A stretch of 64,000 nucleotides of DNA from a virus. The notes beneath the pieces were generated by a model that had not been told where the DNA came from, searched no databases, and saw nothing but the letters and a program-made list of their open reading frames with translations. The position numbers and the translations under genes were made by a program. The stretch lies in the IMG/VR virus record IMGVR_UViG_3300031920_000373, positions 1 to 64,000 of that record. The stretch is one strand, 5' to 3'. How positions within the stretch are numbered: the stretch's first letter is position 1; each line of letters begins with the position of its first letter. Below, piece after piece: positions 1 through 64,000 of the stretch.

Positions 1-2068
1 TGATAGTTCCATTCCATCCATATACTTCATTTGGAACAATTATTGATCCTCTGGGAATATACGGAACCTTCATTCCACCTAAATGATTAGGATTGGGTTG
101 TTCTCCGTTTGCTTCAAATCCATATGTAACTGCCCATGGCTTAGAGGAACCCCAGTCAAAACTTCTGAGCAATCTCCATGATCGGGGCACTTTAAACGTA
201 GGCAATATATGAACGTCTTTATCCCATACGTCAGTGAAGAACCCGCCAATAATAAGATCCCATGATCCGTCTATCCAGGCTGATCTAAGCATTTTATCAT
301 CCTTGGTCAATTCAAATATCTTGGCCATATAGAATGGATCAGCTTTCATTAAGGATTTATTCTCTGAGGCATATGACTGGATATGGGTTCTTGTAATAGT
401 GAGTGTTTTGGTAATATCGTCACCATTCTCATCAGGATATGTTACTTCAACATCCTCTTTTACTATTTCCTCTGGTCTGCCTTTATCAATGAATCTTGCT
501 TTTACCCATTGATGTCCCGGTCCAGAGGGATTACAGGTTGATCTATATTTTCGAGGAATGCCAGCATTAGATGATCTGTTACAGGACATTAATTTCAGAT
601 ACAAATTAGGGAAAGGATGATTCGTTAACTCCTCCCATCCGATCCATGGATACTCATGTCCATGGTATTGTTCGTAGTCATCGAGTACCCGAGCATAGTT
701 AAGCCATAAAGTCTCCCCGTCCTCGAAAGTCCATATTTTCTTTTGGTTGTTGAATTTGGCAGAGGGGAAGATACGCGGTATCCACTTCTTAGTTTTCGTG
801 ATAACATCCCCCAATTCTGTTGTCGCCTCTCGTAAGAGGAGTCCTTTATAGTCAATTCCATGTCCCATTCCCACTTCTTGTAAATAATCCATTATAAGAA
901 CATCTGTATTATGGGTTACTATAAAATCCTTTGTAATAAACAATCTATTGGGATTATTTACAAGAATACATATTGTTTTCTTTTTATCCTTAAGTTTATT
1001 AATTGAAGTGACTGTTCTTACAAGTCTGCCATGCACAAAATTTTTATTGTAGACCCTTGCTTTTTTCCTTTTTAATCGAAAAAGATCAACTTTATTTGGA
1101 AATTGAATATACAGTTCATATGCTGTTTTTCCCTCTTTAATTTCCTCTTTGTATGTGTATCTTGGAAAAATTTCTGAAATTGTGCCCCATCCCCCCAAAC
1201 TCAATACAAGGGCTCTAACATCCCTCACTAATTGCTTACTTACTGAAGTATAAAAACAAGATCCATCTTTTCCCGCGTATCCATCCGTATCCATCAAACC
1301 TTGTAAAAGAGCTTTTCTTTCCTCTATGGTGCCTCTTAACAATCTAAGAGGTATAAACTTAGTATGAGAATAGGTGCCCCTTAATCCTAATTTATTTATT
1401 TGTTCTGCTATATCTGAATTAGTGGAAAAAGAACACTCATCAGTATATCCTTTATAAGAATGAAGAACTGCTCCTTTTCCCATAAGATGATCAATTATTT
1501 CTTTATCTCCAGATGTTATCCTTGTCTCTGCTTTAGACACATTGCCATCACCAAGAATCAGTCCTATTATATATGCATCGAATTTGCTTTTCCAATTCTG
1601 TTGATACTTAATAGGATCAGGGCAGGGGATTAAAGGACGTTTATCCGGATATTTTTGTATTAACTTATATAAATCCTCTGTTCTATGAATACTTCCATAA
1701 AAATTCAAAGGAGTGAATTTTCTAATAGTATCTCCTTTAATTCTATTTGCAATTTTTGCAAACCATAAATGATCTTCATCACAGTCTATTGAAGCACCAT
1801 CAGAAAAAGATAACCTATACATTTGCTGTTTACTTCTATCAAATGTTTGAATAACAGATTGAGATGTTCCATCAGGATTTGAAATTACTGATCCTGTTTT
1901 TAATTCTCCAATAGTGGTCCACCCTCTTGGCGTCAGTACTTTTTCTTCTGGAAGTAAACCTTTGCCCCCGCCTCTGTTTCCGTGCAAAAGGGTCTCCCAC
2001 ACAGGGCAGGACATAAATCTATTTTGGGATCCGGGATAAGGACTCCATATCTCTTTACGATCAACCAT
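1..2068 (-). CDS. terL: Terminase large subunit (TerL), intein-containing, partial
   Basis: This is the ATPase/nuclease motor that packages phage DNA into proheads. The frame opens at an ATG at 2068 and runs off the left edge, so the C-terminus is missing. After removal of an in-frame intein the protein shows Walker A GNRGGGKT (spliced residues 30-37), Walker B in WIGWEE, a coupling motif STCNPSGPGHQW and the first RNase H-like nuclease motif FDWGSSKPW. The start overlaps the upstream stop by eight bases, which supports this ATG. It is the last visible gene of the leftward terminase operon. The family call is firm; the packaging strategy (cos or pac) cannot be read from it. Confidence 0.95.
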   Translation of the reverse strand, partial: MVDRKEIWSPYPGSQNRFMSCPVWETLLHGNRGGGKGLLPEEKVLTPRGWTTIGELKTGSVISNPDGTSQSVIQTFDRSKQQMYRLSFSDGASIDCDEDHLWFAKIANRIKGDTIRKFTPLNFYGSIHRTEDLYKLIQKYPDKRPLIPCPDPIKYQQNWKSKFDAYIIGLILGDGNVSKAETRITSGDKEIIDHLMGKGAVLHSYKGYTDECSFSTNSDIAEQINKLGLRGTYSHTKFIPLRLLRGTIEERKALLQGLMDTDGYAGKDGSCFYTSVSKQLVRDVRALVLSLGGWGTISEIFPRYTYKEEIKEGKTAYELYIQFPNKVDLFRLKRKKARVYNKNFVHGRLVRTVTSINKLKDKKKTICILVNNPNRLFITKDFIVTHNTDVLIMDYLQEVGMGHGIDYKGLLLREATTELGDVITKTKKWIPRIFPSAKFNNQKKIWTFEDGETLWLNYARVLDDYEQYHGHEYPWIGWEELTNHPFPNLYLKLMSCNRSSNAGIPRKYRSTCNPSGPGHQWVKARFIDKGRPEEIVKEDVEVTYPDENGDDITKTLTITRTHIQSYASENKSLMKADPFYMAKIFELTKDDKMLRSAWIDGSWDLIIGGFFTDVWDKDVHILPTFKVPRSWRLLRSFDWGSSKPWAVTYGFEANGEQPNPNHLGGMKVPYIPRGSIIVPNEVYGWNGTI
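908..1960 (-). other. Class 3-type intein with LAGLIDADG domain inside TerL
   Basis: A 351-residue in-frame insertion splits the TerL Walker A motif between GGGK and T. It begins with Gly-Leu-Leu instead of Cys or Ser, followed by the block A-like VLTPRGWTTIGEL. Block B reads DEDHLW, giving His at B:10 and Trp at B:12. Block F has a Cys in TICILVNNP and the C-terminus is VTHN followed by Thr+1. Trp, Cys and Thr at these places are the WCT signature of class 3 inteins, which use the block F Cys as first nucleophile. Homing-endonuclease helices are visible as YIIGLILGDG and LLQGLMDTDG. Splicing activity is inferred from intact motifs. Confidence 0.9.
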
Positions 2069-2561
2069 ACATTCTATCCTCACGCACTACTCCACAGAAA
2101 TTCTTTTTCCGGGGAACGTCCAATTCAATTATATTATTCAGTTTATCAGTTCCTACCAGTTTGCTGAACATCTTCTTCCTTTCCTCAGGAGTGTGTGTGT
2201 ACCATTCTTTCTTACGGCCCGCTCCTCGTTTGGCAAGAATCCTTTCTCTTTCCTCTCCTTCAAGAGATAGTTGATACTGCCTTGATAGATATTGTCTATA
2301 TTTCTTTTCTTCCCTGCCCTCATCCGTCTCAAAGAACCTCTTCCTTCCTATTGACTGACGGAGATATTTTAACTCTGCATCCTCTTCTTTCCTCTGAGCA
2401 TAGAATATTTTCATACTGGCAGATATCTTGTCAGAATAAGCCTTTTTCTCTGCTTCCGTACGTGTCCTGTGCCACATACTCTGGTTGGGATGAGATCCCT
2501 TCTTGCCCTTGTCTATTCTGACTTTTTTAATGGGAATTTTCTTTAGAAAGGAAAATAGCAT
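2061..2561 (-). CDS. Hypothetical basic protein between TerS and TerL
   Basis: A 166-residue, strongly charged, Lys/Arg/Glu-rich protein of unknown function. It lies directly between the two terminase genes, four bases after the small subunit gene and overlapping the TerL start. The segment from about residue 20 to 60 (KGSHPNQSMWHRT, then TEAEKKAYSDKISASMK) resembles the NUMOD3-type DNA-binding repeats of homing endonucleases, but no HNH or GIY-YIG catalytic core follows. It could be a decayed endonuclease or a packaging accessory factor. The frame is real by position; the function is not known. Confidence 0.7.
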   Translation of the reverse strand: MLFSFLKKIPIKKVRIDKGKKGSHPNQSMWHRTRTEAEKKAYSDKISASMKIFYAQRKEEDAELKYLRQSIGRKRFFETDEGREEKKYRQYLSRQYQLSLEGEERERILAKRGAGRKKEWYTHTPEERKKMFSKLVGTDKLNNIIELDVPRKKNFCGVVREDRMYG

Positions 2562-2564
2562 AGT

Positions 2565-3206
2565 TTAATCCTTTTTAACTCCACTGGCTTCCCATTCATC
2601 CATTGACTGTTTAGTAGGTACTACAAGTACTCCGCATGTATTCATATTAAGATTCTTGGTTTCCACTTTATCAGCATAACCAAGTTTATTGCCAGTCAAG
2701 AATTTGAATAAGGATGTATTGAAGTTCCGTTGATCAAGTCCTGTCTTACCTTTCTGCAACCACCAACTTTCATGCAATGCTTGTCCTATCTCATATGCAA
2801 GACTGAACTCCTCGTATTGATCTGCCCATCCTCGTAAAGTGCCTACCCCAACGCCTATTTCTGCCGCAATCTCCACGTCACTCATACCTTGCCTACTTAA
2901 ATCAATCATCTGTAAAGGATGGATACCTGGATTGAACTTTATGGAATGGCCCTTAACTGCAAGGTACAACTGAGTGGCTTCAGGACTTAAAACGTTTGTA
3001 AGGTCTCGCTCACCACCATGCAGTTTACAGAGTTGCCCATTTCCAATGGCGTTCCGAGTACAACGAATACCCCCTTCATGGTAATGGCACTTCTCCTTGA
3101 CGTATATCTTTTTCCGTTTTAATTTCCGTTTAACCAAAGGCTTTTTGGCTTCCTCTATCTTTTTCTTCTTAACCTTGATTATACGATATTTGGCTCGGGT
3201 GTTCAT
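2565..3206 (-). CDS. terS: Terminase small subunit (TerS)
   Basis: Small terminase subunits recognise the packaging site and load the large subunit. This 213-residue protein has a basic N-terminus and a zinc-type knuckle (Cys40, Cys49, Cys60, His63 in CKLHGG). A helix-turn-helix near residues 105-130 contains MSDVEIAAEIGVGVGTLRGW. A C-terminal segment (QALHESWWLQKGKTG, then FKFLTGNKLGYADK) matches the layout of gp3-type DNA-packaging small subunits. Position two genes upstream of TerL in the same operon supports the call. The N-terminal zinc knuckle is an addition to the usual family layout. Confidence 0.8.
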   Translation of the reverse strand: MNTRAKYRIIKVKKKKIEEAKKPLVKRKLKRKKIYVKEKCHYHEGGIRCTRNAIGNGQLCKLHGGERDLTNVLSPEATQLYLAVKGHSIKFNPGIHPLQMIDLSRQGMSDVEIAAEIGVGVGTLRGWADQYEEFSLAYEIGQALHESWWLQKGKTGLDQRNFNTSLFKFLTGNKLGYADKVETKNLNMNTCGVLVVPTKQSMDEWEASGVKKD

Positions 3207-3208
3207 TC

Positions 3209-3424
3209 CTATTCTCCCTTAACCATATAGGAATATTCACAAAAATACTGAACCCTGTAGGCTTTTGGAATTGGAAATTCAGGAGAGCCTTCAAAACACT
3301 TAACGCATATAGCGGTAATGTTAATTTTCCTTTTCGCTGTATCGAATTTCAACAACTGCCCAATAAAGGTATCGACTTTCTTCTTTGCCGCTTTTTCTGT
3401 TGGTCCGTAAAAATAGACTTTCAT
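3209..3424 (-). CDS. Hypothetical protein, terminase operon
   Basis: A 71-residue protein without a recognised domain, with two isolated cysteines in TAICVKCFEG. It ends two bases before the TerS start and overlaps the preceding gene by four bases, so it is translationally coupled within the leftward operon. Confidence 0.65.
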   Translation of the reverse strand: MKVYFYGPTEKAAKKKVDTFIGQLLKFDTAKRKINITAICVKCFEGSPEFPIPKAYRVQYFCEYSYMVKGE

Positions 3425-3798
3425 ATTTCCTCCTTAACAAGGTACTCACAGGTTATTTCGTATTGTTTCTTAAAAGGATTATCCCTCCAAACTACCCATG
3501 TAGTTGTGGTTTGAATCAGCATCCGTCCTTTTAAATATAAATAAAGATTAAGCCCGTTCACCATAAATAACTCTGAATCATCATACGCATCACCTAATTG
3601 ATCTATACAGGCAATCGTCATGGGACAAATATGAATGTTATGAACAAAAATACCTTTATTATCTCCCATAACACATCTATTAACATAGATGAACTCATCC
3701 TTCCTTGGATCTAATTGTTTAATCAGTTCGGAAACCTTTTTCTCAACAAAGATGTCTACTTCCTCTTTGGTCAAGTTTTCGTGGTTTTCTGATTTCAT
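3421..3798 (-). CDS. Hypothetical protein, terminase operon
   Basis: A 125-residue protein of mixed composition with no motif I can assign. It overlaps both neighbours by four bases (ATGA-type junctions), the normal sign of a real gene in this operon. Confidence 0.65.
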   Translation of the reverse strand: MKSENHENLTKEEVDIFVEKKVSELIKQLDPRKDEFIYVNRCVMGDNKGIFVHNIHICPMTIACIDQLGDAYDDSELFMVNGLNLYLYLKGRMLIQTTTTWVVWRDNPFKKQYEITCEYLVKEEI

Positions 3799-4064
3799 AA
3801 TGTCTCCCTCTTCTGAGAATGTTCAATTCCTTTCTCGTACCAAATTTTGTGCATGGATCTTACTGTCCCACCACAATTACTGCATTTATATATCCTACTC
3901 ATGAAGGGACTTTTGATTGGTTCAAAGATATGGTAAGAACAACTATCCAATAATTTATTATTTTCAATGACACCTTTTGCAATGTCCTTTATGGCATCCT
4001 TAGATAAACCACTTATTTTGGACAATGCGTCATACCCTGTATTCTTCTTTTTTAGTTTAGGCAT
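3795..4064 (-). CDS. Hypothetical protein with one CxxC knuckle
   Basis: An 89-residue protein. I prefer the ATG at 4064 (MPKLKKKNTGYD) over an in-frame GTG at 4082, because AGGG lies just upstream and the ATG overlaps the stop of the preceding small gene. A single CSNCGG knuckle near the C-terminus could be half of a zinc site. Function unknown. Confidence 0.6.
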   Translation of the reverse strand: MPKLKKKNTGYDALSKISGLSKDAIKDIAKGVIENNKLLDSCSYHIFEPIKSPFMSRIYKCSNCGGTVRSMHKIWYEKGIEHSQKRETL

Positions 4065-4200
4065 CGGTATCCCTATATTCACAGGTTATAGTATAAAAAC
4101 CTGATGAAATGCATTGCATGGAACTTACACTTACTAATTGTCCTGAAGATAGACTGGACACAAAATTGTCAAGTTCCTCTTCCAGATCATCTATGGCCAT
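4057..4200 (-). CDS. Small hypothetical protein (47 aa)
   Basis: A short frame with an acidic N-terminus (MAIDDLEEELDNF). Its stop overlaps the ATG of the next gene and it fills a gap in a gene-dense operon. The ribosome site (AAAGAG) is weak. Function unknown. Confidence 0.45.
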   Translation of the reverse strand: MAIDDLEEELDNFVSSLSSGQLVSVSSMQCISSGFYTITCEYRDTDA

Positions 4201-4224
4201 TGCTTTGAACTCTTTAATTTTCCA

Positions 4225-4383
4225 TTAAAAAATCACTAACTGTTCGTCTTCAACACCTATGATTATATCCTGATTAATATCCATCACTCCAGCACTGATA
4301 TCAATGCAATCTATTTCAGGATCTTGTACGTCATTGTTTTCCAATACTTCATCAACCATTATTTTAAATTCTGACCATTTCAT
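4225..4383 (-). CDS. Small acidic hypothetical protein (52 aa)
   Basis: It begins MKWSEFKIMVDEVLEN behind a good GGAG ribosome site. It is acidic, without transmembrane segment or cysteine pairs. It fills the gap between two leftward genes. Function unknown. Confidence 0.5.
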   Translation of the reverse strand: MKWSEFKIMVDEVLENNDVQDPEIDCIDISAGVMDINQDIIIGVEDEQLVIF

Positions 4384-4414
4384 ATTATCTCCAGTTATCT
4401 TCGGTTATCTTCTT

Positions 4415-4996
4415 TTACGCCTTTGTATGGCTCATTATCATCTGGTAAATAGAGTGATCTTCCATTTCAAGTGCATCCTCTATCATAAGCTCGGTAACAA
4501 AATCAGATAATCCTTTACCTGTATCGTGATCCCAATCATTAAGGCTCCTGTATACAAAACGTGTTACCATTTCCTTTATGGTATCCTCTTTGACAGGCAG
4601 TCCTTCTTCAATCAAGCTCACTACCTGTTCGGGATCTGATTTAAGAGGTGTTCTGTATAGTATCCATATAGCAATGATATTCTTCTTTATGGTCAAAGAT
4701 GTTACAATGCCTCTTGGTAGACGGACTGATATTTTGATATGTTGGGAAGTGGGCAAGGACTTAACAAGAGTGCTTTGAACAGTGGAGCCGGTGGAGCCCG
4801 TGGAGCCCTGAAGGTCTGGTGGTGCGGAGTCTTGATTGTATTGCTCCTTGAAACCCTTTTTATAGTCCGACTGTTCTGGGACAGGTGAAGTGGCAATGGT
4901 CTTAACAATGGTCTTAACAACCTTCTTACGGTTGTTTGCACGGCTGACTGGGTTTTGGAATTCAAACTTGTTTTGGAGATTGTTGATACTGTTCAT
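4415..4996 (-). CDS. Hypothetical protein, first gene of leftward operon
   Basis: A 193-residue protein with a disordered basic N-terminal half, including a Gly-Ser-Thr repeat (GSTGSTGST) near residue 68. The more structured C-terminal half looks like a small alpha-helical domain (SLIEEGLPVKEDTIKEMV). It has an AAGGAAGGG ribosome site and a sigma70-like promoter 45-70 bases upstream, so it opens the terminase operon. No family recognised; a DNA-binding regulator is possible but unproven. Confidence 0.65.
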   Translation of the reverse strand: MNSINNLQNKFEFQNPVSRANNRKKVVKTIVKTIATSPVPEQSDYKKGFKEQYNQDSAPPDLQGSTGSTGSTVQSTLVKSLPTSQHIKISVRLPRGIVTSLTIKKNIIAIWILYRTPLKSDPEQVVSLIEEGLPVKEDTIKEMVTRFVYRSLNDWDHDTGKGLSDFVTELMIEDALEMEDHSIYQMIMSHTKA

Positions 4997-5038
4997 AGGT
5001 GCCCTTCCTTGTTAGTTGTGTCTGGTCATACAATACAT

Positions 5039-5067
5039 AAGATAGACGGCTTTAATTGGTTTGTCAA
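5039..5067 (-). promoter_or_regulatory. Leftward sigma70-like promoter of the terminase operon
   Basis: Read on the minus strand there is TTGACA, a 17-base spacer and TATCTT, about 45 bases before the ATG at 4996. It is the only strong -35/-10 pair I see facing left in the divergent region. Confidence 0.6.
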
Positions 5068-5310
5068 GAACTTTTTTATAATCATACTACGCAGGGGTCC
5101 AATTCAGTATAGCGAAATAGGCGCGGTACAGAGGTCGGGATACAGCTTTCAGTATTCAGTGGTTCAGTGTGGAGTGGTTGCGGGGTTCAGTACTACATGG
5201 GACGGGATCTTATGATACTACTTAGGGGTTGGTAAATATTTATGATGTGAGAAAGGGCCCCCTGCCATTTTCAGAAAAGGGGTTCCCGCCGCCTTTGGTG
5301 ATATCATTGT

Positions 5311-5630
5311 TATCCTCAGTGAACAACCGTGGCAGGATGTATATATCGTTGGCAGGATGTATACATTGTTTGCCTAATAATAACAATGTTCTGCCCATGA
5401 TAACAATGTTTATTCTCCTATAACGTTGTTCTGCCTATGATGCATGTGTTTATCCTATGATAACATTGTTTAGCCTATAGTTACATTGTTTAACCTATGA
5501 TAACATTGTTCATCCTATGAGGCATACGTGTAGCCTACGCCACTCATGTATAGCCTATGAGGCATACGTGTAGCCCATGATAACATTGTTATTGTATAGT
5601 GAACGCCGTTCGGTAGGTGATAGTGTTGTT
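5311..5630. repeat. Array of sixteen 20-bp direct repeats (iteron-like)
   Basis: Sixteen head-to-tail units keep an exact 20-base period, with consensus near TAGCCTATGATAACATTGTT. Most units end in ATTGTT or a close variant, and some carry GGCATACGTG instead. There are no spacers between units. A 20-base period puts successive sites on the same helix face, as expected for cooperative binding of a replication initiator, partition protein or repressor. No open frame of convincing quality crosses it. Confidence 0.85.
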
Positions 5631-6907
5631 ATTACGATATAAACAAGGATCTACGATATGAATGGCATACCATCCTGTGTGGGCGTCTATGCAAGTACCG
5701 TGCTAAGGCGTATATTTCCTGCCCTTGATATAAGACGCTTTATGGGTGATATAAGAGCGGTATATGAGGGACAGGACCACTCACCCAGGCAAAGTCTGAA
5801 TCTCAATATTCGGTTTTTATCCTATGATATCGGTACTTTATATAGGCAGGTTTAGTATAGGCTTATATATCGGTAGGTTACAGTGATTTAGGCAAAGTCA
5901 AGGAAATAATGCGGTTTCTATCATATGGCTGAATATTTGTGGCCGGACTTATATCAAGGCAGACTTATATTGTTAGGCAGGCATAACTATAAGGCGAGGA
6001 CGGATGTGGCAGATATCGAGGCACGGACTGAGGCAGATATGATCCGGCATATTTGAGTCAATCAAACGACAATAAAACGCCGTACAAGACAAATCCTTGC
6101 TGTTTTTACGCTGTTTTAGTGTATTGCGTATATAATCGCCGGCATTTGATATAAACAGCGTTTAAATAGCACTAAAAACGATTATTAATGAATATGGCGC
6201 GGATATTGCTTAAAATAACAATGTTATCGGTAAAAAAACAATGTTAATTAGGCAAAACAGCGTTATTTGCACTCCAATAGCGGTATTTCAACATTTATTT
6301 TGCCCTGTAAATAGCCGTATTCATTACATTATTTGAGAAAACGCCGCAAATCGCCGCATATGTATGCTAATATTATGTATTATTATGTATTATTATGTAT
6401 AAAGCAATTGACAGTGCCTATTCATGGCACTCTTGACTGATAATTTATTTTCATTTATCTTTCAGGGTGGGCACTAATTGCCTATCATGGGCACTTAATT
6501 GCCTATAACGGAGTTTTACTGCTATCCGGTTCTATTATAGATTGAAATCGAACAACAAACGGGACGGCGCATCTGGCGCAACAGGCAACAAAGTAAACGC
6601 CGACGCAGGCAACAACATGCACCGCATATGAGGCAGCGGGTTATGATCTTTGAAAATTTGTAAAATCGGACGTAAAGGCGGGACGCCATTTGGGATGCTC
6701 GGAAGAGTTCTTAAAAATCAAGGAAAGTGGTTGATCCAGGAAAACAAGCCAGTCCGTAGGTGCTATATAGAATCGAAGGAAGGTAGGCGCCTTGAAGGAA
6801 CATAAAAAAAGATTAATTACAAAAACGTAGGTTTTAAGGAAAAGGTTAAAATAGGACTTAAAGCGTAGGTTTTTGTGCTTAATAACTGATAAAAAAGGAG
6901 ATTTAAA
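5631..6907. other. Non-coding control region right of the repeat array
   Basis: I see no supportable gene here. It contains scattered GCCTAT/ATAGGC motifs, two inverted copies of the repeat core (AACAATGTT) near 6217-6254, three perfect tandem TATTATGTAT units at 6371-6400 and two GGGCAC..AATTGCCTAT repeats at 6469 and 6489. An imperfect palindrome built on CGCTGTTT/AAACAGCG lies around 6100-6160. A possible rightward promoter is TTGACT/17/TATCTT at 6433-6461. From 6541 to 6890 only short non-conserved frames occur. Confidence 0.6.
6371..6400. repeat. AT-rich tandem 10-mers, possible unwinding element
   Basis: TATTATGTAT is repeated three times without change, about 740 bases right of the 20-bp array. 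AT-rich tandem repeats beside iterons are the usual form of a DNA unwinding element; the role is inferred. Confidence 0.5.
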
Positions 6908-6994
6908 ATGAATTTATGCAAATTGATAGGATACGGACTTGTTTGGGGAACGGCAGTAAACGTGGCAATTATTTTGATTCTGGCTGGGATGTAA
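6908..6994 (+). CDS. Very small membrane protein (28 aa)
   Basis: A strong AAAAAAGGAG site precedes the ATG. The product MNLCKLIGYGLVWGTAVNVA continues into a hydrophobic end, so almost the whole protein is one membrane segment. Function unknown; it is the first rightward gene. Confidence 0.5.
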   Translation: MNLCKLIGYGLVWGTAVNVAIILILAGM

Positions 6995-7256
6995 TACAAG
7001 AAATTCAGGAGAACATGAGAAAAAATGGCTATTTTTAGCCCAATCCATGTCGACCAAAGGCAGAGTAAGCGATCCAGCAGAGTATAGCCTAATAGGAAAT
7101 ATTGTAGGATAGGCTTATCTTATATAATCTTATAGCTTTTTTTTAATGAAGGTATAATGAAGGTAGGTTGTATATACAAGGTAGGATGGTAAAGATAATG
7201 AGGATAAGGCGGTCTTGTTCTTAATAGTCATATAATCGAATGAAAAGGAGTAAATC

Positions 7257-7766
7257 ATGGGAAATCTTAAGGATGTTGTAACTGTTGATTGTAAGTCATT
7301 TGGCAAAAAAAGTGCTAATTTTAAAAAATGTTTGACCTGTGAGGATGAGGTGAAGAAGGCCTGCCAGGATGCTTTTATTGCATTAAGTGCCGAAAAAACT
7401 GAAGTAAAAGGAACTGAAGTAAAAGAAATTACCAATAATCAGGAGAATCAAAAGAATCAGGAGATTAAAACAATGAAAAACTTGAAAAATTCCACAAATT
7501 CAACAACTGCCGCAACAAATGCAAAAATTGGAAAAGCCCAGATGGTTAAGGATATGATCTTTAGCCTCGCAAGAAAAGCCGAATATACTCGGAAAGAATT
7601 GGGACAGGCTATTCAAGCTTCCTTTCCTGAGTATAAAAATTCTACTTTGTCCACTTATATCTCTGATTCGTTTAATGTGAAATATGCAGGAGTTACAGGA
7701 TGTGGCGCCCATCGGATGTTGTCATATGTCCAGACTGGCAAGAAAAAAATCATAGTAGTAAGATAA
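7257..7766 (+). CDS. Hypothetical protein, paralogue of the 36518 gene
   Basis: A 169-residue protein with three parts: a Cys-containing N-terminus (CKSFGKKSANFKKCLTC), a low-complexity Asn/Glu/Thr linker, and a C-terminal domain from about residue 95. That domain (TRKELGQAIQASFPE, STLSTYISDSFNVKY) closely matches the C-terminus of the product encoded at 36518 (KKEIVDEVAPKFPD, STISTFVQDCMNVKY). The shared part looks like a small helical, possibly DNA-binding, unit. GGAG precedes the start. Function unknown. Confidence 0.7.
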   Translation: MGNLKDVVTVDCKSFGKKSANFKKCLTCEDEVKKACQDAFIALSAEKTEVKGTEVKEITNNQENQKNQEIKTMKNLKNSTNSTTAATNAKIGKAQMVKDMIFSLARKAEYTRKELGQAIQASFPEYKNSTLSTYISDSFNVKYAGVTGCGAHRMLSYVQTGKKKIIVVR

Positions 7767-7897
7767 AATGAACAGGTGGGAAGGGCGTCGGTTGTGATGG
7801 CGTCCTTCCTCTTAGGTTTCATTGTTTTAAGTGTTTATATGGGTTCTGAAATATTCAGGACGGATATAAGTATTTAAACAATAAAAGGAGATATAAA

Positions 7898-8089
7898 ATG
7901 GAAAAAATAACTATTAAGAAGATCGGTCCCTTTACGGATACGGAATGTCCTAATGGGCAAAAAGAGTACAATATTTCCGGAGCTGAAAAAATTGTAATGG
8001 CTGGATCAGGAACCTGCAGGCGCTGTAAATATTATACTTTTTTACCTCTGGCAGGAGCGGATACTTTCGGTTGTACTTTCAAATCCTAA
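7898..8089 (+). CDS. Small Cys-containing hypothetical protein
   Basis: A 63-residue protein with a CRRCKYY knuckle and a second cysteine near the end, behind an AAAAGGAG site. It may bind one zinc ion; function unknown. Confidence 0.6.
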   Translation: MEKITIKKIGPFTDTECPNGQKEYNISGAEKIVMAGSGTCRRCKYYTFLPLAGADTFGCTFKS

Positions 8090-8122
8090 AACGGATCGTA
8101 ATATCAAGAAAAGGGGGTTGGT

Positions 8123-8272
8123 TTGAGGACATTTTTGGCAATAATTGTGGTGCCTTTCTTGAAAGTATCTGGCTGGAGATTCGGCAAGGATTTCAGGAAT
8201 GCGGATAGTGGTTGGAAGTTGGTTGTTTATTCGTGTATCAATACAGTCCAGGCGAATATCTGGGCAAATTAA
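8123..8272 (+). CDS. Small hypothetical protein with TTG start (49 aa)
   Basis: TTG follows an AAAGGGGG site by five bases. The product (LRTFLAIIVVPFLKVSGWRF at the start) has a hydrophobic N-terminus followed by a polar tail, perhaps a membrane anchor. TTG starts recur in this genome, so the unusual start is acceptable. Confidence 0.45.
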   Translation: MRTFLAIIVVPFLKVSGWRFGKDFRNADSGWKLVVYSCINTVQANIWAN

Positions 8273-8284
8273 AAGGAGATAGAT

Positions 8285-8542
8285 ATGGACCCGAGAATGG
8301 AAGAAATTTACGGAAATCCGGATATCGGAATGGAGTGGATTGGTGAGGCTATTTGTGTGGAACCTGAGATTGAAGTGGAAGAGGATGATTCGGAAAAGGA
8401 TCTTGTTTGTCTGTTTAAAGGGTGTACGCCAATTAATTCCTTGCTTGCAAAAATGCAAGAGGATGCGGAGGCTATGACGGCAGAGGAAAGGGAAGTTTAT
8501 TTTGACGATCTTGACCAGGCCATTGTCCGTCTATGTGATTAA
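8285..8542 (+). CDS. Acidic hypothetical protein
   Basis: An 85-residue strongly acidic protein (EPEIEVEEDDSEKD, MQEDAEAMTAEEREVYFDD). Small acidic phage early proteins often act as DNA mimics or bind host proteins, but nothing specific supports that here. Confidence 0.6.
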   Translation: MDPRMEEIYGNPDIGMEWIGEAICVEPEIEVEEDDSEKDLVCLFKGCTPINSLLAKMQEDAEAMTAEEREVYFDDLDQAIVRLCD

Positions 8543-8602
8543 TTTGATTAAAATCGAAAATGGGTTTAGGAATCCTATTATAAGAAAAGGGGGTTAATTT
8601 TT

Positions 8603-8902
8603 ATGAGGAATGGAACAAAGTTTTATCGGACTTCTGGCGGCAAAAATATCAGGATGAAGGAGCTGGTTTTCCGTGGGGAGAATCTTGCAATTTGTCCGGC
8701 CTGTGGAAGTGGGAATGCCATGTTGTCTGGGAGCCGAAAAACCAGTGCCACAACGGTTTGCGATTCCTATAAATGCAGGGATTGTGGATTCAAGGTGGAT
8801 GATCAGGATGCTGTCAAGATTTATACCGAATTGGATAAGCCCGGAATGGGCAATAATAGCACCTATTCGGAAGTGAGGCGGGCCATTGGTCTTGGAAATT
8901 AA
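8603..8902 (+). CDS. Zinc-ribbon hypothetical protein
   Basis: A 99-residue protein with two knuckles, CPACGSGNAM and CRDCGF, spaced as in a zinc ribbon. AAAGGGGG precedes the ATG. It is one of many zinc-ribbon proteins in this accessory region. Confidence 0.65.
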   Translation: MRNGTKFYRTSGGKNIRMKELVFRGENLAICPACGSGNAMLSGSRKTSATTVCDSYKCRDCGFKVDDQDAVKIYTELDKPGMGNNSTYSEVRRAIGLGN

Positions 8903-8906
8903 TTCA

Positions 8907-8948
8907 TTATCAGGTGATATAATTCGAGGATTGTGTCGCCGAATAAGG
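8907..8948 (+). ncRNA. Covarying hairpin element, copy 1
   Basis: The stem GGTGATA/TGTCGCC continues through a T.G pair and AAT/ATT to a six-base loop TCGAGG. It is followed by GAATAAGG and flanked by TTAT/ATAA that could extend the helix. Two other copies keep the fold with changed bases. It lies in a leader 57 bases before the gene at 9005. Confidence 0.65.
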
Positions 8949-9004
8949 TGTTAATTTGTTAATTTATAAAGGAAATATAAATTGTTTATAACAGGAGGAA
9001 GCCA

Positions 9005-9160
9005 ATGAAATGGTTTTCAATTATTTGTTGGGCAATAGGTATTGGTACGTATATCCATATCTATTCAATTCATACGAAAAATACAGATTATCCGACCTTC
9101 TTGGAGTTCTGTGGAATGACAATCAAGGCTGTATTTGAAAAATGGTTTATGTTCTCATAA
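9005..9160 (+). CDS. Small membrane-anchored hypothetical protein (51 aa)
   Basis: ATG follows AGGAGG. The product starts MKWFSIICWAIGIGTYIHIY, a single N-terminal hydrophobic segment, then a soluble tail. Function unknown. Confidence 0.5.
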   Translation: MKWFSIICWAIGIGTYIHIYSIHTKNTDYPTFLEFCGMTIKAVFEKWFMFS

Positions 9161-9181
9161 TGAAAAAAAGGGGGTTATTAA

Positions 9182-9379
9182 ATGGGCAAGAAAATTGACC
9201 ATCGTCCTTACCGGACAAACTCTCCTGGGATATTTATTATCCAGGATGTGGAGTTAATTGAAACCACTGGTTGTGATAGTGATTATGTGATAAGGTTGAA
9301 ATGTGGTGATGATCATTATTACCGTTGTTCCTGTGCTATCACATTTGAAAAGTCAGGTAAATTTCTAACTATAAAATAA
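9182..9379 (+). CDS. Hypothetical protein
   Basis: A 65-residue beta-rich-looking protein with three cysteines, behind an AAAGGGGG site. No family recognised. Confidence 0.6.
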   Translation: MGKKIDHRPYRTNSPGIFIIQDVELIETTGCDSDYVIRLKCGDDHYYRCSCAITFEKSGKFLTIK

Positions 9380-9392
9380 GGGGGGGTCAAAA

Positions 9393-9665
9393 ATGTATGA
9401 GGATTGTCAATTACCAGAAGATTATAAACCATTGCCTGAGTGGGTTTCGGGGTGGGGATGGTCTGACCAAAGGAATCATGAAACGTGGTATCTGTTTGAT
9501 ACAATGCCTACCGACTGGATAGAAATTGGGGATTACCATATCTGGGTCGATTTCCACATGTCCGCCAGACTCGTTCTTTTCCACGAAAAAAAGATGAGGA
9601 AGGAAATGAAGGCTTTTGAGGAATACCGAGACCTGATGGGTGAACTCCACGGAAGGAATTATTAG
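9393..9665 (+). CDS. Hypothetical protein
   Basis: A 90-residue Trp-rich protein (WVSGWGWSDQRNHETW) with a charged helical C-terminus. AAGGGGGGG precedes the ATG. No family recognised. Confidence 0.6.
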   Translation: MYEDCQLPEDYKPLPEWVSGWGWSDQRNHETWYLFDTMPTDWIEIGDYHIWVDFHMSARLVLFHEKKMRKEMKAFEEYRDLMGELHGRNY

Positions 9666-9679
9666 GAAGATCGTTTTAA

Positions 9680-9753
9680 TTGCTGTTTTAAGCGGCTTTT
9701 TTAATACTGATATCATAGTACTAAAAAACTTTAAAAAGCCGTTAAAACAGCAA
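9680..9753. repeat. Long inverted repeat, element A
   Basis: The left arm TTGCTGTTTTAAGCGGCTTT pairs with the right arm ending GTTAAAACAGCAA over about 21 bp with one bulge. The loop carries the small palindrome TACTGATATCATAGTA. The right flank runs CAAGGTTTTGACTCACAATT. A possible promoter TTGACT/17/ATTAAT follows at 9758-9786. There is no T-tract, so it is not a standard terminator. Confidence 0.6.
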
Positions 9754-9822
9754 GGTTTTGACTCACAATTGATGGGTTTAATTAATATTGATCTATAAAG
9801 CAGAACAAAGGGAGATTTAAAA

Positions 9823-10155
9823 ATGGCAGAAGGAATTATCATGGGCAGAATGGACAAGGATTTGATTGATCATGGAATCCTGGCTGAAGGAGAGGTTGAC
9901 AATGCCTCTCATGGAATAATCTTATTGAACCAATGGGCAATTCCACACTTTGATTGGGCCATAATAGTCAGAATAGGAGCGGTAAAAGTAAGTAAGACTA
10001 CCTCAGAATACCTAATTGGAAGATTGAAGGAACTTTTGCCTGATCAAACTCGGGAAGTAATGATGCTCTGGCTAAACTATGGGTGGTCAATCAAAGAGGA
10101 CATGCCTGATTGGCAGTGCTGGATTGACTTTTCCAAAATTGATTATAAATCGTAA
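9823..10155 (+). CDS. Hypothetical protein
   Basis: A 110-residue protein with hydrophobic stretches but no clear transmembrane helix or motif. AAAGGGAG precedes the ATG. No family recognised. Confidence 0.6.
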   Translation: MAEGIIMGRMDKDLIDHGILAEGEVDNASHGIILLNQWAIPHFDWAIIVRIGAVKVSKTTSEYLIGRLKELLPDQTREVMMLWLNYGWSIKEDMPDWQCWIDFSKIDYKS

Positions 10156-10206
10156 ACCTAAATTAAGGGGGTATACCAAAAGGAAAACTATATAAGTTAA
10201 GGATTC

Positions 10207-10248
10207 TTATCAGGTAGCATAAATTGAGGTTTGTGCTACCGAATAAGG
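10207..10248 (+). ncRNA. Covarying hairpin element, copy 2
   Basis: A perfect stem GGTAGCA/TGCTACC, a T.G pair, AAA/TTT and the loop TTGAGG, then GAATAAGG. Five stem positions differ from copy 1 while pairing is kept. It sits 26 bases before the gene at 10274. Confidence 0.65.
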
Positions 10249-10273
10249 TGTTAACTTTAAAAAGGAGGATGTT

Positions 10274-10498
10274 ATGGTTTCATTTCCAGGAATGAAAGGA
10301 ATGATAAAGAGGAAGACTTCTTTTTACGACAGGGAGTTGCAAGGACTGGTACCAAAAAAGGGTATTAAACCTGAGATCAAGATCAAACTGGCAAATGAGG
10401 ATAATAAATCCACTAAATGGATGAACCTTAATCTTGATAGTATTGAGAGCCTCCAGGCTTTCATTGACATAATCAAGGAAGACTTAGAAGGAGAGTAA
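10274..10498 (+). CDS. Hypothetical protein
   Basis: A 74-residue protein with a basic N-terminus and an acidic C-terminus, behind AAAAAGGAGG. Its stop overlaps the next ATG (TAATG), so the two genes are coupled. It resembles small phage proteins of unknown role. Confidence 0.6.
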   Translation: MVSFPGMKGMIKRKTSFYDRELQGLVPKKGIKPEIKIKLANEDNKSTKWMNLNLDSIESLQAFIDIIKEDLEGE

Positions 10499-10686
10499 TG
10501 GCAGACGTATTCAAGGAATTAGAGGAGACTCATTCCCAAGGAGTTATCAGTATTGAAACCGTTCCTGATATTGGTGTTATGAATGGTGATCTGGGAATCC
10601 AAATTGCACCCGATGGCCGTGTTTGGGTGTGCATTAATGGTATAGCATTCCTTAGGTTTAATCCAAATGTCAAATTGAAGGAGTAA
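10498..10686 (+). CDS. Hypothetical protein
   Basis: A 62-residue protein, probably a small beta domain (IAPDGRVWVCINGIAFLRF), coupled to the gene before it. No family recognised. Confidence 0.6.
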   Translation: MADVFKELEETHSQGVISIETVPDIGVMNGDLGIQIAPDGRVWVCINGIAFLRFNPNVKLKE

Positions 10687-10689
10687 AAA

Positions 10690-10863
10690 TTGCATATCTT
10701 CAAATTATTGAGGTGGTTATATTCTTATAGGTACCCCGTGGTGCCCCCAATTAAGGTTATGAATATCAAACCTAAAACAGGCATCTTGAATCGTAAACCA
10801 AATACCAATATCAAACAACCCACAAGTAGGGCAGGGTTTAAAAGAGGAAACAGGAGAAATTAA
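10690..10863 (+). CDS. Small basic hypothetical protein with TTG start (57 aa)
   Basis: TTG follows AAGGAG by seven bases and the frame ends one base before the next ATG. The product is basic and proline-containing. Tight packing and the ribosome site support it; function unknown. Confidence 0.45.
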   Translation: MHIFKLLRWLYSYRYPVVPPIKVMNIKPKTGILNRKPNTNIKQPTSRAGFKRGNRRN

Positions 10864-10864
10864 G

Positions 10865-11188
10865 ATGGAAAAACTGTTCGGAATGCAGAAGATGGAAAAC
10901 ATGACTGACCTTGAGTTTGCAAAATATCTCAAGGCTAAGGATCCAAATTGGACTTGGGATTCAATTAATGACTTTAACAGGTTCATGGCACATGGGAAGG
11001 TGGTTGCTGTTGTCAAGTACCATAACAGCTATCCCGTTGGAAGAGTGATCTGGGTTGAAATTGAAAAGAAAGTCAAGAAGGAACGAGAAAAGACAAATAC
11101 GGACGGGTGTCCTGAATGTGGAAGACCTTTAAAGATGGTGGCAAGTGGAGTCAGGTGTGATGGTTGTGGGTATGCATTCTGTTTTTAA
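10865..11188 (+). CDS. Zinc-ribbon hypothetical protein
   Basis: A 107-residue protein with a helical N-terminal domain (MTDLEFAKYLKAKDPNW) and a C-terminal zinc ribbon (CPECGR, CDGCGY). GGAG precedes the ATG. Function unknown. Confidence 0.65.
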   Translation: MEKLFGMQKMENMTDLEFAKYLKAKDPNWTWDSINDFNRFMAHGKVVAVVKYHNSYPVGRVIWVEIEKKVKKEREKTNTDGCPECGRPLKMVASGVRCDGCGYAFCF

Positions 11189-11192
11189 TTAA

Positions 11193-11234
11193 TTATAAGG
11201 TGATATGATTTAAGGATCGTATCGCCGAATAAGG
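11193..11234 (+). ncRNA. Covarying hairpin element, copy 3
   Basis: The stem GGTGATA/TATCGCC with T.G and GAT/ATC closes the loop TTAAGG, followed by GAATAAGG. It ends 26 bases before a promoter, so it may also act at the end of the upstream transcript. Confidence 0.65.
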
Positions 11235-11260
11235 AATTAAATTATATTTTTTAAAGGATA

Positions 11261-11289
11261 TTGACTATTACGTTTTTTTATGTAATAAT
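11261..11289 (+). promoter_or_regulatory. Class I early-type promoter 1
   Basis: TTGACT, a 17-base spacer and an extended -10 TGTAATAAT, followed by GTGTAT. It drives the gene at 11339. It is one of five near-identical copies. Confidence 0.75.
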
Positions 11290-11338
11290 GTGTATGTAGG
11301 ATGAAGTTTGAGTAACCGCTCATAAAAAGGAGGCAAAT

Positions 11339-12502
11339 ATGCCCACCTATGAAGCAAAGGTAAGTGATTACAAGTGGACCAAATTCAAAAAAAAGTTCAA
11401 GGATTACAAAAAGAGGGCTGAAAAACTTGGCTTTCCTGAACCTACTTACAAGATCATCAAAGATTTTGGAGAGCCTGCAAAGGGTTGTACTCCTCTTTCC
11501 CATGTTTATCGTTTCAGGATTCTTGAAATTACCTATGAAATGCCGATCATTGATGGCTGGGAAGTAGTAGGAAACAGAGAGAGAATTGACGGGAAAATCT
11601 TTACCAACGTAGTAACGGGTGATGATTGCACTAACTTTCATAAATCAGATCTAATAGGGTGCGGTCATTGCCATACAAATCGGTATAGGAACAAGTCAAT
11701 CTTGCTGAAAAACAAAGTAGATACCATTATGGAAGTTGGATCTACATGTGTAATTGACTTTTTTGGACACAAAGTAACCAACCTTGATTGGTTCGTGGAA
11801 AGGCTCTTTGAAGGTAATGAGTGGAGCAACGTCGGCGGTGGAACATATAGTTTCAATCTTGAGCAGGTTCTTGAATATGCATCATTCTATATACGAAAAT
11901 TCGGCTATCAAAAGGCCAGCGGAGAAGGTGAAGGAACATACAATACCAAAGAAAGAGTTTGGGATTGTCACCTTGAACCTCATTTCAGGAGTACACAATT
12001 TATCAAACCTGATGTGTCCGTGGAAGATGAAAAAATGGCTCTTGATACGATATGTCACTGGAAGGGGATGAATGCTGAGGAGAATTACTCCAATTCATAT
12101 ATTACCAATCTGATAAAAATTTCCCAGGAAGAAACAATGAATCCCAAATTACTTGGGTATGCAGTATCAATGGCATCCTCTTATCAAATGTATCTGGAAA
12201 AAAGGGCCGCAATGAATGCTCGTATTCAGCTTTCCAAATATCAAGGACAGATCAAAGACAGAATAAAGGGTGTTCCTGTCAAGCTGACATTCAAGAAGGG
12301 ATGGGAAACAATGTTCGGATGGACTGACCTGATGTCATTCACTGACCTTGATGGAAACGTGTATGTCACATTCTATAAAGGAACAAAGTCAACTCCCGAA
12401 CAAGGACAGAACATTGTACTTGATGGCACCATTGTTGATCATACGGAATATAAAAACGTGGAACAAACAATCGTTAACAGAATAGCCTGGAGGAAAGTTT
12501 AA
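11339..12502 (+). CDS. Conserved-looking phage protein with cysteine cluster
   Basis: A 387-residue protein with an N-terminal basic helix and a Cys/His cluster around residues 100-140 (CGHCHTNRYRNKS, then GSTCVIDFFG) that probably binds zinc. A C-terminal nucleic-acid-binding-like beta domain contains KGVPVKLTFKKGW. Large soluble proteins with this cysteine arrangement occur in phages and plasmids without assigned function. It is expressed from its own class I promoter and heads a run of coupled genes. Confidence 0.75.
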   Translation: MPTYEAKVSDYKWTKFKKKFKDYKKRAEKLGFPEPTYKIIKDFGEPAKGCTPLSHVYRFRILEITYEMPIIDGWEVVGNRERIDGKIFTNVVTGDDCTNFHKSDLIGCGHCHTNRYRNKSILLKNKVDTIMEVGSTCVIDFFGHKVTNLDWFVERLFEGNEWSNVGGGTYSFNLEQVLEYASFYIRKFGYQKASGEGEGTYNTKERVWDCHLEPHFRSTQFIKPDVSVEDEKMALDTICHWKGMNAEENYSNSYITNLIKISQEETMNPKLLGYAVSMASSYQMYLEKRAAMNARIQLSKYQGQIKDRIKGVPVKLTFKKGWETMFGWTDLMSFTDLDGNVYVTFYKGTKSTPEQGQNIVLDGTIVDHTEYKNVEQTIVNRIAWRKV

Positions 12503-12930
12503 TGCCTGTATCCAAACGCCAAACAACCTTATATAATAAGGCAGATAGAGTGGAACAAGCCATACGTGATTGCTTCCAAAGAACAATAACTTACCATGCA
12601 TCATTCGATCAGTATCTGGAGTGGAGTAAAAAGACATATGAACATCCTGACAGGAAAGGATTGACTTCTTACTATGTGGGATATTTACATGGTGTCTCCT
12701 CAACCCTCTTTGACCATATTCAAAGGGATTGTGTGGAATGGATGATGTATTACACCAACAGAAGGGGCAGGGTCGTTTATGTCCGAAGATGGGAAAGGTT
12801 GCCGGCGTATATCAAAGACTCTGGAAACTTTAACGGGAATCACTTCTGGAAAAACAAAAGAGGACATAAACGAACTGGGAATCCTAAACCTTTCGGGAAT
12901 AGTCCTTCTAAAGGAGTTGGAAGAAAATGA
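12502..12930 (+). CDS. Hypothetical protein
   Basis: A 142-residue basic protein, helical in the first half, with a Gly/Asn/Lys-rich disordered C-terminus (GHKRTGNPKPFGNSPSKG). It starts at the last base of the preceding gene's stop region and overlaps the next gene. Function unknown. Confidence 0.65.
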   Translation: MPVSKRQTTLYNKADRVEQAIRDCFQRTITYHASFDQYLEWSKKTYEHPDRKGLTSYYVGYLHGVSSTLFDHIQRDCVEWMMYYTNRRGRVVYVRRWERLPAYIKDSGNFNGNHFWKNKRGHKRTGNPKPFGNSPSKGVGRK

Positions 12931-13376
12931 AATCCAATATCATCTACTTTGGGAAAGAGGTAGTTTTGAGTTGTGATGGTGAATGTTCCAAAGCATGGGG
13001 CAGGAACTGGCATGGTAAGAAATGTGGGGAAGCTCCTTCAGACCCCGGCATATACGAAGGGAGTAATGCGAAACCTACCGATAAAACACACAATAAATGG
13101 TGTGCAAGATCGTGTGAAAGGTCACACTTGATTGGTACGAAACCCCTGGACAGTGTAGCAGGAGTGAAGGAATGTATCAACACTATTTATGGTGATACAT
13201 TCCTAACTCCTGATATTGTAATGCCTGATCCTTGGGTATCCTGTGTTTGGATAGCAATTGACACCAAGAAAGAAAAGGCAATCGTTGTGTATCTTAAAGA
13301 AGAGGGTGCCGAAGAAGTGCCTTATAAAGGTGCTGATTACCAAAACTATTTATCAATAAGAGGGAATAATGAATAG
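12927..13376 (+). CDS. Cys-rich hypothetical protein
   Basis: A 149-residue protein with a Cys/His-rich N-terminal half (CDGECSKAWG, HNKWCARSCERS) suggesting one or two bound zinc ions, and a C-terminal half without cysteines. It is coupled to both neighbours by short overlaps. Function unknown. Confidence 0.65.
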   Translation: MKSNIIYFGKEVVLSCDGECSKAWGRNWHGKKCGEAPSDPGIYEGSNAKPTDKTHNKWCARSCERSHLIGTKPLDSVAGVKECINTIYGDTFLTPDIVMPDPWVSCVWIAIDTKKEKAIVVYLKEEGAEEVPYKGADYQNYLSIRGNNE

Positions 13377-13803
13377 ATACCTTGATCTAAAAAAACAACA
13401 GGAAACGGAATTTAATGCATTCCCAATGTTCTTTGCCTTTAACAAGGAACAGTTTGCAGATGGAATGAAAAAACTGGGACTGCTTCCTGATCAGCTTGAC
13501 ATGATCTATAAATTTAATGGTGGTGGATATTACAGAAGGTCCGATGCTAAGGACTTTCATGCTCTCCTCGGGAGACACACAGAGGAAGTGGAGGACGCCA
13601 TCGTTGCTGATATTAAGGGTGATGGTTATATCTATGAAATGTTCAGGTATGAACTTGCCAATCATGAATATGGGTATACCTGTGACGATTCTGATACCCT
13701 TAATGCGCTGGGGTTGTCCCTGGAAGAGATTGAGGCAAATCCCGCTCTTAAAGAAGGATTGAAGAATGCCAAAATAACCTGTCATTCTGAATTTATAGGA
13801 TAA
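13369..13803 (+). CDS. Hypothetical protein
   Basis: A 144-residue acidic protein whose LKKQQETEFNAFPMFFAFN start is typical of small phage proteins of unknown role. It overlaps the upstream gene by eight bases. Confidence 0.65.
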   Translation: MNRYLDLKKQQETEFNAFPMFFAFNKEQFADGMKKLGLLPDQLDMIYKFNGGGYYRRSDAKDFHALLGRHTEEVEDAIVADIKGDGYIYEMFRYELANHEYGYTCDDSDTLNALGLSLEEIEANPALKEGLKNAKITCHSEFIG

Positions 13804-13815
13804 GGGGGTTCTACA

Positions 13816-14190
13816 ATGAAGGATTTTAATGGAAACGTATTGAAACGGGATGATACTGTGGTGTTTGCTGATAGCAAAGGGAAGTTATTATTAGGAAAAA
13901 TAGATTGCCTACGTAAAGATAACATTGGCATAATCAGTGAACAATCCGCTGGAAACATCACTTACTGGAGAAAGGAAAAAGAGATAGTAAAAATCATTGA
14001 GATTCCCCAGGTGGAGAAAATATACATAAAAGCTGACATGTATCCCACTGGTTGTGAGCCTGAATGTTTGATCCACGAAGATGAAAAGGGAACTTATTAC
14101 CTCAGGGATGATGTAAATAAATGGAGAAAGAAAAAATACAATCCTCTAAGGGTATCAAAGAAATTGCGGGAGGAAAAATTAAGTGACTAA
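13816..14190 (+). CDS. Hypothetical protein
   Basis: A 124-residue protein with an N-terminal SH3-like stretch (DFNGNVLKRDDTVVFADSKG) and a basic C-terminus. AAGGGGG precedes the ATG. Function unknown. Confidence 0.65.
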   Translation: MKDFNGNVLKRDDTVVFADSKGKLLLGKIDCLRKDNIGIISEQSAGNITYWRKEKEIVKIIEIPQVEKIYIKADMYPTGCEPECLIHEDEKGTYYLRDDVNKWRKKKYNPLRVSKKLREEKLSD

Positions 14191-14344
14191 AACAGAAAAG
14201 GTAATCATGTGTGTTATCATAGTTCTGGTAATGCTTTCTATTACCATGATAAGTTATTCCATTATTACAATCAAAAGGCACGGAGGCGTTAATCGGGTCA
14301 TTATTGAAACGGGAAAAGAAATCATAACCATCAAAAAGCCATAG
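14183..14344 (+). CDS. Small single-pass membrane protein (53 aa), GTG start
   Basis: GTG overlaps the previous stop and GGAGG lies just upstream. Residues 8-30 (IMCVIIVLVMLSITMISYS) form one membrane segment, followed by a short polar tail. Function unknown. Confidence 0.5.
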   Translation: MTKTEKVIMCVIIVLVMLSITMISYSIITIKRHGGVNRVIIETGKEIITIKKP

Positions 14345-14365
14345 AAAAAAGTTGAAAAAAAACTC

Positions 14366-14395
14366 TTGACAGGTTACGTATTTTTATGTAATAAT
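14366..14395 (+). promoter_or_regulatory. Class I early-type promoter 2
   Basis: TTGACA, an 18-base spacer and TGTAATAAT followed by GTGTAT. It drives the ArdC-like gene. Confidence 0.75.
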
Positions 14396-14441
14396 GTGTA
14401 TAGTTGAGTATGGAACAAATCATAAGAAAAGGAGATCGAAA

Positions 14442-15296
14442 ATGTCCGATAAAGTTTATACAATTTTACAGGAAAAGATTTTGCAGAAACTTGCCGAGGG
14501 AGTTATTCCTTGGAAGAAAAATTGGAACGAATGCGGTGGGTTTCCCAAGAACATCATTTCCAATAAAGCTTACAAAGGTTTCAACCACATCATGCTTATC
14601 TGCCAGGGATTTGCATCCCCTTACTGGATGACCTTTAATCAGATCAAACAGCTTAAAGGTAAGTTGAAAGAGGGTGAAGGTAAGAACTATGCCATTATCA
14701 CTTACTGGAAGTTGCTCAAGAGTGAAGACAAGGAAACGGGTAAAGAAAAGAGTTTCCCAATGATCAGATATTACCGAGTTTACAACTTGGATCAAACTGA
14801 GGGGATCACTCCTAAATGGAAAGTTGAAATTCCAAAGTATAATAATGACCCAATTGAAAATTGTGAACGGATGCTGGCCGAAATGAGGGAACCCGCCGAA
14901 ATCATATGGGGAATGAAACCCTGTTATATCTCTGCCAAAGATAAAATCGGAATGCCTGAAATGGATCAATTCAAAACTGCCAGTGATTTCTATGATGCCT
15001 TGTTTCATGAAACCGCACATAGCACCAAATCAATGCAAAGGATGAATCGTGACAAACATTCCTATGCCAAAGAGGAATTGATTGCTGAAATGACATCTTG
15101 CTTCCTGTGCGGAATGGCTGGAATTAATCAAGCTGTTATAGACAACCAGGCCGCTTACTTAAAAGGATGGGTGGAAAAGATTAAAGGCGAAAACGTAAAG
15201 ATGATCGTCCAGGCGGCCAGTGAGGCTCAGAAAATTAGTGACTGGATACTTAATATAAACGAATTTACCGAAATGAAAAAGGGGGCAGCGGCTTGA
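14442..15296 (+). CDS. ArdC-like antirestriction protein
   Basis: ArdC-type proteins bind single-stranded DNA and protect incoming DNA from restriction. This 284-residue product has the ArdC N-terminal domain (residues 1-120: ILQKLAEGVIPWKKNW, GFASPYWMTFNQ). A zincin-like metallopeptidase domain with HETAHST gives the HExxH site, and a downstream EELIAEM supplies the third ligand. The ATG at 14442 is preferred because AAAAGGAG lies seven bases upstream; an in-frame ATG at 14394 lies in the promoter. It would complement the DNA modification encoded at 34.5-40.8 kb. Confidence 0.85.
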   Translation: MSDKVYTILQEKILQKLAEGVIPWKKNWNECGGFPKNIISNKAYKGFNHIMLICQGFASPYWMTFNQIKQLKGKLKEGEGKNYAIITYWKLLKSEDKETGKEKSFPMIRYYRVYNLDQTEGITPKWKVEIPKYNNDPIENCERMLAEMREPAEIIWGMKPCYISAKDKIGMPEMDQFKTASDFYDALFHETAHSTKSMQRMNRDKHSYAKEELIAEMTSCFLCGMAGINQAVIDNQAAYLKGWVEKIKGENVKMIVQAASEAQKISDWILNINEFTEMKKGAAA

Positions 15297-15403
15297 GTCC
15301 TATTTTAGTTATCCTGGGGATTGTTGGGGCACTTGTTGCCTCAGCATTCATCCTCATTTACGTAGTTGCCACCGCCAATGACGATATAGACTTTATCCTA
15401 TAA
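15293..15403 (+). CDS. Very small membrane protein (36 aa), TTG start
   Basis: The TTG overlaps the ArdC stop (TTGA). The product is almost entirely one hydrophobic segment (LVILGIVGALVASAFILIYV) with an acidic tail. Function unknown. Confidence 0.45.
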   Translation: MSPILVILGIVGALVASAFILIYVVATANDDIDFIL

Positions 15404-15412
15404 GGAGTAGCT

Positions 15413-15796
15413 TTGAAGGAATTTAATAACATTCAAATCACTGTCCTAAGAAAGGACATGGAGACGGCCTTAAAAGAGGTAGCCAATAAACATGACATCA
15501 TTATCAACTTGGGAAGGATTACGTATTCCTCCTTTGAATGTCGCGGAAGTTTTACCAGTGTATGCCAGAAGGATGAGAAAGAGAATATTATCTCTCCAAT
15601 GGAAAAGGCATACATTGATAGACAGAAATCATCATCAGGAATGTTAAATCTGGGTGATACTTTTGAGAGCCGGCGGAGTACTTATACCATCGCTGGATGG
15701 AAACCGAAGAATACAAAGTATCCTTTGATTGCAAATAATGAAGTTGGTCAATCCTATAAATTCGCTGGGAGGTTTGCAATTAAAGATGGCTACTAA
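15413..15796 (+). CDS. Hypothetical protein, TTG start
   Basis: A 127-residue protein starting at TTG, six bases after GGAG. It is probably a mixed alpha/beta fold. The C-terminal TYTIAGWKPKNTKYPLIA suggests a small beta domain. No family assigned. Confidence 0.65.
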   Translation: MKEFNNIQITVLRKDMETALKEVANKHDIIINLGRITYSSFECRGSFTSVCQKDEKENIISPMEKAYIDRQKSSSGMLNLGDTFESRRSTYTIAGWKPKNTKYPLIANNEVGQSYKFAGRFAIKDGY

Positions 15797-15971
15797 GGTA
15801 AAAAGTAAATGTTGGTTTTGCAAGACTTCCGTTGTGTTGGTACTGAAAACTCCTGAAAAATACAAAGGAAACGATACGGAATACTATATATGTACTTCTT
15901 GCAATGCCGCAAATTCAACTGGTAGAGTAGATGGTGAAATCAAATCAGGTAAATCAAAAAGGGTGATCTAA
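15786..15971 (+). CDS. Small zinc-ribbon protein
   Basis: A 61-residue protein with CWFCKTS and CTSCNAAN knuckles, a classic short zinc ribbon, and a basic tail. The ATG at 15786 is chosen because the longer in-frame start would bury most of the upstream gene. It overlaps both neighbours. Confidence 0.65.
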   Translation: MATKVKSKCWFCKTSVVLVLKTPEKYKGNDTEYYICTSCNAANSTGRVDGEIKSGKSKRVI

Positions 15972-16192
15972 TGGATCTCAAAACTGCTAAGGGACTAAAA
16001 CAGGGGCAGGAAATCTGGCACAAGACTTTAAAGAACGCGGATGGTACGGCCAGAAAGGCAAAAGTCACATCTGTTAAAACCTGGAAAACAAGACCAGATG
16101 AAGTTCTCGTAAATACCAAACGAGGCCTTTATGAATATGGTGCTGTTGATGAAAAGGAAATACATCTTATTACCAACGTGAAGCCCAAGTAA
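15971..16192 (+). CDS. Hypothetical protein
   Basis: A 73-residue basic protein, probably a small beta barrel (KAKVTSVKTWKTRPDEVLV). It overlaps the previous stop by one base. Function unknown. Confidence 0.6.
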   Translation: MDLKTAKGLKQGQEIWHKTLKNADGTARKAKVTSVKTWKTRPDEVLVNTKRGLYEYGAVDEKEIHLITNVKPK

Positions 16193-16206
16193 GGTTCGCT
16201 GTATTT

Positions 16207-16280
16207 TGTCTATTTTAGATCGTTTTGAATTGTTTGATAGTATGACATTCAAATAATTCAAAACGATGTAAAAGTGACAA
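16207..16280. repeat. Long inverted repeat, element B
   Basis: The left arm TTGTCTATTTTAGATCGTTT pairs with the right arm ending ACGATGTAAAAGTGACAA over about 30 positions with few mismatches. The loop holds TAGTATGACAT. The right flank CAAGGTTTCAACTCAAAATC matches element A's flank at most positions. Confidence 0.6.
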
Positions 16281-16313
16281 GGTTTCAACTCAAAATCGAA
16301 AGGATATAACATT

Positions 16314-16466
16314 ATGAAAAGACTTTTTGAACGGTTTAGAAAACAATGTGAGGTGTGCTGTTGTTATTCAGGAAATGCAGAAGGGGAAGAAATTGATCCT
16401 GATAATGAATGTTCTTTGGGCCATAATATCACAGGTAACACAGAATGTGAGGATTTTTCAGAATGA
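16314..16466 (+). CDS. Small Cys-rich protein (50 aa)
   Basis: It starts MKRLFERFRKQCEVCCCYSG after an AAAGG site. It contains five more-or-less paired cysteines and an acidic tail, and its stop overlaps the next ATG (ATGA). It may bind zinc; function unknown. Confidence 0.5.
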   Translation: MKRLFERFRKQCEVCCCYSGNAEGEEIDPDNECSLGHNITGNTECEDFSE

Positions 16467-16687
16467 GTGATAGTACCGAAAAAGTAGAAAAGGCTATTGA
16501 CCTAATTGAGCAAGCAAGGGAATTGATGAATGATGTGGTATCGGGACCATTAGCAGATTACCGAATATGTTCTGAATACTACGCCTATGGTGAGTTTGGT
16601 ATCCGACAAGCTGGGGGGGGGAAAGGAAATCCCAATGATGGTAAGTTACAGGACATCATAGACAAACTGGAAGAGGAGGGACTTTGA
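16463..16687 (+). CDS. Hypothetical protein
   Basis: A 74-residue protein with amphipathic helices at both ends (EKVEKAIDLIEQARELMNDV, LQDIIDKLEEEGL) and a Gly-rich middle. It is coupled to both neighbours. Function unknown. Confidence 0.6.
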   Translation: MSDSTEKVEKAIDLIEQARELMNDVVSGPLADYRICSEYYAYGEFGIRQAGGGKGNPNDGKLQDIIDKLEEEGL

Positions 16688-16899
16688 AGGATTATAAAAA
16701 GAAGTATTACAGGGTGCTTACTACCTTGTGGGTAGTTATGATAATTGGTGGTATCTTCCTTTGGAACATTCACAGCACTCTGGATGAAATTGATCAGGAG
16801 ATTGTTAAAATGGAACAAAGGAAGGAACAAGAACTCATCCAGGCATATCATGATGCCGGATGGTTACCTTACGAAAAAACAAAAAGGAATAAAAAATGA
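16684..16899 (+). CDS. Small membrane protein with coiled coil, TTG start
   Basis: TTG follows GGAGG. A transmembrane segment (VLTTLWVVMIIGGIFLW) is followed by a charged coiled coil (LDEIDQEIVKMEQRKEQELI). The shape recalls small spanin- or Rz-like proteins, but gene context does not support lysis, so I leave it unnamed. Confidence 0.55.
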   Translation: MKDYKKKYYRVLTTLWVVMIIGGIFLWNIHSTLDEIDQEIVKMEQRKEQELIQAYHDAGWLPYEKTKRNKK

Positions 16900-17159
16900 A
16901 ATTCGATTTTTATGCAGATCCGGGACATGGATGGGTAAAGGTCCCAAAAAAACTACTAAAAACACTGGTAATTGAAAAGGATATTAGTACCTTTTCTTAC
17001 ATGAAGGGAGTTAATGCTTACCTTGAAGAAGACGGGGATCTTAAAAAATTCCTTGATGCAATGAAGATAGCCGGAAAGATTGTTGAGTTCAGAGAACACC
17101 ACACCGATAAGTCATCTAAAATCAGAAATTATAGAACCTATAATAAAAATGAAGAATAA
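16896..17159 (+). CDS. Hypothetical protein
   Basis: An 87-residue protein beginning MKFDFYADPGHGWVKVPKK, a type seen in many phages with no known function. It overlaps the preceding stop. Confidence 0.65.
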   Translation: MKFDFYADPGHGWVKVPKKLLKTLVIEKDISTFSYMKGVNAYLEEDGDLKKFLDAMKIAGKIVEFREHHTDKSSKIRNYRTYNKNEE

Positions 17160-17262
17160 AATTTAGGATTAATAGTGCCAGGAAAATTGATCCCAAATAT
17201 AACATATTTACATCTGGCATAGAATTGCCTGGATAATTAACGAACACGTAAAGGAGGAGTGA

Positions 17263-17343
17263 ATGAATTGGACGATCAGAAGAATAAACCCTAATTGGGG
17301 GAGGGGGTGTTTCGCTCCCTCTCCCGGAGATTCCTATGGATAA
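17263..17343 (+). CDS. Possible tiny ORF with internal G-rich hairpin (26 aa)
   Basis: ATG follows AAAGGAGG well. The frame ends inside the start of the next gene, as a leader peptide would. It spans a GGGGGAGGGGG/CTCCCTCTCCC hairpin just before the next ribosome site. It could be a coupling peptide or chance. Confidence 0.3.
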   Translation: MNWTIRRINPNWGRGCFAPSPGDSYG

Positions 17344-17911
17344 CGAAGGACACAAAGATTCTATAATAAATAAGGGCACTATATCCTGTAGAAGTGATTC
17401 AACCAAATGCAATATATCCCAAATAAGCAAAAACGAAGGATACAAAAAAGGACAGATGGTTATGATAGTGGGGTCAGGTCGTGGTACAAGTGATATCCAT
17501 GAAAGAGTCAAGGAACATGTTAAACAAATGCAGAAAGACATGGATAAAATGAAAGTTACCCTGATTAATCTCGGTGAAGCGGGCAGAGCGGGAGCATCCG
17601 CTGGACTTGCATTATCAGAAGCCTTAAAAAAGATGCACCTTATTTGTCCTGATGATATGATCCACGTTATGGACAATATGGATTTCAGCAAAGTGGAGCA
17701 AACCGTTCTTGACTCATTTGGAGGGTATGGGGGTCCTAAATTTCCTGGACGATGCTATGATGAATCAGGTCCTATTTCAAAGAAGGCATATAAAAAATTA
17801 AAACAACTGGCAAAGAAGAGGGACAGGGCTAACGCAAGAAGCCACAAACAAGATCAAACAGACCGTTGGTGTAATAAATGGGATAAAAAAATAAAAAGGA
17901 AACTGAAATGA
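17336..17911 (+). CDS. Hypothetical protein
   Basis: A 191-residue protein with a basic C-terminus (KLKQLAKKRDRANARSHKQD) and a helical centre (HERVKEHVKQMQKDMDKMK). GGAG precedes the ATG. A later internal Met would give a shorter form. No family recognised. Confidence 0.6.
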   Translation: MDNEGHKDSIINKGTISCRSDSTKCNISQISKNEGYKKGQMVMIVGSGRGTSDIHERVKEHVKQMQKDMDKMKVTLINLGEAGRAGASAGLALSEALKKMHLICPDDMIHVMDNMDFSKVEQTVLDSFGGYGGPKFPGRCYDESGPISKKAYKKLKQLAKKRDRANARSHKQDQTDRWCNKWDKKIKRKLK

Positions 17912-18471
17912 AATTAATGCAGGATTTTATTATCATATACGCGGTTGGGTGTTTGTTTTCATGGGGGTGCCTTTATTTCTGTATAATGATTGGAGGACAG
18001 GAAAAGTTAAAATCACCTGTGATACGTTTGGGTGCAAGTCTTTCCTGGTTGGTAGTCATTTACTTTTTCATTCTCCTAATCAGGGGATATTTTATAAAAA
18101 AGGCAGAAAATAATAAAATAAAAGAGTTTGAAGGTGGAGGGATTGTACCAAAATTATCTAATGCGGAAATGATAAAAGAGACCATTGATAATTACTGGGT
18201 GTATGCTGTTGGGGATGATTTGTTTGATCAAAATGCATCCTTGCCTATCAAAGATTCTCCTCTTTGTGTCGTTTACTATTATACTGAAAGGAGAAGTACC
18301 TGTGAATCGTGTCCTATTCATAAATTAGGATTTGGATGCACATTACAGGGATCACTGTGGAGCAAATATGCCGCTATGTGTGGCACAGGCACTCCAAGAC
18401 AGGATATGGCTATTAAAATGGCAAGACTGTTTGAAAGTATATATAAGGAAGAACTTTTAGGTAGAAAATAG
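17908..18471 (+). CDS. Membrane protein with Cys-rich C-terminal domain
   Basis: A 187-residue protein with two N-terminal membrane segments (FIIIYAVGCLFSWGCLYFC and LSWLVVIYFFILLI) and a soluble C-terminal domain with a cysteine cluster (CESCPIHKLGFGC). That domain alone resembles a short phage protein type. Function unknown; probably in the inner membrane. Confidence 0.65.
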   Translation: MKLMQDFIIIYAVGCLFSWGCLYFCIMIGGQEKLKSPVIRLGASLSWLVVIYFFILLIRGYFIKKAENNKIKEFEGGGIVPKLSNAEMIKETIDNYWVYAVGDDLFDQNASLPIKDSPLCVVYYYTERRSTCESCPIHKLGFGCTLQGSLWSKYAAMCGTGTPRQDMAIKMARLFESIYKEELLGRK

Positions 18472-18474
18472 TTA

Positions 18475-18503
18475 TTGACTTTTACGTTTTTTTATGTAAT
18501 AAT
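18475..18503 (+). promoter_or_regulatory. Class I early-type promoter 3
   Basis: TTGACT, a 17-base spacer and TGTAATAAT followed by GTGTAT, 33 bases before the ATG at 18536. Confidence 0.75.
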
Positions 18504-18535
18504 GTGTATACATAATAAAACAAAGGAGTCACACA

Positions 18536-18739
18536 ATGAACAAGATCACGGGCAAGTTTACGGGCACCGCATATTTTAACAGCAAGTCACAAGCCATAGC
18601 CTACTACGCCAAGCAAGATACCGACAAACAATCTGTGGAAACATACATAAAGGAGGATCTGATTCACATCGGTCCTCCTAAAGGTGTTTCTGAGCTTGAT
18701 CTGGAAATTGACGTTGACGGCAGATATTGGAGGAAATAA
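18536..18739 (+). CDS. Hypothetical protein
   Basis: A 67-residue protein directly behind a class I promoter with an AAAGGAG site. It looks like a small alpha/beta domain. No family recognised. Confidence 0.6.
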   Translation: MNKITGKFTGTAYFNSKSQAIAYYAKQDTDKQSVETYIKEDLIHIGPPKGVSELDLEIDVDGRYWRK

Positions 18740-18849
18740 TGGATCTTTTCGGAATGTTCGATAAATACAAAAACCGGATAGTTGTCATTGTTCTATTGCT
18801 TGTCCCGTACTATTTTCGTGAAGGTTTTTATCATTTTTTAACGTTTTAA
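18739..18849 (+). CDS. Very small membrane protein (36 aa)
   Basis: ATG overlaps the previous stop (TAATG). The centre (RIVVIVLLLVPYYF) is one membrane segment. Function unknown. The 60 bases after it hold a weak AT-rich inverted repeat. Confidence 0.45.
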   Translation: MDLFGMFDKYKNRIVVIVLLLVPYYFREGFYHFLTF

Positions 18850-18909
18850 AGATTTTGTATAGTAGACATTGCTTTTTACTTAAAACACGCTTAAAAGATA
18901 GATTTTGAA

Positions 18910-19197
18910 ATGCCAAAAATTAATAAAAACACGGACCTAAAGCCTTTAGAGGAGTTCTTCTTGGGCAAGGGAACAATTGAAATATTTCCTTTACCTGGAA
19001 AAAAATTAAATGTATCTGATTTAGGCGAATATTATCATTGGATTAAATTAGATCAAGCTCCTCCATTTCATATTGAATGTAAGGATGTGAAATGTCCAAT
19101 CTGTGAAATGCTGAAACCTAAAACAAGATGGCAGAAATTTAAAATAAGGATATCAAAATTATGGAAACACTTGAATCCCTTCACGCAAACACCTTAA
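18910..19197 (+). CDS. Hypothetical protein with CxxC motif
   Basis: A 95-residue protein with a CPICEML knuckle preceded by another cysteine (HIECKDVKCPIC) and a basic C-terminal helix. It overlaps the next gene by 37 bases. Function unknown. Confidence 0.55.
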   Translation: MPKINKNTDLKPLEEFFLGKGTIEIFPLPGKKLNVSDLGEYYHWIKLDQAPPFHIECKDVKCPICEMLKPKTRWQKFKIRISKLWKHLNPFTQTP

Positions 19198-19631
19198 ACT
19201 ATAACCATATTAAAAAGTATGGGATAAGTGAAAAAGACCTTGAAGACGTTAACTGGACAATTGCTATAATTGAAACATCCAGACGAAAAAATACCCCCTG
19301 GACTGGTGATATTATTGAATGTTCCTCTCCTCAAGATGGTATGATCAGATATCCTAATGGGCATCTTGACCAACAAATTCATACAGAATTTGCCTCAATA
19401 TGTGTTCAAGGGGCCACTCCTTTTGTATTTCATAATGGTAGAGAAATTACATCTTTTTCATGCTCAGGCGGTTATTGGACAAGGGAACAGGAATTAGAAA
19501 TGTATACGTATCAAGGTCAAAAAGAAAAGATGTTTTGTCAGTGGGGATCATGCGGGATGGCCCATAGCGGCGCAATCTATTTCCGGGCTATCGTAAATGT
19601 CTGGAGACTTATAAAGGAGGGCATTTACTAA
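19161..19631 (+). CDS. Hypothetical phage protein
   Basis: A 156-residue beta-rich protein with DGMIRYPNGHLDQQIH and FSCSGGYW motifs. The layout resembles a phage and gut-bacterial domain of unknown function, which I cannot name with certainty. It ends one base into the next ATG. Confidence 0.65.
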   Translation: METLESLHANTLNYNHIKKYGISEKDLEDVNWTIAIIETSRRKNTPWTGDIIECSSPQDGMIRYPNGHLDQQIHTEFASICVQGATPFVFHNGREITSFSCSGGYWTREQELEMYTYQGQKEKMFCQWGSCGMAHSGAIYFRAIVNVWRLIKEGIY

Positions 19632-19894
19632 TGGCGGAAAGAATAGGAAAAGGACCTCCTGCTATTGTTAGAAACATTGAATTTAGTGTGGACGTTCCGA
19701 CTCTGTTGAATTTGATGGCTACGGGGGAGGAACATGTTAAACACGTCCAAGCTATTCAGATTTTTTCTGCCCTTCTTGATGCTGTAGCTAAAAAGGCAAT
19801 AGATATAAATAATCCTGAATTAACTGAATTGATGTTTAAAATGAAACTTTTAAAGGTCATGAATAATGAAGGGGATAATTTCAGTGACATATAA
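19631..19894 (+). CDS. Hypothetical protein
   Basis: An 87-residue helical protein coupled to its upstream neighbour. No motif recognised. Confidence 0.6.
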   Translation: MAERIGKGPPAIVRNIEFSVDVPTLLNLMATGEEHVKHVQAIQIFSALLDAVAKKAIDINNPELTELMFKMKLLKVMNNEGDNFSDI

Positions 19895-20027
19895 AAAGGA
19901 ATACTTAACTTTGTTAGCTTTAAAGTATAGACCTTGGCAATTTAAATGGTGTAGCCAAGAATCAGGTTCTGTTGATGTCAGTTGGGTGGAAATTGATGAA
20001 TGGCTATATAAATACAAGGAGATTTAA
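19884..20027 (+). CDS. Small hypothetical protein (47 aa), GTG start
   Basis: GTG overlaps the previous gene and the frame ends one base before the next ATG. The product has many aromatic residues (YRPWQFKWCS, WVEIDEWLYKY). Function unknown. Confidence 0.45.
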   Translation: MTYKKEYLTLLALKYRPWQFKWCSQESGSVDVSWVEIDEWLYKYKEI

Positions 20028-20028
20028 A

Positions 20029-20388
20029 ATGCCCACTTTTTGTAATTGCGAAACTTGTAGGAAATTAAAAAAAGAAATGGAAAAAAGAACGAAAAATCCT
20101 TTTTGTTTATACTGTAAGGAAATTCTGGAAGAAACTTCAAACTACTTTCTGGATGTGGCAGATAATAAATATTCTGTATACCAGAATAAAGATGGATCAT
20201 TACACGCCTTAAGGCACGGAGTATATTGGCAAGATCTGACAGGGAATAATTTAGTGTTCAACCTAATGATTGAGTTACTTGAAGCCAAAGAAAAAATTCA
20301 AAAAGTTTTAAATGAATTTCCTGATATTGATTGTGATGCAAATGATAAAAATTATCTTACTCTAATCTTAAAAGGAGAAATAAAATGA
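20029..20388 (+). CDS. Cys-rich hypothetical protein
   Basis: A 119-residue protein with N-terminal CNCETC and CLYC pairs that could form one zinc site, then a helical C-terminus. The ATG at 20029 has an AAGGAG site; an in-frame upstream ATG would overlap the previous gene. Function unknown. Confidence 0.6.
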   Translation: MPTFCNCETCRKLKKEMEKRTKNPFCLYCKEILEETSNYFLDVADNKYSVYQNKDGSLHALRHGVYWQDLTGNNLVFNLMIELLEAKEKIQKVLNEFPDIDCDANDKNYLTLILKGEIK

Positions 20389-20627
20389 ATCTTGCATCCT
20401 GTAAAAATTGCGGCAATGTAATAGATCTGGATAAGGTTAAATTCATCAATATGGATAATCCTGATGATCCTGGAGATGAAAAATTCAGGGACAAAGATGG
20501 TTACTTTGATATGGAAATAGATTGCCATTATAATTCTGACTGTGTATGGAACGGCGTTGGCTGCTATCCTCTTGATACGTGGCAATGTACGATCTGTAAA
20601 GAGTTTAATGGAAAGGAGGAAGAATAA
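20385..20627 (+). CDS. Zinc-ribbon hypothetical protein
   Basis: An 80-residue acidic protein with CKNCGN near the start and CTICKEF near the end, a split zinc ribbon. Coupled to the upstream gene. Confidence 0.6.
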   Translation: MNLASCKNCGNVIDLDKVKFINMDNPDDPGDEKFRDKDGYFDMEIDCHYNSDCVWNGVGCYPLDTWQCTICKEFNGKEEE

Positions 20628-20628
20628 T

Positions 20629-20694
20629 ATGAGGGCTTTAAAAGCTGACCAGATTAGGGGTGTTGCCTCAGAACTCCAAACACTGGGCTATTAA
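20629..20694 (+). CDS. Possible tiny ORF (21 aa)
   Basis: A good GGAGG site precedes MRALKADQIRGVASELQTLG. It may be a real micro-gene in a dense operon or chance. Confidence 0.3.
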   Translation: MRALKADQIRGVASELQTLGY

Positions 20695-20706
20695 AAGGTG
20701 ATAAAA

Positions 20707-21060
20707 ATGACCAAAAAAGATGCACAGGAAGGAGTTTTATACCTTCTCTCATTGATGGAAGATAAAGGATGGGAATCCAGGGTTTGGGAAAATTTAGGGT
20801 GGCATTATAGTATCAACAAGGCTGGAATGACTATTTACACCGCACACACTACTCCGGGTGAAGTTCAAAAATACCATTCACTTTTTACCCGGAGCCAAAC
20901 ACATAAAGGTTATGGGGATGTATTTTGGGAAGATATTAATTCCAACATAAATCCAAATAAACTGGTAAAAGAGCAGGTGAGAGTGGTTAAAGAGTACATT
21001 GAACAATTCAATAAGGAATGTGAGATTGCGTTAAAAGGGTTAACAAATGAAAATCCTTAA
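20707..21060 (+). CDS. Hypothetical protein
   Basis: A 117-residue protein with AAAAGG before the ATG at 20707. It has a helical N-terminus and a Trp-rich centre (WESRVWENLGWHY). No family recognised. Confidence 0.6.
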   Translation: MTKKDAQEGVLYLLSLMEDKGWESRVWENLGWHYSINKAGMTIYTAHTTPGEVQKYHSLFTRSQTHKGYGDVFWEDINSNINPNKLVKEQVRVVKEYIEQFNKECEIALKGLTNENP

Positions 21061-21427
21061 AAGTAAATTCAAAAAGATTATAATCAAAAGGACACAGGAA
21101 GGGATTGTAATTAAACCCCAAAATAATACACACAAGACACCTTTGAAGCCGATCAAGATTAAAAAGAAACTCGGTCGTTGGTGTGAGTATTATGAAGGTA
21201 GACTACCCTATCCCATTGAATGTAGTAACAACAAGTCAATGCCAACCTCATATATGTTTAAAGGTGAAGAGAAAACTAAGGTAAGGGACAATTCTAACTG
21301 TCCTAACTGTAAAAGGGCCCCCTCATTCATTGCATGGAAACGTGGAGTGTGGGATAAGATAAAAAATGCTATTACAAATGGTGAAGATCTGACTGACATG
21401 GATTCTCCTCAAGATGTGAGAATGTGA
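21047..21427 (+). CDS. Basic Cys-containing hypothetical protein
   Basis: A 126-residue protein with a very basic N-terminal 45 residues and a C-terminal domain with CEYYEGR, C and CPNCKRAP that could hold a zinc ion. It overlaps the upstream gene. Function unknown. Confidence 0.6.
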   Translation: MKILKSKFKKIIIKRTQEGIVIKPQNNTHKTPLKPIKIKKKLGRWCEYYEGRLPYPIECSNNKSMPTSYMFKGEEKTKVRDNSNCPNCKRAPSFIAWKRGVWDKIKNAITNGEDLTDMDSPQDVRM

Positions 21428-21540
21428 TGGACGTTAAACCTTTGTTTATAAAGATTGTAAAAGGCAATACAAGTTCAGAAGTCCTTGAACGTATTCAGGA
21501 AATGAAACATGGGCATGTTTCCGATGGCTGGACACTATGA
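21427..21540 (+). CDS. Small hypothetical protein (37 aa)
   Basis: It starts within the previous stop (GATGG) and fills the gap before a promoter. Function unknown; support is positional only. Confidence 0.35.
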   Translation: MDVKPLFIKIVKGNTSSEVLERIQEMKHGHVSDGWTL

Positions 21541-21565
21541 ATTGAATATGGATTAAAAATAGTTG

Positions 21566-21594
21566 TTGACTTTTATGTAAAATTATGTAATAAT
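21566..21594 (+). promoter_or_regulatory. Class I early-type promoter 4
   Basis: TTGACT, a 17-base spacer and TGTAATAAT followed by GTGTAT. It drives two ribbon-helix-helix genes. Confidence 0.75.
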
Positions 21595-21625
21595 GTGTAT
21601 ATAATAAATTAGACAAGGAGATTAA

Positions 21626-21775
21626 ATGAGAAAGGTAAGAGTTAGTTTTTCGTTTCCACAAGAAATGAAAAAAACCTTAGAAAAATTAGCCAAAAAGTCA
21701 GGATTCAAGCTTATGGGGTATATTAAGCTGATAATGAATCAGGAAGTAAAAAGGCTAAAAGGGGAGGGCAAATGA
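21626..21775 (+). CDS. Ribbon-helix-helix protein 1 (49 aa)
   Basis: MRKVRVSFSFPQEMKKTLEK has the short beta strand, the S/P helix cap and helix of an Arc/CopG-type DNA-binding domain. A second helix (GFKLMGYIKLIMNQEV) follows. Such proteins are dimeric repressors. AAGGAG precedes it and its stop overlaps the next ATG, so a heterodimer with the next product is conceivable. Confidence 0.65.
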   Translation: MRKVRVSFSFPQEMKKTLEKLAKKSGFKLMGYIKLIMNQEVKRLKGEGK

Positions 21776-21936
21776 GTTCCGCAAGAATTACAATACCCTA
21801 TCCCGAAGAGGGTGCCGAACTACTGGTAAAAGAATCCAAAGCCCAGAATAGAACGTTTTCTGGGTATATGCAAAATGTCATAACCAATTACATCAAAGAG
21901 AAGAAGGAGGAAAAAGATGGGTCTGATGTCGAATAG
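21772..21936 (+). CDS. Ribbon-helix-helix protein 2 (54 aa)
   Basis: SSARITIPYPEEGAELLVKE and RTFSGYMQNVITNYIKEKK give the strand-helix-helix pattern of a CopG-like regulator. It is coupled to both the preceding RHH gene and the following gene. Confidence 0.65.
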   Translation: MSSARITIPYPEEGAELLVKESKAQNRTFSGYMQNVITNYIKEKKEEKDGSDVE

Positions 21937-22390
21937 AAAAAGGGTTTTAATAAAGGAAGAAACAAAGAAGACTACCAAAAAACTGCCGATCAAAAAGATT
22001 CCGCAGAAAAAAGAAGTATCCGCAGATGACGGCAGGTCCATCCTTCTTGAAGGTGATCGGGCTTTATTACTGGCTGAGGCCTGCAAGCTAAACAAGACAA
22101 AAAAGGCGGCAGAGAAAAGGCTTAAGGCAATCAAAAAGGAGATGGATCTTACAGTTGCCTCTGATTATGAGAACAAAGCGGGTGATACTCTTGCTCTAAC
22201 CTTCTCTGACAAGTTCACCGATGTTGAGCCTGAAAAGCTGTTTAACCTGTTTGTTAAGAACAGGAAAAAAGCAAAGTTCTGGGGTATTGTAAAAGTGCAG
22301 TTAGGTGAACTGGTAAAAATAGTTCCGGAATCATCTATCAAAAAGATGAGGGAAAAACTTGATCCCACAGCAAAATGGACATTTAAATAA
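21917..22390 (+). CDS. Hypothetical lysine-rich protein
   Basis: A 157-residue protein with a Lys-rich flexible N-terminus (KKTTKKLPIKKIPQKK) and a helical C-terminal domain (KKAAEKRLKAIKKEMDLTV). The Lys/Pro pattern recalls the N-terminus of the recombinase at 48788. Function unknown; nucleic-acid binding is plausible. Confidence 0.6.
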   Translation: MGLMSNRKRVLIKEETKKTTKKLPIKKIPQKKEVSADDGRSILLEGDRALLLAEACKLNKTKKAAEKRLKAIKKEMDLTVASDYENKAGDTLALTFSDKFTDVEPEKLFNLFVKNRKKAKFWGIVKVQLGELVKIVPESSIKKMREKLDPTAKWTFK

Positions 22391-22590
22391 TGGATTTTAT
22401 TATAACGGGACTTATTTATTGGATATTCAATATCTTTTGTCCCAAAAATCCTGTGCAGAAAAATGTCCAGTCACATAAACCAGTAAACGAATGGGGTTAT
22501 TTCATCTTTAGTGAGGAACGGGGTTGTAATCAATCAGATAATGATCCGTTCCTCAATGAAGATTACAACGAAGGGGGGCCTGATTGGTAA
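22390..22590 (+). CDS. Small hypothetical protein
   Basis: A 66-residue protein with a hydrophobic N-terminus (FIITGLIYWIFNIF), perhaps a membrane anchor, and an acidic C-terminus. It is coupled to both neighbours. Confidence 0.55.
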   Translation: MDFIITGLIYWIFNIFCPKNPVQKNVQSHKPVNEWGYFIFSEERGCNQSDNDPFLNEDYNEGGPDW

Positions 22591-23957
22591 ATATGAAACC
22601 TATAATTACCATAGGGAAGGGAGTCGTGGGTGAAAACTTGCCCACGGCTCTGATTAAAAAGATCAAGAAGGATCTTACCTTCAAAAATCCTGACTATGAA
22701 AATGCCATGAAATTCGGGAAATTTATTTCTGCGGATATGCCCTCCCATCTTCATTTATTTGATATTGAGGATGACAATGCATGGGTGCCAAGGGGTTATA
22801 TTCACTGGTTAATGAAGTGGATGCATAACAAAAAAGTTAAATTCACTTTGAGGGATAAAACCCTGCTCTTGAAACCACTGAATCTGAAATTTATAGGAAA
22901 ACTCAGAGACTATCAAGATGTAGCCATGACGCCTCTATCAAGGTATCCTTGTGGAGTTTTGGAAGCCGCAACAGGATCAGGAAAAACGGTTATAGGCATA
23001 AATATGATCGTAAAAAGACAGCAACCTACACTTGTAATTGTTCATAGCAAAGAATTAATGTACCAATGGAAGGATCAAATAAAATCTTTTATAGGATTGG
23101 AGGCAGGGTTAGTAGGGGACGGTAAATTCAATATACAACCTGTGACTATAGGAATAATTAACACAGTCAGAAACAAGGTAGAGCAATTAGAACCTCATTT
23201 TGGTCATATAATCTGTGACGAGGTACATAGGATAACCTCAGAGTCATGGGCAGGAACTATGCAAGGGTTCAGAGCGAGGTACACACTTGGACTTACTGCT
23301 ACTCCCTTCAGGGCTGATGGACTCGGAAACGCTATCTTTGCATCTATTGGTCCGCTAAGATGCACAATAAATAAAAAAGAATTACAAAAAAGAGGAACAG
23401 TTCTTACTCCTGATATTTACAGAATAAAATCAAAGTTTAATTATATGTTCCTAAATGATTATTCAACTATGATCTCAAGTCTTATTGAAGATACACAAAG
23501 AAACAATCTTATAGTCAGAGGAATTGCCGCAGATTTCAATAAGCACAATGAACATATACTGATAGTATCAGACAGACAGAAACATCTTAAAATCATGCAG
23601 GAAATGCTTCATAAAAAATATAATATTTTCGGACATATATTAACAGGAAGTGTTGCGGATAAAAAAAGAAAAACAATAATTGAGGAAGTAAAATCGGGTA
23701 AATGTAAAATACTATTTGCAACTACTTCTTTAATTGGTGAAGGGTTTGATCTTGACAAATTAAATTGTTTGTGTTTAGCTACTCCTATAAAGTACAGTGG
23801 CAGATTAATTCAAGCAATTGGGAGGATACTTCGTCCCGATAAAGATAATAAACGAAAAACTCCAAGAGTTTATGATATTAGGGATGAAAATGTAAGTGTC
23901 TTACAATATTCTGGGTATAATCGTGATAGGATTTATAAAAAGGAGTGGAATAGGTGA
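22584..23957 (+). CDS. SF2 DNA helicase (UvsW/RadD-like)
   Basis: A 457-residue superfamily 2 ATPase that probably remodels replication forks or recombination intermediates. Motif I is ATGSGKT (around residue 132), motif II is CDEVH, motif III is LTATPF, motif V is GEGFDLD and motif VI is QAIGRILRP. The start is TTG at 22584, six bases after GGGGGG, or ATG at 22593. The last third is more AT-rich than the first. The final 28 codons are repeated in divergent form at 24604-24687 behind an HNH element, so this 3' end may have been imported. Confidence 0.88.
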   Translation: MVNMKPIITIGKGVVGENLPTALIKKIKKDLTFKNPDYENAMKFGKFISADMPSHLHLFDIEDDNAWVPRGYIHWLMKWMHNKKVKFTLRDKTLLLKPLNLKFIGKLRDYQDVAMTPLSRYPCGVLEAATGSGKTVIGINMIVKRQQPTLVIVHSKELMYQWKDQIKSFIGLEAGLVGDGKFNIQPVTIGIINTVRNKVEQLEPHFGHIICDEVHRITSESWAGTMQGFRARYTLGLTATPFRADGLGNAIFASIGPLRCTINKKELQKRGTVLTPDIYRIKSKFNYMFLNDYSTMISSLIEDTQRNNLIVRGIAADFNKHNEHILIVSDRQKHLKIMQEMLHKKYNIFGHILTGSVADKKRKTIIEEVKSGKCKILFATTSLIGEGFDLDKLNCLCLATPIKYSGRLIQAIGRILRPDKDNKRKTPRVYDIRDENVSVLQYSGYNRDRIYKKEWNR

Positions 23958-24608
23958 AAAGATTAAATCTAAAAGGAATAAAAAGAGGGAAATTAACTTT
24001 TATTGAATTTTCACATATTGAAAATAAAAGTACATATTGGAAATGTCGATGTGATTGTGGTAATTTTATAACGGTAAAAGGAGCAGGAAAAACAAAATCA
24101 TGTGGGTGTTTGGCATTAAAAGCAAGAAGTATTAATGGGAAAAATAATGAAAATAAACAGTCTCCTATTGATTTCATAAAAACAAGGATAAAAACAAATG
24201 ATAAAACAGGTTGCTGGGAGTGGGCGGCTTCTCTTTTAGAAGGATATGCACGAATATCAGACAAAAGGGGGTCGTAAATCAGAAATAGCATCCAGGTATG
24301 TTTATGAACATATAAAAGGGATTGATCCGGGAAATAAATGTGTTTGTCATACTTGTGATAATCCCAAATGTGTTAATCCCAATCATTTGTTTTTAGGAAC
24401 ATATCTTGATAATTTTGAAGATATGAAAAATAAAAAAAGATCAGCATGTGGGATAAAAAATTTCAAAGCCAAATTAACTGAAAAAGAAGTGCTTCAAATT
24501 AGAAGATTACATAGGAAATTAAATATAAAAGAATTAATAGACATTTATGAGGTGGATGAGTCAACTATCCGGAGAGTAATTAAAAGAGAAACATGGAAAC
24601 ATATATGA
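23954..24608 (+). pseudogene. HNH homing endonuclease, frameshifted
   Basis: Two overlapping frames together give one HNH protein. The N-terminal part (23954-24277) has a Cys cluster (CRCDCGNF, KSCGCLAL) and CWEWAASLLEGYARI. The C-terminal part (from 24246) has VCHTCDNPKCVNPNHLFLGT, the HNH core, plus a C-terminal helix-turn-helix (LIDIYEVDESTIRRVIKR). They join in frame if one G of the GGGGG run at 24267-24271 is removed. It could be a real inactivating shift, slippage, or a sequencing error. It overlaps the helicase stop by four bases. Confidence 0.8.
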
Positions 24609-24687
24609 TCCACGGGATGATCGTGTTTCCGTTCTTCAATATTCAGGGTATAACAGGGACAGAATCTATAGGAAAAAAGGATGGTAA
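24604..24687 (+). pseudogene. Displaced 3' end of the helicase gene
   Basis: The 27 codons before TAA read YDPRDDRVSVLQYSGYNRDR and so on, and match the helicase C-terminus (YDIRDENVSVLQYSGYNRDR) at about 20 positions with different codons. It has no start of its own and begins exactly where the HNH frame ends. It is best explained as the original gene end left behind by the insertion. Confidence 0.85.
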
Positions 24688-24864
24688 ATGAGCCTAAATG
24701 AAGAGTATCACCTGGAGACGGGATTGCATTCCCATTATTTGGCAAAGGGAGGATCACACAAATACGGAACAAAAGGGTTAATATACACCCGTAAATATGT
24801 TTGGTGGTTGGAACTAAAAATTAAAAAACTCAGAAAAGAAAAACAGGATAAAAACAATTCTTGA
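24688..24864 (+). CDS. Small hypothetical protein (58 aa)
   Basis: ATG directly follows the old helicase stop (TAAATG), which suggests it was once coupled to that gene. The product has a basic C-terminus (LKIKKLRKEKQDKNN). Its end overlaps the next promoter. Confidence 0.5.
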   Translation: MSLNEEYHLETGLHSHYLAKGGSHKYGTKGLIYTRKYVWWLELKIKKLRKEKQDKNNS

Positions 24865-24889
24865 CTTTTATGTAAAATTATGTAAGAAT
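24861..24889 (+). promoter_or_regulatory. Class I early-type promoter 5
   Basis: TTGACT, a 17-base spacer and TGTAAGAAT followed by ATGTAT, the most divergent of the five copies. It drives the SF1 helicase. Confidence 0.7.
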
Positions 24890-24931
24890 ATGTATAGTTA
24901 AAAACGCTCACAAATAAACAGGAGGAAGACA

Positions 24932-26455
24932 ATGAGTTTTAAAGAGAGAATGCAGGCCAGAAAGCAGAAACCAGTAGAAGTGCCTACGGAGTTTAAAGGG
25001 CACAAAATGACTGAGGAACAACTATTTGCCATTGAGTGCATTATCAGTGGGTATGATACAAAGGCACAGGCTCCTGCTGGTAGCGGAAAGACTTTCACTC
25101 TGGAGGCGGCTGCAAGCCAAAAGAATAGAGAACTGGGCCTTTACCTCGCATTCAACAAAGCCATTGCTGATGAAGCTGGCAGAAAATTTGGTAACAATAC
25201 TGATTGCAGGACGGGTCATAGTCTTGCTTTTCGTGGTGTTGGGTACAAATACAAAGATCGTCTGGGAAAAATCACAGGGATGATGATAGCCAATAGCGGT
25301 AATATGGGTGATCTATCTTCATATCCCACAAAGTCAAATAAAGGATATGTCGTCCTGGATACAATTCGGAGATTCTGTTATTCAGATGATCCCGAATTTA
25401 AATTTCACCATGCTCCCGTCATCAAAGGACCATACTCTGATCTCCAGGTCAAACAGATGCGGGAAGAAGTCTACCCTATTGCCGCAAAAGTCTGGGAAAA
25501 GATCCGTGATGAGAAAGGAAGTCTTCCTATAACTCATGATCACTATTTGAAAATGTGGGCCCTGTCAAATCCTCAGATAAGCAAAGGATACATCTTGTTT
25601 GATGAGGCGCAGGATGCCAATGCGGTTATTCTTGGAGTTGTTAAACGCCAGAAGAACTGCCAGAAAATCTACGTTGGTGATAAATATCAACAAATCTATT
25701 CGTGGAGAGGTGCTGTCAATGCAATGGACTCCATTGAAACCAAACATCATGCCTTTATCACCCAGTCTTTCAGATTCGGGCAAGGTGTTGCTGATATGGC
25801 AAATAAGATTCTGGGATGTTACATGCATCCTTCTGAGGCTCCGCCTGCTATCATTGGTTTCCAGGAAAAAGAAAGTATTGTTTCACGGAAAGCGATTGAT
25901 GATCCAGATGTTCTTATCTGCCGGACCAATACAGGCGTGATTACCAATGTATTCAAGTACCTTGAGGAGGGCAAGGCAGTCTATGTCCAAGGGGGTGTGA
26001 CTACAATGATGAACATGCTCCGTGGTGCTGATGACTTGATGAACGGGAAAAGAACATATGTTCCTGACCTTACACTATTCAGCAATTGGGCAGAGGTTGT
26101 GGAATGCTCTGAAACAGAATCAGGTGCTGATCTCAGAACACTGGTAAGCATGATAAAGGATCATGGAATACCCAAACTCCTGGAAGCTTTGAACTGCACT
26201 CACAAATCGCACTTTGGTGCTGATATAACCATTACTACTGCTCACAAAGCAAAAGGTCTTGAATGGAGTAGGGTTAAACTGTACAATGATTTCCTGAGTC
26301 CATCCACAAATGATGCCGGTGAGGTGGTACCCATGCAACAAGGTGAAATCAATGTCCTATATGTGGCTGCGACGAGAGCGTTGGATGTTCTTGATATTTC
26401 AGCTTGTTCCGCTTGCCGTGACGAGGTTCTTTTCAGTTCAAAAAACTCTTTCTAA
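24932..26455 (+). CDS. UvrD/Rep-type SF1 DNA helicase
   Basis: A 507-residue superfamily 1 helicase, probably with a fork or recombination role like phage Dda. Motif I is APAGSGKT (around residue 49), motif II is LFDEAQD, motif III is VGDKYQQIYSWRGA, motif IV region is ITQSFRFG, and the C-terminal motifs are TAHKAKGLEW and YVAATRA. The first 11 residues MSFKERMQARK resemble the start of the SSB encoded at 47853. AGGAGG precedes the ATG. Confidence 0.9.
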   Translation: MSFKERMQARKQKPVEVPTEFKGHKMTEEQLFAIECIISGYDTKAQAPAGSGKTFTLEAAASQKNRELGLYLAFNKAIADEAGRKFGNNTDCRTGHSLAFRGVGYKYKDRLGKITGMMIANSGNMGDLSSYPTKSNKGYVVLDTIRRFCYSDDPEFKFHHAPVIKGPYSDLQVKQMREEVYPIAAKVWEKIRDEKGSLPITHDHYLKMWALSNPQISKGYILFDEAQDANAVILGVVKRQKNCQKIYVGDKYQQIYSWRGAVNAMDSIETKHHAFITQSFRFGQGVADMANKILGCYMHPSEAPPAIIGFQEKESIVSRKAIDDPDVLICRTNTGVITNVFKYLEEGKAVYVQGGVTTMMNMLRGADDLMNGKRTYVPDLTLFSNWAEVVECSETESGADLRTLVSMIKDHGIPKLLEALNCTHKSHFGADITITTAHKAKGLEWSRVKLYNDFLSPSTNDAGEVVPMQQGEINVLYVAATRALDVLDISACSACRDEVLFSSKNSF

Positions 26456-26466
26456 GGAGTATTAAA

Positions 26467-26640
26467 TTGGATTATAAATTTGCCATAGTCAATCATACCA
26501 CGTTACACATTTCCAAGTTCATGTCACGGGATGAATTATCGGATGCAGTTATTTCCTTTAAACACAAGGATATTGAATTTACTGCATTAAGGTATTATGA
26601 AAATATTAAAAGATGGGTTGCCTTTGACAAATGGGAATAA
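26467..26640 (+). CDS. Small hypothetical protein (57 aa), TTG start
   Basis: TTG follows AAGGAG by seven bases. The product (LDYKFAIVNHTTLHISKFMS at the start) ends inside the next gene's start, consistent with coupling. Function unknown. Confidence 0.5.
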   Translation: MDYKFAIVNHTTLHISKFMSRDELSDAVISFKHKDIEFTALRYYENIKRWVAFDKWE

Positions 26641-26804
26641 CTGTAACAAACAGCACTATGCCGGGAGGGTACACTCCTATTTGTGAAAAATGTGGAGTGT
26701 GCCTTTGCTGGGATATCTCAGAAGAGGAATACCAAGAACGCCCATTATTTTGGGATAACTGGACTTGCAAAGAATGTAGGGAGTATCATGAAAATAACAA
26801 TTAA
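26631..26804 (+). CDS. Small zinc-ribbon protein (57 aa)
   Basis: Two pairs, CEKCGVCLC and CKECRE, make a zinc ribbon with aromatic residues between. It overlaps both neighbours. Confidence 0.5.
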   Translation: MGITVTNSTMPGGYTPICEKCGVCLCWDISEEEYQERPLFWDNWTCKECREYHENNN

Positions 26805-27213
26805 TGGACATGTATACACCGAGGCGGAGATTATGACGGTAAAATCAGCTTTAACTAATTTTACCAGTGATTTAAATCATGGTGCAATGGGAGAAGATGA
26901 ACGTGGAGAAGCGATAACCAAAGGGTATATAAGTAATATCAAGAGTTTACTCCAAAAACTCCAAACCAAATGTGACAAGGTAGATAGAATCAAGTCACAT
27001 AAAAATATCACACAATTTCCTGGAGTATTGTTAAAAGAGGATGGGGATCCTAATGTAATTATTTCTGGAGTATACGATGAGGTGGATTCAGTAATAATTA
27101 TGGGAGATGGAAAAGATGGGGAGCCCTACTTTGCTTCATCTATTGCTGACGGTGCTGAAATCTTGTGGTTATTGAAAAAACTGGAACTCAAATTGTTGAC
27201 AGATTTCACATGA
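26788..27213 (+). CDS. Hypothetical protein
   Basis: A 141-residue protein starting MKITINGHVYTEAEIMTVKS. An earlier in-frame start would lie entirely inside the zinc-ribbon gene, so I prefer 26788. It overlaps the primase start, which suggests a replication-linked role. No family recognised. Confidence 0.6.
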   Translation: MKITINGHVYTEAEIMTVKSALTNFTSDLNHGAMGEDERGEAITKGYISNIKSLLQKLQTKCDKVDRIKSHKNITQFPGVLLKEDGDPNVIISGVYDEVDSVIIMGDGKDGEPYFASSIADGAEILWLLKKLELKLLTDFT

Positions 27214-28178
27214 AGATGAAAAGACAAGTCCAACTCCGCAAAGAGAATAAAGGCAAGGGAAAAGTTCAACTAAATTTCGATGCCATTGATATGCGGGAAG
27301 TCCTTTCTCATTGTGGAATAGAGTACGATGAAACAGGAAAAAACGTATCTAATGGATGGCTGGGCACACAATGTCCTTTTCCTGGATGTGACGATCATTC
27401 AAACCATATGGGTATTTGTCTGACAAGTCCAGTTGTGACTTGTTATAAGTGTGGTGGAAAAGGAAACTATCTCACCTATCTGGGTGTACAACTTGGTAAT
27501 TTTGGACAAGCTATTGATATCCTTCAAAAATTCACTCCCAGAGAATTACGCCTGTACAAGAAAGAGGAAAATGAGTTCAATGTGGTTCACGTTGATCTGC
27601 CTGAGGAAGCTGTAAAAGAAATCCCAAGGGCTCATTATGACTATATCAGAGGACGCGGATTTGATCCTAAAGAGTTAACCTTAATGTACGACCTATACTT
27701 TTGTGAATATGGTGATTGGGCAGATAGAATTATTGCTCCCATTTACAATAGGAACAGATTGATCACTTTCACCAGTATTGATATCAATGAGGAGTCTGAT
27801 TTAAGGTACAAACATCTTAGAAAAGAGGATTCAATAACTCATTGCAAGAATTACCTATATGGGCTTGAGCAATGTACTGGCAGGACTATTGTGGTAGTTG
27901 AGGGGTATTTTGATAAACTCAGAATAGGCCCTGGGTGTGTTTGTACATTCGGGACCAAAGTGACTGCTCATCAAAAGAGGTTATTAGTTAAGTTTAGTAA
28001 ATCCATTATTCTATTCGATGGGGATGAGGCTGGGTGGGTAAATGGCAAGAAGCTTGCTCATGATATGAGTTCCCATCAAGAGGTGGAACTGATAACACTT
28101 GAAGAAGGGATGGATCCCGATAAGTTACCAAAAGAAGATGTTAAGTATTTAAAACAGTTACTTAGAACGAGGTGGTAG
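27210..28178 (+). CDS. DnaG-type DNA primase
   Basis: It makes RNA primers for lagging-strand synthesis. The 322-residue product has an N-terminal zinc site (CPFPGCDDHSNH with CYKCGGKGN, about residues 55-90) and a TOPRIM domain (VVVEGYFDK, then ILFDGDEAGW). It is short for a bacterial DnaG and lacks a clear helicase-interaction domain, as in phage primases. The ATG at 27210 is preferred over GTG at 27165 because it overlaps the previous stop. Confidence 0.88.
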   Translation: MKMKRQVQLRKENKGKGKVQLNFDAIDMREVLSHCGIEYDETGKNVSNGWLGTQCPFPGCDDHSNHMGICLTSPVVTCYKCGGKGNYLTYLGVQLGNFGQAIDILQKFTPRELRLYKKEENEFNVVHVDLPEEAVKEIPRAHYDYIRGRGFDPKELTLMYDLYFCEYGDWADRIIAPIYNRNRLITFTSIDINEESDLRYKHLRKEDSITHCKNYLYGLEQCTGRTIVVVEGYFDKLRIGPGCVCTFGTKVTAHQKRLLVKFSKSIILFDGDEAGWVNGKKLAHDMSSHQEVELITLEEGMDPDKLPKEDVKYLKQLLRTRW

Positions 28179-28205
28179 TATTCGGTATTTGCGAATAGCG
28201 AATAC
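28178..28205. repeat. Short hairpin after primase
   Basis: GTATTCG and CGAATAC form a 7-bp stem over a 14-base loop in the gap after the primase stop. No T-tract follows, so a terminator is unlikely; role unknown. Confidence 0.4.
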
Positions 28206-28265
28206 AGAGTGCCTTGTAATAAATTCGGTGTGTTAAGTACTCAAAACACATAAAAGGAGAAAAAA

Positions 28266-28499
28266 ATGTCAACAAAAAGATTAAGGAGAAAGATAAAAAA
28301 ATCCGCGGTTTCTCAAGCATATACGGAAATGAGTGCCACTAAAAAAGTTATGAGGCAACAAGCTCATGGATTCGTGTGTCACGGGTTTATTTCCGAACCT
28401 GAGTATAAAAAGGTTATCAAGAGAATCAGTGAATATTATGATCCATTATTAAATGCATTCAGGAAAAAAATGGAAAAGGAGAAAGATGGCAGTTCCTAA
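28266..28499 (+). CDS. Basic hypothetical protein
   Basis: A 77-residue Lys/Arg-rich helical protein behind AAAAGGAG. It is likely nucleic-acid binding by charge only. It overlaps the next gene. Confidence 0.6.
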   Translation: MSTKRLRRKIKKSAVSQAYTEMSATKKVMRQQAHGFVCHGFISEPEYKKVIKRISEYYDPLLNAFRKKMEKEKDGSS

Positions 28500-28710
28500 A
28501 AGTATCATAGAAAAGTATCTTCCACAGGATAAGGAATCTCTTATGTACGGAGTCCCTGTCCCAGAACTGACAAGAGAGGAGCTTGAATCACTGTTGGTGT
28601 TTTCAGAAATAAAAGGCAGTAAACAAAGTGAAACCCGAAGATCAAGGAGAAATTACAATGAAATGTCCCGCATGTGGTGGAAAGGGCTATCTTATTCCGG
28701 ACGATCCTGA
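28486..28710 (+). CDS. Hypothetical protein
   Basis: A 74-residue protein starting MAVPKSIIEKYLPQ, with AAAGGAG before the ATG at 28486. The middle is acidic and the C-terminus basic. Overlaps the next gene by 53 bases. Function unknown. Confidence 0.5.
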   Translation: MAVPKSIIEKYLPQDKESLMYGVPVPELTREELESLLVFSEIKGSKQSETRRSRRNYNEMSRMWWKGLSYSGRS

Positions 28711-29077
28711 TATAGATATCTATAATATCTATATTTGCCCTGTTTGTAGAGGTGATGAAAAAGAAAAAGTAAAACCTTATGCAAACAGGAGCCGAGACGG
28801 CGAAAGAGTAACACATTACAGGAGAAAATATCCAGATTCAGCCTACCATAATATAGTGACAAAGAAGGCAAAATTCTTTGGACATTTGATGTACTGCATT
28901 TTGATTGCGGGGGGTGCTCCAAGTTGTTTCACTTATATGAGGCTGAGAGATAGAACAATGGAAGAGATTCTGGACTCACTTCTGCCAAATGGTGTAAATT
29001 TTACTGTAACATACGATGGACCAAAAGAAAGTTTATCCAAGTACAGAAAAAGTGTTGACAATGACATAAGCCCGTAG
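28658..29077 (+). CDS. DnaJ-type zinc-finger protein
   Basis: A 139-residue protein that opens with CPACGGKGYL and CPVCRGDE, the spacing of a DnaJ-like zinc module, followed by a domain with no recognised motif. AAGGAG precedes the ATG at 28658. Function unknown. Confidence 0.6.
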   Translation: MKCPACGGKGYLIPDDPDIDIYNIYICPVCRGDEKEKVKPYANRSRDGERVTHYRRKYPDSAYHNIVTKKAKFFGHLMYCILIAGGAPSCFTYMRLRDRTMEEILDSLLPNGVNFTVTYDGPKESLSKYRKSVDNDISP

Positions 29078-29188
29078 TATAGTTGAATTTCATTGATTAT
29101 AAATGCTGTTCAGCGTGGTTGCTTTACAGAGCTATTAATGAATCGGGTAAAGATTGAAAGGGAGTAAAAAGACTCTTTTTAAAAAAAA

Positions 29189-29257
29189 ATGGTCTTGATT
29201 GCCCATTGAATGTTACCAGCATTCGCCCTTTCAAGATCGGGATCATTTTTTTTTAAA
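29189..29257 (+). terminator. Probable intrinsic terminator
   Basis: A poly-A stretch, a stem built on GGTCTTGA/TCAAGATC with an inner GAATG/CATTC helix, and a following run of nine T. It isolates the GIY-YIG gene from the upstream operon; the symmetric A and T runs could terminate in both directions. Confidence 0.5.
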
Positions 29258-29267
29258 AGGAGTTTTT

Positions 29268-29966
29268 ATGTTTATTGACATTAATAATCTTTCTATATTG
29301 GATTTAACTGGCCTACGGGAAATTAAAACCAATATAGAAAGAGAAATTAAACTAAGGGAAAAAACATTAAAAGAAAAAAGAAAAAAGATTCAAGAAGAAA
29401 AAGATAAAATAACCATAAAAAAAGAAAATAAAACAGAAAAAAAACGGCAAGACTGTAAAAAACACAAACTGTATCTTCCCCTCCCCATAAATGGACATTA
29501 TTGTAGATGTCTGTCATACCTTCCTTACCTACTTAGTCAAGATTGGACACATCTGTATAAAGATGCCTGGTTAGATGATGAAAAAAAATACTATGTATAT
29601 GCCCACACAAATCCTTTAAAACAAAATACACACATAACAAGTAGGTTAATAATACCTGGTATTCCTTTTTATATAGGAAAAGGTACAGGAGATAGAGCAT
29701 GGGATTTAAAAAGAAATCAAGGGCATGGTAAAGAAATAAAAAAAATATCACTATTTGTACCTGAAAACGATATTGTTTTTATAGTTAAAGATAATCTTAC
29801 AGAGGAACAGGCATTTATATTAGAATCAAAACTTATATATTTCTTTGGTACTATATATGGATTAAGAAAAAAAGGTATATTATATAATTTAAATGAAGAA
29901 AGAACTCCTTTGTTTAGTGAACAAAAATTTGTGTTACGAAAAAAACAAAATAGGGGTGTGGTATGA
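29268..29966 (+). CDS. GIY-YIG family endonuclease, probable free-standing homing nuclease
   Basis: A 232-residue protein with a charged coiled-coil N-terminus (residues 25-65) and a GIY-YIG nuclease core: YYVYAHTNP, then PFYIGKGTGDRAW, and a conserved Glu in LTEEQAFILESKLI. The arrangement is that of phage Seg-like and LEM-3/GIY-YIG nucleases. It is markedly AT-rich compared with its neighbours. It has its own AAAAGGAG site after a terminator and overlaps the initiator gene by four bases, as expected for an inserted mobile gene. Confidence 0.75.
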   Translation: MFIDINNLSILDLTGLREIKTNIEREIKLREKTLKEKRKKIQEEKDKITIKKENKTEKKRQDCKKHKLYLPLPINGHYCRCLSYLPYLLSQDWTHLYKDAWLDDEKKYYVYAHTNPLKQNTHITSRLIIPGIPFYIGKGTGDRAWDLKRNQGHGKEIKKISLFVPENDIVFIVKDNLTEEQAFILESKLIYFFGTIYGLRKKGILYNLNEERTPLFSEQKFVLRKKQNRGVV

Positions 29967-31333
29967 AACATGGTGAAGAATTTAATCCTAGAATAAAGTT
30001 CTACGGACTTTTTGTTCCTAATTGCATAGCTATGAATGATAAAATACTTGATGCTCCTAAGTTACTGTTAGGAAGATTAATGCAGTTTGCAGGAAAAGAT
30101 GGAAAAGCTTATCCTACTGTGGGCAGATTAGCTATGGAGCTTGGATGGAGCAAAAAGAAAAGTCAAAGAAATATAAAGGTCCTGAAAGACATGGGCTTAA
30201 TAAATGTAAGTAAATTAGAGCCTGACAACCCTATCTCTCCGAATATATACGCATTCCCATATAGCCCACTATACGACTTTGAACCGGGTGACAATGTTGA
30301 CACCGGGTGTGATGGAGAAGACGATGGAACCTCTATACCGGGTGACACGGATGTCACCGGGCCGGTGTCACGGATGTCACCACATATAATAGAATCAGAA
30401 ATAATAGAATCACCTATTTGTAATTCTTCTAAAGAAGAATATGCTCCTGCGGAGCCTACCTCTGCGAGTGATAGTCCTCTTGATTACAATGGCTTACTTT
30501 GTTCAATGTGTAATGAACCTCAATTCTCTTGTAAATCAGGAGATACCTGCAAGAATGGGCATGGAGGAGTTGAAGGCATTGAAAAAGAAGAAATTGCTCC
30601 TATATCAATATTTCCTACTAAGTTAAAAAGGATTATTAAAACTCCGAATCCTTTCAAATATTCCCCTAAGACATTGAAAATCATTGTTCATTGGGAAAAA
30701 CGTGGAGGTAAAGTTCATTATAAAACAACATCAGGCAATGGGCTTGATAAAATCAAAAATATGATTGATTATGAATTATTAACTCCTGGATTAAACTCTT
30801 GCTATTCCCGACATACGAAAAATGATGACCTTAAAAAGAAACAGTGGACTGTAAATGAAATTTTGCAGTCAATTGATTTTTATACCCAAACTTTGAACAA
30901 AGATGTTTCCAAAATGTATTTCAGTCAGTTTGTGTGGATAGAGTATTTTGGACCCGCATCCCGTCATCTTAGAAACCACTCACCTTTGCTTGACAGCTTT
31001 AGAAATCTTCCCGATGAAGCTACAGAAAAATGGCAAGCATTGCTCAGGAAGAAATTCAATAAACTGTTTCCTTCAGTTGATATCAACTCCACAGTTCTTC
31101 TCAATACTGCCGCCTATCTTGTTCAACAAGATATAGAGTTTAAGGTTGTTGATAGTGGAGTACTTGGCAATCATATGGTGAATCTATATGTTGCCTATAT
31201 GAGAAGGATAGTAACTGCTAAAGGTGATTATGAATCCTTAAAATATATGTCGGGACAAAAGAATCTGGATGATTTCGTCACATACTTCCTAACTAAATCA
31301 GTAAAGCTGAGAAAGAGGTCAAAACTTGCTTGA
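29963..31333 (+). CDS. Winged-helix replication initiator-like protein
   Basis: A 456-residue protein. The N-terminal winged-helix domain (about residues 20-85: APKLLLGRLMQFAGKDG, AYPTVGRLAMELGWSKKKSQ) is of the type found in phage replication initiators such as RepO/DnaD-like proteins. A long acidic linker with a small CSMCNEPQFSC motif leads to a helical C-terminal domain. The gene sits directly before the DnaB-type helicase, as lambda O sits before P. It carries iteron-like repeats at 30283-30381 inside the coding sequence. Confidence 0.65.
   Translation: MKHGEEFNPRIKFYGLFVPNCIAMNDKILDAPKLLLGRLMQFAGKDGKAYPTVGRLAMELGWSKKKSQRNIKVLKDMGLINVSKLEPDNPISPNIYAFPYSPLYDFEPGDNVDTGCDGEDDGTSIPGDTDVTGPVSRMSPHIIESEIIESPICNSSKEEYAPAEPTSASDSPLDYNGLLCSMCNEPQFSCKSGDTCKNGHGGVEGIEKEEIAPISIFPTKLKRIIKTPNPFKYSPKTLKIIVHWEKRGGKVHYKTTSGNGLDKIKNMIDYELLTPGLNSCYSRHTKNDDLKKKQWTVNEILQSIDFYTQTLNKDVSKMYFSQFVWIEYFGPASRHLRNHSPLLDSFRNLPDEATEKWQALLRKKFNKLFPSVDINSTVLLNTAAYLVQQDIEFKVVDSGVLGNHMVNLYVAYMRRIVTAKGDYESLKYMSGQKNLDDFVTYFLTKSVKLRKRSKLA
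30283..30381. repeat. Iteron-like repeats inside the initiator gene
   Basis: ACCGGGTG occurs at 30283, 30302 and 30337. It is followed by the perfect palindrome GGTGACACGGATGTCACC (30341-30358) and a near copy GGTGTCACGGATGTCACC (30364-30381). These encode the protein's acidic linker. The cluster is GC-rich compared with its surroundings and resembles a lambda-type internal origin. Confidence 0.55.
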
Positions 31334-32840
31334 TACTAAAACCATTTCTTCCACAGAAGAAAAGCGGATTGTGACGGGTATGATTGTCTCCACTGAATTT
31401 ATGCAGGCCATCAAGCCCATCTATTCTCTGGACTACTTCAAAAATTCTTATTTAAAAACAGTCGCCGAATGGGTGGATATATTCTTTGAGGAATACGGTA
31501 AAAGCCCTTTCCTGCATATAAAAGATATATTCGAGGCAGAGTCACATTATCTGGATGAAAATGATGTGGAAATGATTGAAATGCTTCTCGGTGATCTGGA
31601 TGATAAATTCGATGAAGGAGAGATAAATCTAAAGTATTGGACAGACAGTGCAAATGATTATTTCCGTTCCCGGGAACTTGAGATAACGGTCAACAATATT
31701 TCCGTATTAAATGAGAAAGGAGATCTTGAAGGTGCTGAAAAGGAAATAGAGAACTTCAAGAAAGTTACCCTTGAGATTGATCAGGGGGCACTTATTAATC
31801 CTGGTGACTTAAATCAACAGGAGAGAATCTATGAAAAGAGGGAAAAGGATGATAAAAACTTTTTTCAACTTCCAGGGGATCTGGGAAAATATCTTGGTAA
31901 TCAGAAACGTGGTGATGTTGTTGCTTATTACGGACCCGCCAAACGTGGTAAAACTTTCACCCTAATCAATCAATTCAAACATGGTGTCCTGAATAGACGT
32001 AAAACCTTATTCTGGTCCATAGAAATGACGGATACAGAATGTCTCCCAAGAGTAAACAAATCCTTCTATCCTATGATAGACAAAGAACCCGGAATATATA
32101 AATTTCCTGTATTTGATTGTGTTCACAACCAGACTGGGGATTGTGGGGATGGCTTGTCCCCTGCTATTCTTTATCAAGATGGAGATTTCGTAGACGACCC
32201 TACTCATATTCCTTGTACAAAGTGCCGAAAACATCCTGATAATGCTGAATCAGTAAGGTATGAAATGGCAGTATATCAGGACTCTATTTATAGGGAACAT
32301 GATGATATTTTTGCTATTCGTGAAGTCCATAAAAAATATAAGAGGATGTTTGATAAATATGGCAGATTATCAATTCATCCCAAGTACACACTTACCTATG
32401 AAAAGATGATGCGTGATCTGGATGTTTTTTGGAGAACTCAGAAATGGTTTCCTGATATCCTGATCATTGATTATATTGACATTCTTGGAATTAATTCAAG
32501 CTTTGATGATTACAGGCTTGAAGATGAAAGATGGAAGTTACTCGCTAAGATTGCAGGTGAAACAAACACACTGGTAATCACAGCGACACAGGCAAATAAA
32601 GCGGGCCATACTACTGATGTCTTGGACGCAACTCACCAGGGTGGATTTTATGGCAAGAACAGGCACGTTAACTTAATGGTTGGCTTAAATCAGCCAGCAG
32701 AAGACAAGGCACGGGGAATAATGAATTTTGGTATAACCGAAGCAAGGGACAAGGAATATATCCCAGGTCAAACATGTGCTGTATTACAGGACTTTAAGAC
32801 CGGCCAAGCTTACTTAGATTCATATTACGCCTACGTGTAA
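31326..32840 (+). CDS. DnaB-type replicative helicase
   Basis: A 504-residue RecA-fold helicase that should unwind the fork. The N-terminal 150 residues are helical, as in DnaB. The motor domain has Walker A GPAKRGKT (around residue 203), LFWSIEMTD, Walker B ILIIDYIDIL and VITATQANK. Between motifs there is an inserted Cys cluster (CVHNQTGDCGD and CTKCRKH) that may bind zinc, which is not usual for DnaB. TTG start, coupled to the initiator gene. Confidence 0.85.
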   Translation: MLDTKTISSTEEKRIVTGMIVSTEFMQAIKPIYSLDYFKNSYLKTVAEWVDIFFEEYGKSPFLHIKDIFEAESHYLDENDVEMIEMLLGDLDDKFDEGEINLKYWTDSANDYFRSRELEITVNNISVLNEKGDLEGAEKEIENFKKVTLEIDQGALINPGDLNQQERIYEKREKDDKNFFQLPGDLGKYLGNQKRGDVVAYYGPAKRGKTFTLINQFKHGVLNRRKTLFWSIEMTDTECLPRVNKSFYPMIDKEPGIYKFPVFDCVHNQTGDCGDGLSPAILYQDGDFVDDPTHIPCTKCRKHPDNAESVRYEMAVYQDSIYREHDDIFAIREVHKKYKRMFDKYGRLSIHPKYTLTYEKMMRDLDVFWRTQKWFPDILIIDYIDILGINSSFDDYRLEDERWKLLAKIAGETNTLVITATQANKAGHTTDVLDATHQGGFYGKNRHVNLMVGLNQPAEDKARGIMNFGITEARDKEYIPGQTCAVLQDFKTGQAYLDSYYAYV

Positions 32841-32854
32841 AAGGAGGCATTACT

Positions 32855-33451
32855 ATGCCAGAAAAAATGTGGGAACCTGTAGAAGGTGTGAAAAGAGAAA
32901 AAGAGTGGATTGGTGTTAATCTTGATGGAACTCTTTCCGTTTACCATAATGAAGAATTTTATGGTAAATACGGTCCAGAAACAATTGGCGAACCTATCCC
33001 TGAAATGGTTGAAAGAGTAAAGTGGGGGGTCATGAACGGAAAGAGAGTAAAAATCTTTACTGCTCGGGCCTCTTTTAAAACAGCCAAGCATCTGGGAACT
33101 CAATCCTGGAAAATGAAAAAAGCTGTTCATCAATGGTTGCTTGACAATCTTGGATTTGATCTTGAGGTAACAAATGAAAAAGACTTTGCAATGGTTGAAC
33201 TCTGGGATGATATCAGTCTTGTCTGTGTAGAACGTAATACAGGAAAAGTATGTAATACTAATTTGGTAGAAAACCACACGGTTGTTAAAAAGGGAACTTT
33301 CATCTTGCGTTGTGAGCCTTCCGTTCCTATTGAGTTACGCCACCAAATGGGAGAATTGATCGGACAGCATGGATTTGATGTGCATGGATCTGGTGAAAGG
33401 CTTAACGGTAAATCATGTGATATCTCCTTTTCAAAAAAACAGTTGATTTAA
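32855..33451 (+). CDS. HAD-like protein with altered nucleophile
   Basis: A 198-residue protein with HAD motif I region WIGVNLDGTLSVY, motif II KIFTARAS and motif IV region VELWDDISLV. The first Asp of the DxDGT motif, the phosphoryl-accepting nucleophile in active HAD phosphatases, is Asn22 here. The enzyme may therefore be inactive or use a different chemistry. AAAGGAGG precedes the ATG. It could be a nucleotidase relative or a regulatory binder. Confidence 0.7.
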   Translation: MPEKMWEPVEGVKREKEWIGVNLDGTLSVYHNEEFYGKYGPETIGEPIPEMVERVKWGVMNGKRVKIFTARASFKTAKHLGTQSWKMKKAVHQWLLDNLGFDLEVTNEKDFAMVELWDDISLVCVERNTGKVCNTNLVENHTVVKKGTFILRCEPSVPIELRHQMGELIGQHGFDVHGSGERLNGKSCDISFSKKQLI

Positions 33452-33548
33452 GCTCTTTTAAACACAAAGCAGTATCATAGCACTAAAAACGCTTAAAACG
33501 CTTAAAAAGCATCAAATCCTTGTACACGGTTTGAAAGGATTAAAAACA

Positions 33549-33758
33549 ATGATCATACGAATGAATCAAACAGAAGTAAAAATGGCGGAAACTTTTTTAG
33601 AAAAAGTAAAAACGGGTGAAGTGACTCACGGAGTTGTTTGCTACAGAGATAAAAAAGGAACAGTTTCTTATCAATTGTTTAGTCCTGAACATGTGACATA
33701 TATAATAGGCATGATGGAAAGATGCAAGCATAAAATCATGAATGATTTCGGAGAATAA
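33549..33758 (+). CDS. Hypothetical protein
   Basis: A 69-residue protein beginning MIIRMNQTEVKMAETFLEKV. The preceding gap (33452-33548) holds an AT-rich inverted repeat (CTTTTAA/TTAAAAAG) related in style to elements A and B, with AGTATCATAGCACT in its loop. Function unknown. Confidence 0.55.
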   Translation: MIIRMNQTEVKMAETFLEKVKTGEVTHGVVCYRDKKGTVSYQLFSPEHVTYIIGMMERCKHKIMNDFGE

Positions 33759-33762
33759 ATTT

Positions 33763-33942
33763 ATGAAGGCATTTAAAAAAGATGAAAATTTTGGGGAAGC
33801 AGGTGAATGGCAAATTTGTGCTAAAGATAGAAGGGAAGTTGAATTAGCCTTTCAAGAATATTCTGATTTCTATATACAGGATGAAGCAATTGATGATATG
33901 ATAGTGGTTCTTGAAAAATTAGGATATGTGAAAATTGAATAA
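33763..33942 (+). CDS. Hypothetical protein
   Basis: A 59-residue acidic protein. ATG at 33763 follows GGAG; an upstream ATG lies inside the previous gene. No motif. Confidence 0.5.
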   Translation: MKAFKKDENFGEAGEWQICAKDRREVELAFQEYSDFYIQDEAIDDMIVVLEKLGYVKIE

Positions 33943-34053
33943 ACAAAAGGAATTTTTTAATACACCGACAATCGCAAGTAGCATTTACCAGGAGGAAGAG
34001 GATCAGGCAAGAAGGCTCACCCTTTGTTCATGAAACCATTAAAGGAGACTAAA

Positions 34054-34548
34054 ATGAAGTATTTTCAAATTGAAGATCATTGGGATGAATTACTTCCCAT
34101 TTATACTTGTAATCAGGCAACTGAAATTTGGTATAATGAAATGGAAGCCTATGGTAGAGGGAAAGATGAAGATTATGGATTAACAAACTGCCGTACAAAC
34201 CCATTAACACCCGAATTAACACCTATGGATTATGATAGCTGTGATTGGAGACTTAATATAAACGAGGATGGTAGTTGTGGTCCTGTCATAGTAAGACCCG
34301 AATTTTGGAAATATGTTTGCCATAGTGCTTGTCATTGGCTGGTAAATTTAAGTTTATTTGTAGCACAACAATATACCCCTGAGAAACAATGGAGAATTGT
34401 TTCGGGTAAAGAACATTCTACTGTTTGGGATGGAGAAGACACTTTATGGGATGCTAATTTTTTAGCTTTAGGTATTGATGCTGATGAAGCATGGAAGTTA
34501 GCTAATGATGTGCATTATCAACCAAATGAGTACATGCAACACCTTTAA
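34054..34548 (+). CDS. Hypothetical protein
   Basis: A 164-residue Trp-rich acidic protein behind AAAGGAG. No recognised domain. It is the last gene before the deazaguanine cluster and could belong to it, but nothing shows this. Confidence 0.6.
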   Translation: MKYFQIEDHWDELLPIYTCNQATEIWYNEMEAYGRGKDEDYGLTNCRTNPLTPELTPMDYDSCDWRLNINEDGSCGPVIVRPEFWKYVCHSACHWLVNLSLFVAQQYTPEKQWRIVSGKEHSTVWDGEDTLWDANFLALGIDADEAWKLANDVHYQPNEYMQHL

Positions 34549-34582
34549 GAAGTTTTTAAAATCGGTTAAAAGGAGGTAAATT

Positions 34583-35695
34583 ATGAAAGCATCCATAACT
34601 AATGTAATAAAATTTGAGACCGCTCACCAGTTGACTGACTCTTACTCTGAGGAAGATAATACCTATACTTGCCCTGTGTGTAATAAGGAAGGAATAAAAA
34701 GCATATTTTCTCATTGCAGTAATACAGGTGATAGTGTTCATTTAAACTGGATACAAAAATTAAACGATGAAATAAATGAAGAAATTGACAATCTTTTTCC
34801 TGATTATATGCAAATGGAAATAAATTTGAAATTGCAGGAGATTTTACCCACCCTGTCTCCTAATATTATTGCAAATAAGATCAGAAGCAGAGCAAAGGAA
34901 ACAGGTATAAATACCAGAAAAGTATTAGGGAAATGTAGAACTGGGTTAAATAATCCTGTACATACGAAAGGAACAAAGGATAAAATATCTAAATCAGTCA
35001 AGAAGAAGTGGGAAGAAGGTTCTTATTCAGATAGAATAAATGGAATGCAAGGGAAATTAGGGCCTTTATCAGGAAGATACGATCCATCAATTCATACCAT
35101 AGAACATAAAGGTCTATATTATTTTAATTCTTTTTTATCTGAATTTCAAGATATTTCAGTGTGTTCAAGATGTAAGGGTGTTGAAAATAAAATTAATGTA
35201 CACCACATTGACGAGGACCATAAAAACTTTCTACCGTCAAATCTTGAGCCCTTGTGTGTGCTCTGTCATATGTCCAATCACTACAAACAAGTTAAGAAGC
35301 CATTCGTTACTATAGGAAAAGAATTTACATTTGCGGCGGCACATCAATTACCAAACCACCAAGGGATGTGTCAATATCTCCATGGACATGAATGGAAGCT
35401 TAGAATTGAGTTGAAAAAGAGGGTAGATTTTAAAACAGGAATGGTAATGGACTTTTCTGATTTGAAAAAAATAGTGAAGGAGCATGTAATATCTATACTT
35501 GATCATAACACCTTAAATGAGATAATATATAATCCGACAGCCGAGAATATCCTAATATGGATCTGGGAAAAACTAATGTTTGAAGGCCTGCTCAAGGGAA
35601 TTTATAAAATTCATTTATGGGAATCATCCGATAGTGTAGCAGTACTTGACCAGAAAGGGATGTTATCCGTTTTTACTGAAAAAGGAGTAAAATAA
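34583..35695 (+). CDS. queD: QueD (6-carboxytetrahydropterin synthase) fused to an HNH element
   Basis: QueD converts dihydroneopterin triphosphate to 6-carboxytetrahydropterin in deazaguanine synthesis. Residues 243-370 form a complete QueD domain with zinc ligands in FAAAHQL and YLHGH and the catalytic Cys in MCQYLHGH. Residues 1-24 (KFETAHQLTDSYSEE) look like the start of another QueD copy. Between them lie a CPVC knuckle, a NUMOD3-like segment (GLNNPVHTKGTKDKISKS) and an HNH core (CSRC, HHIDEDHKN, LCVLCHMSNH). There are no intein splice motifs, so the protein may act as a fusion or be started internally near 35270. Coupled to queE. Confidence 0.85.
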   Translation: MKASITNVIKFETAHQLTDSYSEEDNTYTCPVCNKEGIKSIFSHCSNTGDSVHLNWIQKLNDEINEEIDNLFPDYMQMEINLKLQEILPTLSPNIIANKIRSRAKETGINTRKVLGKCRTGLNNPVHTKGTKDKISKSVKKKWEEGSYSDRINGMQGKLGPLSGRYDPSIHTIEHKGLYYFNSFLSEFQDISVCSRCKGVENKINVHHIDEDHKNFLPSNLEPLCVLCHMSNHYKQVKKPFVTIGKEFTFAAAHQLPNHQGMCQYLHGHEWKLRIELKKRVDFKTGMVMDFSDLKKIVKEHVISILDHNTLNEIIYNPTAENILIWIWEKLMFEGLLKGIYKIHLWESSDSVAVLDQKGMLSVFTEKGVK

Positions 35696-36354
35696 TGTTT
35701 GTAGCTGATATATTTGAATCATTCCACGGAGAAGTGAATGGACATCACCAAGGACGAATTGTCACATTCATACGCCTCTCTGGATGTAATCTTAGATGTT
35801 CCTATTGTGATACCAAAGAAACATGGGATAAACTTTATGGGGAAAATCTTAGCCCTCTTCTAATCCTTAACAGAGTTAAAGAATTAGGACATAAACACGT
35901 TTGTATTACAGGTGGCGAGCCTTTACTGGATAAGGCGGCAGTACTGGATTTAATGCATATATTATCAGAGGAAGGGTATCGCATATCCGTTGAAACAAAT
36001 GGCACTATCAGTATCACTCCTTTTGTTAGATTTGTGGATAGCTTTATTATTGATTGGAAAATACCCCCCAGACCGTTTAAAGGAAAGAATCTATTCCTTG
36101 AATCTAATTTGGTAAATTTAAGGAATACAGATATTATCAAGTTTGTGGTTATGGATGAAGATGATGTTATACTGGGAATAAAACTAACGGAAATAATTAT
36201 CAGAGACAAATATAAATCAAATACTCTGGTTGCTTTTTCTCCTATTATTTCAGAAGATTTTTTACCAAAGCACTTAGCAAACGCATTGCTTTACCATAAA
36301 GCTAAAAACTGTATTTTATCTGTCCAGATTCATAAACTTATTGATTTCAAATAA
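35695..36354 (+). CDS. queE: QueE (7-carboxy-7-deazaguanine synthase)
   Basis: A radical SAM enzyme that rearranges 6-carboxytetrahydropterin to 7-carboxy-7-deazaguanine. The 219-residue product has the iron-sulfur motif CNLRCSYCDT (CxxxCxxC, about residues 31-38), the SAM-binding ITGGEPLL, SVETNGT and DWKIPP. It overlaps queD by one base. Confidence 0.93.
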   Translation: MFVADIFESFHGEVNGHHQGRIVTFIRLSGCNLRCSYCDTKETWDKLYGENLSPLLILNRVKELGHKHVCITGGEPLLDKAAVLDLMHILSEEGYRISVETNGTISITPFVRFVDSFIIDWKIPPRPFKGKNLFLESNLVNLRNTDIIKFVVMDEDDVILGIKLTEIIIRDKYKSNTLVAFSPIISEDFLPKHLANALLYHKAKNCILSVQIHKLIDFK

Positions 36355-36393
36355 TGGTCCTGTGCAACATGCCGATATTACACGGATTTAATC

Positions 36394-36447
36394 TTAATGA
36401 TTTTTTATTAAAAAGTGCTTGACTTCTCATTCATTTTTCATTAAGAT
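36394..36447 (+). promoter_or_regulatory. Class II promoter with upstream palindrome, copy 1
   Basis: TTAATGATTTTTTATTAA, a slightly imperfect inverted repeat, lies seven bases before TTGACT, which is followed by a 17-base spacer and TAAGAT. The same arrangement recurs at 45758 and 56315. It drives the gene at 36518. Confidence 0.65.
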
Positions 36448-36517
36448 GTATTTAAATTGTTCAAGAGTGAAAAAGCAGTTCAAGAGTAAATTTAATTAAT
36501 TTTTAAGGAGAAAGAAA

Positions 36518-37087
36518 ATGGCAAAACTGACAGACGCCCAGAAAGCAGAAATGGCAAAATTAAAAGCGATTCCCAATGATTTGATGAAATTATCCATTGC
36601 ATCCCTCAATACCTTCTTGACCAGCAAGGAAAAAGACAAAATGCCCAAAGCAAAATCCAAGGGCGAAGCCGTAAAACTTTTTACCGATGCAATTGCAGGC
36701 CTGCTTGAAGCTGACCTGGGTGAAGAAATTCCGGAAGATGTTGCAACTTTTTATAACGACCATGTTGTGGGTGACGATGCAGAGGCTGGTGATACAGGTG
36801 CTGATGATGGAAAAGCCGCCCCCAAGCCCAAAGCTGACAAGACCAAAACAACCAAACCCCGGAAAACCAAAGCGGAAATACAAGCCCGGTATGATGCAAT
36901 CTCTGCCATGATCGTCACAGGTAAACATACCAAAAAGGAAATCGTGGATGAAGTTGCTCCCAAGTTTCCGGATGTCACGGTCAGCACCATCTCCACATTT
37001 GTGCAGGACTGTATGAATGTTAAATACAACAAATTGCCCAAGTTGACGGTTAAGGCCGAAGACGGAAAACTCTCCTTCGCCAAATAG
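36518..37087 (+). CDS. Hypothetical protein, paralogue of the 7257 gene
   Basis: A 189-residue protein with a helical N-terminal domain, an acidic/Lys-Pro linker (PKPKADKTKTTKPRKTK) and a C-terminal domain shared with the product of 7257. Base composition is more GC-rich than its neighbours. It has its own promoter with a palindromic operator and its own terminator, so it is a single-gene transcription unit set inside the deazaguanine cluster. Such strong isolated expression suggests an abundant DNA-binding protein, but this is inference. Confidence 0.7.
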   Translation: MAKLTDAQKAEMAKLKAIPNDLMKLSIASLNTFLTSKEKDKMPKAKSKGEAVKLFTDAIAGLLEADLGEEIPEDVATFYNDHVVGDDAEAGDTGADDGKAAPKPKADKTKTTKPRKTKAEIQARYDAISAMIVTGKHTKKEIVDEVAPKFPDVTVSTISTFVQDCMNVKYNKLPKLTVKAEDGKLSFAK

Positions 37088-37124
37088 TCCTGCCCCTATG
37101 ACATTTAATGAGTAACCCCGAAAA

Positions 37125-37163
37125 GGCGGAGCGTCCCTCAATTCCAACAGCTCCGCCTTTTTT
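37125..37163 (+). terminator. Intrinsic terminator
   Basis: A perfect 8-bp stem GGCGGAGC/GCTCCGCC with a 17-base loop is followed by six T. It ends the transcript of the 36518 gene, so queC must be transcribed by read-through or a promoter I cannot see. Confidence 0.85.
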
Positions 37164-37182
37164 ATTTCAAAAGGAAAACGAT

Positions 37183-37857
37183 ATGAATGGAGCCGTTGTA
37201 TTGTTAAGTGGAGGACAAGATTCTACCACGTCATTATTTTGGGCTTTGTCCAAATATGATGACGTTTTTGCCTTGATTCTTGACTATGGACAGAGGCACA
37301 GGATAGAAATAGAATCAGCAAAGAAAATTGCTGAATTGGCTGGTGTCGAGTATATGGTAATTGACCTTAACTTCTTTAAAGAAATAGGCAACTCTGCCTT
37401 GATTGGGGATGTATCAGAAGTAAATGAACCGCATTCCTGTGATTCAAATCTGCCCGCATCATTTGTCCCTGGAAGAAATCTGATTTTTATCACTATCGCC
37501 TCTATGGTAGCATATAAGAGAGGACTGAACGCTGTTGTTACTGGTGTTTGCCAAACAGATTATTCGGGATATCCTGATTGCAGGAACGCCACAATGAGGG
37601 CATTAAATGAGGCAATCGTGAAGGGCTTGGATAAAGCTATCTTGATCAGTACACCTTTGATGTGGTTGACAAAAGAGGAAACTGTCAGACTGGCTCAGTC
37701 ATTTGAAGGCTGTATGGAAGCTCTGGCATATTCTCATACTTGTTATAATGGAGAGTATCCTCCCTGTATGCATTGTCCCTCATGCTGTTTAAGGACAAGA
37801 GGATTCAAAGAAGCAGGTGTAAGGGATCCACTGATTGTGAGGTACTATGATAAGTAG
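37183..37857 (+). CDS. queC: QueC (7-cyano-7-deazaguanine synthase)
   Basis: It uses ATP and ammonia to turn 7-carboxy-7-deazaguanine into preQ0. The 224-residue product has the PP-loop LLSGGQDSTT, the GYPDCRNA region and the C-terminal zinc site CYNGEYPPCMHCPSCCLR. The ATG at 37183 follows AAAAGG; a longer frame would run back through the terminator. It overlaps folE. Confidence 0.93.
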   Translation: MNGAVVLLSGGQDSTTSLFWALSKYDDVFALILDYGQRHRIEIESAKKIAELAGVEYMVIDLNFFKEIGNSALIGDVSEVNEPHSCDSNLPASFVPGRNLIFITIASMVAYKRGLNAVVTGVCQTDYSGYPDCRNATMRALNEAIVKGLDKAILISTPLMWLTKEETVRLAQSFEGCMEALAYSHTCYNGEYPPCMHCPSCCLRTRGFKEAGVRDPLIVRYYDK

Positions 37858-38458
37858 AAAATATCCAGGTGCCATTCTTGCCAATGCATCAAAGCATGAC
37901 CGAATCAAAGCATTGGTACATGATCTTTTGGTGGAAATCAATGAAAATCCAAATAGAACGGGATTGAAAGATACCCCTGAACGTGTTGCCAAAATGTACT
38001 CTGAAATATTCAGAGGATACGATGATTCACAGAAACCGAACCTTACTGTTTTTCCAAATGACGATGATGGGCTTTCCTTCAAAGGTATGATAATTGATCA
38101 AGGATACTTTTTCAGTCATTGTGAGCATCATATGGTTCCCTTCTTTGGTCATTATTACTTCGGATATATTCCCGATAAAACACTGATTGGCGCCTCAAAG
38201 ATTGGTAGATTGATCAATTTCCATTCAGCCAAATTGCAGATAGCGGAGCGCCTGTGTCGTGTTGTGATAGATGACATTGAGGAGGCTGTGAAACCTCAGG
38301 GTTGTATTCTCATAATGACTGCCCGCCATTTGTGTAAAGAAATGAGAGGAGTCAAGATGTTTAACAGCCCGTTTGAGGCGGACGATGCACGTGGTTGCTT
38401 CCTTGAAAATCATGCAGGATGTAAAGATGAATTTATTAGCAGAATAGGAATTAAATAA
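37847..38458 (+). CDS. folE: FolE (GTP cyclohydrolase I)
   Basis: It converts GTP to dihydroneopterin triphosphate, the first step of the pathway. The 203-residue product shows the zinc ligands SHCEHHMVPFFG and RHLCKEMRG, the substrate region IGASKIGRL, and QIAERL. A phage copy lifts the demand on the host folate pathway. Overlaps queC and abuts queF. Confidence 0.93.
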   Translation: MISRKYPGAILANASKHDRIKALVHDLLVEINENPNRTGLKDTPERVAKMYSEIFRGYDDSQKPNLTVFPNDDDGLSFKGMIIDQGYFFSHCEHHMVPFFGHYYFGYIPDKTLIGASKIGRLINFHSAKLQIAERLCRVVIDDIEEAVKPQGCILIMTARHLCKEMRGVKMFNSPFEADDARGCFLENHAGCKDEFISRIGIK

Positions 38459-38923
38459 ATGAAACATAAACATCTTGGATCAAACAAAACGGACTATCAG
38501 TTCTCCGAGCCCTCGGCTGATCTTCTGGACACATTCAAAAACAAACACCCTAATATCTATCTGGTACCATTTGTTATGCCCCGGGATGAGTTCACAAGTC
38601 TTTGTCCCGTCACGAATCAGCCTGACCAGGCAAAGATTGAAATAATCTATGTGCCTTTCGATGATATGGTTGAAAGTAAGTCCTTGAAACTGTATCTTTT
38701 CTCCTTTAGAAATAACGGAGAGTTTCATGAGGATGTTATTAACAGAATAGCCAAGGATCTGTATTCAGCAATGAAGCCCTTGTATATTCGTGTTTATGGT
38801 GACTTTGCTCCACGTGGGGGTATTGCAATCAAACCCATGGTTGAATTGTGGAATTCCAATGACCCTCATGATACAAAGCTGATTGAAAATTATGTGAAAA
38901 TGTGGGACAGGAAAAGGAATTAA
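38459..38923 (+). CDS. queF: QueF (preQ0 reductase, NADPH-dependent)
   Basis: QueF reduces the nitrile of preQ0 to the aminomethyl group of preQ1. The 154-residue unimodular product keeps the catalytic Cys in [11 protein letters not shown], the NADPH motif [21 protein letters not shown] and [11 protein letters not shown]. With these residues intact the phage should make preQ1, not only preQ0. Confidence 0.9.
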
Positions 38924-38924
38924 T

Positions 38925-40838
38925 ATGAAAACTCCAGGCAGAGAAGATGTTTCTCTAATGCTTGATTCCGGTGCTTTCTCTGCCTGGATGAAACAAGAGG
39001 AGATATCAGTCGAGGACTACGGTAAGTTCCTTCAGCAACATGGAAATGATTTTGATCTGATTGTTAACCTTGATGTAATTCCGGGCAAATTCGGGCAGAA
39101 GGAAATACCCGAAGCTGAAATGATCAAGTCCATTGAACAAGGCTGGAGAAATTATTACAGACTAATTGAAATGGGAGTCCCTAAGAATAAGCTCCTTCAT
39201 GTATTTCACCAAGGAGAGCCCTTTCACTATCTTGAAAAAATGGTAAAGGAGATGGAATATATAGGAATCTCTCCTGCAAATGATAGAACCACAAAAGAAA
39301 AGAAAAAGTGGCTGGACGAGTGCATGAAATATATTGTGGATAGTAAGGGAAAAGCCCAAATCAAATTCCACGGGTTCGGTATGACTTCTTTGCACTTGAT
39401 CTGGCGTTATCCTTGGTTCTGTATGACAGAAGAGGATCATGAGGTATTAACAAAAACTGGATGGAAATTTAGAGAAGATTTATCCATAGGGGAGGAGGTA
39501 TTAACATTCGATAAAGGAGCATCTAAGTGGGAACGTATTTTAGATATTCCTACATTTCCAGTAAAAGATATTGATATCAATGTAATGGAAAATAGAAACT
39601 TTTGTGCCAAAGTTACAGATAATCATAATTGGATTACTTGTCCTCAATATAATAGAGGAAATAATTGGAAGTGGAAAACAACACACACACTGAACTCCAA
39701 TGATTGTATACCTAGAATAGGAAAATACACTTTCCCTGAAACTAAAATATATATGGACAGTTTCATTGAATTATTGGCTTGGTTTTGGACTGATGGAACA
39801 ATCAACAAAAGGGAAAAATATAATCAGGATAGTATTTCTATTTATCAATCTGAAAGTGCTAATTCCGATAAATGTAAGATGATCCAGGATTTGTTAAATT
39901 ACAGTGGAGAACCGCATTGTAAAAGTGTGTCAAAAGAGGACAATTTAGCAAATTTTGAAATGTATGGAGACATTACTAAGGCTATATTAGAATTTGCTCC
40001 ATTTAAAAAACTACCTTTAGATTTTATATTTGATCTTACTAAGGAACAGTTACAGAAATTTGTAGATATTTGTGTCCTGGCTGATGGCACAGACACAAAA
40101 CTGGTAAGACGTGATTCATTTAATATTACAGTTTCAAGACAGGTGAAAAAAGACAATCTTGAGGTTCTCCGTATAGCTTGTTTATTGTTGGGTATACCTA
40201 CTTCTATTTCTTATGGAAACCAAGGGTATAAGACTTTACAATCATCCTCAGTTGATTATGTGTATAATCATTCACTTAAAAAACACAAGGAAAAATATAC
40301 AGGAAATATATGGTGTTTACAGGTGCCAAGTAAAGCTTTTTTTACAAGATGTGACAATAAGATATATGTCACAGGAAACTCAATTGACAGTACTACATGG
40401 GTTTTGGTTGGTGCTATGGGGGGTGTTATGATGCCTAAAATTAAGTATGGCAGATACACTTACAGGCAATCACCAATCATACTTCCCATCACCACAAAGA
40501 ACGACATAAAAAAACCTTTCCATTATCAAAATCTATCAGAAATAGAACAAAGCAAGGTGCAACGATACTTTAATGATCGTGGCTTTGATGTCAAAACCCT
40601 GGAAACGGAAGGAATGGAGAGAGACAGAGCCAACATGAGGTTCTTTCTTGATCTTGAACAAACCTTGACTGATACAAAGGTGTACTTTGCTGGTAACTTT
40701 CCCATGCTTCATAAGATGGAGAGAGAGTTCAAGACAATGGATTTGGCTTTAAAAATAACTGATAAGTGGAGAAGGCTGGGCTCTTATTATCACCAGAACT
40801 ATCTCCTTAAATTACTTGATCTAAAACGGAGGAAATAA
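38925..40838 (+). CDS. dpdA: DpdA-type DNA guanine transglycosylase, intein-containing
   Basis: DpdA enzymes are TGT relatives that exchange guanine in DNA for a 7-deazaguanine base. The spliced product is 317 residues. It carries the first catalytic motif LDSGAFSAW (Asp14), NLDVIPG, HVFHQGEPF, and after the intein SIDSTTW, whose Asp is the second catalytic residue. A 320-residue intein separates KFHGFGMTSLHLIWRYPWF from SIDS. It closes the deazaguanine operon. Whether the substrate is preQ0 or preQ1 cannot be read directly; QueF next door favours preQ1. Confidence 0.88.
   Translation: MKTPGREDVSLMLDSGAFSAWMKQEEISVEDYGKFLQQHGNDFDLIVNLDVIPGKFGQKEIPEAEMIKSIEQGWRNYYRLIEMGVPKNKLLHVFHQGEPFHYLEKMVKEMEYIGISPANDRTTKEKKKWLDECMKYIVDSKGKAQIKFHGFGMTSLHLIWRYPWFCMTEEDHEVLTKTGWKFREDLSIGEEVLTFDKGASKWERILDIPTFPVKDIDINVMENRNFCAKVTDNHNWITCPQYNRGNNWKWKTTHTLNSNDCIPRIGKYTFPETKIYMDSFIELLAWFWTDGTINKREKYNQDSISIYQSESANSDKCKMIQDLLNYSGEPHCKSVSKEDNLANFEMYGDITKAILEFAPFKKLPLDFIFDLTKEQLQKFVDICVLADGTDTKLVRRDSFNITVSRQVKKDNLEVLRIACLLLGIPTSISYGNQGYKTLQSSSVDYVYNHSLKKHKEKYTGNIWCLQVPSKAFFTRCDNKIYVTGNSIDSTTWVLVGAMGGVMMPKIKYGRYTYRQSPIILPITTKNDIKKPFHYQNLSEIEQSKVQRYFNDRGFDVKTLETEGMERDRANMRFFLDLEQTLTDTKVYFAGNFPMLHKMEREFKTMDLALKITDKWRRLGSYYHQNYLLKLLDLKRRK
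39420..40379 (+). other. Intein with LAGLIDADG domain inside DpdA
   Basis: A 320-residue in-frame insertion starts with Cys (CMTEEDHEVLTKTGW), has a block B TDNH and ends NKIYVTGN before Ser+1. LAGLIDADG-like helices are LLAWFWTDGT and FVDICVLADGT. The penultimate residue is Gly instead of the usual His, which some active inteins tolerate. It interrupts the protein one residue before the second catalytic motif, so unspliced protein should be inactive. Confidence 0.9.
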
Positions 40839-41020
40839 TGACTGAGGAAGAATTTAAACTTTGGGCTACATTAAAAATCCTAAAACTCAGGGAAATGTTA
40901 GATTTTGATAATTCATTATTCACCACAACTGAATTAGATATGTTGTTCGCAATAAAGGAGCAACACAAAAATGAAGATAGGAAAAAAGAAAAAGGAAAAA
41001 TCGTACAATTATTCCAATAA
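40838..41020 (+). CDS. Small hypothetical protein
   Basis: A 60-residue helical charged protein coupled to dpdA by a one-base overlap and lying just before the sliding clamp gene. Function unknown. Confidence 0.55.
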   Translation: MTEEEFKLWATLKILKLREMLDFDNSLFTTTELDMLFAIKEQHKNEDRKKEKGKIVQLFQ

Positions 41021-41032
41021 AGGAGCAGAATA

Positions 41033-42049
41033 ATGGATAGGAAAAAGTTACTGGATGTCTTAAAGAAAGTTAAACCCGGAATAGCAGAAAAGGACATAGT
41101 TGAGTCAATGACCTATTTCTATTTTTCTGGGAAAGAAGTTGTAACCTATAATGACAAGATATCAATCTTGCATCCTCTTGAAACTGACTTCAATCTGTTT
41201 GTGAAGGCGGCTGATCTATACAAGATTGTCTCCTTGTCAAAAGCGGATGTTCTTAAAATTGAGGAAAAAGGGAATAATCTCAATATCAGATCACCCAAAA
41301 TGAATGTCAATCTCACTACTATTATTGATGAGGAGATAGTTGATAGGATTGGACTGATTGATAAATCCCTTAAAGATGTTAAGTGGAAAAAACTCCCTGC
41401 AAACTTCATGGAAAATGCTGTTCTTTGTGCATTTGCGGCGGCCAAGGTAGAGGCTGAATCAACTCTTTCCTGTGTATATTTCAACGGAGAGAACAGCATG
41501 GCGTTTGATAATGACCAGTTTGCTTCTGCCAAGCTTGCTGGCAAGGTAGATGAAATGTTCATCAAAGCTTCCCAGCTTTCAAACCTTTCGTCAATCAATC
41601 CTACGATGTATGTCCGAACAAAAGCTTGGATCCATTTCAAGAGTACAGATGGATGCATCTTTTCTATAAGAAGAATTGATGGAGACTTTCCCCAAAAAGA
41701 CATGGAAGATGCTCTTGACTTTGAGGGAAGGACTGTTGATCTATCAGAGGATATACTTGAAGGAACTGATATTGCTTCCATCTTTGTTGATACAATGGAA
41801 CCCGTGGTTACTATCAAGATCACAAAAGGCAGATGTATTGTATCGGTAAAATCTGAAGGAGGGGGATCACAACATAGATCCAAGATCGAATATGAAGGTG
41901 CGGATATAGAGTTCAACTTAAACCCTGATTTTCTAAGGGAAATGCTAAATCATTCCACGACCATCACCATTGATGATGAGTCCACAAAGGCAAAGTTGTC
42001 CACTGAAAACTTCACTATGATGACCAGTTTGAAATCAATACAGGAGTAA
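41033..42049 (+). CDS. Sliding clamp (DnaN-like)
   Basis: A 338-residue protein with the repeated beta-clamp layout: YFYFSGKEVVTYNDKISI in domain 1, IRRIDGDFPQKD in the middle, and FNLNPDFLREMLNH followed by FTMMTSL at the end. These correspond to DnaN landmarks. The position directly before the polymerase supports the call. AAAGGAG precedes the ATG. Confidence 0.8.
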   Translation: MDRKKLLDVLKKVKPGIAEKDIVESMTYFYFSGKEVVTYNDKISILHPLETDFNLFVKAADLYKIVSLSKADVLKIEEKGNNLNIRSPKMNVNLTTIIDEEIVDRIGLIDKSLKDVKWKKLPANFMENAVLCAFAAAKVEAESTLSCVYFNGENSMAFDNDQFASAKLAGKVDEMFIKASQLSNLSSINPTMYVRTKAWIHFKSTDGCIFSIRRIDGDFPQKDMEDALDFEGRTVDLSEDILEGTDIASIFVDTMEPVVTIKITKGRCIVSVKSEGGGSQHRSKIEYEGADIEFNLNPDFLREMLNHSTTITIDDESTKAKLSTENFTMMTSLKSIQE

Positions 42050-42053
42050 TTCT

Positions 42054-45000
42054 ATGGGATTTTTCACTAAATCCCAGTTATCTAAGCGGTCCGAGGTCAA
42101 GGTTGATGTCAATGACTTGGAATCGGATTGCTTGGCTTGTGGGTTATTCAAAGACACAATCCATCCAAAGATGGAATACTCAGGACAAGGTCAAAAGAAG
42201 ATTCTCATTATAGGTGAATTTTCAAGTGACGAAGATGACCAATATGGTCAACATTTCTATGGAGAACGAGGCGATCCATTAAGACAGCAATTAAGGTTCA
42301 ATAATGTCAATATGAACAAGGATTGCTGGAAAGTTAACGCTGTTCGATGCAATCCTGATGGACTTAATTTACCCAGTCCTGGCCAGGTTCAAAACTGCTT
42401 CCCGTATATCAAAAAAATGATCAAACAGTTAAAACCTAAATTGATACTTCTTCTGGGTGATTTGGCTATTTCTTCATTGTACGGAAAGGATTTTTCAAAC
42501 AGAAGCATACACAGATGGAGAAAGTATGTTATACCCGATCAAGAGTTCAGTTGTAATGTTATTCCTCTATATCATCCCTATCATCTTTTCCGTCAATCCA
42601 AGAAAAAGAAGAAGAAAGACAAAAACCTCGAAAGTGTATTCAATCGGGATCTAAAATTTGCTCTCAGACAGTTGGAACGCCCGGTTTTAACGACAAAGAA
42701 CTATGAAAGCAATGTCACACTGTTAACAGACTTCAACCGCGTTAAAAAGCTGTTAAATCGAATCCTCAAGCGTAAATCAAAAATCTATTTTGATTATGAG
42801 TCCACAGGACTAAAGCCTTTCAGAAAAGGCCATAAGATTGTGACCATTGGTGTTGCTGTATCTGCCTCAAAAGCGTTTGCGTTTCCTTATCAGTGGAAAA
42901 GTTTCTGGACTCCCTCTGAATTAAAGGTTATAAAGAAACTCTGGAAAAAGATTCTCAGGGATGATGAAATCCTAAAGATGGCGCACAATTGCTTTTCAGG
43001 TGATACAAAATATATAACTAAAGAAGGATTGAAGTCCTTTATTGATACAGAGAACACTACCCAAACAGTGTGGACAAAGGAAGGATGGAAGGATGCTAAA
43101 GTTAAATGTTATGGAAAAGATCATCTTTCTAAAATAGTAGTAGGCCCTGAACTTAGAAGTAGATCCAAGATTAAAAGAACTATTCACAGCACTGAAAATC
43201 ACCGTTGGATTGTAAAAAGAAAATTCAATCATTGTTACCCTAATCCCTCTACCTTTAAAACTATAGAGGTTACCACAGACCAATTGAAATTAAGGGATAA
43301 TATAATTTCGGAAATGCCCGAATTCACAATTGATCAAAATACAGAGGCTTTTAGACATGGATTAATCCTTGCGGATGGAGGTCGTTCCAGTAAACATTCC
43401 CTTCATTTTCAAATCAGACTATGTGGTAAAAAAGAAAAGTATAAAGACATTTTTCCTAAATATACGTACCCCCTTTCTGCTAATGGTGATCCGGTTGTGA
43501 ATTACTATAAAGCCTCTTGTGATATGAAGAAAGTTCCTGAGAATCCTACGGCAGAGTATGTAGCAAACTTTATAGCAGGATGGGATGCTGGTGACGGCAC
43601 AGATTCAGCAACTGGAAGATCAAGAGTCATAACTACCTTTAATAAAGAACACGCTACATGGTTAAAGGACAATGCAGAACTTGGTGGATGGAAATGTACT
43701 GGATTTTCAGAACATATTAATTCGAAAGACTTTGATGGGAATTATATAGACCCGCACCCTTACTGGATGATAATATTAACAAAGGAGAAAGTAAACTGGA
43801 CAGTAAAAGAAATAAAACACAAGGATAGATACGAGAAAGTGTACTGTGTTTCTTTACCAAAAGAGGAATTTACTCTCCAATATGGTATTTACACAAGGAA
43901 TTGCAAATTTGAGCAAGTGTGGTCAAAGGTTATGTTCAATGTAATGCCTAAGATTCACTTTGATACTATGATGGCAGAACATATCTTGGACAATAGATCA
44001 GCCTCAACAGGTTTGAAATTTCAGACGTTCATAAGGTTCGGTGTTAAGCCCTATGATAAAGATATTGCTCCCTTCCTAAAAGCAAAGAATGGAGAATTTA
44101 ATACCATAGAAAAAGCACCATTCAAAGAGTTATTAACATACAATGGACTTGACTGCATTTATGGATGGATGGTATACGATAGACAGATCCTTGAAATAAC
44201 CAAAAGACGGGACGTAAAGGATGCAATGAAAAGCGTTCTCGGTGAGGTTGATGCTCCCGAAAAAAGCCTACTTGGTGCTTACAATTTCTTCATGCGTGGT
44301 AACGAACAGATGGCTATTATCCAGCTTAACGGGATCAATATGGATTCCATTTATTATCAAAAAGCTGAAAAGAATCTGGAAAAGAAAGTCAAGGAGTTAA
44401 AGCACGGATTGGAGAATGGTCGTGAAGCGGAAATGTTTCATAAAATGTTCGGACGACCAATCAGGATCACATCCAATCAAGATCTCGGAAAACTATTCTA
44501 TGAAGTTCTGGGAAAAGATCCCGTCTATACTGCTAAAGGGGGGTATAAGACAGATAAAATGACTCTGGAGAGTTTGAATCTACCTTATGTAAAAAACCTC
44601 CTTAAAATGAAAAAGTACGAGAAAGCCAAGGGAACTTATCTTGGTCAGTTTGCAAGAGAGATATTTAGGACAAAGATGTATCCATTCTGGGATCTTAATA
44701 TTCCTGTCAGTTATAGGAGTTCATCATCAAAACCAAACTTTCAGAATATTCCTAAACGTGATGCAGAGATAAAGGCAATCATTAGAATGGGAATTGTTCC
44801 GAAAAAGGGATGTGTGTTAAGTGAAATTGATTTTTCAGGTGCGGAGGTTATAACTTCCGCCACTTACCACAAGGATCCAACATTTATTGCCTACTTGACA
44901 GAAAAAGATGCATCAGGTGAGTTGATAAATGATATGCATAGAGATAATGCAACTGACCTTTTGATGTTACCTCCTGATATGCTTGAGAATCCTAAGTATT

Positions 45001-45731
45001 CAAGGGACCAGAAAAAGTTAATTAAAAAGATTCGATTCTTTGCCAAGAACAATTGGACTTTTGCTCAGTTCTACGGTGATTGGTTTGGTTCGTGTGCTCC
45101 TATGTTCTGGGAGAATGTTATTGAGGTGGACTTAGAACTTCCTAATGGCATGACTTGCCGAGAATGGCTTGAAGAAAAAGGCATCTATGAACTCGGAGAA
45201 GTAAAAGATGGAACTCCCACAGAGGGAAGCTTCATGGAGCATTGTGCCCATGTCCAAGAAAAGATGTGGAATGAACGATTTCCTGTATATACTCAGTGGA
45301 AGAAGGATATAGTTGAGAAATATAGAGAACATGGTTTTATTCCCAATCATTTCGGTTTCAGATTCACAGGATATATGTCCGATAATCAGTGTACAAACTA
45401 TCCCATCCAGTCAGCAAGTTTCCATCTGTTGGTTCATACTCTGATTGAGGTACAGAAGTTCATTGATAAAAATAACCTGAAAACAAAGATAGTTGGGCAA
45501 ATTCATGATAGTATTATCAGCAATGTTCCTGAAAATGAGATCAAATTCTACCATGCAGGTGTTAACAAGATTGTAAAAGGCCTGATGAATGAATTTAAGT
45601 GGTTGATAATTCCAATGGAAATCGAAGCTGAAATAACCAAGTTAAGAGAAGATGGAGGAAACTTTTCTGACCTTAGAGAAGGTGACCCTGATAATATGGA
45701 TTATGAAACAATCTGGAAGGAGGCAGCATGA
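42054..45731 (+). CDS. UDG-family A DNA polymerase fusion, intein-containing
   Basis: The replicative polymerase, 921 residues after splicing. Residues 1-215 resemble a family 4 uracil-DNA glycosylase (CLACGLF, ILIIGEFSSDE, NAVRCNPDG, LLGDLAIS, PLYHPYHLF). A 3'-5' exonuclease domain follows, with IYFDYESTGL (Exo I) and HNCKFEQ (Exo II, split by the intein). The polymerase domain has motif A EIDFSGAEV, the finger-helix region KKIRFFAKNNWTFAQFYG and motif C GQIHDSIIS. The N-terminal fusion may let the enzyme sense uracil in template DNA. Codon use is uniform outside the intein. Confidence 0.92.
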   Translation: MGFFTKSQLSKRSEVKVDVNDLESDCLACGLFKDTIHPKMEYSGQGQKKILIIGEFSSDEDDQYGQHFYGERGDPLRQQLRFNNVNMNKDCWKVNAVRCNPDGLNLPSPGQVQNCFPYIKKMIKQLKPKLILLLGDLAISSLYGKDFSNRSIHRWRKYVIPDQEFSCNVIPLYHPYHLFRQSKKKKKKDKNLESVFNRDLKFALRQLERPVLTTKNYESNVTLLTDFNRVKKLLNRILKRKSKIYFDYESTGLKPFRKGHKIVTIGVAVSASKAFAFPYQWKSFWTPSELKVIKKLWKKILRDDEILKMAHNCFSGDTKYITKEGLKSFIDTENTTQTVWTKEGWKDAKVKCYGKDHLSKIVVGPELRSRSKIKRTIHSTENHRWIVKRKFNHCYPNPSTFKTIEVTTDQLKLRDNIISEMPEFTIDQNTEAFRHGLILADGGRSSKHSLHFQIRLCGKKEKYKDIFPKYTYPLSANGDPVVNYYKASCDMKKVPENPTAEYVANFIAGWDAGDGTDSATGRSRVITTFNKEHATWLKDNAELGGWKCTGFSEHINSKDFDGNYIDPHPYWMIILTKEKVNWTVKEIKHKDRYEKVYCVSLPKEEFTLQYGIYTRNCKFEQVWSKVMFNVMPKIHFDTMMAEHILDNRSASTGLKFQTFIRFGVKPYDKDIAPFLKAKNGEFNTIEKAPFKELLTYNGLDCIYGWMVYDRQILEITKRRDVKDAMKSVLGEVDAPEKSLLGAYNFFMRGNEQMAIIQLNGINMDSIYYQKAEKNLEKKVKELKHGLENGREAEMFHKMFGRPIRITSNQDLGKLFYEVLGKDPVYTAKGGYKTDKMTLESLNLPYVKNLLKMKKYEKAKGTYLGQFAREIFRTKMYPFWDLNIPVSYRSSSSKPNFQNIPKRDAEIKAIIRMGIVPKKGCVLSEIDFSGAEVITSATYHKDPTFIAYLTEKDASGELINDMHRDNATDLLMLPPDMLENPKYSRDQKKLIKKIRFFAKNNWTFAQFYGDWFGSCAPMFWENVIEVDLELPNGMTCREWLEEKGIYELGEVKDGTPTEGSFMEHCAHVQEKMWNERFPVYTQWKKDIVEKYREHGFIPNHFGFRFTGYMSDNQCTNYPIQSASFHLLVHTLIEVQKFIDKNNLKTKIVGQIHDSIISNVPENEIKFYHAGVNKIVKGLMNEFKWLIIPMEIEAEITKLREDGGNFSDLREGDPDNMDYETIWKEAA
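42990..43901 (+). other. Intein with LAGLIDADG domain inside DNA polymerase
   Basis: A 304-residue in-frame insertion begins CFSGDTKYIT and ends QYGIYTRN before Cys+1. LAGLIDADG-like helices are HGLILADGG and FIAGWDAGDGT. A block B STENH is present. Penultimate Arg replaces the usual His. It splits the Exo II motif between HN and CKFE, so splicing is required for proofreading. Confidence 0.92.
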
Positions 45732-45757
45732 AAATAATAACCGCAGAATCGGCAATG

Positions 45758-45811
45758 TTAATGATTTATCATTAAAAAATACTTGACTTTTCATTGAAAT
45801 TAGAATACTGT
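45758..45811 (+). promoter_or_regulatory. Class II promoter with upstream palindrome, copy 2
   Basis: A perfect inverted repeat TTAATGATTTATCATTAA, seven bases, then TTGACT, a 17-base spacer and TACTGT. It precedes the RHH gene at 45854, which may bind this operator. Confidence 0.65.
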
Positions 45812-45853
45812 ATAAAAATAAATGAAAATCAATACGTATATAGAGGAAACATT

Positions 45854-46168
45854 ATGGGCAAAACAATCAGCGTTACAATTCCTGAGCCTTTGGAAGCCTT
45901 ATTGCAAAATAAGGCTGATATAGCAGGGATGTCAAGATCAAGGTTTATATGTAACATTCTATTAAAGTGGGAAGAAAAGATGAAACAACCAAGAAGGCCC
46001 ACTGAAATACCGGATAATATGGACATGGACACTGTTCCGAATGATTGTCCGAATCGGGATTCTGATGGGTTTTGTGTAGTGTTTGATCTTGTATGTAATG
46101 CTCCGCAACCTGAAGCAAATACATGTGTGGGTTGTCCGCGTGATGGTGACAAAGGGGGTGGCTCTTGA
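45854..46168 (+). CDS. Ribbon-helix-helix protein with Cys-rich tail
   Basis: A 104-residue protein. MGKTISVTIPEPLEALLQNK and SRSRFICNILLKWEEK form a CopG/Arc-type DNA-binding domain. The C-terminal half carries six cysteines (CPNRDSDGFCVVFDLVC, CVGC) that could bind zinc or an iron-sulfur cluster. It is expressed from the class II promoter, with AGAGGAA before the ATG at 45854. It is a candidate regulator of the three palindromic operators. Confidence 0.7.
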   Translation: MGKTISVTIPEPLEALLQNKADIAGMSRSRFICNILLKWEEKMKQPRRPTEIPDNMDMDTVPNDCPNRDSDGFCVVFDLVCNAPQPEANTCVGCPRDGDKGGGS

Positions 46169-47145
46169 GTTTGCAAACTGTTTATAGACCATCAACATTG
46201 AAAATGCTGGCAGGAAACCCTGATATCAAAAACAACCTCGAGACTATGTTAAAGAGAGACCAGCCTCCGGCTGCATTCTTAATTGTTGGACCTTCTGGAT
46301 GCGGTAAAACTACTTTGGGAAGAATTATAGCCAGAGGGCTTGGGTGCTCCAAATCATCATTTAAGGAAATGAATACTGCAAATGACAGAGGACTTCCTGC
46401 AATACGAAAAGTTCTTGAAAAATTACATTATCTTCCTTTAAAAGGAAAGAAAAAGGTCGTATTGTTTGATGAAGCTCACCAAATAACACATGCATCACAG
46501 GAAGCATTATTGAAAGCATTGGAAGAGCCTCCCAAGCATGTTCATTTCATAATCTGCACCACAAATCCCGAAGCTCTTAAAGACACATTTAAACGGCGTT
46601 GTCACATTTATGAAGTTGCACTATTGACAAGCAATGAACTCTTAAAAATGATGCGGCGGATCTTATCTAATGAGTTCAAAAAGACTCCCGACAAAGCAAA
46701 GAACTTTCCGATTGACATTCTTGACAGGATAATTGAACTATCAGGTGGATCCGCAGGAATTGCTCTGAAAAATTTAGATATGGTAATTGATATGAGTGAT
46801 GACATTAAGGGAGCTTTGAAAACCCTAAAATCATCAGGCACTACTGAGGCAGAAGTTCTGGACATTTGCCGTGCCATTCTCAATTTCGGTATCTCAGATA
46901 AAGCAAGATGGACCAGAGTTCGTAAACTCCTCACCTCTCTAAAAACAGATGGAGAATCAGCAAGACGGCCTATCATGGGTTATCTTTCCAAAGTACTCAT
47001 CAATAATTCTATGGACAACAATAATGACCTCATTGCAGAGATCATGATGGAGTTCCGTAAAAACTTCTATGACAGCGGAAAGGACGAACTAAGGTTAGCT
47101 TGCTATGCCGCCTGCTCTGCAGGAGAAGAGGAGGAGGAGGAGTAA
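46165..47145 (+). CDS. Clamp loader ATPase (DnaX/RFC-like)
   Basis: It loads the sliding clamp at primer ends. The 326-residue AAA+ protein has Walker A GPSGCGKTT (around residue 43), Walker B VVLFDEAHQ, sensor 1 ICTTNP and an arginine-finger region KRRCHIYEV in place of SRC. TTG start overlapping the RHH stop. It ends in a run of six Glu. Confidence 0.88.
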   Translation: MSLQTVYRPSTLKMLAGNPDIKNNLETMLKRDQPPAAFLIVGPSGCGKTTLGRIIARGLGCSKSSFKEMNTANDRGLPAIRKVLEKLHYLPLKGKKKVVLFDEAHQITHASQEALLKALEEPPKHVHFIICTTNPEALKDTFKRRCHIYEVALLTSNELLKMMRRILSNEFKKTPDKAKNFPIDILDRIIELSGGSAGIALKNLDMVIDMSDDIKGALKTLKSSGTTEAEVLDICRAILNFGISDKARWTRVRKLLTSLKTDGESARRPIMGYLSKVLINNSMDNNNDLIAEIMMEFRKNFYDSGKDELRLACYAACSAGEEEEEE

Positions 47146-47149
47146 TAAA

Positions 47150-47674
47150 ATGCCTGAACTTAGGAATTATAATATTGATATTGAGGTTGATGAGAATGAC
47201 CTTGAGGGTGAATGGATAACTCATGCCTCCCTTTACATGCATTACGCAAAGATCCTTGCAGATTCCATTGCCAACCGTGATGAAGCAAAATTGAAGATGG
47301 ACTGGGTTGCTGCTAATATTGACCTTGATGTTAGAAAACATTGGCAATCAAAATACGGTCTGGAGAAGTTAACTGAAGGTGCCGTAAAAAACATTACTAT
47401 GATCAATAAAAAATATCTTAAGGCATATAGAAAATTCAATAAATGTGTTAAGATAGTTAATTCCATGACCGGAGTTAGAACGGCTTTTGAGCATAAGAAA
47501 CATGCTCTCGGAAACCTTGTCTCAATGCAGATATCGGGTTTCAATTCGGAGCCGAGAAACAAGGTCAGGGACTTACAGAAAAATATCAGTTCTGGCGATA
47601 ATTTTAGACACAAAAAGGATCTGAATACGAGGATGAAAAACAGGAGTAAAAAAAAGGAGGAGACAAGTGAATGA
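47150..47674 (+). CDS. Hypothetical protein of the replication operon
   Basis: A 174-residue protein, acidic N-terminus, helical middle (HYAKILADSIANRDEAKLKM) and basic C-terminus. It lies between clamp loader and SSB, so a role in recombination or replication is likely. A UvsY-type mediator is conceivable by position only. ATG at 47150 is just after the loader stop. Confidence 0.65.
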   Translation: MPELRNYNIDIEVDENDLEGEWITHASLYMHYAKILADSIANRDEAKLKMDWVAANIDLDVRKHWQSKYGLEKLTEGAVKNITMINKKYLKAYRKFNKCVKIVNSMTGVRTAFEHKKHALGNLVSMQISGFNSEPRNKVRDLQKNISSGDNFRHKKDLNTRMKNRSKKKEETSE

Positions 47675-47801
47675 AACACAGGCACAAATTTTATTAGATT
47701 TTGTTGATGAAAATTGGGCAAATTTTGAATTAAGATGTTCTGAGAAAAATGAGGACCCAGAACACATACGGAGTGAACTTGAAAAAATTGCTATAGGATA
47801 G
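47667..47801 (+). CDS. Small acidic protein (44 aa), GTG start
   Basis: GTG follows AAAAAGGAGG and overlaps the previous stop. The product is acidic and helical. Function unknown. Confidence 0.5.
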   Translation: MNETQAQILLDFVDENWANFELRCSEKNEDPEHIRSELEKIAIG

Positions 47802-47852
47802 GATTAAAGGGCTTAGACCCGTATTTCATTAAAACAGTAAGGAGAAAGTATT

Positions 47853-48773
47853 ATGAGTTTCAGGGACAGAATGAAACAACGCAAAGGTGGATTGAAAAAG
47901 AGGCACAATACGGCACCCAAGAAAAGTGGAGGCAGGTATCCAACAGTATTTAATAAGAAGAACATTCCCGAAGGAGTGAACTTCTTTTCCTGTAAAGAAG
48001 GACAGCACATTGTTGATATCCTCCCCTGGGAAGCCGGGCCTGATATGCCTCTTGATGATCAGGGCCAGCCTGTCGTGGAAGAAGGCGGATTTGACTATGT
48101 TCTGGATTTGTATGTCCATCAGAATGTGGGTAAGATGCAGAAGCCCTACGTTTGTCCTTTTGAAAACTTTGGTGAATCATGTCCCATTTGTGAGTACATT
48201 AAAGCGAACAGATTGCCCAAAAAAGAATGGAGCAAGATTCGGGCAAAAAGGCGTTCCATATATCTGTTATGGGACAGAACTACTCCAGAATCGGAGAAAA
48301 AAGGTGTCCAGATTTTTGATGCCGCTCATTTCTTCATGGAAGAAAAAATCCTCGAAATCGCAAAGCTTCCCAGAGGTGGAGGATATGAAGTCTTTTCCGA
48401 TCCTGATACAGGGAAAAGTGTATGCTGGACTCGTAAGGGTTCGGGGCAGGAAAATACACAGTACTTGGGCCACAGATTCATTGACAGGGAAGCACCAATC
48501 CCTGAAAGGATCCTTGACCAGGGCTTTGCTCTTGACCAGTGTATCAATATGCACCCTACTTATGAAGAAATCGCAGAAGAAGCGAAGGAATTACTTAGTA
48601 AGGGAAATCAAGCAACAGAAACGGATGACGATGTACCATTTAAGGGTGATGAAGATATTCCGGATGATCATGTTCGGACGAATCGAAACCAAAAACAGGA
48701 CAAAAAGGCGGGGGCAAAAAGTCCCAAAGCTGGCTTGAATAAACGTGTGGTCCGCAGAGTTGTGAAAAAATAA
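47853..48773 (+). CDS. gp32-like single-stranded DNA-binding protein
   Basis: It coats single-stranded DNA in replication and recombination. The 306-residue protein has a basic N-terminus (MSFRDRMKQRKG) like the cooperative LAST-type arm of T4 gp32. An OB-type core has a zinc site including CPFENFGESCPICEYI, close to gp32's SCPVCQYI. The C-terminus is acidic (TETDDDVPFKGDEDIPDD), and unusually a basic tail follows it. Confidence 0.85.
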   Translation: MSFRDRMKQRKGGLKKRHNTAPKKSGGRYPTVFNKKNIPEGVNFFSCKEGQHIVDILPWEAGPDMPLDDQGQPVVEEGGFDYVLDLYVHQNVGKMQKPYVCPFENFGESCPICEYIKANRLPKKEWSKIRAKRRSIYLLWDRTTPESEKKGVQIFDAAHFFMEEKILEIAKLPRGGGYEVFSDPDTGKSVCWTRKGSGQENTQYLGHRFIDREAPIPERILDQGFALDQCINMHPTYEEIAEEAKELLSKGNQATETDDDVPFKGDEDIPDDHVRTNRNQKQDKKAGAKSPKAGLNKRVVRRVVKK

Positions 48774-48787
48774 AGGAGCATTGAAGA

Positions 48788-49969
48788 ATGAAAAAGAAGA
48801 TCATCCTCAAAAAAAAGACTCCCATAAAGTTGCCCGTGAAGCTACCTGTTAAAAAGCTACCCGTCAAAAGTGAGTCGGAAGCAGTGGCAGAACAGTTTGA
48901 CGAGCAACGGGAGGCAGAAGATTTCTATGATTATGAAAAGGAATCGTTTGTGGATCCTCTTACTCTAATTCCGACGGGCTCAACAACTTTCAATCTTGAA
49001 TGCTCCGGACGTATCGAAGGGGCATTCAGGACTGGAAAAATGGTCAATCTAATAGGAGATTCTCATGCTGGCAAAACTCTTTTTGCCTTTACAGTATTTG
49101 CGGAATGCGCCCTGCTGGAACGATTTGATAACTATAGGTTTATCTATGATGATGTTGAGGCCGCCAATGAGTTTAACCTTGCTTTATTATTCGGTAAGAA
49201 ATGTGCCGACAGGATAGAGTTGGTCCGTTCCAAAACAATTGAGGACTATAATGACAATATTGCCCGATACTTGGATGAGGGTCGTCCTTTCATTCATGTG
49301 CTGGATTCCTTTGATGCCTTGACTTCTGAGGCCGCCATGGAAAAAGATGCAGAGAACCGAAAAGCAAGAGAGAAGGGGAACAAAACCAAAGGAGATTATG
49401 GTGATGGTAAACCTAAGACATTCTCCCGTTTCTGTTCTCAAAGAATACAGGACCTAAGTGACAATGGATCCGCTTTAATCATTATCTCACAAACAAGGGA
49501 TAACATAGGCTTTGGTGCTATGTTTACTCCCAAAACCAGATCAGGAGGGAGGGCTCTAAAATTCTACGCCTTTCATGAAATTTGGCTTGCATGTCAGAAG
49601 AAGGAAAAAGAAGGGAAACGCACCATCGTTACAAATGTCCAGGCAAAAATCACCAAGAACAAATTGACTGGAAATCATGGTGAAGTTTATTTCCCTATAC
49701 TACGTGATTATGGCGTTGATAACCTAAAGTCCTGTATACACTTCTTACAAGATGAAGGAGACTGGACGGGTACTGACGGAGCAATCAATACAAAAGGGTT
49801 TCTGGCACCCGATTTAACTTCTACCAATAAAAAGAAACACCCATCCATTAAAATGATCATTGATGATATTGAACAAAATGACCGAGAATTGGAAATGTTC
49901 CGTCTCTGTCAAAGAACATTTGATCAAATTATGGAAAATCTTAAACCTAAACGTAAACGAAAGTACTAA
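48788..49969 (+). CDS. RecA/UvsX-like recombinase
   Basis: A strand-exchange ATPase. The 393-residue protein has a Lys/Pro-rich N-terminal tail and Walker A GDSHAGKT (about residues 89-96). It also has Walker B FIHVLDSFDAL, the loop region SALIIISQTRDN and SGGRALKFYAFHEIWL, as in RecA-fold recombinases. It follows the SSB gene as in T4-like recombination modules. AAAGGAG lies upstream. Confidence 0.85.
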   Translation: MKKKIILKKKTPIKLPVKLPVKKLPVKSESEAVAEQFDEQREAEDFYDYEKESFVDPLTLIPTGSTTFNLECSGRIEGAFRTGKMVNLIGDSHAGKTLFAFTVFAECALLERFDNYRFIYDDVEAANEFNLALLFGKKCADRIELVRSKTIEDYNDNIARYLDEGRPFIHVLDSFDALTSEAAMEKDAENRKAREKGNKTKGDYGDGKPKTFSRFCSQRIQDLSDNGSALIIISQTRDNIGFGAMFTPKTRSGGRALKFYAFHEIWLACQKKEKEGKRTIVTNVQAKITKNKLTGNHGEVYFPILRDYGVDNLKSCIHFLQDEGDWTGTDGAINTKGFLAPDLTSTNKKKHPSIKMIIDDIEQNDRELEMFRLCQRTFDQIMENLKPKRKRKY

Positions 49970-49986
49970 AGCCCTTGGAGAGAAAC

Positions 49987-50577
49987 ATGACTGGAAAGAA
50001 AACTGTAGTAAAAGACAATGGCGCCTTGAGCAGAATAATCAGGGTAATGGTATCAAGACAAATTGATTATGCAAAGGTCAAAATTGAGTTTGAAGTGACT
50101 GAAAGCCTGTCGGAAGATCAGGAATGTGTAGAGGCGTTGACAGGACTCTGTGAAGAATTGGAAACCCTTGCTGATAAGCGTATTGCCACTTATGATGAAG
50201 ATTATGATCCCGATTCTGAACCCGATGCGGGAACAGACAAACCCGATTCTGAACCCGATTCTGAACCCGATGACACAGGTGACGACACGGGTGATGACAC
50301 AGGAGCCGAGGAAATTGAACTTTCTGAGGATCTGATCAATTCAATGAAAAAGGATGAGTTGATTGAACTCTGTGAAACTACAGAAGGCCTGGAAAATGTC
50401 GATACTTCCAAAAAAGTTACCCTTCTTAAAATGCTCATTATTGATGCCCTTTTTGATGAAGAAGGGGGAGATGATACAGGCGGAGAAGATGACAACGGCA
50501 CCGAAGAAGGTGATAGTGATGCCGGTGACAAAAGCGGTGACGATGAGTGGCAGGATGATGACTGGCAAGATGATTAA
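49987..50577 (+). CDS. SAP-like domain protein with acidic repeats
   Basis: A 196-residue protein: a folded N-terminal part, an acidic repeat linker (DSEPDSEPDDTGDDTGDDTG), a SAP-like helix pair (LINSMKKDELIELCETTEGL, then KKVTLLKMLIID) and a very acidic tail. SAP domains bind DNA. The 12-base repeats that encode the linker are in-frame. Expressed with the recombinase, so it is likely a recombination accessory factor. Confidence 0.6.
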   Translation: MTGKKTVVKDNGALSRIIRVMVSRQIDYAKVKIEFEVTESLSEDQECVEALTGLCEELETLADKRIATYDEDYDPDSEPDAGTDKPDSEPDSEPDDTGDDTGDDTGAEEIELSEDLINSMKKDELIELCETTEGLENVDTSKKVTLLKMLIIDALFDEEGGDDTGGEDDNGTEEGDSDAGDKSGDDEWQDDDWQDD

Positions 50578-50610
50578 TGCATGATCAAAGTAATTTGACC
50601 ACATAAATAA

Positions 50611-50645
50611 GAGATTCCCTGAGTTCTGCTTAGGGAGTCTCCTTC
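50611..50645 (+). terminator. Possible terminator or leader hairpin
   Basis: GATTCCCT and AGGGAGTC form an 8-bp stem with one G.T pair over an 11-base loop. The T-tract is weak, so termination would be partial. Confidence 0.35.
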
Positions 50646-50660
50646 ACTTAAGGAGATCAG

Positions 50661-51542
50661 ATGGCACGGAAAAGGATTCTGTTAATGGACACCTCAAGTG
50701 TCCTACACATTGTAAAACACGCAGGAGGTAAACACCTCAAAGAAAAGGATAAGTCCACTTATATCATTCTTGGCTTTCTTTTTAAACTTCAATTATTAAT
50801 GCAAAAAACCAAGCCTAATGTTTGTGCTTTTGCAACTGACAGTCTTCCGGAAGATTCTGTCAGGAGAAAAATGTATCCAGGCTATAAGTTCAAAAGAAAT
50901 ACCCGAGAAAAGTCGGAGGCTGATCTTGCATTGGATGCAATAGCATGGCCACAATTTGATGCTATGGAACAAGAAGTGTTGCCTATGATGGGATACTCTA
51001 ATATATTCCTCACAAAGGGTCTTGAAGCTGATGACATAATCGGAAAAATCTGTAAGTCCTACAAAAACTGTGAAATCATCATAGTAACCTCAGATCAAGA
51101 TATGTATCAATTATTAACTCCCACCACATGCATCTTGAAACCCAAAACCTCCACGTATTATACAAAGGCAATGTTTTTGAAGGAATATGGAATTGAGCCT
51201 TATATGTGGAAAAGAGTAAAAGCAATCGGGGGTTGCTCAACTGATGAGGTTAAGGGCGTTCAAGGAGTTGCTGAAAATACTGCTTTGAAATATATTAAAG
51301 GTGAATTACCCGAGCATTGGAAATCATACAAAGCCATAATCAGTAAGGAAGGAAAGAGAGTAATCAATCGAAACAAGTCCCTTGTGATACTTCCGTTTAG
51401 AAGAACACCTGAATACGATGTTCAACCTGATAGGGTAAGCAAGATCAGAGTTCAAGGAATGGCCAAACAATATGGATTCAAAGCAATATTGTCTGACCTG
51501 GAAAACTGGACAAGAATATTAAAAGGATGGGGATCGGTATGA
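50661..51542 (+). CDS. 5'-3' flap exonuclease (FEN/RNase H-like)
   Basis: It removes RNA primers and flaps. The 293-residue product has the metal-binding residues in LLMDTSS, FATDSL, GLEADDIIG and VTSDQDMYQLL. The helix-hairpin-helix region is KAIGGCSTDEVKGVQGVAENTALKYI. Good match in length to T4 RNase H and T5 exonuclease. Confidence 0.88.
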   Translation: MARKRILLMDTSSVLHIVKHAGGKHLKEKDKSTYIILGFLFKLQLLMQKTKPNVCAFATDSLPEDSVRRKMYPGYKFKRNTREKSEADLALDAIAWPQFDAMEQEVLPMMGYSNIFLTKGLEADDIIGKICKSYKNCEIIIVTSDQDMYQLLTPTTCILKPKTSTYYTKAMFLKEYGIEPYMWKRVKAIGGCSTDEVKGVQGVAENTALKYIKGELPEHWKSYKAIISKEGKRVINRNKSLVILPFRRTPEYDVQPDRVSKIRVQGMAKQYGFKAILSDLENWTRILKGWGSV

Positions 51543-52069
51543 TAAAATTAACCCATAAAGAGTTATTAAGACAATTAATGTACAATCCTTGGAATGGTTT
51601 GTTTTATTGGAAAGTATCTAATTATTGGTCTGTAAAAGTTGGAAGTATTGCGGGAAGTTCAGATAAAGATGGGTATATCATAATAGGCATTAATGGAAAA
51701 TCATATAAAGCACACAGGCTTGCTTGGTTTTATGTTTATAATTGCTGGCCTGGAAAAAACTGTCATCATCGGGATGAGATAACATATCACAATTGGATTA
51801 GTAATTTAGGTGATGTATCACGTTCTGTCAATAACAGAATCTCAGGAAATAATAAAAATAATACGAGTGGAGTAAAAGGTGTAAAATGGGATAAACAATC
51901 AAACAGATGGGAAACAGAAATTCATATAGATAGCAAATGTGTATATCTTGGTCGCCACAAAGATTTTGATGAGGCTGTTTGTCATAGATTAGCCTGTGAA
52001 CAATGTATAGGTGATGAAAATTCTGAATCAACCAGTCCTGCTTATTTATACGTACAAGGAATGCTATGA
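51539..52069 (+). CDS. HNH homing endonuclease with AP2 domain
   Basis: A 176-residue mobile nuclease inserted between two recombination nuclease genes. The HNH_3-type core has YKAHRLAWFYVY, then NCHHRDE and NWISNL, and an AP2-like DNA-binding domain follows (SGVKGVKWDKQSNRWETEI, YLGRHKDFDEAVCHR). It overlaps the exonuclease stop and the next start. AT-rich composition differs from its neighbours. No group I intron ends are evident. Confidence 0.85.
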   Translation: MIKLTHKELLRQLMYNPWNGLFYWKVSNYWSVKVGSIAGSSDKDGYIIIGINGKSYKAHRLAWFYVYNCWPGKNCHHRDEITYHNWISNLGDVSRSVNNRISGNNKNNTSGVKGVKWDKQSNRWETEIHIDSKCVYLGRHKDFDEAVCHRLACEQCIGDENSESTSPAYLYVQGML

Positions 52070-52668
52070 AGAAAATATCAATAAGACAACCAAGACAACC
52101 AAGACAACCAAGACAAATTAAGCAGGAAGAATTAATCAAAATAAGGAAATTTTTTCATAAGAAACAAAATGGAATTTGTCCTATACTTAAATTACGTTTT
52201 AATGTATCTAAAATGTGTGTGGATCATGCTCATACTGCAAATTCAAATAATCTGGGTAGACCAGAGGAGGCGGGATTGATTCGTGGAGTTATACACAGAC
52301 AAGCAAATACAATGGAAGGTAAGATAACAAATTCCTTCATTCGTTGCGGTCTGCATAAGTTTGATATCACTATGCCTGACTTCCTTAGGCATCTGGCTGA
52401 CTTCATTGAAAAACCTACTATGACTCATTTGGGATACATTCATCCGAATGAAGTGCCCAAAGGTAAATATCTCGGAAAAACTTGTATGAATAGATTGGTA
52501 AAAGCATACAATCACAAATATCCTGGAAGAAATATTCCTGACGTTATGATATACAAAAAATGGAAAAAAGGAAAGAAAAAAGGAAAAGAAAAAGGCAAGA
52601 AGTTAACAGCAGGACTGGAGCGATTGTTCGAGGAGTTCAGTATAGAACCCAGTTTTTTAAAAGGATAA
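52066..52668 (+). CDS. Recombination endonuclease VII-like (Holliday junction resolvase)
   Basis: T4 gp49-type enzymes cut branched DNA before packaging. The 200-residue product has the zinc/HNH-like core CPILKLRFNVSKMCVDHAH, GLIRGVIHRQAN and NTMEGKI. The N-terminus is an added RQP repeat encoded by three perfect AGACAACCA units at 52084-52110. A Lys-rich tail follows the core. Confidence 0.82.
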   Translation: MKKISIRQPRQPRQPRQIKQEELIKIRKFFHKKQNGICPILKLRFNVSKMCVDHAHTANSNNLGRPEEAGLIRGVIHRQANTMEGKITNSFIRCGLHKFDITMPDFLRHLADFIEKPTMTHLGYIHPNEVPKGKYLGKTCMNRLVKAYNHKYPGRNIPDVMIYKKWKKGKKKGKEKGKKLTAGLERLFEEFSIEPSFLKG

Positions 52669-52669
52669 T

Positions 52670-53044
52670 ATGATAAACACGGATGAAATAACCAAACGAA
52701 TCAATCAGCATCATTGCAAAATGTTTGGAGTTGATACCTTCAGTTCAGAAATGAGGCTTGATTATAAGCCCACAACTAAGAAAGAAATAAATTATTTTAA
52801 GGTATTCTTCTTCTTTGAGTTTTGTTCCGAACATGTGAAGTCTTTTTATCCATGGCTATTTAAATGGACAGTGGATGGCAAAAGTTGGGAAGGGCTTATT
52901 GATCCTATAATTAAAATTACACAAGATGGTAAAAATATCTCTTATGATTTGGATGAACATGCAATGAGAGAATCGGTATATAAGTTAATCCAAGCAAAAA
53001 AAGCAAATAATAACTATGGAGAATTACACAATGAATTACACTGA
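52670..53044 (+). CDS. Hypothetical protein
   Basis: A 124-residue protein with aromatic-rich middle (YFKVFFFFEFCSEHVK). It overlaps the next gene. No family recognised. Confidence 0.6.
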   Translation: MINTDEITKRINQHHCKMFGVDTFSSEMRLDYKPTTKKEINYFKVFFFFEFCSEHVKSFYPWLFKWTVDGKSWEGLIDPIIKITQDGKNISYDLDEHAMRESVYKLIQAKKANNNYGELHNELH

Positions 53045-53606
53045 GGCTATAATAGTACTGGCACAACACCACATGACTCCCGAAGGATTTGATTTGTTGA
53101 TGAAAATAGAAGGAAGAATGCCTGATATCTGGAACAAGCCCTCATCAAGCACAGGGAAATATCACAAGAAAGAGGATGGATCAGTTCCCACAATTGCTCA
53201 TCATACCTATGAAATGCTTTATGCAGGAGCAAAGATCATCCGCATGTTTGGCGGCAAAGTTGTTTCCATTCAAAATGATGCGTATATTATGGCGATTATT
53301 CTCCATGATATTCAGAAGTATGGCCCCAAAGGTAATATGCCTCACACAAATAATTATCATGATCGTTCAATGGCAGATCTGCTTGAGAAAAACAAGAGTG
53401 CCCTTAAAACACATTTCACAACCACTCAGGCAGATCTTGTTATTGCAGGAGTAAGATACCACAGTGGTAGATGGAGCAAGAGTGTCCCGAACATGAACGA
53501 TTTCACCTTTGAACAATACCCTTCCGTTGTTATGTTTCTGCATATGCTGGACATGATGAGTACTGCGGACGTTTTGAAATTTCCTGATGTAAATAATGGG
53601 AGATAA
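53031..53606 (+). CDS. HD-domain phosphohydrolase
   Basis: A 191-residue metal-dependent hydrolase. HHTYEMLYAGA and ILHDIQKYGP supply the HD pair, with later His residues in NYHDRS and VRYHSGRW. Possible roles are nucleotide or cyclic-nucleotide hydrolysis, including anti-defence activity, but the substrate is unknown. The ATG at 53031 fits GGAG spacing better than 53016. Confidence 0.75.
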   Translation: MNYTEAIIVLAQHHMTPEGFDLLMKIEGRMPDIWNKPSSSTGKYHKKEDGSVPTIAHHTYEMLYAGAKIIRMFGGKVVSIQNDAYIMAIILHDIQKYGPKGNMPHTNNYHDRSMADLLEKNKSALKTHFTTTQADLVIAGVRYHSGRWSKSVPNMNDFTFEQYPSVVMFLHMLDMMSTADVLKFPDVNNGR

Positions 53607-53651
53607 TGTCTTTAAGGATAAAAAATTATACCACTATAGGAGAATGCAGTT

Positions 53652-53945
53652 ATGTTAAAAAAGATCCTTGTTAAAAAATACAAATATAAAAATGGCTGGG
53701 ATGGTACAATTAAGAAGGTTGAAATAATAAGAGAAACAGACCGTAGTGTTTTCTTTTTGGGGGGAGGTAGATCTCCTAAAAATTCCAATAGTACAGTTTT
53801 CAGAGATACCCCCAATGAGGTTTTCCTTTGGCTTAAAGAACGTCTTGAAAATGAAATGGATAGAGCGCAAAAGGAGTATATACGCAGAAAAGGAAAATAT
53901 GATACACTGATAAACATGGGAACAGGATGGGAACAGGGGGCATAA
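53652..53945 (+). CDS. Hypothetical protein
   Basis: A 97-residue basic protein with a helical C-terminus (VFLWLKERLENEMDRAQKEY) that ends just before the next ATG. Function unknown. Confidence 0.6.
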   Translation: MLKKILVKKYKYKNGWDGTIKKVEIIRETDRSVFFLGGGRSPKNSNSTVFRDTPNEVFLWLKERLENEMDRAQKEYIRRKGKYDTLINMGTGWEQGA

Positions 53946-54239
53946 ATGATACCGTTCATAAATCTAAAGTGGAACAAAGAGAACGTATGGGTCGGTGATG
54001 CAGTTATCAAGTTCTATCATGGACAGAAATGTCCTTATTGCAGTTTTGCAGGAAAAGGCTACAATGATCTTGATAGTGAAGGCCCTTGGGATTTTGAATG
54101 CTATAACTGTAAACGGGAATGGTCAGTTGTTATGGATGAAGATGCTAAGGAAAAGAGAAAGTATCTTCTTGACACCCTCCATGAAATTGATTTTCTAATT
54201 GGAAGTGCCAAAGCGGTAAGGGGGTTTAAAAAAAGATGA
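53946..54239 (+). CDS. Zinc-ribbon hypothetical protein
   Basis: A 97-residue protein with CPYCSF and CYNCKREW knuckles (a zinc ribbon) and a helical C-terminus. Overlaps the next gene. Confidence 0.65.
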   Translation: MIPFINLKWNKENVWVGDAVIKFYHGQKCPYCSFAGKGYNDLDSEGPWDFECYNCKREWSVVMDEDAKEKRKYLLDTLHEIDFLIGSAKAVRGFKKR

Positions 54240-54541
54240 TTGAATTTTCCTGTAAAGATTGTGGAAGACTTCTGACAATTGATAGCTCATTAACTATTAC
54301 CAGCCACACTATGATCAAAATCGGACCCTGTGAAAACTGTGATAATAACAGGTGTATAAAAGATACCTGTGATAAATTTACTGAATTAAAAGACGAACTC
54401 CAAGAAACAATTACCCAGCAACAAATTGATATTGAGGGTAATGATGAAATGCTCCAAGGAGTACAAAAATTGTCAGAAAGATGGGGCGGTTTAATAAAAA
54501 GGGAAATAAATGAAATCCTTGAAGGAGATAAAAATAAATGA
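54236..54541 (+). CDS. Zinc-ribbon hypothetical protein with coiled coil
   Basis: A 101-residue protein with CKDCGR and CENCDNN knuckles, extra cysteines, and a charged helical C-terminus. Overlaps the ligase start. It may bind DNA or act with ligase; unproven. Confidence 0.65.
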   Translation: MIEFSCKDCGRLLTIDSSLTITSHTMIKIGPCENCDNNRCIKDTCDKFTELKDELQETITQQQIDIEGNDEMLQGVQKLSERWGGLIKREINEILEGDKNK

Positions 54542-55911
54542 GTCTTAAAATCGTACATCAAAACATGATCAAAATTAAAGATACAAAGTCTACGAATGCA
54601 AAGATATCAATGCTTGCTGAAATGCTCAAAAATGATACATTCCGCTCAGTTATCACACTAATGTATGATGATGCGAAGCATTTTAAAGTGAACAAGCTTC
54701 CAAATAAAATGAAAGTGTCAGGAGGCCTTCTGGCTCCATCAAGTTCTAACCATAATCAAGAGTTGTTTGCCTATCTGGAAAAATTAGCCCTACAAAAGGG
54801 TACGTCCAATTTGGATAAACAGAAATTGTGCAAACTCGCCTCAGTGGATACAGAAACATTTGAGGTGGTTACTCGGATTATAAACAAGGACGCTAAGTGT
54901 GGAATCGGTGGGAAGTCTATCAACAAGGCAATGTCTGATCTTCTTTTCCTTATGCCCTATTGTCGATGCAGTACAGAAAAGGCGAAGATGGGGAATATTG
55001 ATTATGAAAGAGGCGCCATTGGCCAAGAGAAAGCGGACGGAATGTTTGATAATATCATTATCGACCGCAATGGAGGTGTGTTATTCAGAACCAGAAATGG
55101 CAACATTATCCACCAGTTAGACCACCTTAAGGAGTTCTTACAGAAAGCTCCTGAAAAATACAGGGATACTGTTTACATGGGGGAACTCCTTGTTAGTGTT
55201 GGAGGAAAGATTCTCCCCCGAAAAACAGGAAACGGGATTCTATCTTCATGTTTACAGAATACAGCGGATCCAAAAATGGCAAGGCAAGTCATCATAAAAT
55301 TGTGGGATGCTGTTCCTCAAAAAGACTTCTGGGCGGGATCATCTGAAATAGCCTACACGTATAGACTCAGTAGAGTGTCCACGTTCGTAAGGGAAATGGC
55401 AACTATTCAGCTATTTGAACAATCTCCTATAGAAACATTCTGGGTGCATAAAATAGAGTCCGTAATGTTACATTCCTTAGAAGAGGCACAAGCGTTTTAC
55501 AAAAGATTGAGAGGTGAGGGAAAAGAAGGCGCCATTATAAAGAACATCCTTGCTAAATGGAAGGATAACACTTCTCCCGATCAAGTCAAAATGAAAGCTT
55601 GCAAGGATGTTGAACTTAGGATAGTAGGCTGGAAGTATGGCAAAGCTGATACAAGGTTCCATGATTGTATGGGTTCTGTTCAGTTGAAATCCGATGATGA
55701 TCTTATCTTTGTTTCCGTAAGCGGATTCACCGACGATGAGAGACTCCTTGATTGGGATGCAAGAATAGGAAAGATAGCTACCCTTGAGTGTGACGGAATC
55801 ATTTCTGACAAAGGCAAACCAGGCGTATACTCTCTTTATCTTCCCAGAAATCTTGAAATGCGCCCTGATAGATCCAATACAGATAACTTAAAAAGCTTAA
55901 AAAAGAGGTAA
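54538..55911 (+). CDS. ATP-dependent DNA ligase
   Basis: It seals nicks using ATP. The 457-residue product has the adenylation motif EKADGM with Lys165, FRTRNG (motif III region), YMGELLV, GKEGAIIKN (motif IV) and VKMKACKDVELRI (motif V), then an OB domain. Size and motifs fit T4 gp30-type ligases. Confidence 0.93.
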   Translation: MSLKIVHQNMIKIKDTKSTNAKISMLAEMLKNDTFRSVITLMYDDAKHFKVNKLPNKMKVSGGLLAPSSSNHNQELFAYLEKLALQKGTSNLDKQKLCKLASVDTETFEVVTRIINKDAKCGIGGKSINKAMSDLLFLMPYCRCSTEKAKMGNIDYERGAIGQEKADGMFDNIIIDRNGGVLFRTRNGNIIHQLDHLKEFLQKAPEKYRDTVYMGELLVSVGGKILPRKTGNGILSSCLQNTADPKMARQVIIKLWDAVPQKDFWAGSSEIAYTYRLSRVSTFVREMATIQLFEQSPIETFWVHKIESVMLHSLEEAQAFYKRLRGEGKEGAIIKNILAKWKDNTSPDQVKMKACKDVELRIVGWKYGKADTRFHDCMGSVQLKSDDDLIFVSVSGFTDDERLLDWDARIGKIATLECDGIISDKGKPGVYSLYLPRNLEMRPDRSNTDNLKSLKKR

Positions 55912-55914
55912 AAA

Positions 55915-56301
55915 ATGAAAGAGGGTTATTACCATTTATACAGTCCTGATGAAAAAGAACCTACATTGGTTCATGGATACTATTGTACTGACGAAGGAGG
56001 ACAATTCGTCTTTGGGTTTAATACACATGACGGCGGAGGATTGGTACGTCTTGACGATTTACGCAAAGAGTCAACTGTAATTCCTGTAACATTGAAGGAG
56101 CCCAGACTTGACTCTGTAAAAGATGAAAACAAAGAAAAAGGAATGAAGTATCTTTGTGAAGAAAATGATAATACCATTGAATACAGGCCTCTGGACAGTG
56201 AATTTTATATTGGACATGAATCAGGAGTTGGTGGTTACTGGGTTATCGGGGAACAGGACTTGAAACTTGCCCTGATGGAATTCGGCATTACCATTGAATA
56301 G
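55915..56301 (+). CDS. Hypothetical protein
   Basis: A 128-residue acidic beta-rich protein (HLYSPDEKEPTLVHGYY). Immediately follows ligase. Function unknown. Confidence 0.6.
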   Translation: MKEGYYHLYSPDEKEPTLVHGYYCTDEGGQFVFGFNTHDGGGLVRLDDLRKESTVIPVTLKEPRLDSVKDENKEKGMKYLCEENDNTIEYRPLDSEFYIGHESGVGGYWVIGEQDLKLALMEFGITIE

Positions 56302-56314
56302 GGAAGTATAAAAG

Positions 56315-56368
56315 TTAATGATTTATCATTAAAAAACGCTTGACTTTATTTGTCGTGTGTAGTACGAT
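56315..56368 (+). promoter_or_regulatory. Class II promoter with upstream palindrome, copy 3
   Basis: TTAATGATTTATCATTAA, identical to copy 2, then seven bases, TTGACT, a 17-base spacer and TACGAT. The start point would fall about at the ATG of the next gene, suggesting a leaderless transcript. Confidence 0.65.
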
Positions 56369-56374
56369 CATAAA

Positions 56375-56584
56375 ATGAAAAATTACAAAAAAAGACGGCT
56401 TTACAATAAGAATGAATTTTGCAAATCAGTTTCCTGTTCTTGGCTTCACCCGATTACAAAAACGTGTGGAGACAAGGACGGGAATTGTTGTTTTACGGCA
56501 AAGGAATTTCACCATTGGTTAATTAAAAATAACTTTAGGATTGTAAAAGATGAAAAAGATAGTAACCAAGACGTCAATTCGTAG
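56375..56584 (+). CDS. Small Cys-rich protein, possibly leaderless
   Basis: A 69-residue protein with a basic start (MKNYKKRRLYNKNEFCK) and six cysteines in a row of spaced pairs, likely zinc binding. No Shine-Dalgarno sequence is seen, and the promoter -10 ends six bases before the ATG. Confidence 0.55.
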   Translation: MKNYKKRRLYNKNEFCKSVSCSWLHPITKTCGDKDGNCCFTAKEFHHWLIKNNFRIVKDEKDSNQDVNS

Positions 56585-56816
56585 GAAATTAGAACAGAAG
56601 GCAAAAGTATTGATGATCTGTAATGCCAAGAAAAAGTTTGATCATTGCCTTACTTATTGCACTCATGGGATTTATCATGAAAAAGAAGTAGGAAGAGATG
56701 CCTGCCATAATAATACCGAAATCTGTAAAATACAACCCAGGATAGTTAGAGTCACTTGTCGGCATCTTACCGCTCAGGAAAAGCGAGATTGGATTGAAAA
56801 GGAAATAAACAAATGA
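56550..56816 (+). CDS. Cys-rich basic protein
   Basis: An 88-residue protein with six cysteines and two to three histidines (CNAKKKFDHCLTYCTHGIYH, CRHLT) suggesting zinc binding. Overlaps both neighbours. Confidence 0.6.
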   Translation: MKKIVTKTSIRRKLEQKAKVLMICNAKKKFDHCLTYCTHGIYHEKEVGRDACHNNTEICKIQPRIVRVTCRHLTAQEKRDWIEKEINK

Positions 56817-57262
56817 AAGCTGACCACAATATGTTAATGAAGCTGGCTGAATTGGGAATTTTAAGAAGTATGCCTGATTTTCTTGGGGAACCTCTGAAAC
56901 CAGGAAGACTCAGAGCAAGATTCATGGAAATTGAGTTCATTGTGGATAATGAACTCAAACGTGTATTTGCCAATGATCCTAATATTTACAAGGACAATCT
57001 ATCCGAGATTACTGCATATCTTGAAAAATTCGGTAAAATAATGAATGTGGATAATCTTGAAAAGGCGGATATCCATGTTGCTTCTGTGGTTTGCTTCTGT
57101 ATGAGCTTCCTTGAGACAACCAAAACAAAGTATCCCAAAAAGCTGTATGAATACCTCAAGGACATCATTGATTATTATGAGCGGGCCGATAACATAAAAC
57201 ATAGTGATTTTATGAGTGGCAGAACCTTTCATAAAGAATGGGAGAGAATTAACAATGGATGA
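56813..57262 (+). CDS. Hypothetical helical protein
   Basis: A 149-residue all-helical protein without recognised motif. Overlaps the next gene. Confidence 0.6.
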   Translation: MKADHNMLMKLAELGILRSMPDFLGEPLKPGRLRARFMEIEFIVDNELKRVFANDPNIYKDNLSEITAYLEKFGKIMNVDNLEKADIHVASVVCFCMSFLETTKTKYPKKLYEYLKDIIDYYERADNIKHSDFMSGRTFHKEWERINNG

Positions 57263-57446
57263 AAAAATGCTGGAGTTCACTGGCGAAGTTAAACAGATTG
57301 GAAAAAATGCAGTTCTTATCAATGTTGATGGTATAACTGGATGGGTTCCAAATTCTGAAGCTGACTACATTGATGAACCAACACGAAGAGGTGAAATTAC
57401 ATTTCTTATTCCAAAATGGTTGGCAATCAAAAAAAGGATTTATTAA
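57255..57446 (+). CDS. Small OB-like protein
   Basis: A 63-residue protein whose FTGEVKQIGKNAVLINVDGI pattern resembles a small OB or SH3 barrel. The ATG at 57255 has GGAG upstream. Function unknown. Confidence 0.55.
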   Translation: MDEKMLEFTGEVKQIGKNAVLINVDGITGWVPNSEADYIDEPTRRGEITFLIPKWLAIKKRIY

Positions 57447-57664
57447 TGAATAAAAAAATACTCAGAAGATTGGCCAATGATGTTATAAATGATCACATAA
57501 CGGATATTGAGATAATAGGACAAGCAGTCAACGAACTACTTCCAAAAGAGACAAGTAGATTGCTGTTCAAAGCCGTCAATATGTGCATATCAAATAAAGG
57601 CATCAGACACAGAGCATTCAATGCGTACCAAATACGTAATAATGGATATTCAAGAATAAATTAA
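57446..57664 (+). CDS. Hypothetical helical protein
   Basis: A 72-residue protein starting MNKKILRRLANDVINDH, coupled by TAATG to the gene before. Function unknown. Confidence 0.55.
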   Translation: MNKKILRRLANDVINDHITDIEIIGQAVNELLPKETSRLLFKAVNMCISNKGIRHRAFNAYQIRNNGYSRIN

Positions 57665-57674
57665 AGAGGGATAT

Positions 57675-57974
57675 ATGTTATTTTTCGTATTTGGCGGAGA
57701 ACAATTTTATGCGAACGGTGGATCAAGAGATTTTATATTCAGAACCTGTGATAAACAACTTGCTGAATCCACTGCACGAAGTCTCGTAGGTCAGAAAGTT
57801 CCAATGGTTGAATCTTGGATGGAAGAAGATGACTGGTTAGATATGACTATTGAATGGACACAAGTCATGGATGAAACTGGCAAGACTGTTTTTGAATTTG
57901 GAAAACCATACGGAAAGGTTGGTTACTTTGAGTTCAAAGGCTTAAATCGTATTAAATATATTAAGGAAGAGTAA
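57675..57974 (+). CDS. Hypothetical protein
   Basis: A 99-residue acidic protein with AGAGGG before the ATG. No family recognised. Confidence 0.6.
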   Translation: MLFFVFGGEQFYANGGSRDFIFRTCDKQLAESTARSLVGQKVPMVESWMEEDDWLDMTIEWTQVMDETGKTVFEFGKPYGKVGYFEFKGLNRIKYIKEE

Positions 57975-57975
57975 A

Positions 57976-58368
57976 ATGGCAGATGATACTTTGAAAATTT
58001 ATCTTTGGCCTGATGGAAGCTGGGAGAGTGAAGATGAAATTGATGACATGGACTGGTATCTTTCCGGCTCTGGTAAAAGTGATGATTACGCTATTTACAA
58101 TGTTCCCCTTGATCTTGAATCTGAGGATATTGAGGAGCTTATAGGATTAAACGCCTTACCCGGAATGTTGTCGGATCCCATCTCTTTTGAAGGAGTAATA
58201 GACTCCAACACAATAGCGTCGGCAGGGGAAATCAAAATAGGAGAGGATGATATTATTATCGTATCGCATTCTAAGGACGTGAATTATAATGCGGTAACTA
58301 TACTCGATGATAGGGTGATAATAAATGCCCCTGGTATGATTCTGAAAGTGGTAAAAGGTAAAAAATGA
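57976..58368 (+). CDS. Acidic hypothetical protein
   Basis: A 130-residue acidic protein, GGAAGAG upstream, overlapping the deaminase gene by four bases. The coupling suggests co-expression with nucleotide metabolism; no motif supports a function. Confidence 0.6.
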   Translation: MADDTLKIYLWPDGSWESEDEIDDMDWYLSGSGKSDDYAIYNVPLDLESEDIEELIGLNALPGMLSDPISFEGVIDSNTIASAGEIKIGEDDIIIVSHSKDVNYNAVTILDDRVIINAPGMILKVVKGKK

Positions 58369-58859
58369 AAAAACTTAAAAGACCTACTTGGCAAGAGTAC
58401 TTCTTTAACATAATGGCAGTAATTGCAACTCGTAGTTCTTGCATGAGAAGGCAAATAGCAGCCATAGCTGTTAAGGACAAGAGGATACTGGCAACAGGGT
58501 ACAATGGAGCTCCAACTGGAATCAAACACTGTGTTGATCGTGGTGGTTGTATGCGGGAACAATTGAATATTCCTTCTGGAGAAAAACAAGAGAAGTGCCT
58601 TGCCGTTCATGCTGAAGAAAATCTTATTGTTCAGGCTGCTATTCATGGCATTAGTTTGAGAGGATGTGATATTTACTGCACTCACCAACCTTGTATTATG
58701 TGTGCCAGAAAAATAATAAGCATTCAACCTAAAAACCTTTTCTACACCAATCATTATCCCGATCAAGATGCCTTTGATTTATTTAATGAAGTAGGCAGAT
58801 ACGGTGAAAGTGTTAATAAAATAAACGACAAAACGGTATCACATTGGGGATTTAAGTAA
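58365..58859 (+). CDS. Deoxycytidylate (dCMP) deaminase
   Basis: It converts dCMP to dUMP for dTMP synthesis. The 164-residue product has the zinc motifs CLAVHAEEN (HAE) and THQPCIMCAR (PCxxC), and an extra CMRRQ and CVDRGGCMRE Cys set as in phage T4-type enzymes. The phage pool would pass through dUMP, which fits with the UDG-fused polymerase. Confidence 0.9.
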   Translation: MKKLKRPTWQEYFFNIMAVIATRSSCMRRQIAAIAVKDKRILATGYNGAPTGIKHCVDRGGCMREQLNIPSGEKQEKCLAVHAEENLIVQAAIHGISLRGCDIYCTHQPCIMCARKIISIQPKNLFYTNHYPDQDAFDLFNEVGRYGESVNKINDKTVSHWGFK

Positions 58860-59065
58860 TGACAATCCCAATTGATATGGATGGAAATAAACTTACACTT
58901 GGTACAAGAGTTGCGGCGGCTGATAATATTTGCGGAATTAAAATAAAAATTGGTAAGGTTGTGGGGTATACTCCAACAAGAGTCAAGATTGATTTTGAAG
59001 GAGAAGTGAAAACATCCACAAAGGCACCCCGCACAATTGCGAAGATTTTTAATCAGGAGGAATAA
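58859..59065 (+). CDS. Small hypothetical protein
   Basis: A 68-residue protein beginning MTIPIDMDGNKLTLGTRV with an SH3-like pattern (KIKIGKVVGYTPTRVKIDFE). It ends STKAPRTIAKIFNQEE, a tail repeated in the next gene. Coupled to both neighbours. Confidence 0.6.
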   Translation: MTIPIDMDGNKLTLGTRVAAADNICGIKIKIGKVVGYTPTRVKIDFEGEVKTSTKAPRTIAKIFNQEE

Positions 59066-59265
59066 TGGAACTTTTATTTCATGTAGCATTTCCCGTATCA
59101 ATAACTATACTTATTGGTTGTGGTATGTTATTAGGTGTTTTGTGGAAAGGATTTAAAAATTATGAATTGTATAAAGATGACAGTGAATATTTTGCATCCA
59201 GTATGGCAGATGTCAACAAAGGCGCGGCACATGTCATTGTGAAGATTTTTAACCAGGAGAAATAA
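59065..59265 (+). CDS. Small membrane protein sharing a C-terminal tail
   Basis: A 66-residue protein with one N-terminal membrane segment (VAFPVSITILIGCGMLLGVL). Its end VNKGAAHVIVKIFNQEK resembles that of the preceding product, and the DNA is also similar there. Function unknown. Confidence 0.55.
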   Translation: MELLFHVAFPVSITILIGCGMLLGVLWKGFKNYELYKDDSEYFASSMADVNKGAAHVIVKIFNQEK

Positions 59266-59266
59266 A

Positions 59267-59446
59267 ATGGAAATCCTTGAAAATGTTAAACTAAAGGGAG
59301 CCAAACATCCTGATGTAATTTTGATGATCACGTATAAAGAGGCAAGAGTTTTTAATGATGCTATGGAAGCTTATGTGCAAGCCAACAAAAGGAAAAAGAT
59401 AGCCAAAGCATTATACAAACAAATGTATGATGATTTACCTTATTAG
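59267..59446 (+). CDS. Small hypothetical protein (59 aa)
   Basis: MEILENVKLKGAKHPDVILM opens a basic helical protein behind CAGGAG. Function unknown. Confidence 0.5.
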   Translation: MEILENVKLKGAKHPDVILMITYKEARVFNDAMEAYVQANKRKKIAKALYKQMYDDLPY

Positions 59447-59457
59447 GAGTAAATAAA

Positions 59458-59640
59458 ATGGGAGATGGTGCAGATCAAGCATTGGAAAGGGCCGCAGAAA
59501 AATGTGAACATTTTAACGGGTTCAGGGATTCATTTGCTACTCAGTATGAAGAAGGCTTAATTGATGAATCAGGATCAATCATAGGAAATCCAGGATCAAT
59601 TCCCGGAAATACTATTCCTTCTTTTCTGGGTGACTTCTAA
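59458..59640 (+). CDS. Small hypothetical protein
   Basis: A 60-residue protein with a Gly/Pro/Ser/Asn repeat-like end (DESGSIIGNPGSIPGNTI). Its stop overlaps the next ATG. Confidence 0.5.
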   Translation: MGDGADQALERAAEKCEHFNGFRDSFATQYEEGLIDESGSIIGNPGSIPGNTIPSFLGDF

Positions 59641-59864
59641 TGGATATTACAATAGAAAATTTGCAAAAGGTAGAACTCAAGAAAGGTGAAATTCTCATTA
59701 TTACTTTTGATGACGAAAAAATGACAGAGGATGATATGAAAGACGCACATATAGCCTGTAAAGCTGTATTCACCAACAATAAAGTCATATTTGTCCCTAA
59801 ACATATGAAATTATCTGTGATTCGAGATCCCGACACTATTCCAATAGGCGGGAATGATGATTAA
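59640..59864 (+). CDS. Small hypothetical protein
   Basis: A 74-residue acidic protein overlapping the SbcC-like gene. No motif. Confidence 0.55.
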   Translation: MDITIENLQKVELKKGEILIITFDDEKMTEDDMKDAHIACKAVFTNNKVIFVPKHMKLSVIRDPDTIPIGGNDD

Positions 59865-60954
59865 TTCCCTTACAGGTAAATTCTTTGAAACACACATTGA
59901 TACCCATATTGAATTTGGACCTGGTGTCAATGTCATTATTGGTGAATCTGATGAAGGTAAATCGGGCATTATCAGACAGTTAAAGTGGAATGCCGAGAAT
60001 AGACCCCAAGGTGACTATTACAGAAATGACCAACTTGATCCTAAGAAAAAAGAGGACAAGTTAAAACTCACTGAGGTTTCCGTTGATTACAAAGATTCAG
60101 GTATTATTACAAGGGCAAGGGACGGATTCTCAGGAGGAGTCAATCATTATCAGATAGATGATGGGGAGCCTTTACGTGCCCTAAGGACGGATGTTCCTGA
60201 TGAGGTAAAAGACGTTTCAAAAATGAAAGCTGTCAACATCCAGACACAACATCCCACTGAACAGTATTTCCTTCTTGCTGATAAACCAGGACAGGTTGCA
60301 AAAGAGTTCAATAAGGTTGCGGGTTTAACTATCATGGACAAAGCAATCAAGGACATAAACTCACAAGTAAGAACCTGTAACACTGAAATAAAAGTGGCAA
60401 AGGAAGAAATAGAGACCAAACAAAAGGAGATAGAAGAAACTACATGGGTTGATGACGCGGAGAAACTTGCAAACAAGCTCAAGGCGTTCAAAGCTCAGGT
60501 AAATAAAGAGCAAGCGGAATACAATGATCTCCATGATAAGATAAACCATGTCCTGGGAATTGAAGATGTTCTGGAAACACATTATAACGGAGTGGACGAT
60601 GCTTTAAATGCTCTTGAAGCACTCGGCAAAGAAAAACAGTCAATTGACGATGAAAAGCACACTGTGGAGCAGATAGAGGACTTGATCTCTGCTATGACGG
60701 ACGTTGATTTACAGTTAAACGCCACTACTGACATTGACAAAGCTTTAAAAGCTCTTGAAACGCTTTATTTAGAGCGGCAGAAAATTGAAAAGCTCAAGAA
60801 GGAGCACAAGGAATTAGATTACTCCTTGTGTATGCTTGAAAAGAATAGAATGGAAAGAACTGAGGCTGATATTGAACTGATAGATGCCAAAAAGGAGTAC
60901 GTGAAAATCTTTAAAGAACAAGAATGTCCTACATGCGGGAGGAAAGGAATATGA
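59854..60954 (+). CDS. SbcC/gp46-like ATPase, N-terminal half
   Basis: Recombination nuclease ATPases (SbcC, Rad50, T4 gp46) have an ATP-binding head split by long coiled coils joined at a zinc hook. This 366-residue product has the N-terminal lobe: FGPGVNVIIGESDEGKS (Walker A), a Q-loop region QTQHPTEQYF, then coiled coil, and ends exactly at the hook CPTCGRKGI. The C-terminal lobe is missing here and is found as a separate gene at 63076. The halves probably assemble in trans. Confidence 0.82.
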   Translation: MMINSLTGKFFETHIDTHIEFGPGVNVIIGESDEGKSGIIRQLKWNAENRPQGDYYRNDQLDPKKKEDKLKLTEVSVDYKDSGIITRARDGFSGGVNHYQIDDGEPLRALRTDVPDEVKDVSKMKAVNIQTQHPTEQYFLLADKPGQVAKEFNKVAGLTIMDKAIKDINSQVRTCNTEIKVAKEEIETKQKEIEETTWVDDAEKLANKLKAFKAQVNKEQAEYNDLHDKINHVLGIEDVLETHYNGVDDALNALEALGKEKQSIDDEKHTVEQIEDLISAMTDVDLQLNATTDIDKALKALETLYLERQKIEKLKKEHKELDYSLCMLEKNRMERTEADIELIDAKKEYVKIFKEQECPTCGRKGI

Positions 60955-61145
60955 GTGTAAAGGCATATAACACATGTGAAACTTGCCCCTCTTGTAATTC
61001 TCACCAATCTGTAGTTTATGTGGAAATGAGAAAAATAGGAGAACATATAGATTATTCTAATATGGAGAACAGTACAGTAACATACAAAAGGATTGAAAAT
61101 TTCAGGTGCAAAATCTGTAAACATGAATGGAGAAAAGGGAAATGA
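60951..61145 (+). CDS. Small zinc-ribbon protein
   Basis: A 64-residue protein with CETCPSCNSH and CKICKHEW knuckles. Overlaps the ATPase stop and the SLOG start. It might provide a zinc surface to the nuclease complex; unproven. Confidence 0.6.
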   Translation: MSVKAYNTCETCPSCNSHQSVVYVEMRKIGEHIDYSNMENSTVTYKRIENFRCKICKHEWRKGK

Positions 61146-61540
61146 AATTAATAATTGCCGGAAGTAGGCCTATAACGGGAACTTCTTTCATTTATGAGGC
61201 ATTAAAAAAGTTTAAGATTACCAAAAAAAGTGTATCTGAAATTGTAAGTGGTTGTGCAAAAGGACCTGATACCGGAGGGAAGGAAGTAGCAGAAGAACAC
61301 CAAATAAAAGTAAAATCATTCCCTGCTGATTGGAATAAATTTGGAAATGGCGCAGGATACAAGAGGAATATAGAAATGGGGAATTATGGAGATAAACTTC
61401 TTGCTATATGGGATGGCAGTTCAAGCGGCACCGAACACATGATAAATACAATGAAAGAAAGAAAGAAAGAAACCTGTGTTTGTTTTCAATATATTCAAAG
61501 ACTCCAAACTCACAATCGTAAAAACATTAATAGGGGATAA
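61142..61540 (+). CDS. SLOG (DprA/YspA-like) protein, frameshifted end
   Basis: A Rossmann-like SLOG-family protein that may bind nucleotides or DNA. LIIAGSRPITG, EIVSGCAKGPDTGGKEVA, FPADWNKFGNGAGYKRN and LLAIWDGSSSGTEHMI are clear family motifs. After residue 110 the frame passes through five GAAA units (61453-61472) and ends in a non-canonical tail. With four units it would continue KKPVFVFNIFKD, the usual family ending, into the frame that stops at 61787. Start at 61142 (AAAGGG). Confidence 0.75.
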   Translation: MKLIIAGSRPITGTSFIYEALKKFKITKKSVSEIVSGCAKGPDTGGKEVAEEHQIKVKSFPADWNKFGNGAGYKRNIEMGNYGDKLLAIWDGSSSGTEHMINTMKERKKETCVCFQYIQRLQTHNRKNINRG

Positions 61541-61787
61541 TTTTCATATAATTAGAGATTTTCATTCTGAACCTATAGACGATGCTTATTTGTATCCTAA
61601 AGTAATTCCTTCTTCTGTAAGGAAACAATTAATTAAATATGCAAATGATAAGAATATGCCGGAATTACTTGCAATAGTGGATATAATAATCAATAAATTC
61701 GCAGGAGGAAATAATGGTAAAAAAAGAAATGATGGATCCTTTATTTCAGAAAAGGAAAGAATTAAATGCAGAATCCCTGAAAATTGA
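61473..61787 (+). other. Displaced reading frame continuing the SLOG gene
   Basis: This frame reads PVFVFNIFKDSKLTIVKTLI and continues for about 100 codons. It has no ribosome site of its own, only an internal GTG at 61476. It completes the SLOG protein if the GAAA repeat loses one unit. Its last 74 bases overlap the next gene. Confidence 0.55.
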
Positions 61788-61902
61788 TAATGCCATAAAG
61801 GCTCTTCAGGATATATGTGATCATGATTATGTTAGTGATGGGCATGATTCACACAAAAGCCATTACAAATGTAAAATGTGCAGGTACACTGACTCATGGT
61901 AA
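61714..61902 (+). CDS. Small zinc-binding protein
   Basis: A 62-residue protein, helical N-terminus and a C-terminal CDHDYVSDGHDSHKSHYKCK with KMCRYTD, a Cys/His zinc module. GGAGG precedes the ATG. Overlaps the nuclease gene. Confidence 0.6.
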   Translation: MVKKEMMDPLFQKRKELNAESLKIDNAIKALQDICDHDYVSDGHDSHKSHYKCKMCRYTDSW

Positions 61903-62849
61903 AAAAACAATGGGAATACATAGTGGCCGCGGCGGATCTTCACATACACTCCAAAGTGCCCGAAAATAGAAAGGGCGATTATTATGGTCAAGTTATTGAA
62001 AAATTTAGAAAACTCCTTGATATTACAGTTAAATGGTCCTCTCCCAAACTCCTTCTCATTGCTGGGGATTTCTTTGATTCTCCTAATGTTCCATATAAAG
62101 TTGCCAGGCTTGTTCTTGCAATGATAAAAGAAAGTGGAGTGAACATCCTCGTTGTACCCGGCCAGCATGATCTTAGGTACCATGTCAGTGGTCTTGATAA
62201 TACCCCTCTTGGTATTCTTGAAACATCGGGACAAGTTGAGATTCTTACTCCTAAAATGTCAAAAACCACATATGGCGGAACAACTTTTGTAGGAGCAGGA
62301 TGGAATGAAGAACCAGAGGATGAGGCTGATATTCTTGTAATGCATAGAATGATTACCAAGAAAGGTGAACTCTGGCCAGGTCAAACAAACTATTCCTCCG
62401 CTCATGCGATTATGAGGAAATACCCCTGGGCTCAGTGCATAATAAGTGGAGACAATCATGCTCCACATGCATTGAGAATAGAGGGAGAAAGAGAAGGACA
62501 CAGGCTTCAAGTAAACTGCGGATCTTTGGTTCGATCAACAAAGGATCAAATAGGATTTCAGCCCAGAGCGTACTTGATAGATGTATTCCAATGGAAAGCA
62601 AAACCGATAAAGATTCCGTGTTTGCCCGATGAGGAAGTTTTTGACTTCAATAAGATTGCCATTGAGGAAGTCAAGGAAGCTTCTAAAAAAGAAGCGGAAG
62701 CAAAGATAGCGGAATTTATAAACCTCTTGCCGCAGACTGACAGAGAACGTCCTAATTTCAAAAAGATCCTGAATAGTGTGGTAAAACATGTGAATCCAAA
62801 TAAAGGTGTAATAGATATAATCAATAAAACAATGGAGAGGGTGGCGTAA
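61896..62849 (+). CDS. SbcD/gp47-like metallophosphoesterase nuclease
   Basis: The nuclease partner of the SbcC-like ATPase. The 317-residue product has the phosphoesterase motifs AADLHIH, IAGDFFDS, VPGQHDLR (GNHD with Gln), VMHRM and SGDNHAPH, with a C-terminal helical capping region. It lies between the two ATPase half-genes, which supports a shared complex. Confidence 0.88.
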   Translation: MVKKQWEYIVAAADLHIHSKVPENRKGDYYGQVIEKFRKLLDITVKWSSPKLLLIAGDFFDSPNVPYKVARLVLAMIKESGVNILVVPGQHDLRYHVSGLDNTPLGILETSGQVEILTPKMSKTTYGGTTFVGAGWNEEPEDEADILVMHRMITKKGELWPGQTNYSSAHAIMRKYPWAQCIISGDNHAPHALRIEGEREGHRLQVNCGSLVRSTKDQIGFQPRAYLIDVFQWKAKPIKIPCLPDEEVFDFNKIAIEEVKEASKKEAEAKIAEFINLLPQTDRERPNFKKILNSVVKHVNPNKGVIDIINKTMERVA

Positions 62850-63079
62850 TGGATTTGATTCAAATGACAAAGGCAGTACAAGCTAAGGAAAAAACAAGAA
62901 ATAAGCTCCTTGGACAAAAGGATATGCTGATGGAAGGACTGAAAGATTTAGGATTTGAGAATACTGGAGAAGCAAAGAAAGCGCGGACCCAAAAGAAAAA
63001 TGCACTGGTAAAGATGAATGATCACTATACAAAGGGTGAGGCGACATTCAAAACAAAATTTGAGCATTTACTCCAATGA
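62849..63079 (+). CDS. Small coiled-coil protein of the nuclease operon
   Basis: A 76-residue charged helical protein (MTKAVQAKEKTRNKLLGQKD) between the nuclease gene and the second ATPase half, coupled to both. It may be a detached piece of the ascending coiled coil. Confidence 0.6.
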   Translation: MDLIQMTKAVQAKEKTRNKLLGQKDMLMEGLKDLGFENTGEAKKARTQKKNALVKMNDHYTKGEATFKTKFEHLLQ

Positions 63080-63693
63080 AGAAATTATTGGAAAATCTTA
63101 AAGACAAAATCCAAGATAGGAAAACATCCAAAAAGATCCTTGAACTCACTGAGACAAAGATGGATAAATATCTCCTGCATCTGGAGAATCTTGAGGAAGC
63201 CCGTGCCATCTTCCAAAAGGCATCACAGGTAACCCAAACCAGGCTATCTGAACAAATAGAAAAAATTGTATCCAGTGCATTGGCGGCAGTATTCGAGGAT
63301 CCTTATAAGTTCAAAGTTGGATTTGTTCTCCGAAGGAATACAACCGAATGTGATCTGCAATTTGAGAAAAATGGCAAAAGAAAGTCACCACTTGCTTCTT
63401 GCGGATACGGGGCGGCTGACATAGCATCCCTTGCTTTACGTGTGGCTTATTGGAAATTAGACGGCGAGTCAAGGAATGTGTTGGTATTGGATGAACCACT
63501 CAGGAACTTAGATAAAGAAAGGCAAGTGCTTGCTTCCATGATGATAAAGAACCTGAGCAGAATGAAAGGTGGGTTGCAATTTATCATTGTGACACATAAT
63601 ACCGCACTTGCTAAATCAGCGGATAGACAATTTAGCGTTATCAAGGAGGATGCGGTAAGTCACGTAACCATGATAGAATCAAAGGTTGCATAA
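63076..63693 (+). CDS. SbcC/gp46-like ATPase, C-terminal half
   Basis: A 205-residue product with the descending coiled coil (residues 1-70), an ABC signature-like region SCGYGAADIASLALRVAYW, Walker B NVLVLDEPLRNLD and the switch His in FIIVTHNTALA. It is the missing C-terminal lobe of the ATPase whose N-terminal lobe is at 59854. ATG overlaps the previous stop (ATGA). Confidence 0.82.
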   Translation: MKKLLENLKDKIQDRKTSKKILELTETKMDKYLLHLENLEEARAIFQKASQVTQTRLSEQIEKIVSSALAAVFEDPYKFKVGFVLRRNTTECDLQFEKNGKRKSPLASCGYGAADIASLALRVAYWKLDGESRNVLVLDEPLRNLDKERQVLASMMIKNLSRMKGGLQFIIVTHNTALAKSADRQFSVIKEDAVSHVTMIESKVA

Positions 63694-63719
63694 AATGAAA
63701 CGGCGTAATTTCTTAAAAT

Positions 63720-63809
63720 ATGATAAAACCCTCCATGCAGAAATTGGCGGATGCAATTGATAAGGATTTACTGGACAAAATATTAAAAGGAGAAATCGAA
63801 TGCCCTTAG
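63720..63809 (+). CDS. Possible small ORF (29 aa)
   Basis: MIKPSMQKLADAIDKDLLDK begins a short helical product whose end overlaps the next start. The ribosome site is poor. Uncertain. Confidence 0.3.
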   Translation: MIKPSMQKLADAIDKDLLDKILKGEIECP

Positions 63810-64000
63810 ACGTGATCTTAAAAGGCCTGGGAGAAGAATTTGAAAGAATGAAGAGACTCTTTGATAAGGATGATTGGAAATTCTATAAATTCGGAAGAGG
63901 AGGCCCTTACAAAAGGACTCTCACTAAATTAATGGAAAAATCCAAAGAATATGATCAGACTCTATTTGACCATTTTGGGGCTGGAGAAGAAACTGCATCC
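63800..64000 (+). CDS. Hypothetical protein, partial at right edge
   Basis: ATG follows AAAAGGAG. The first 67 residues (MPLDVILKGLGEEFERMKRL at the start) are helical and charged. The frame is open to the window end, so no family can be assigned. Confidence 0.6.
   Translation, partial: MPLDVILKGLGEEFERMKRLFDKDDWKFYKFGRGGPYKRTLTKLMEKSKEYDQTLFDHFGAGEETAS

Follow-up and report, generated by a model that had tools for sequence, protein, structure and literature searches.

A UvsW/XPB-like helicase gene of an uncultured phage with a probably imported 3' end, an HNH element and a stranded second tail

The gene for a UvsW/XPB-like DNA helicase in an uncultured phage (IMG/VR record IMGVR_UViG_3300031920_000373) is followed directly by an HNH endonuclease element, behind which the C-terminal tail of the helicase is encoded a second time. 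The layout, an apparently foreign first tail and HNH, an apparently native second tail, and the variable presence of the HNH among related phages can be read from the sequence, and we consider it quite probable that the helicase gene of an ancestor of this phage received a diverged replacement 3' end through a free-standing HNH homing element. Positions given below are those of the window, i.e. the entire 64,000-nucleotide stretch analyzed here (positions 1 to 64,000 of the 101,489-base record), unless they are said to refer to the record or to another sequence; the helicase gene, both tails, the HNH reading frames and the gene that follows them all lie on the plus strand.

The helicase gene (22593-23957) is assigned on the basis of Pfam matches (ResIII, 8.5e-25; Helicase_C, 9.4e-14), membership in PHROG_16 (DNA helicase, 6.8e-70) and sequence matches to UvsW and XPB structures. 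Its open reading frame closes with a 28-codon tail, YDIRDENVSVLQYSGYNRDRIYKKEWNR followed by the stop codon (copy 1, 23871-23957), which is the tail in use and the one linked to the HNH. Given that three residues of the tail, D428, R444 and Y448, are invariant across distant UvsW-like phage helicases, the tail is expected to be needed, and its loss should break the gene. The helicase stop codon TGA (23955-23957) is overlapped by the GTG start codon of the HNH element (23954), and the stop codon TGA of the latter (24606-24608) falls within the first two codons of the second tail, YDPRDDRVSVLQYSGYNRDRIYRKKGW with its own stop codon (copy 2, 24604-24687), which is stranded without an in-frame start codon. 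Copy 2 is followed by a gene for a 58-amino acid protein (24688-24864) that is homologous to the gene located after the helicase and an HNH scar in one of the relatives (L081).

The two tails share 20 of 24 residues, and over the 24 codons compared, 12 of the 20 identical residues are encoded by different codons; the DNA identity of the two copies is 67%. When the helicase was searched against the record, just two places matched, namely the two tails, and copy 2 aligned with helicase residues 420-451 at 69% identity over 32 residues (E = 3.8e-9). When all reading frames of the 101,489-base record were scanned for protein-level duplications at short distance, the tail pair ranked first (E = 1.9e-10), no other local duplication on the same strand being stronger; a thymidylate synthase pair discussed below was found in the same scan (E = 1.8e-7). 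Thus, the second tail, recoded, start-less and directly behind the HNH, that had been noticed in a sequence-only reading of this DNA is confirmed. The duplication scan also picked up a recurrent intergenic sequence resembling TTGACTTTTATGTAAAATTATGTAAGAATATG, near positions 14380, 18490, 21570 and 24860, which is probably a repeated promoter.

The composition of the helicase gene and the affinities of copy 1 point to a hybrid origin, with a native 5' part and an imported 3' part. At the DNA level, copy 1 is 79% identical to the tail of a relative (L080) compared to 67% identity with copy 2; the protein ranking is the opposite, copy 1 being nearer to copy 2 than to this relative. The tails also differ at their ends (KKEWNR in copy 1, RKKGW in copy 2), and the -EW ending of copy 1 is of a type seen in several relatives. 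Along the helicase gene, GC3 drops from 0.35 to 0.18 at position 23337 (permutation p=0.0055), the largest change among the reading frames tested; the native mean of the genome is 0.35, and HNH genes show values of 0.15-0.18. The AT-rich, presumably imported part thus spans 23337-23957, with the boundary at about 23337 by GC3 and at 23366 when all bases are used. Because copy 1 is nearer to a relative than to copy 2 and because about 620 nt of the gene have HNH-like GC3, the 3' end of the helicase gene is probably imported. An attempt to locate the import boundary through identity to relatives along the helicase gave no such boundary, and since the identity to L070 is unchanged across the GC3 break, the left boundary rests on composition. 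The mapping of codon use that had been proposed for finding this boundary, run here as GC3, thereby placed it well upstream of the tail. The replacement 3' end that the sequence-only reading had attributed to the element is supported as a foreign, recoded one acquired together with the HNH, but it amounts to approximately 620 nt of the helicase gene rather than the tail alone; the hybrid helicase reading frame is complete, in agreement with the earlier suggestion that the target gene was kept intact.

The HNH element consists of two reading frames. The first (23954-24277) encodes the N-terminal part and is 61% identical to the N-terminal part of the HNH in the relative G031 (L075/L082); the second (24246-24608), in another frame, encodes the HNH domain and the C-terminal part ending in WKHI, and is 59% identical to the HNH in L075. 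A one-base frameshift in a run of G near 24270 splits the two, so that the element placed behind the helicase by the earlier reading is indeed there but is not a single intact reading frame. The second frame gives Pfam scores of 3.4e-6 for zf-His_Me_endon and 2.3e-5 for HNH_3, just below the cut-off; with scores around the Pfam cut-offs and clear homology to the HNH of G031, an HNH nuclease domain is present. In contrast to the broken HNH of the window, the reading frames of the G031 HNH and of the HNH at the thymidylate synthase gene are intact; the HNH of the window may be dead, or the frameshift may be a sequencing error.

No close relative was found among named phages. Uncultured relatives were obtained through the polymerase (85% and 60% identical) and an SSB-like gene, and their records were then searched for the helicase, with further members added from an alignment search; a scan of viral_contigs with the helicase alone and with a degenerate DNA pattern of the tail yielded no matches. 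In all 12 relatives with the conserved tail motif, inspection of the sequence past the stop codon revealed a single tail. The arrangement that would speak against a replacement, two tails in relatives that lack the HNH, was looked for among these 12 relatives, and as each carries one tail, the outcome was negative. The HNH is sporadic at this site: it is present in G031, reduced to a scar in G026 and absent from the other relatives examined. In G031, a full-length homologous HNH, about 60% identical over both halves, begins a few bases past the helicase stop codon, with no evident second tail in the region behind it; because the G031 HNH lacks an obvious second tail, such a tail does not seem to be essential to this family of elements. 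In G026 (L073, L081), a short scar of the HNH C-terminus, IKRRKSWKHI followed by a stop codon (about 4770-4860 of L081), comes after the helicase and adjoins the same gene that in the window lies downstream of copy 2, which we take as likely evidence of past loss of the element. Other insertions are also seen in this group: intein-like sequences interrupt the helicases of relatives at the Walker A motif (L073) and at the DECH motif (L074, L075), and in the window, they are found within a gene product at 38925-40838 and, in the DNA polymerase, at 42054-45731.

The helicase of the nearest empty-site relative is 68% identical in protein sequence; as no empty-site relative is close enough, the case for copy 2 as the native end is an indirect one. 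A second locus of the same genome provides the direct comparison. A thymidylate synthase-like gene (record positions 67347-68195; Pfam, 1.6e-9) ends in HLYSYVWEIAELVRGKTSKEFAKELSK; behind it come an intact HNH gene (L048:4195-4797) and, next to that, a stranded end of 54 codons beginning with MKNLYNYVWEIAETVRGRSAEEFKAEMGK; the entire locus, with a foreign 3' end, HNH and stranded native 3' end, occupies record positions 67347-68961 (L048:3347-4961). The close relative G013, whose polymerase is 85% identical, has an uninterrupted thymidylate synthase gene in the same gene context, and over 78 nt its DNA is 77% identical to copy 2 compared to 60% for copy 1, with discordant sites favoring copy 2 as the G013-like end by 18 to 5 (p = 0.011). 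Because G013 matches copy 2 better, copy 2 is identified as the native thymidylate synthase end. The junction sits at the H-[IL]-Y motif conserved in thymidylate synthase, and no GC3 break was detected within the thymidylate synthase gene. The native end is thus apparent directly for thymidylate synthase and indirectly for the helicase, for which the proposal that the native end was stranded finds support in the single tails of the 12 relatives, the DNA affinity of copy 1 with L080, the GC3 break and the thymidylate synthase case. Two other traces involve thymidylate synthases: a short HNH-like N-terminus, perhaps an older remnant, is located just 5' of the gene (L048:3160-3312), and in L098 (G017), a C-terminal piece of thymidylate synthase stands behind a ThyX-like gene, an arrangement that looks as though ThyX had taken the place of the older gene.

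We surveyed 150 distinct HNH loci for matches of at least 22 bits between the stretch that immediately follows the HNH stop codon and the sequence upstream. Eight loci reached this score, versus 0.5 expected from mismatched pairs, and five of these were kept after manual reading. Two show the 3' form, at genes for endonuclease I (L168; EWCQKNGIAWSKA / DWCEKNDIAWSKA) and for a DNA methyltransferase (L227; IAAKRMQQECLPL / IAAKRMLQEVLPL), where copy 1 has lost its stop codon; the other three show a mirror 5' form, at genes for RusA (L185), SSB (L160) and a UvsW-like helicase (L234). In four of the five kept loci, the HNH stop codon and the beginning of the second copy are about 10 nt apart or less; in L160, the matched stretch starts about 40 nt past the HNH stop codon, and the second start codon overlaps that stop. 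Rejected as end duplications were L134 (a tandem paralogue), L112, L126, L131 and L237 (tandem HNH genes), and L214 and L188 (read as noise). At 11 HNH loci of isolated phages, no end duplication was found, so the duplicated-end layout is in the minority.

The window itself contains a further HNH arrangement, a QueD reading frame (34583-35695) that comprises, in one frame, a QueD-like N-terminal stub beginning with MKASITNVIKFETAHQL, an HNH domain and a complete second N-terminus beginning with KPFVTIGKEFTFAAAHQL; it is possibly another mirror 5' form, all QueD relatives found being distant. At several HNH loci (L185, L160, L278, L284, L286 and L287, T7-like phages included), the codons of the conserved C-terminal W-R-H motif (TGGAGGCA) double as a Shine-Dalgarno-like sequence, GGAGG, which precedes the start of the following gene by a few bases, and GGAG with a start codon at suitable spacing is present in 18 of the 86 HNH loci with W-x-H.

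In the mechanism that we favor, the donor would have been a related, more AT-rich phage lineage with an HNH directly behind the helicase gene, as in G031 today. In a co-infected cell, the endonuclease would have cleaved the helicase gene of the recipient where the conserved tail begins, at about 24604, and repair would have copied the 3' part of the donor helicase gene together with the HNH into the break, with the left crossover near 23337, while the recipient's own tail would have been pushed behind the HNH stop codon. Because the donor tail was diverged at synonymous sites, the hybrid helicase would be complete and the recipient tail displaced. An independent event of the same kind would have occurred at the thymidylate synthase gene. 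Later rounds of transfer may use the stranded tail as their right homology arm; the recoded tail may withstand cutting and may have diverged too far to recombine with the stranded one. We infer the cutting, the position of the cut, the repair route, the immunity and rescue as the selected function; the integrity of the gene could instead be an ordinary by-product of co-conversion. Two loci with the same layout suggest a natural "cut and rescue" route into essential genes. Tentatively, and somewhat doubtfully, we propose that the loci represent a recurrent home-and-rescue class in phages, in which the HNH up to its stop codon would move as one unit with a recoded end of the invaded gene; this end would keep the essential gene working and escape the element's own cutting, without recombining with the stranded end. 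Such a class would include the 3' form at the genes for the helicase, thymidylate synthase, endonuclease I and DNA methyltransferase, and the mirror 5' form at those for RusA, SSB, the UvsW-like helicase and probably QueD.

An alternative that has the import step in common with this explanation, but disagrees about a function of the layout, is ordinary homing, from a donor with the helicase, its stop codon and the HNH but without a second tail. The right end would then have been joined by microhomology, with the leftover tail a functionless accident and the hybrid gene a product of co-conversion. We regard this as a serious possibility of somewhat less than even weight: co-conversion by free-standing phage endonucleases is established (PMC2988022), the HNH of G031 lies behind the helicase with no evident second tail and only the scar is seen in G026, and the 3' form is found in just 2 of the 150 sampled HNH loci and in none of the 11 from isolated phages. 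However, at both genes of this phage as well as in L168 and L227, no more than about 10 nt separate the right junction from the HNH stop codon, which suggests a defined end of the element over random joining, and there are two cases in one genome.

Duplication of the tail in situ, upon insertion of the HNH and with later divergence of the copies, would fit the reciprocal best protein match of the two tails (83% of 24 residues), but we consider it improbable and largely refuted: the DNA of copy 1 shows 79% identity with another phage compared to 67% with copy 2, its terminus is different and of a type seen in other lineages and lies within a block of foreign GC3, and the comparison with G013 at the thymidylate synthase gene places copy 1 clearly farther away than copy 2. 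Misassembly of two strains in the metagenome, which might be suspected in an uncultured virus contig with a homopolymer frameshift, appears very unlikely, given that the right junction shares few bases, too short for overlap assembly, and that the three-part layout recurs at the second gene and in unrelated contigs. HNH genes often sit in group I introns, and other genes of this phage seem to contain inteins; nevertheless, a self-splicing intron, or a split protein, spliced or assembled, in which copy 2 would be a working second exon, seems hardly credible. The helicase reading frame is complete with its own stop codon 5' of the HNH, copy 2 repeats rather than continues the helicase, the HNH is a separate reading frame with its own stop codon outside any intron or intein, and no Rfam intron was found near the helicase or the thymidylate synthase locus, where the search returned one weak, unrelated match only.

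If the import explanation that we favor is correct, it shows how an essential gene can survive the entry of an intron-less endonuclease gene into its coding part: the newcomer supplies a working end spelled with other codons. Past homing could then be searched for by way of foreign 3' or 5' gene ends, and hybrid replication genes whose composition changes abruptly would be explained. Such a replacement-end route resembles synthetic home-and-rescue drives, the design of which includes a recoded remainder of the target gene, and is already known from fungal mitochondria. The synthetic drives (PMC7968924) share with the phage loci a nuclease in an essential gene combined with rescue; being engineered, Cas9-based and used in insects, they are similar by analogy of design only.

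In the literature searched, most subscription journals being outside its coverage, we found no phage case of a replaced and stranded gene end. Free-standing phage endonucleases spread by double-strand break repair with co-conversion, according to the sections consulted of a review of T4-like endonucleases (PMC2988022), and the seg and mob genes share with the present case an intron-less endonuclease gene beside or within a replication gene; in mobE, as in the HNH of the window, the endonuclease start codon overlaps the upstream stop codon. The T4-like insertions are described as lying between genes or splitting a gene in two; nowhere does the text of the review mention duplication, and the sections consulted show no replaced and duplicated gene end. 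Lactococcal Skunavirus and Xanthomonas phages carry several HNH genes in variable places, with degenerate copies, and marker exclusion has been demonstrated for some of the Skunavirus HNHs; the portions consulted of these studies report no replacement gene end (PMC12724721, PMC2248197).

The closest parallel comes from mobile open reading frames with a foreign C-terminus in fungal mitochondria, in Allomyces atp6, Glomus atp6, atp9, cox2 and nad3, and Rhizopus atp9 (PMC3630166). In these as in the phage loci, the endonuclease gene occupies the 3' part of a core gene, with a foreign, in-frame C-terminus upstream and the native C-terminus downstream (PMC3630166). In the fungal genes, the native end matches relatives better, as it does here, directly at thymidylate synthase and indirectly at the helicase, and the DNA identity of the two ends is also similar, 63.5% in Glomus atp6 (PMC3630166) compared to 67% and 63% in the phage. 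Expression has been demonstrated for the fungal reading frames (PMC3630166), and the phage targets, unlike the fungal ones, are replication and nucleotide genes. Because the endonuclease is an HNH in a bacterial virus, as opposed to LAGLIDADG or GIY-YIG enzymes in mitochondria, the phage element appears to work like the fungal mobile reading frames without being a member of that group.
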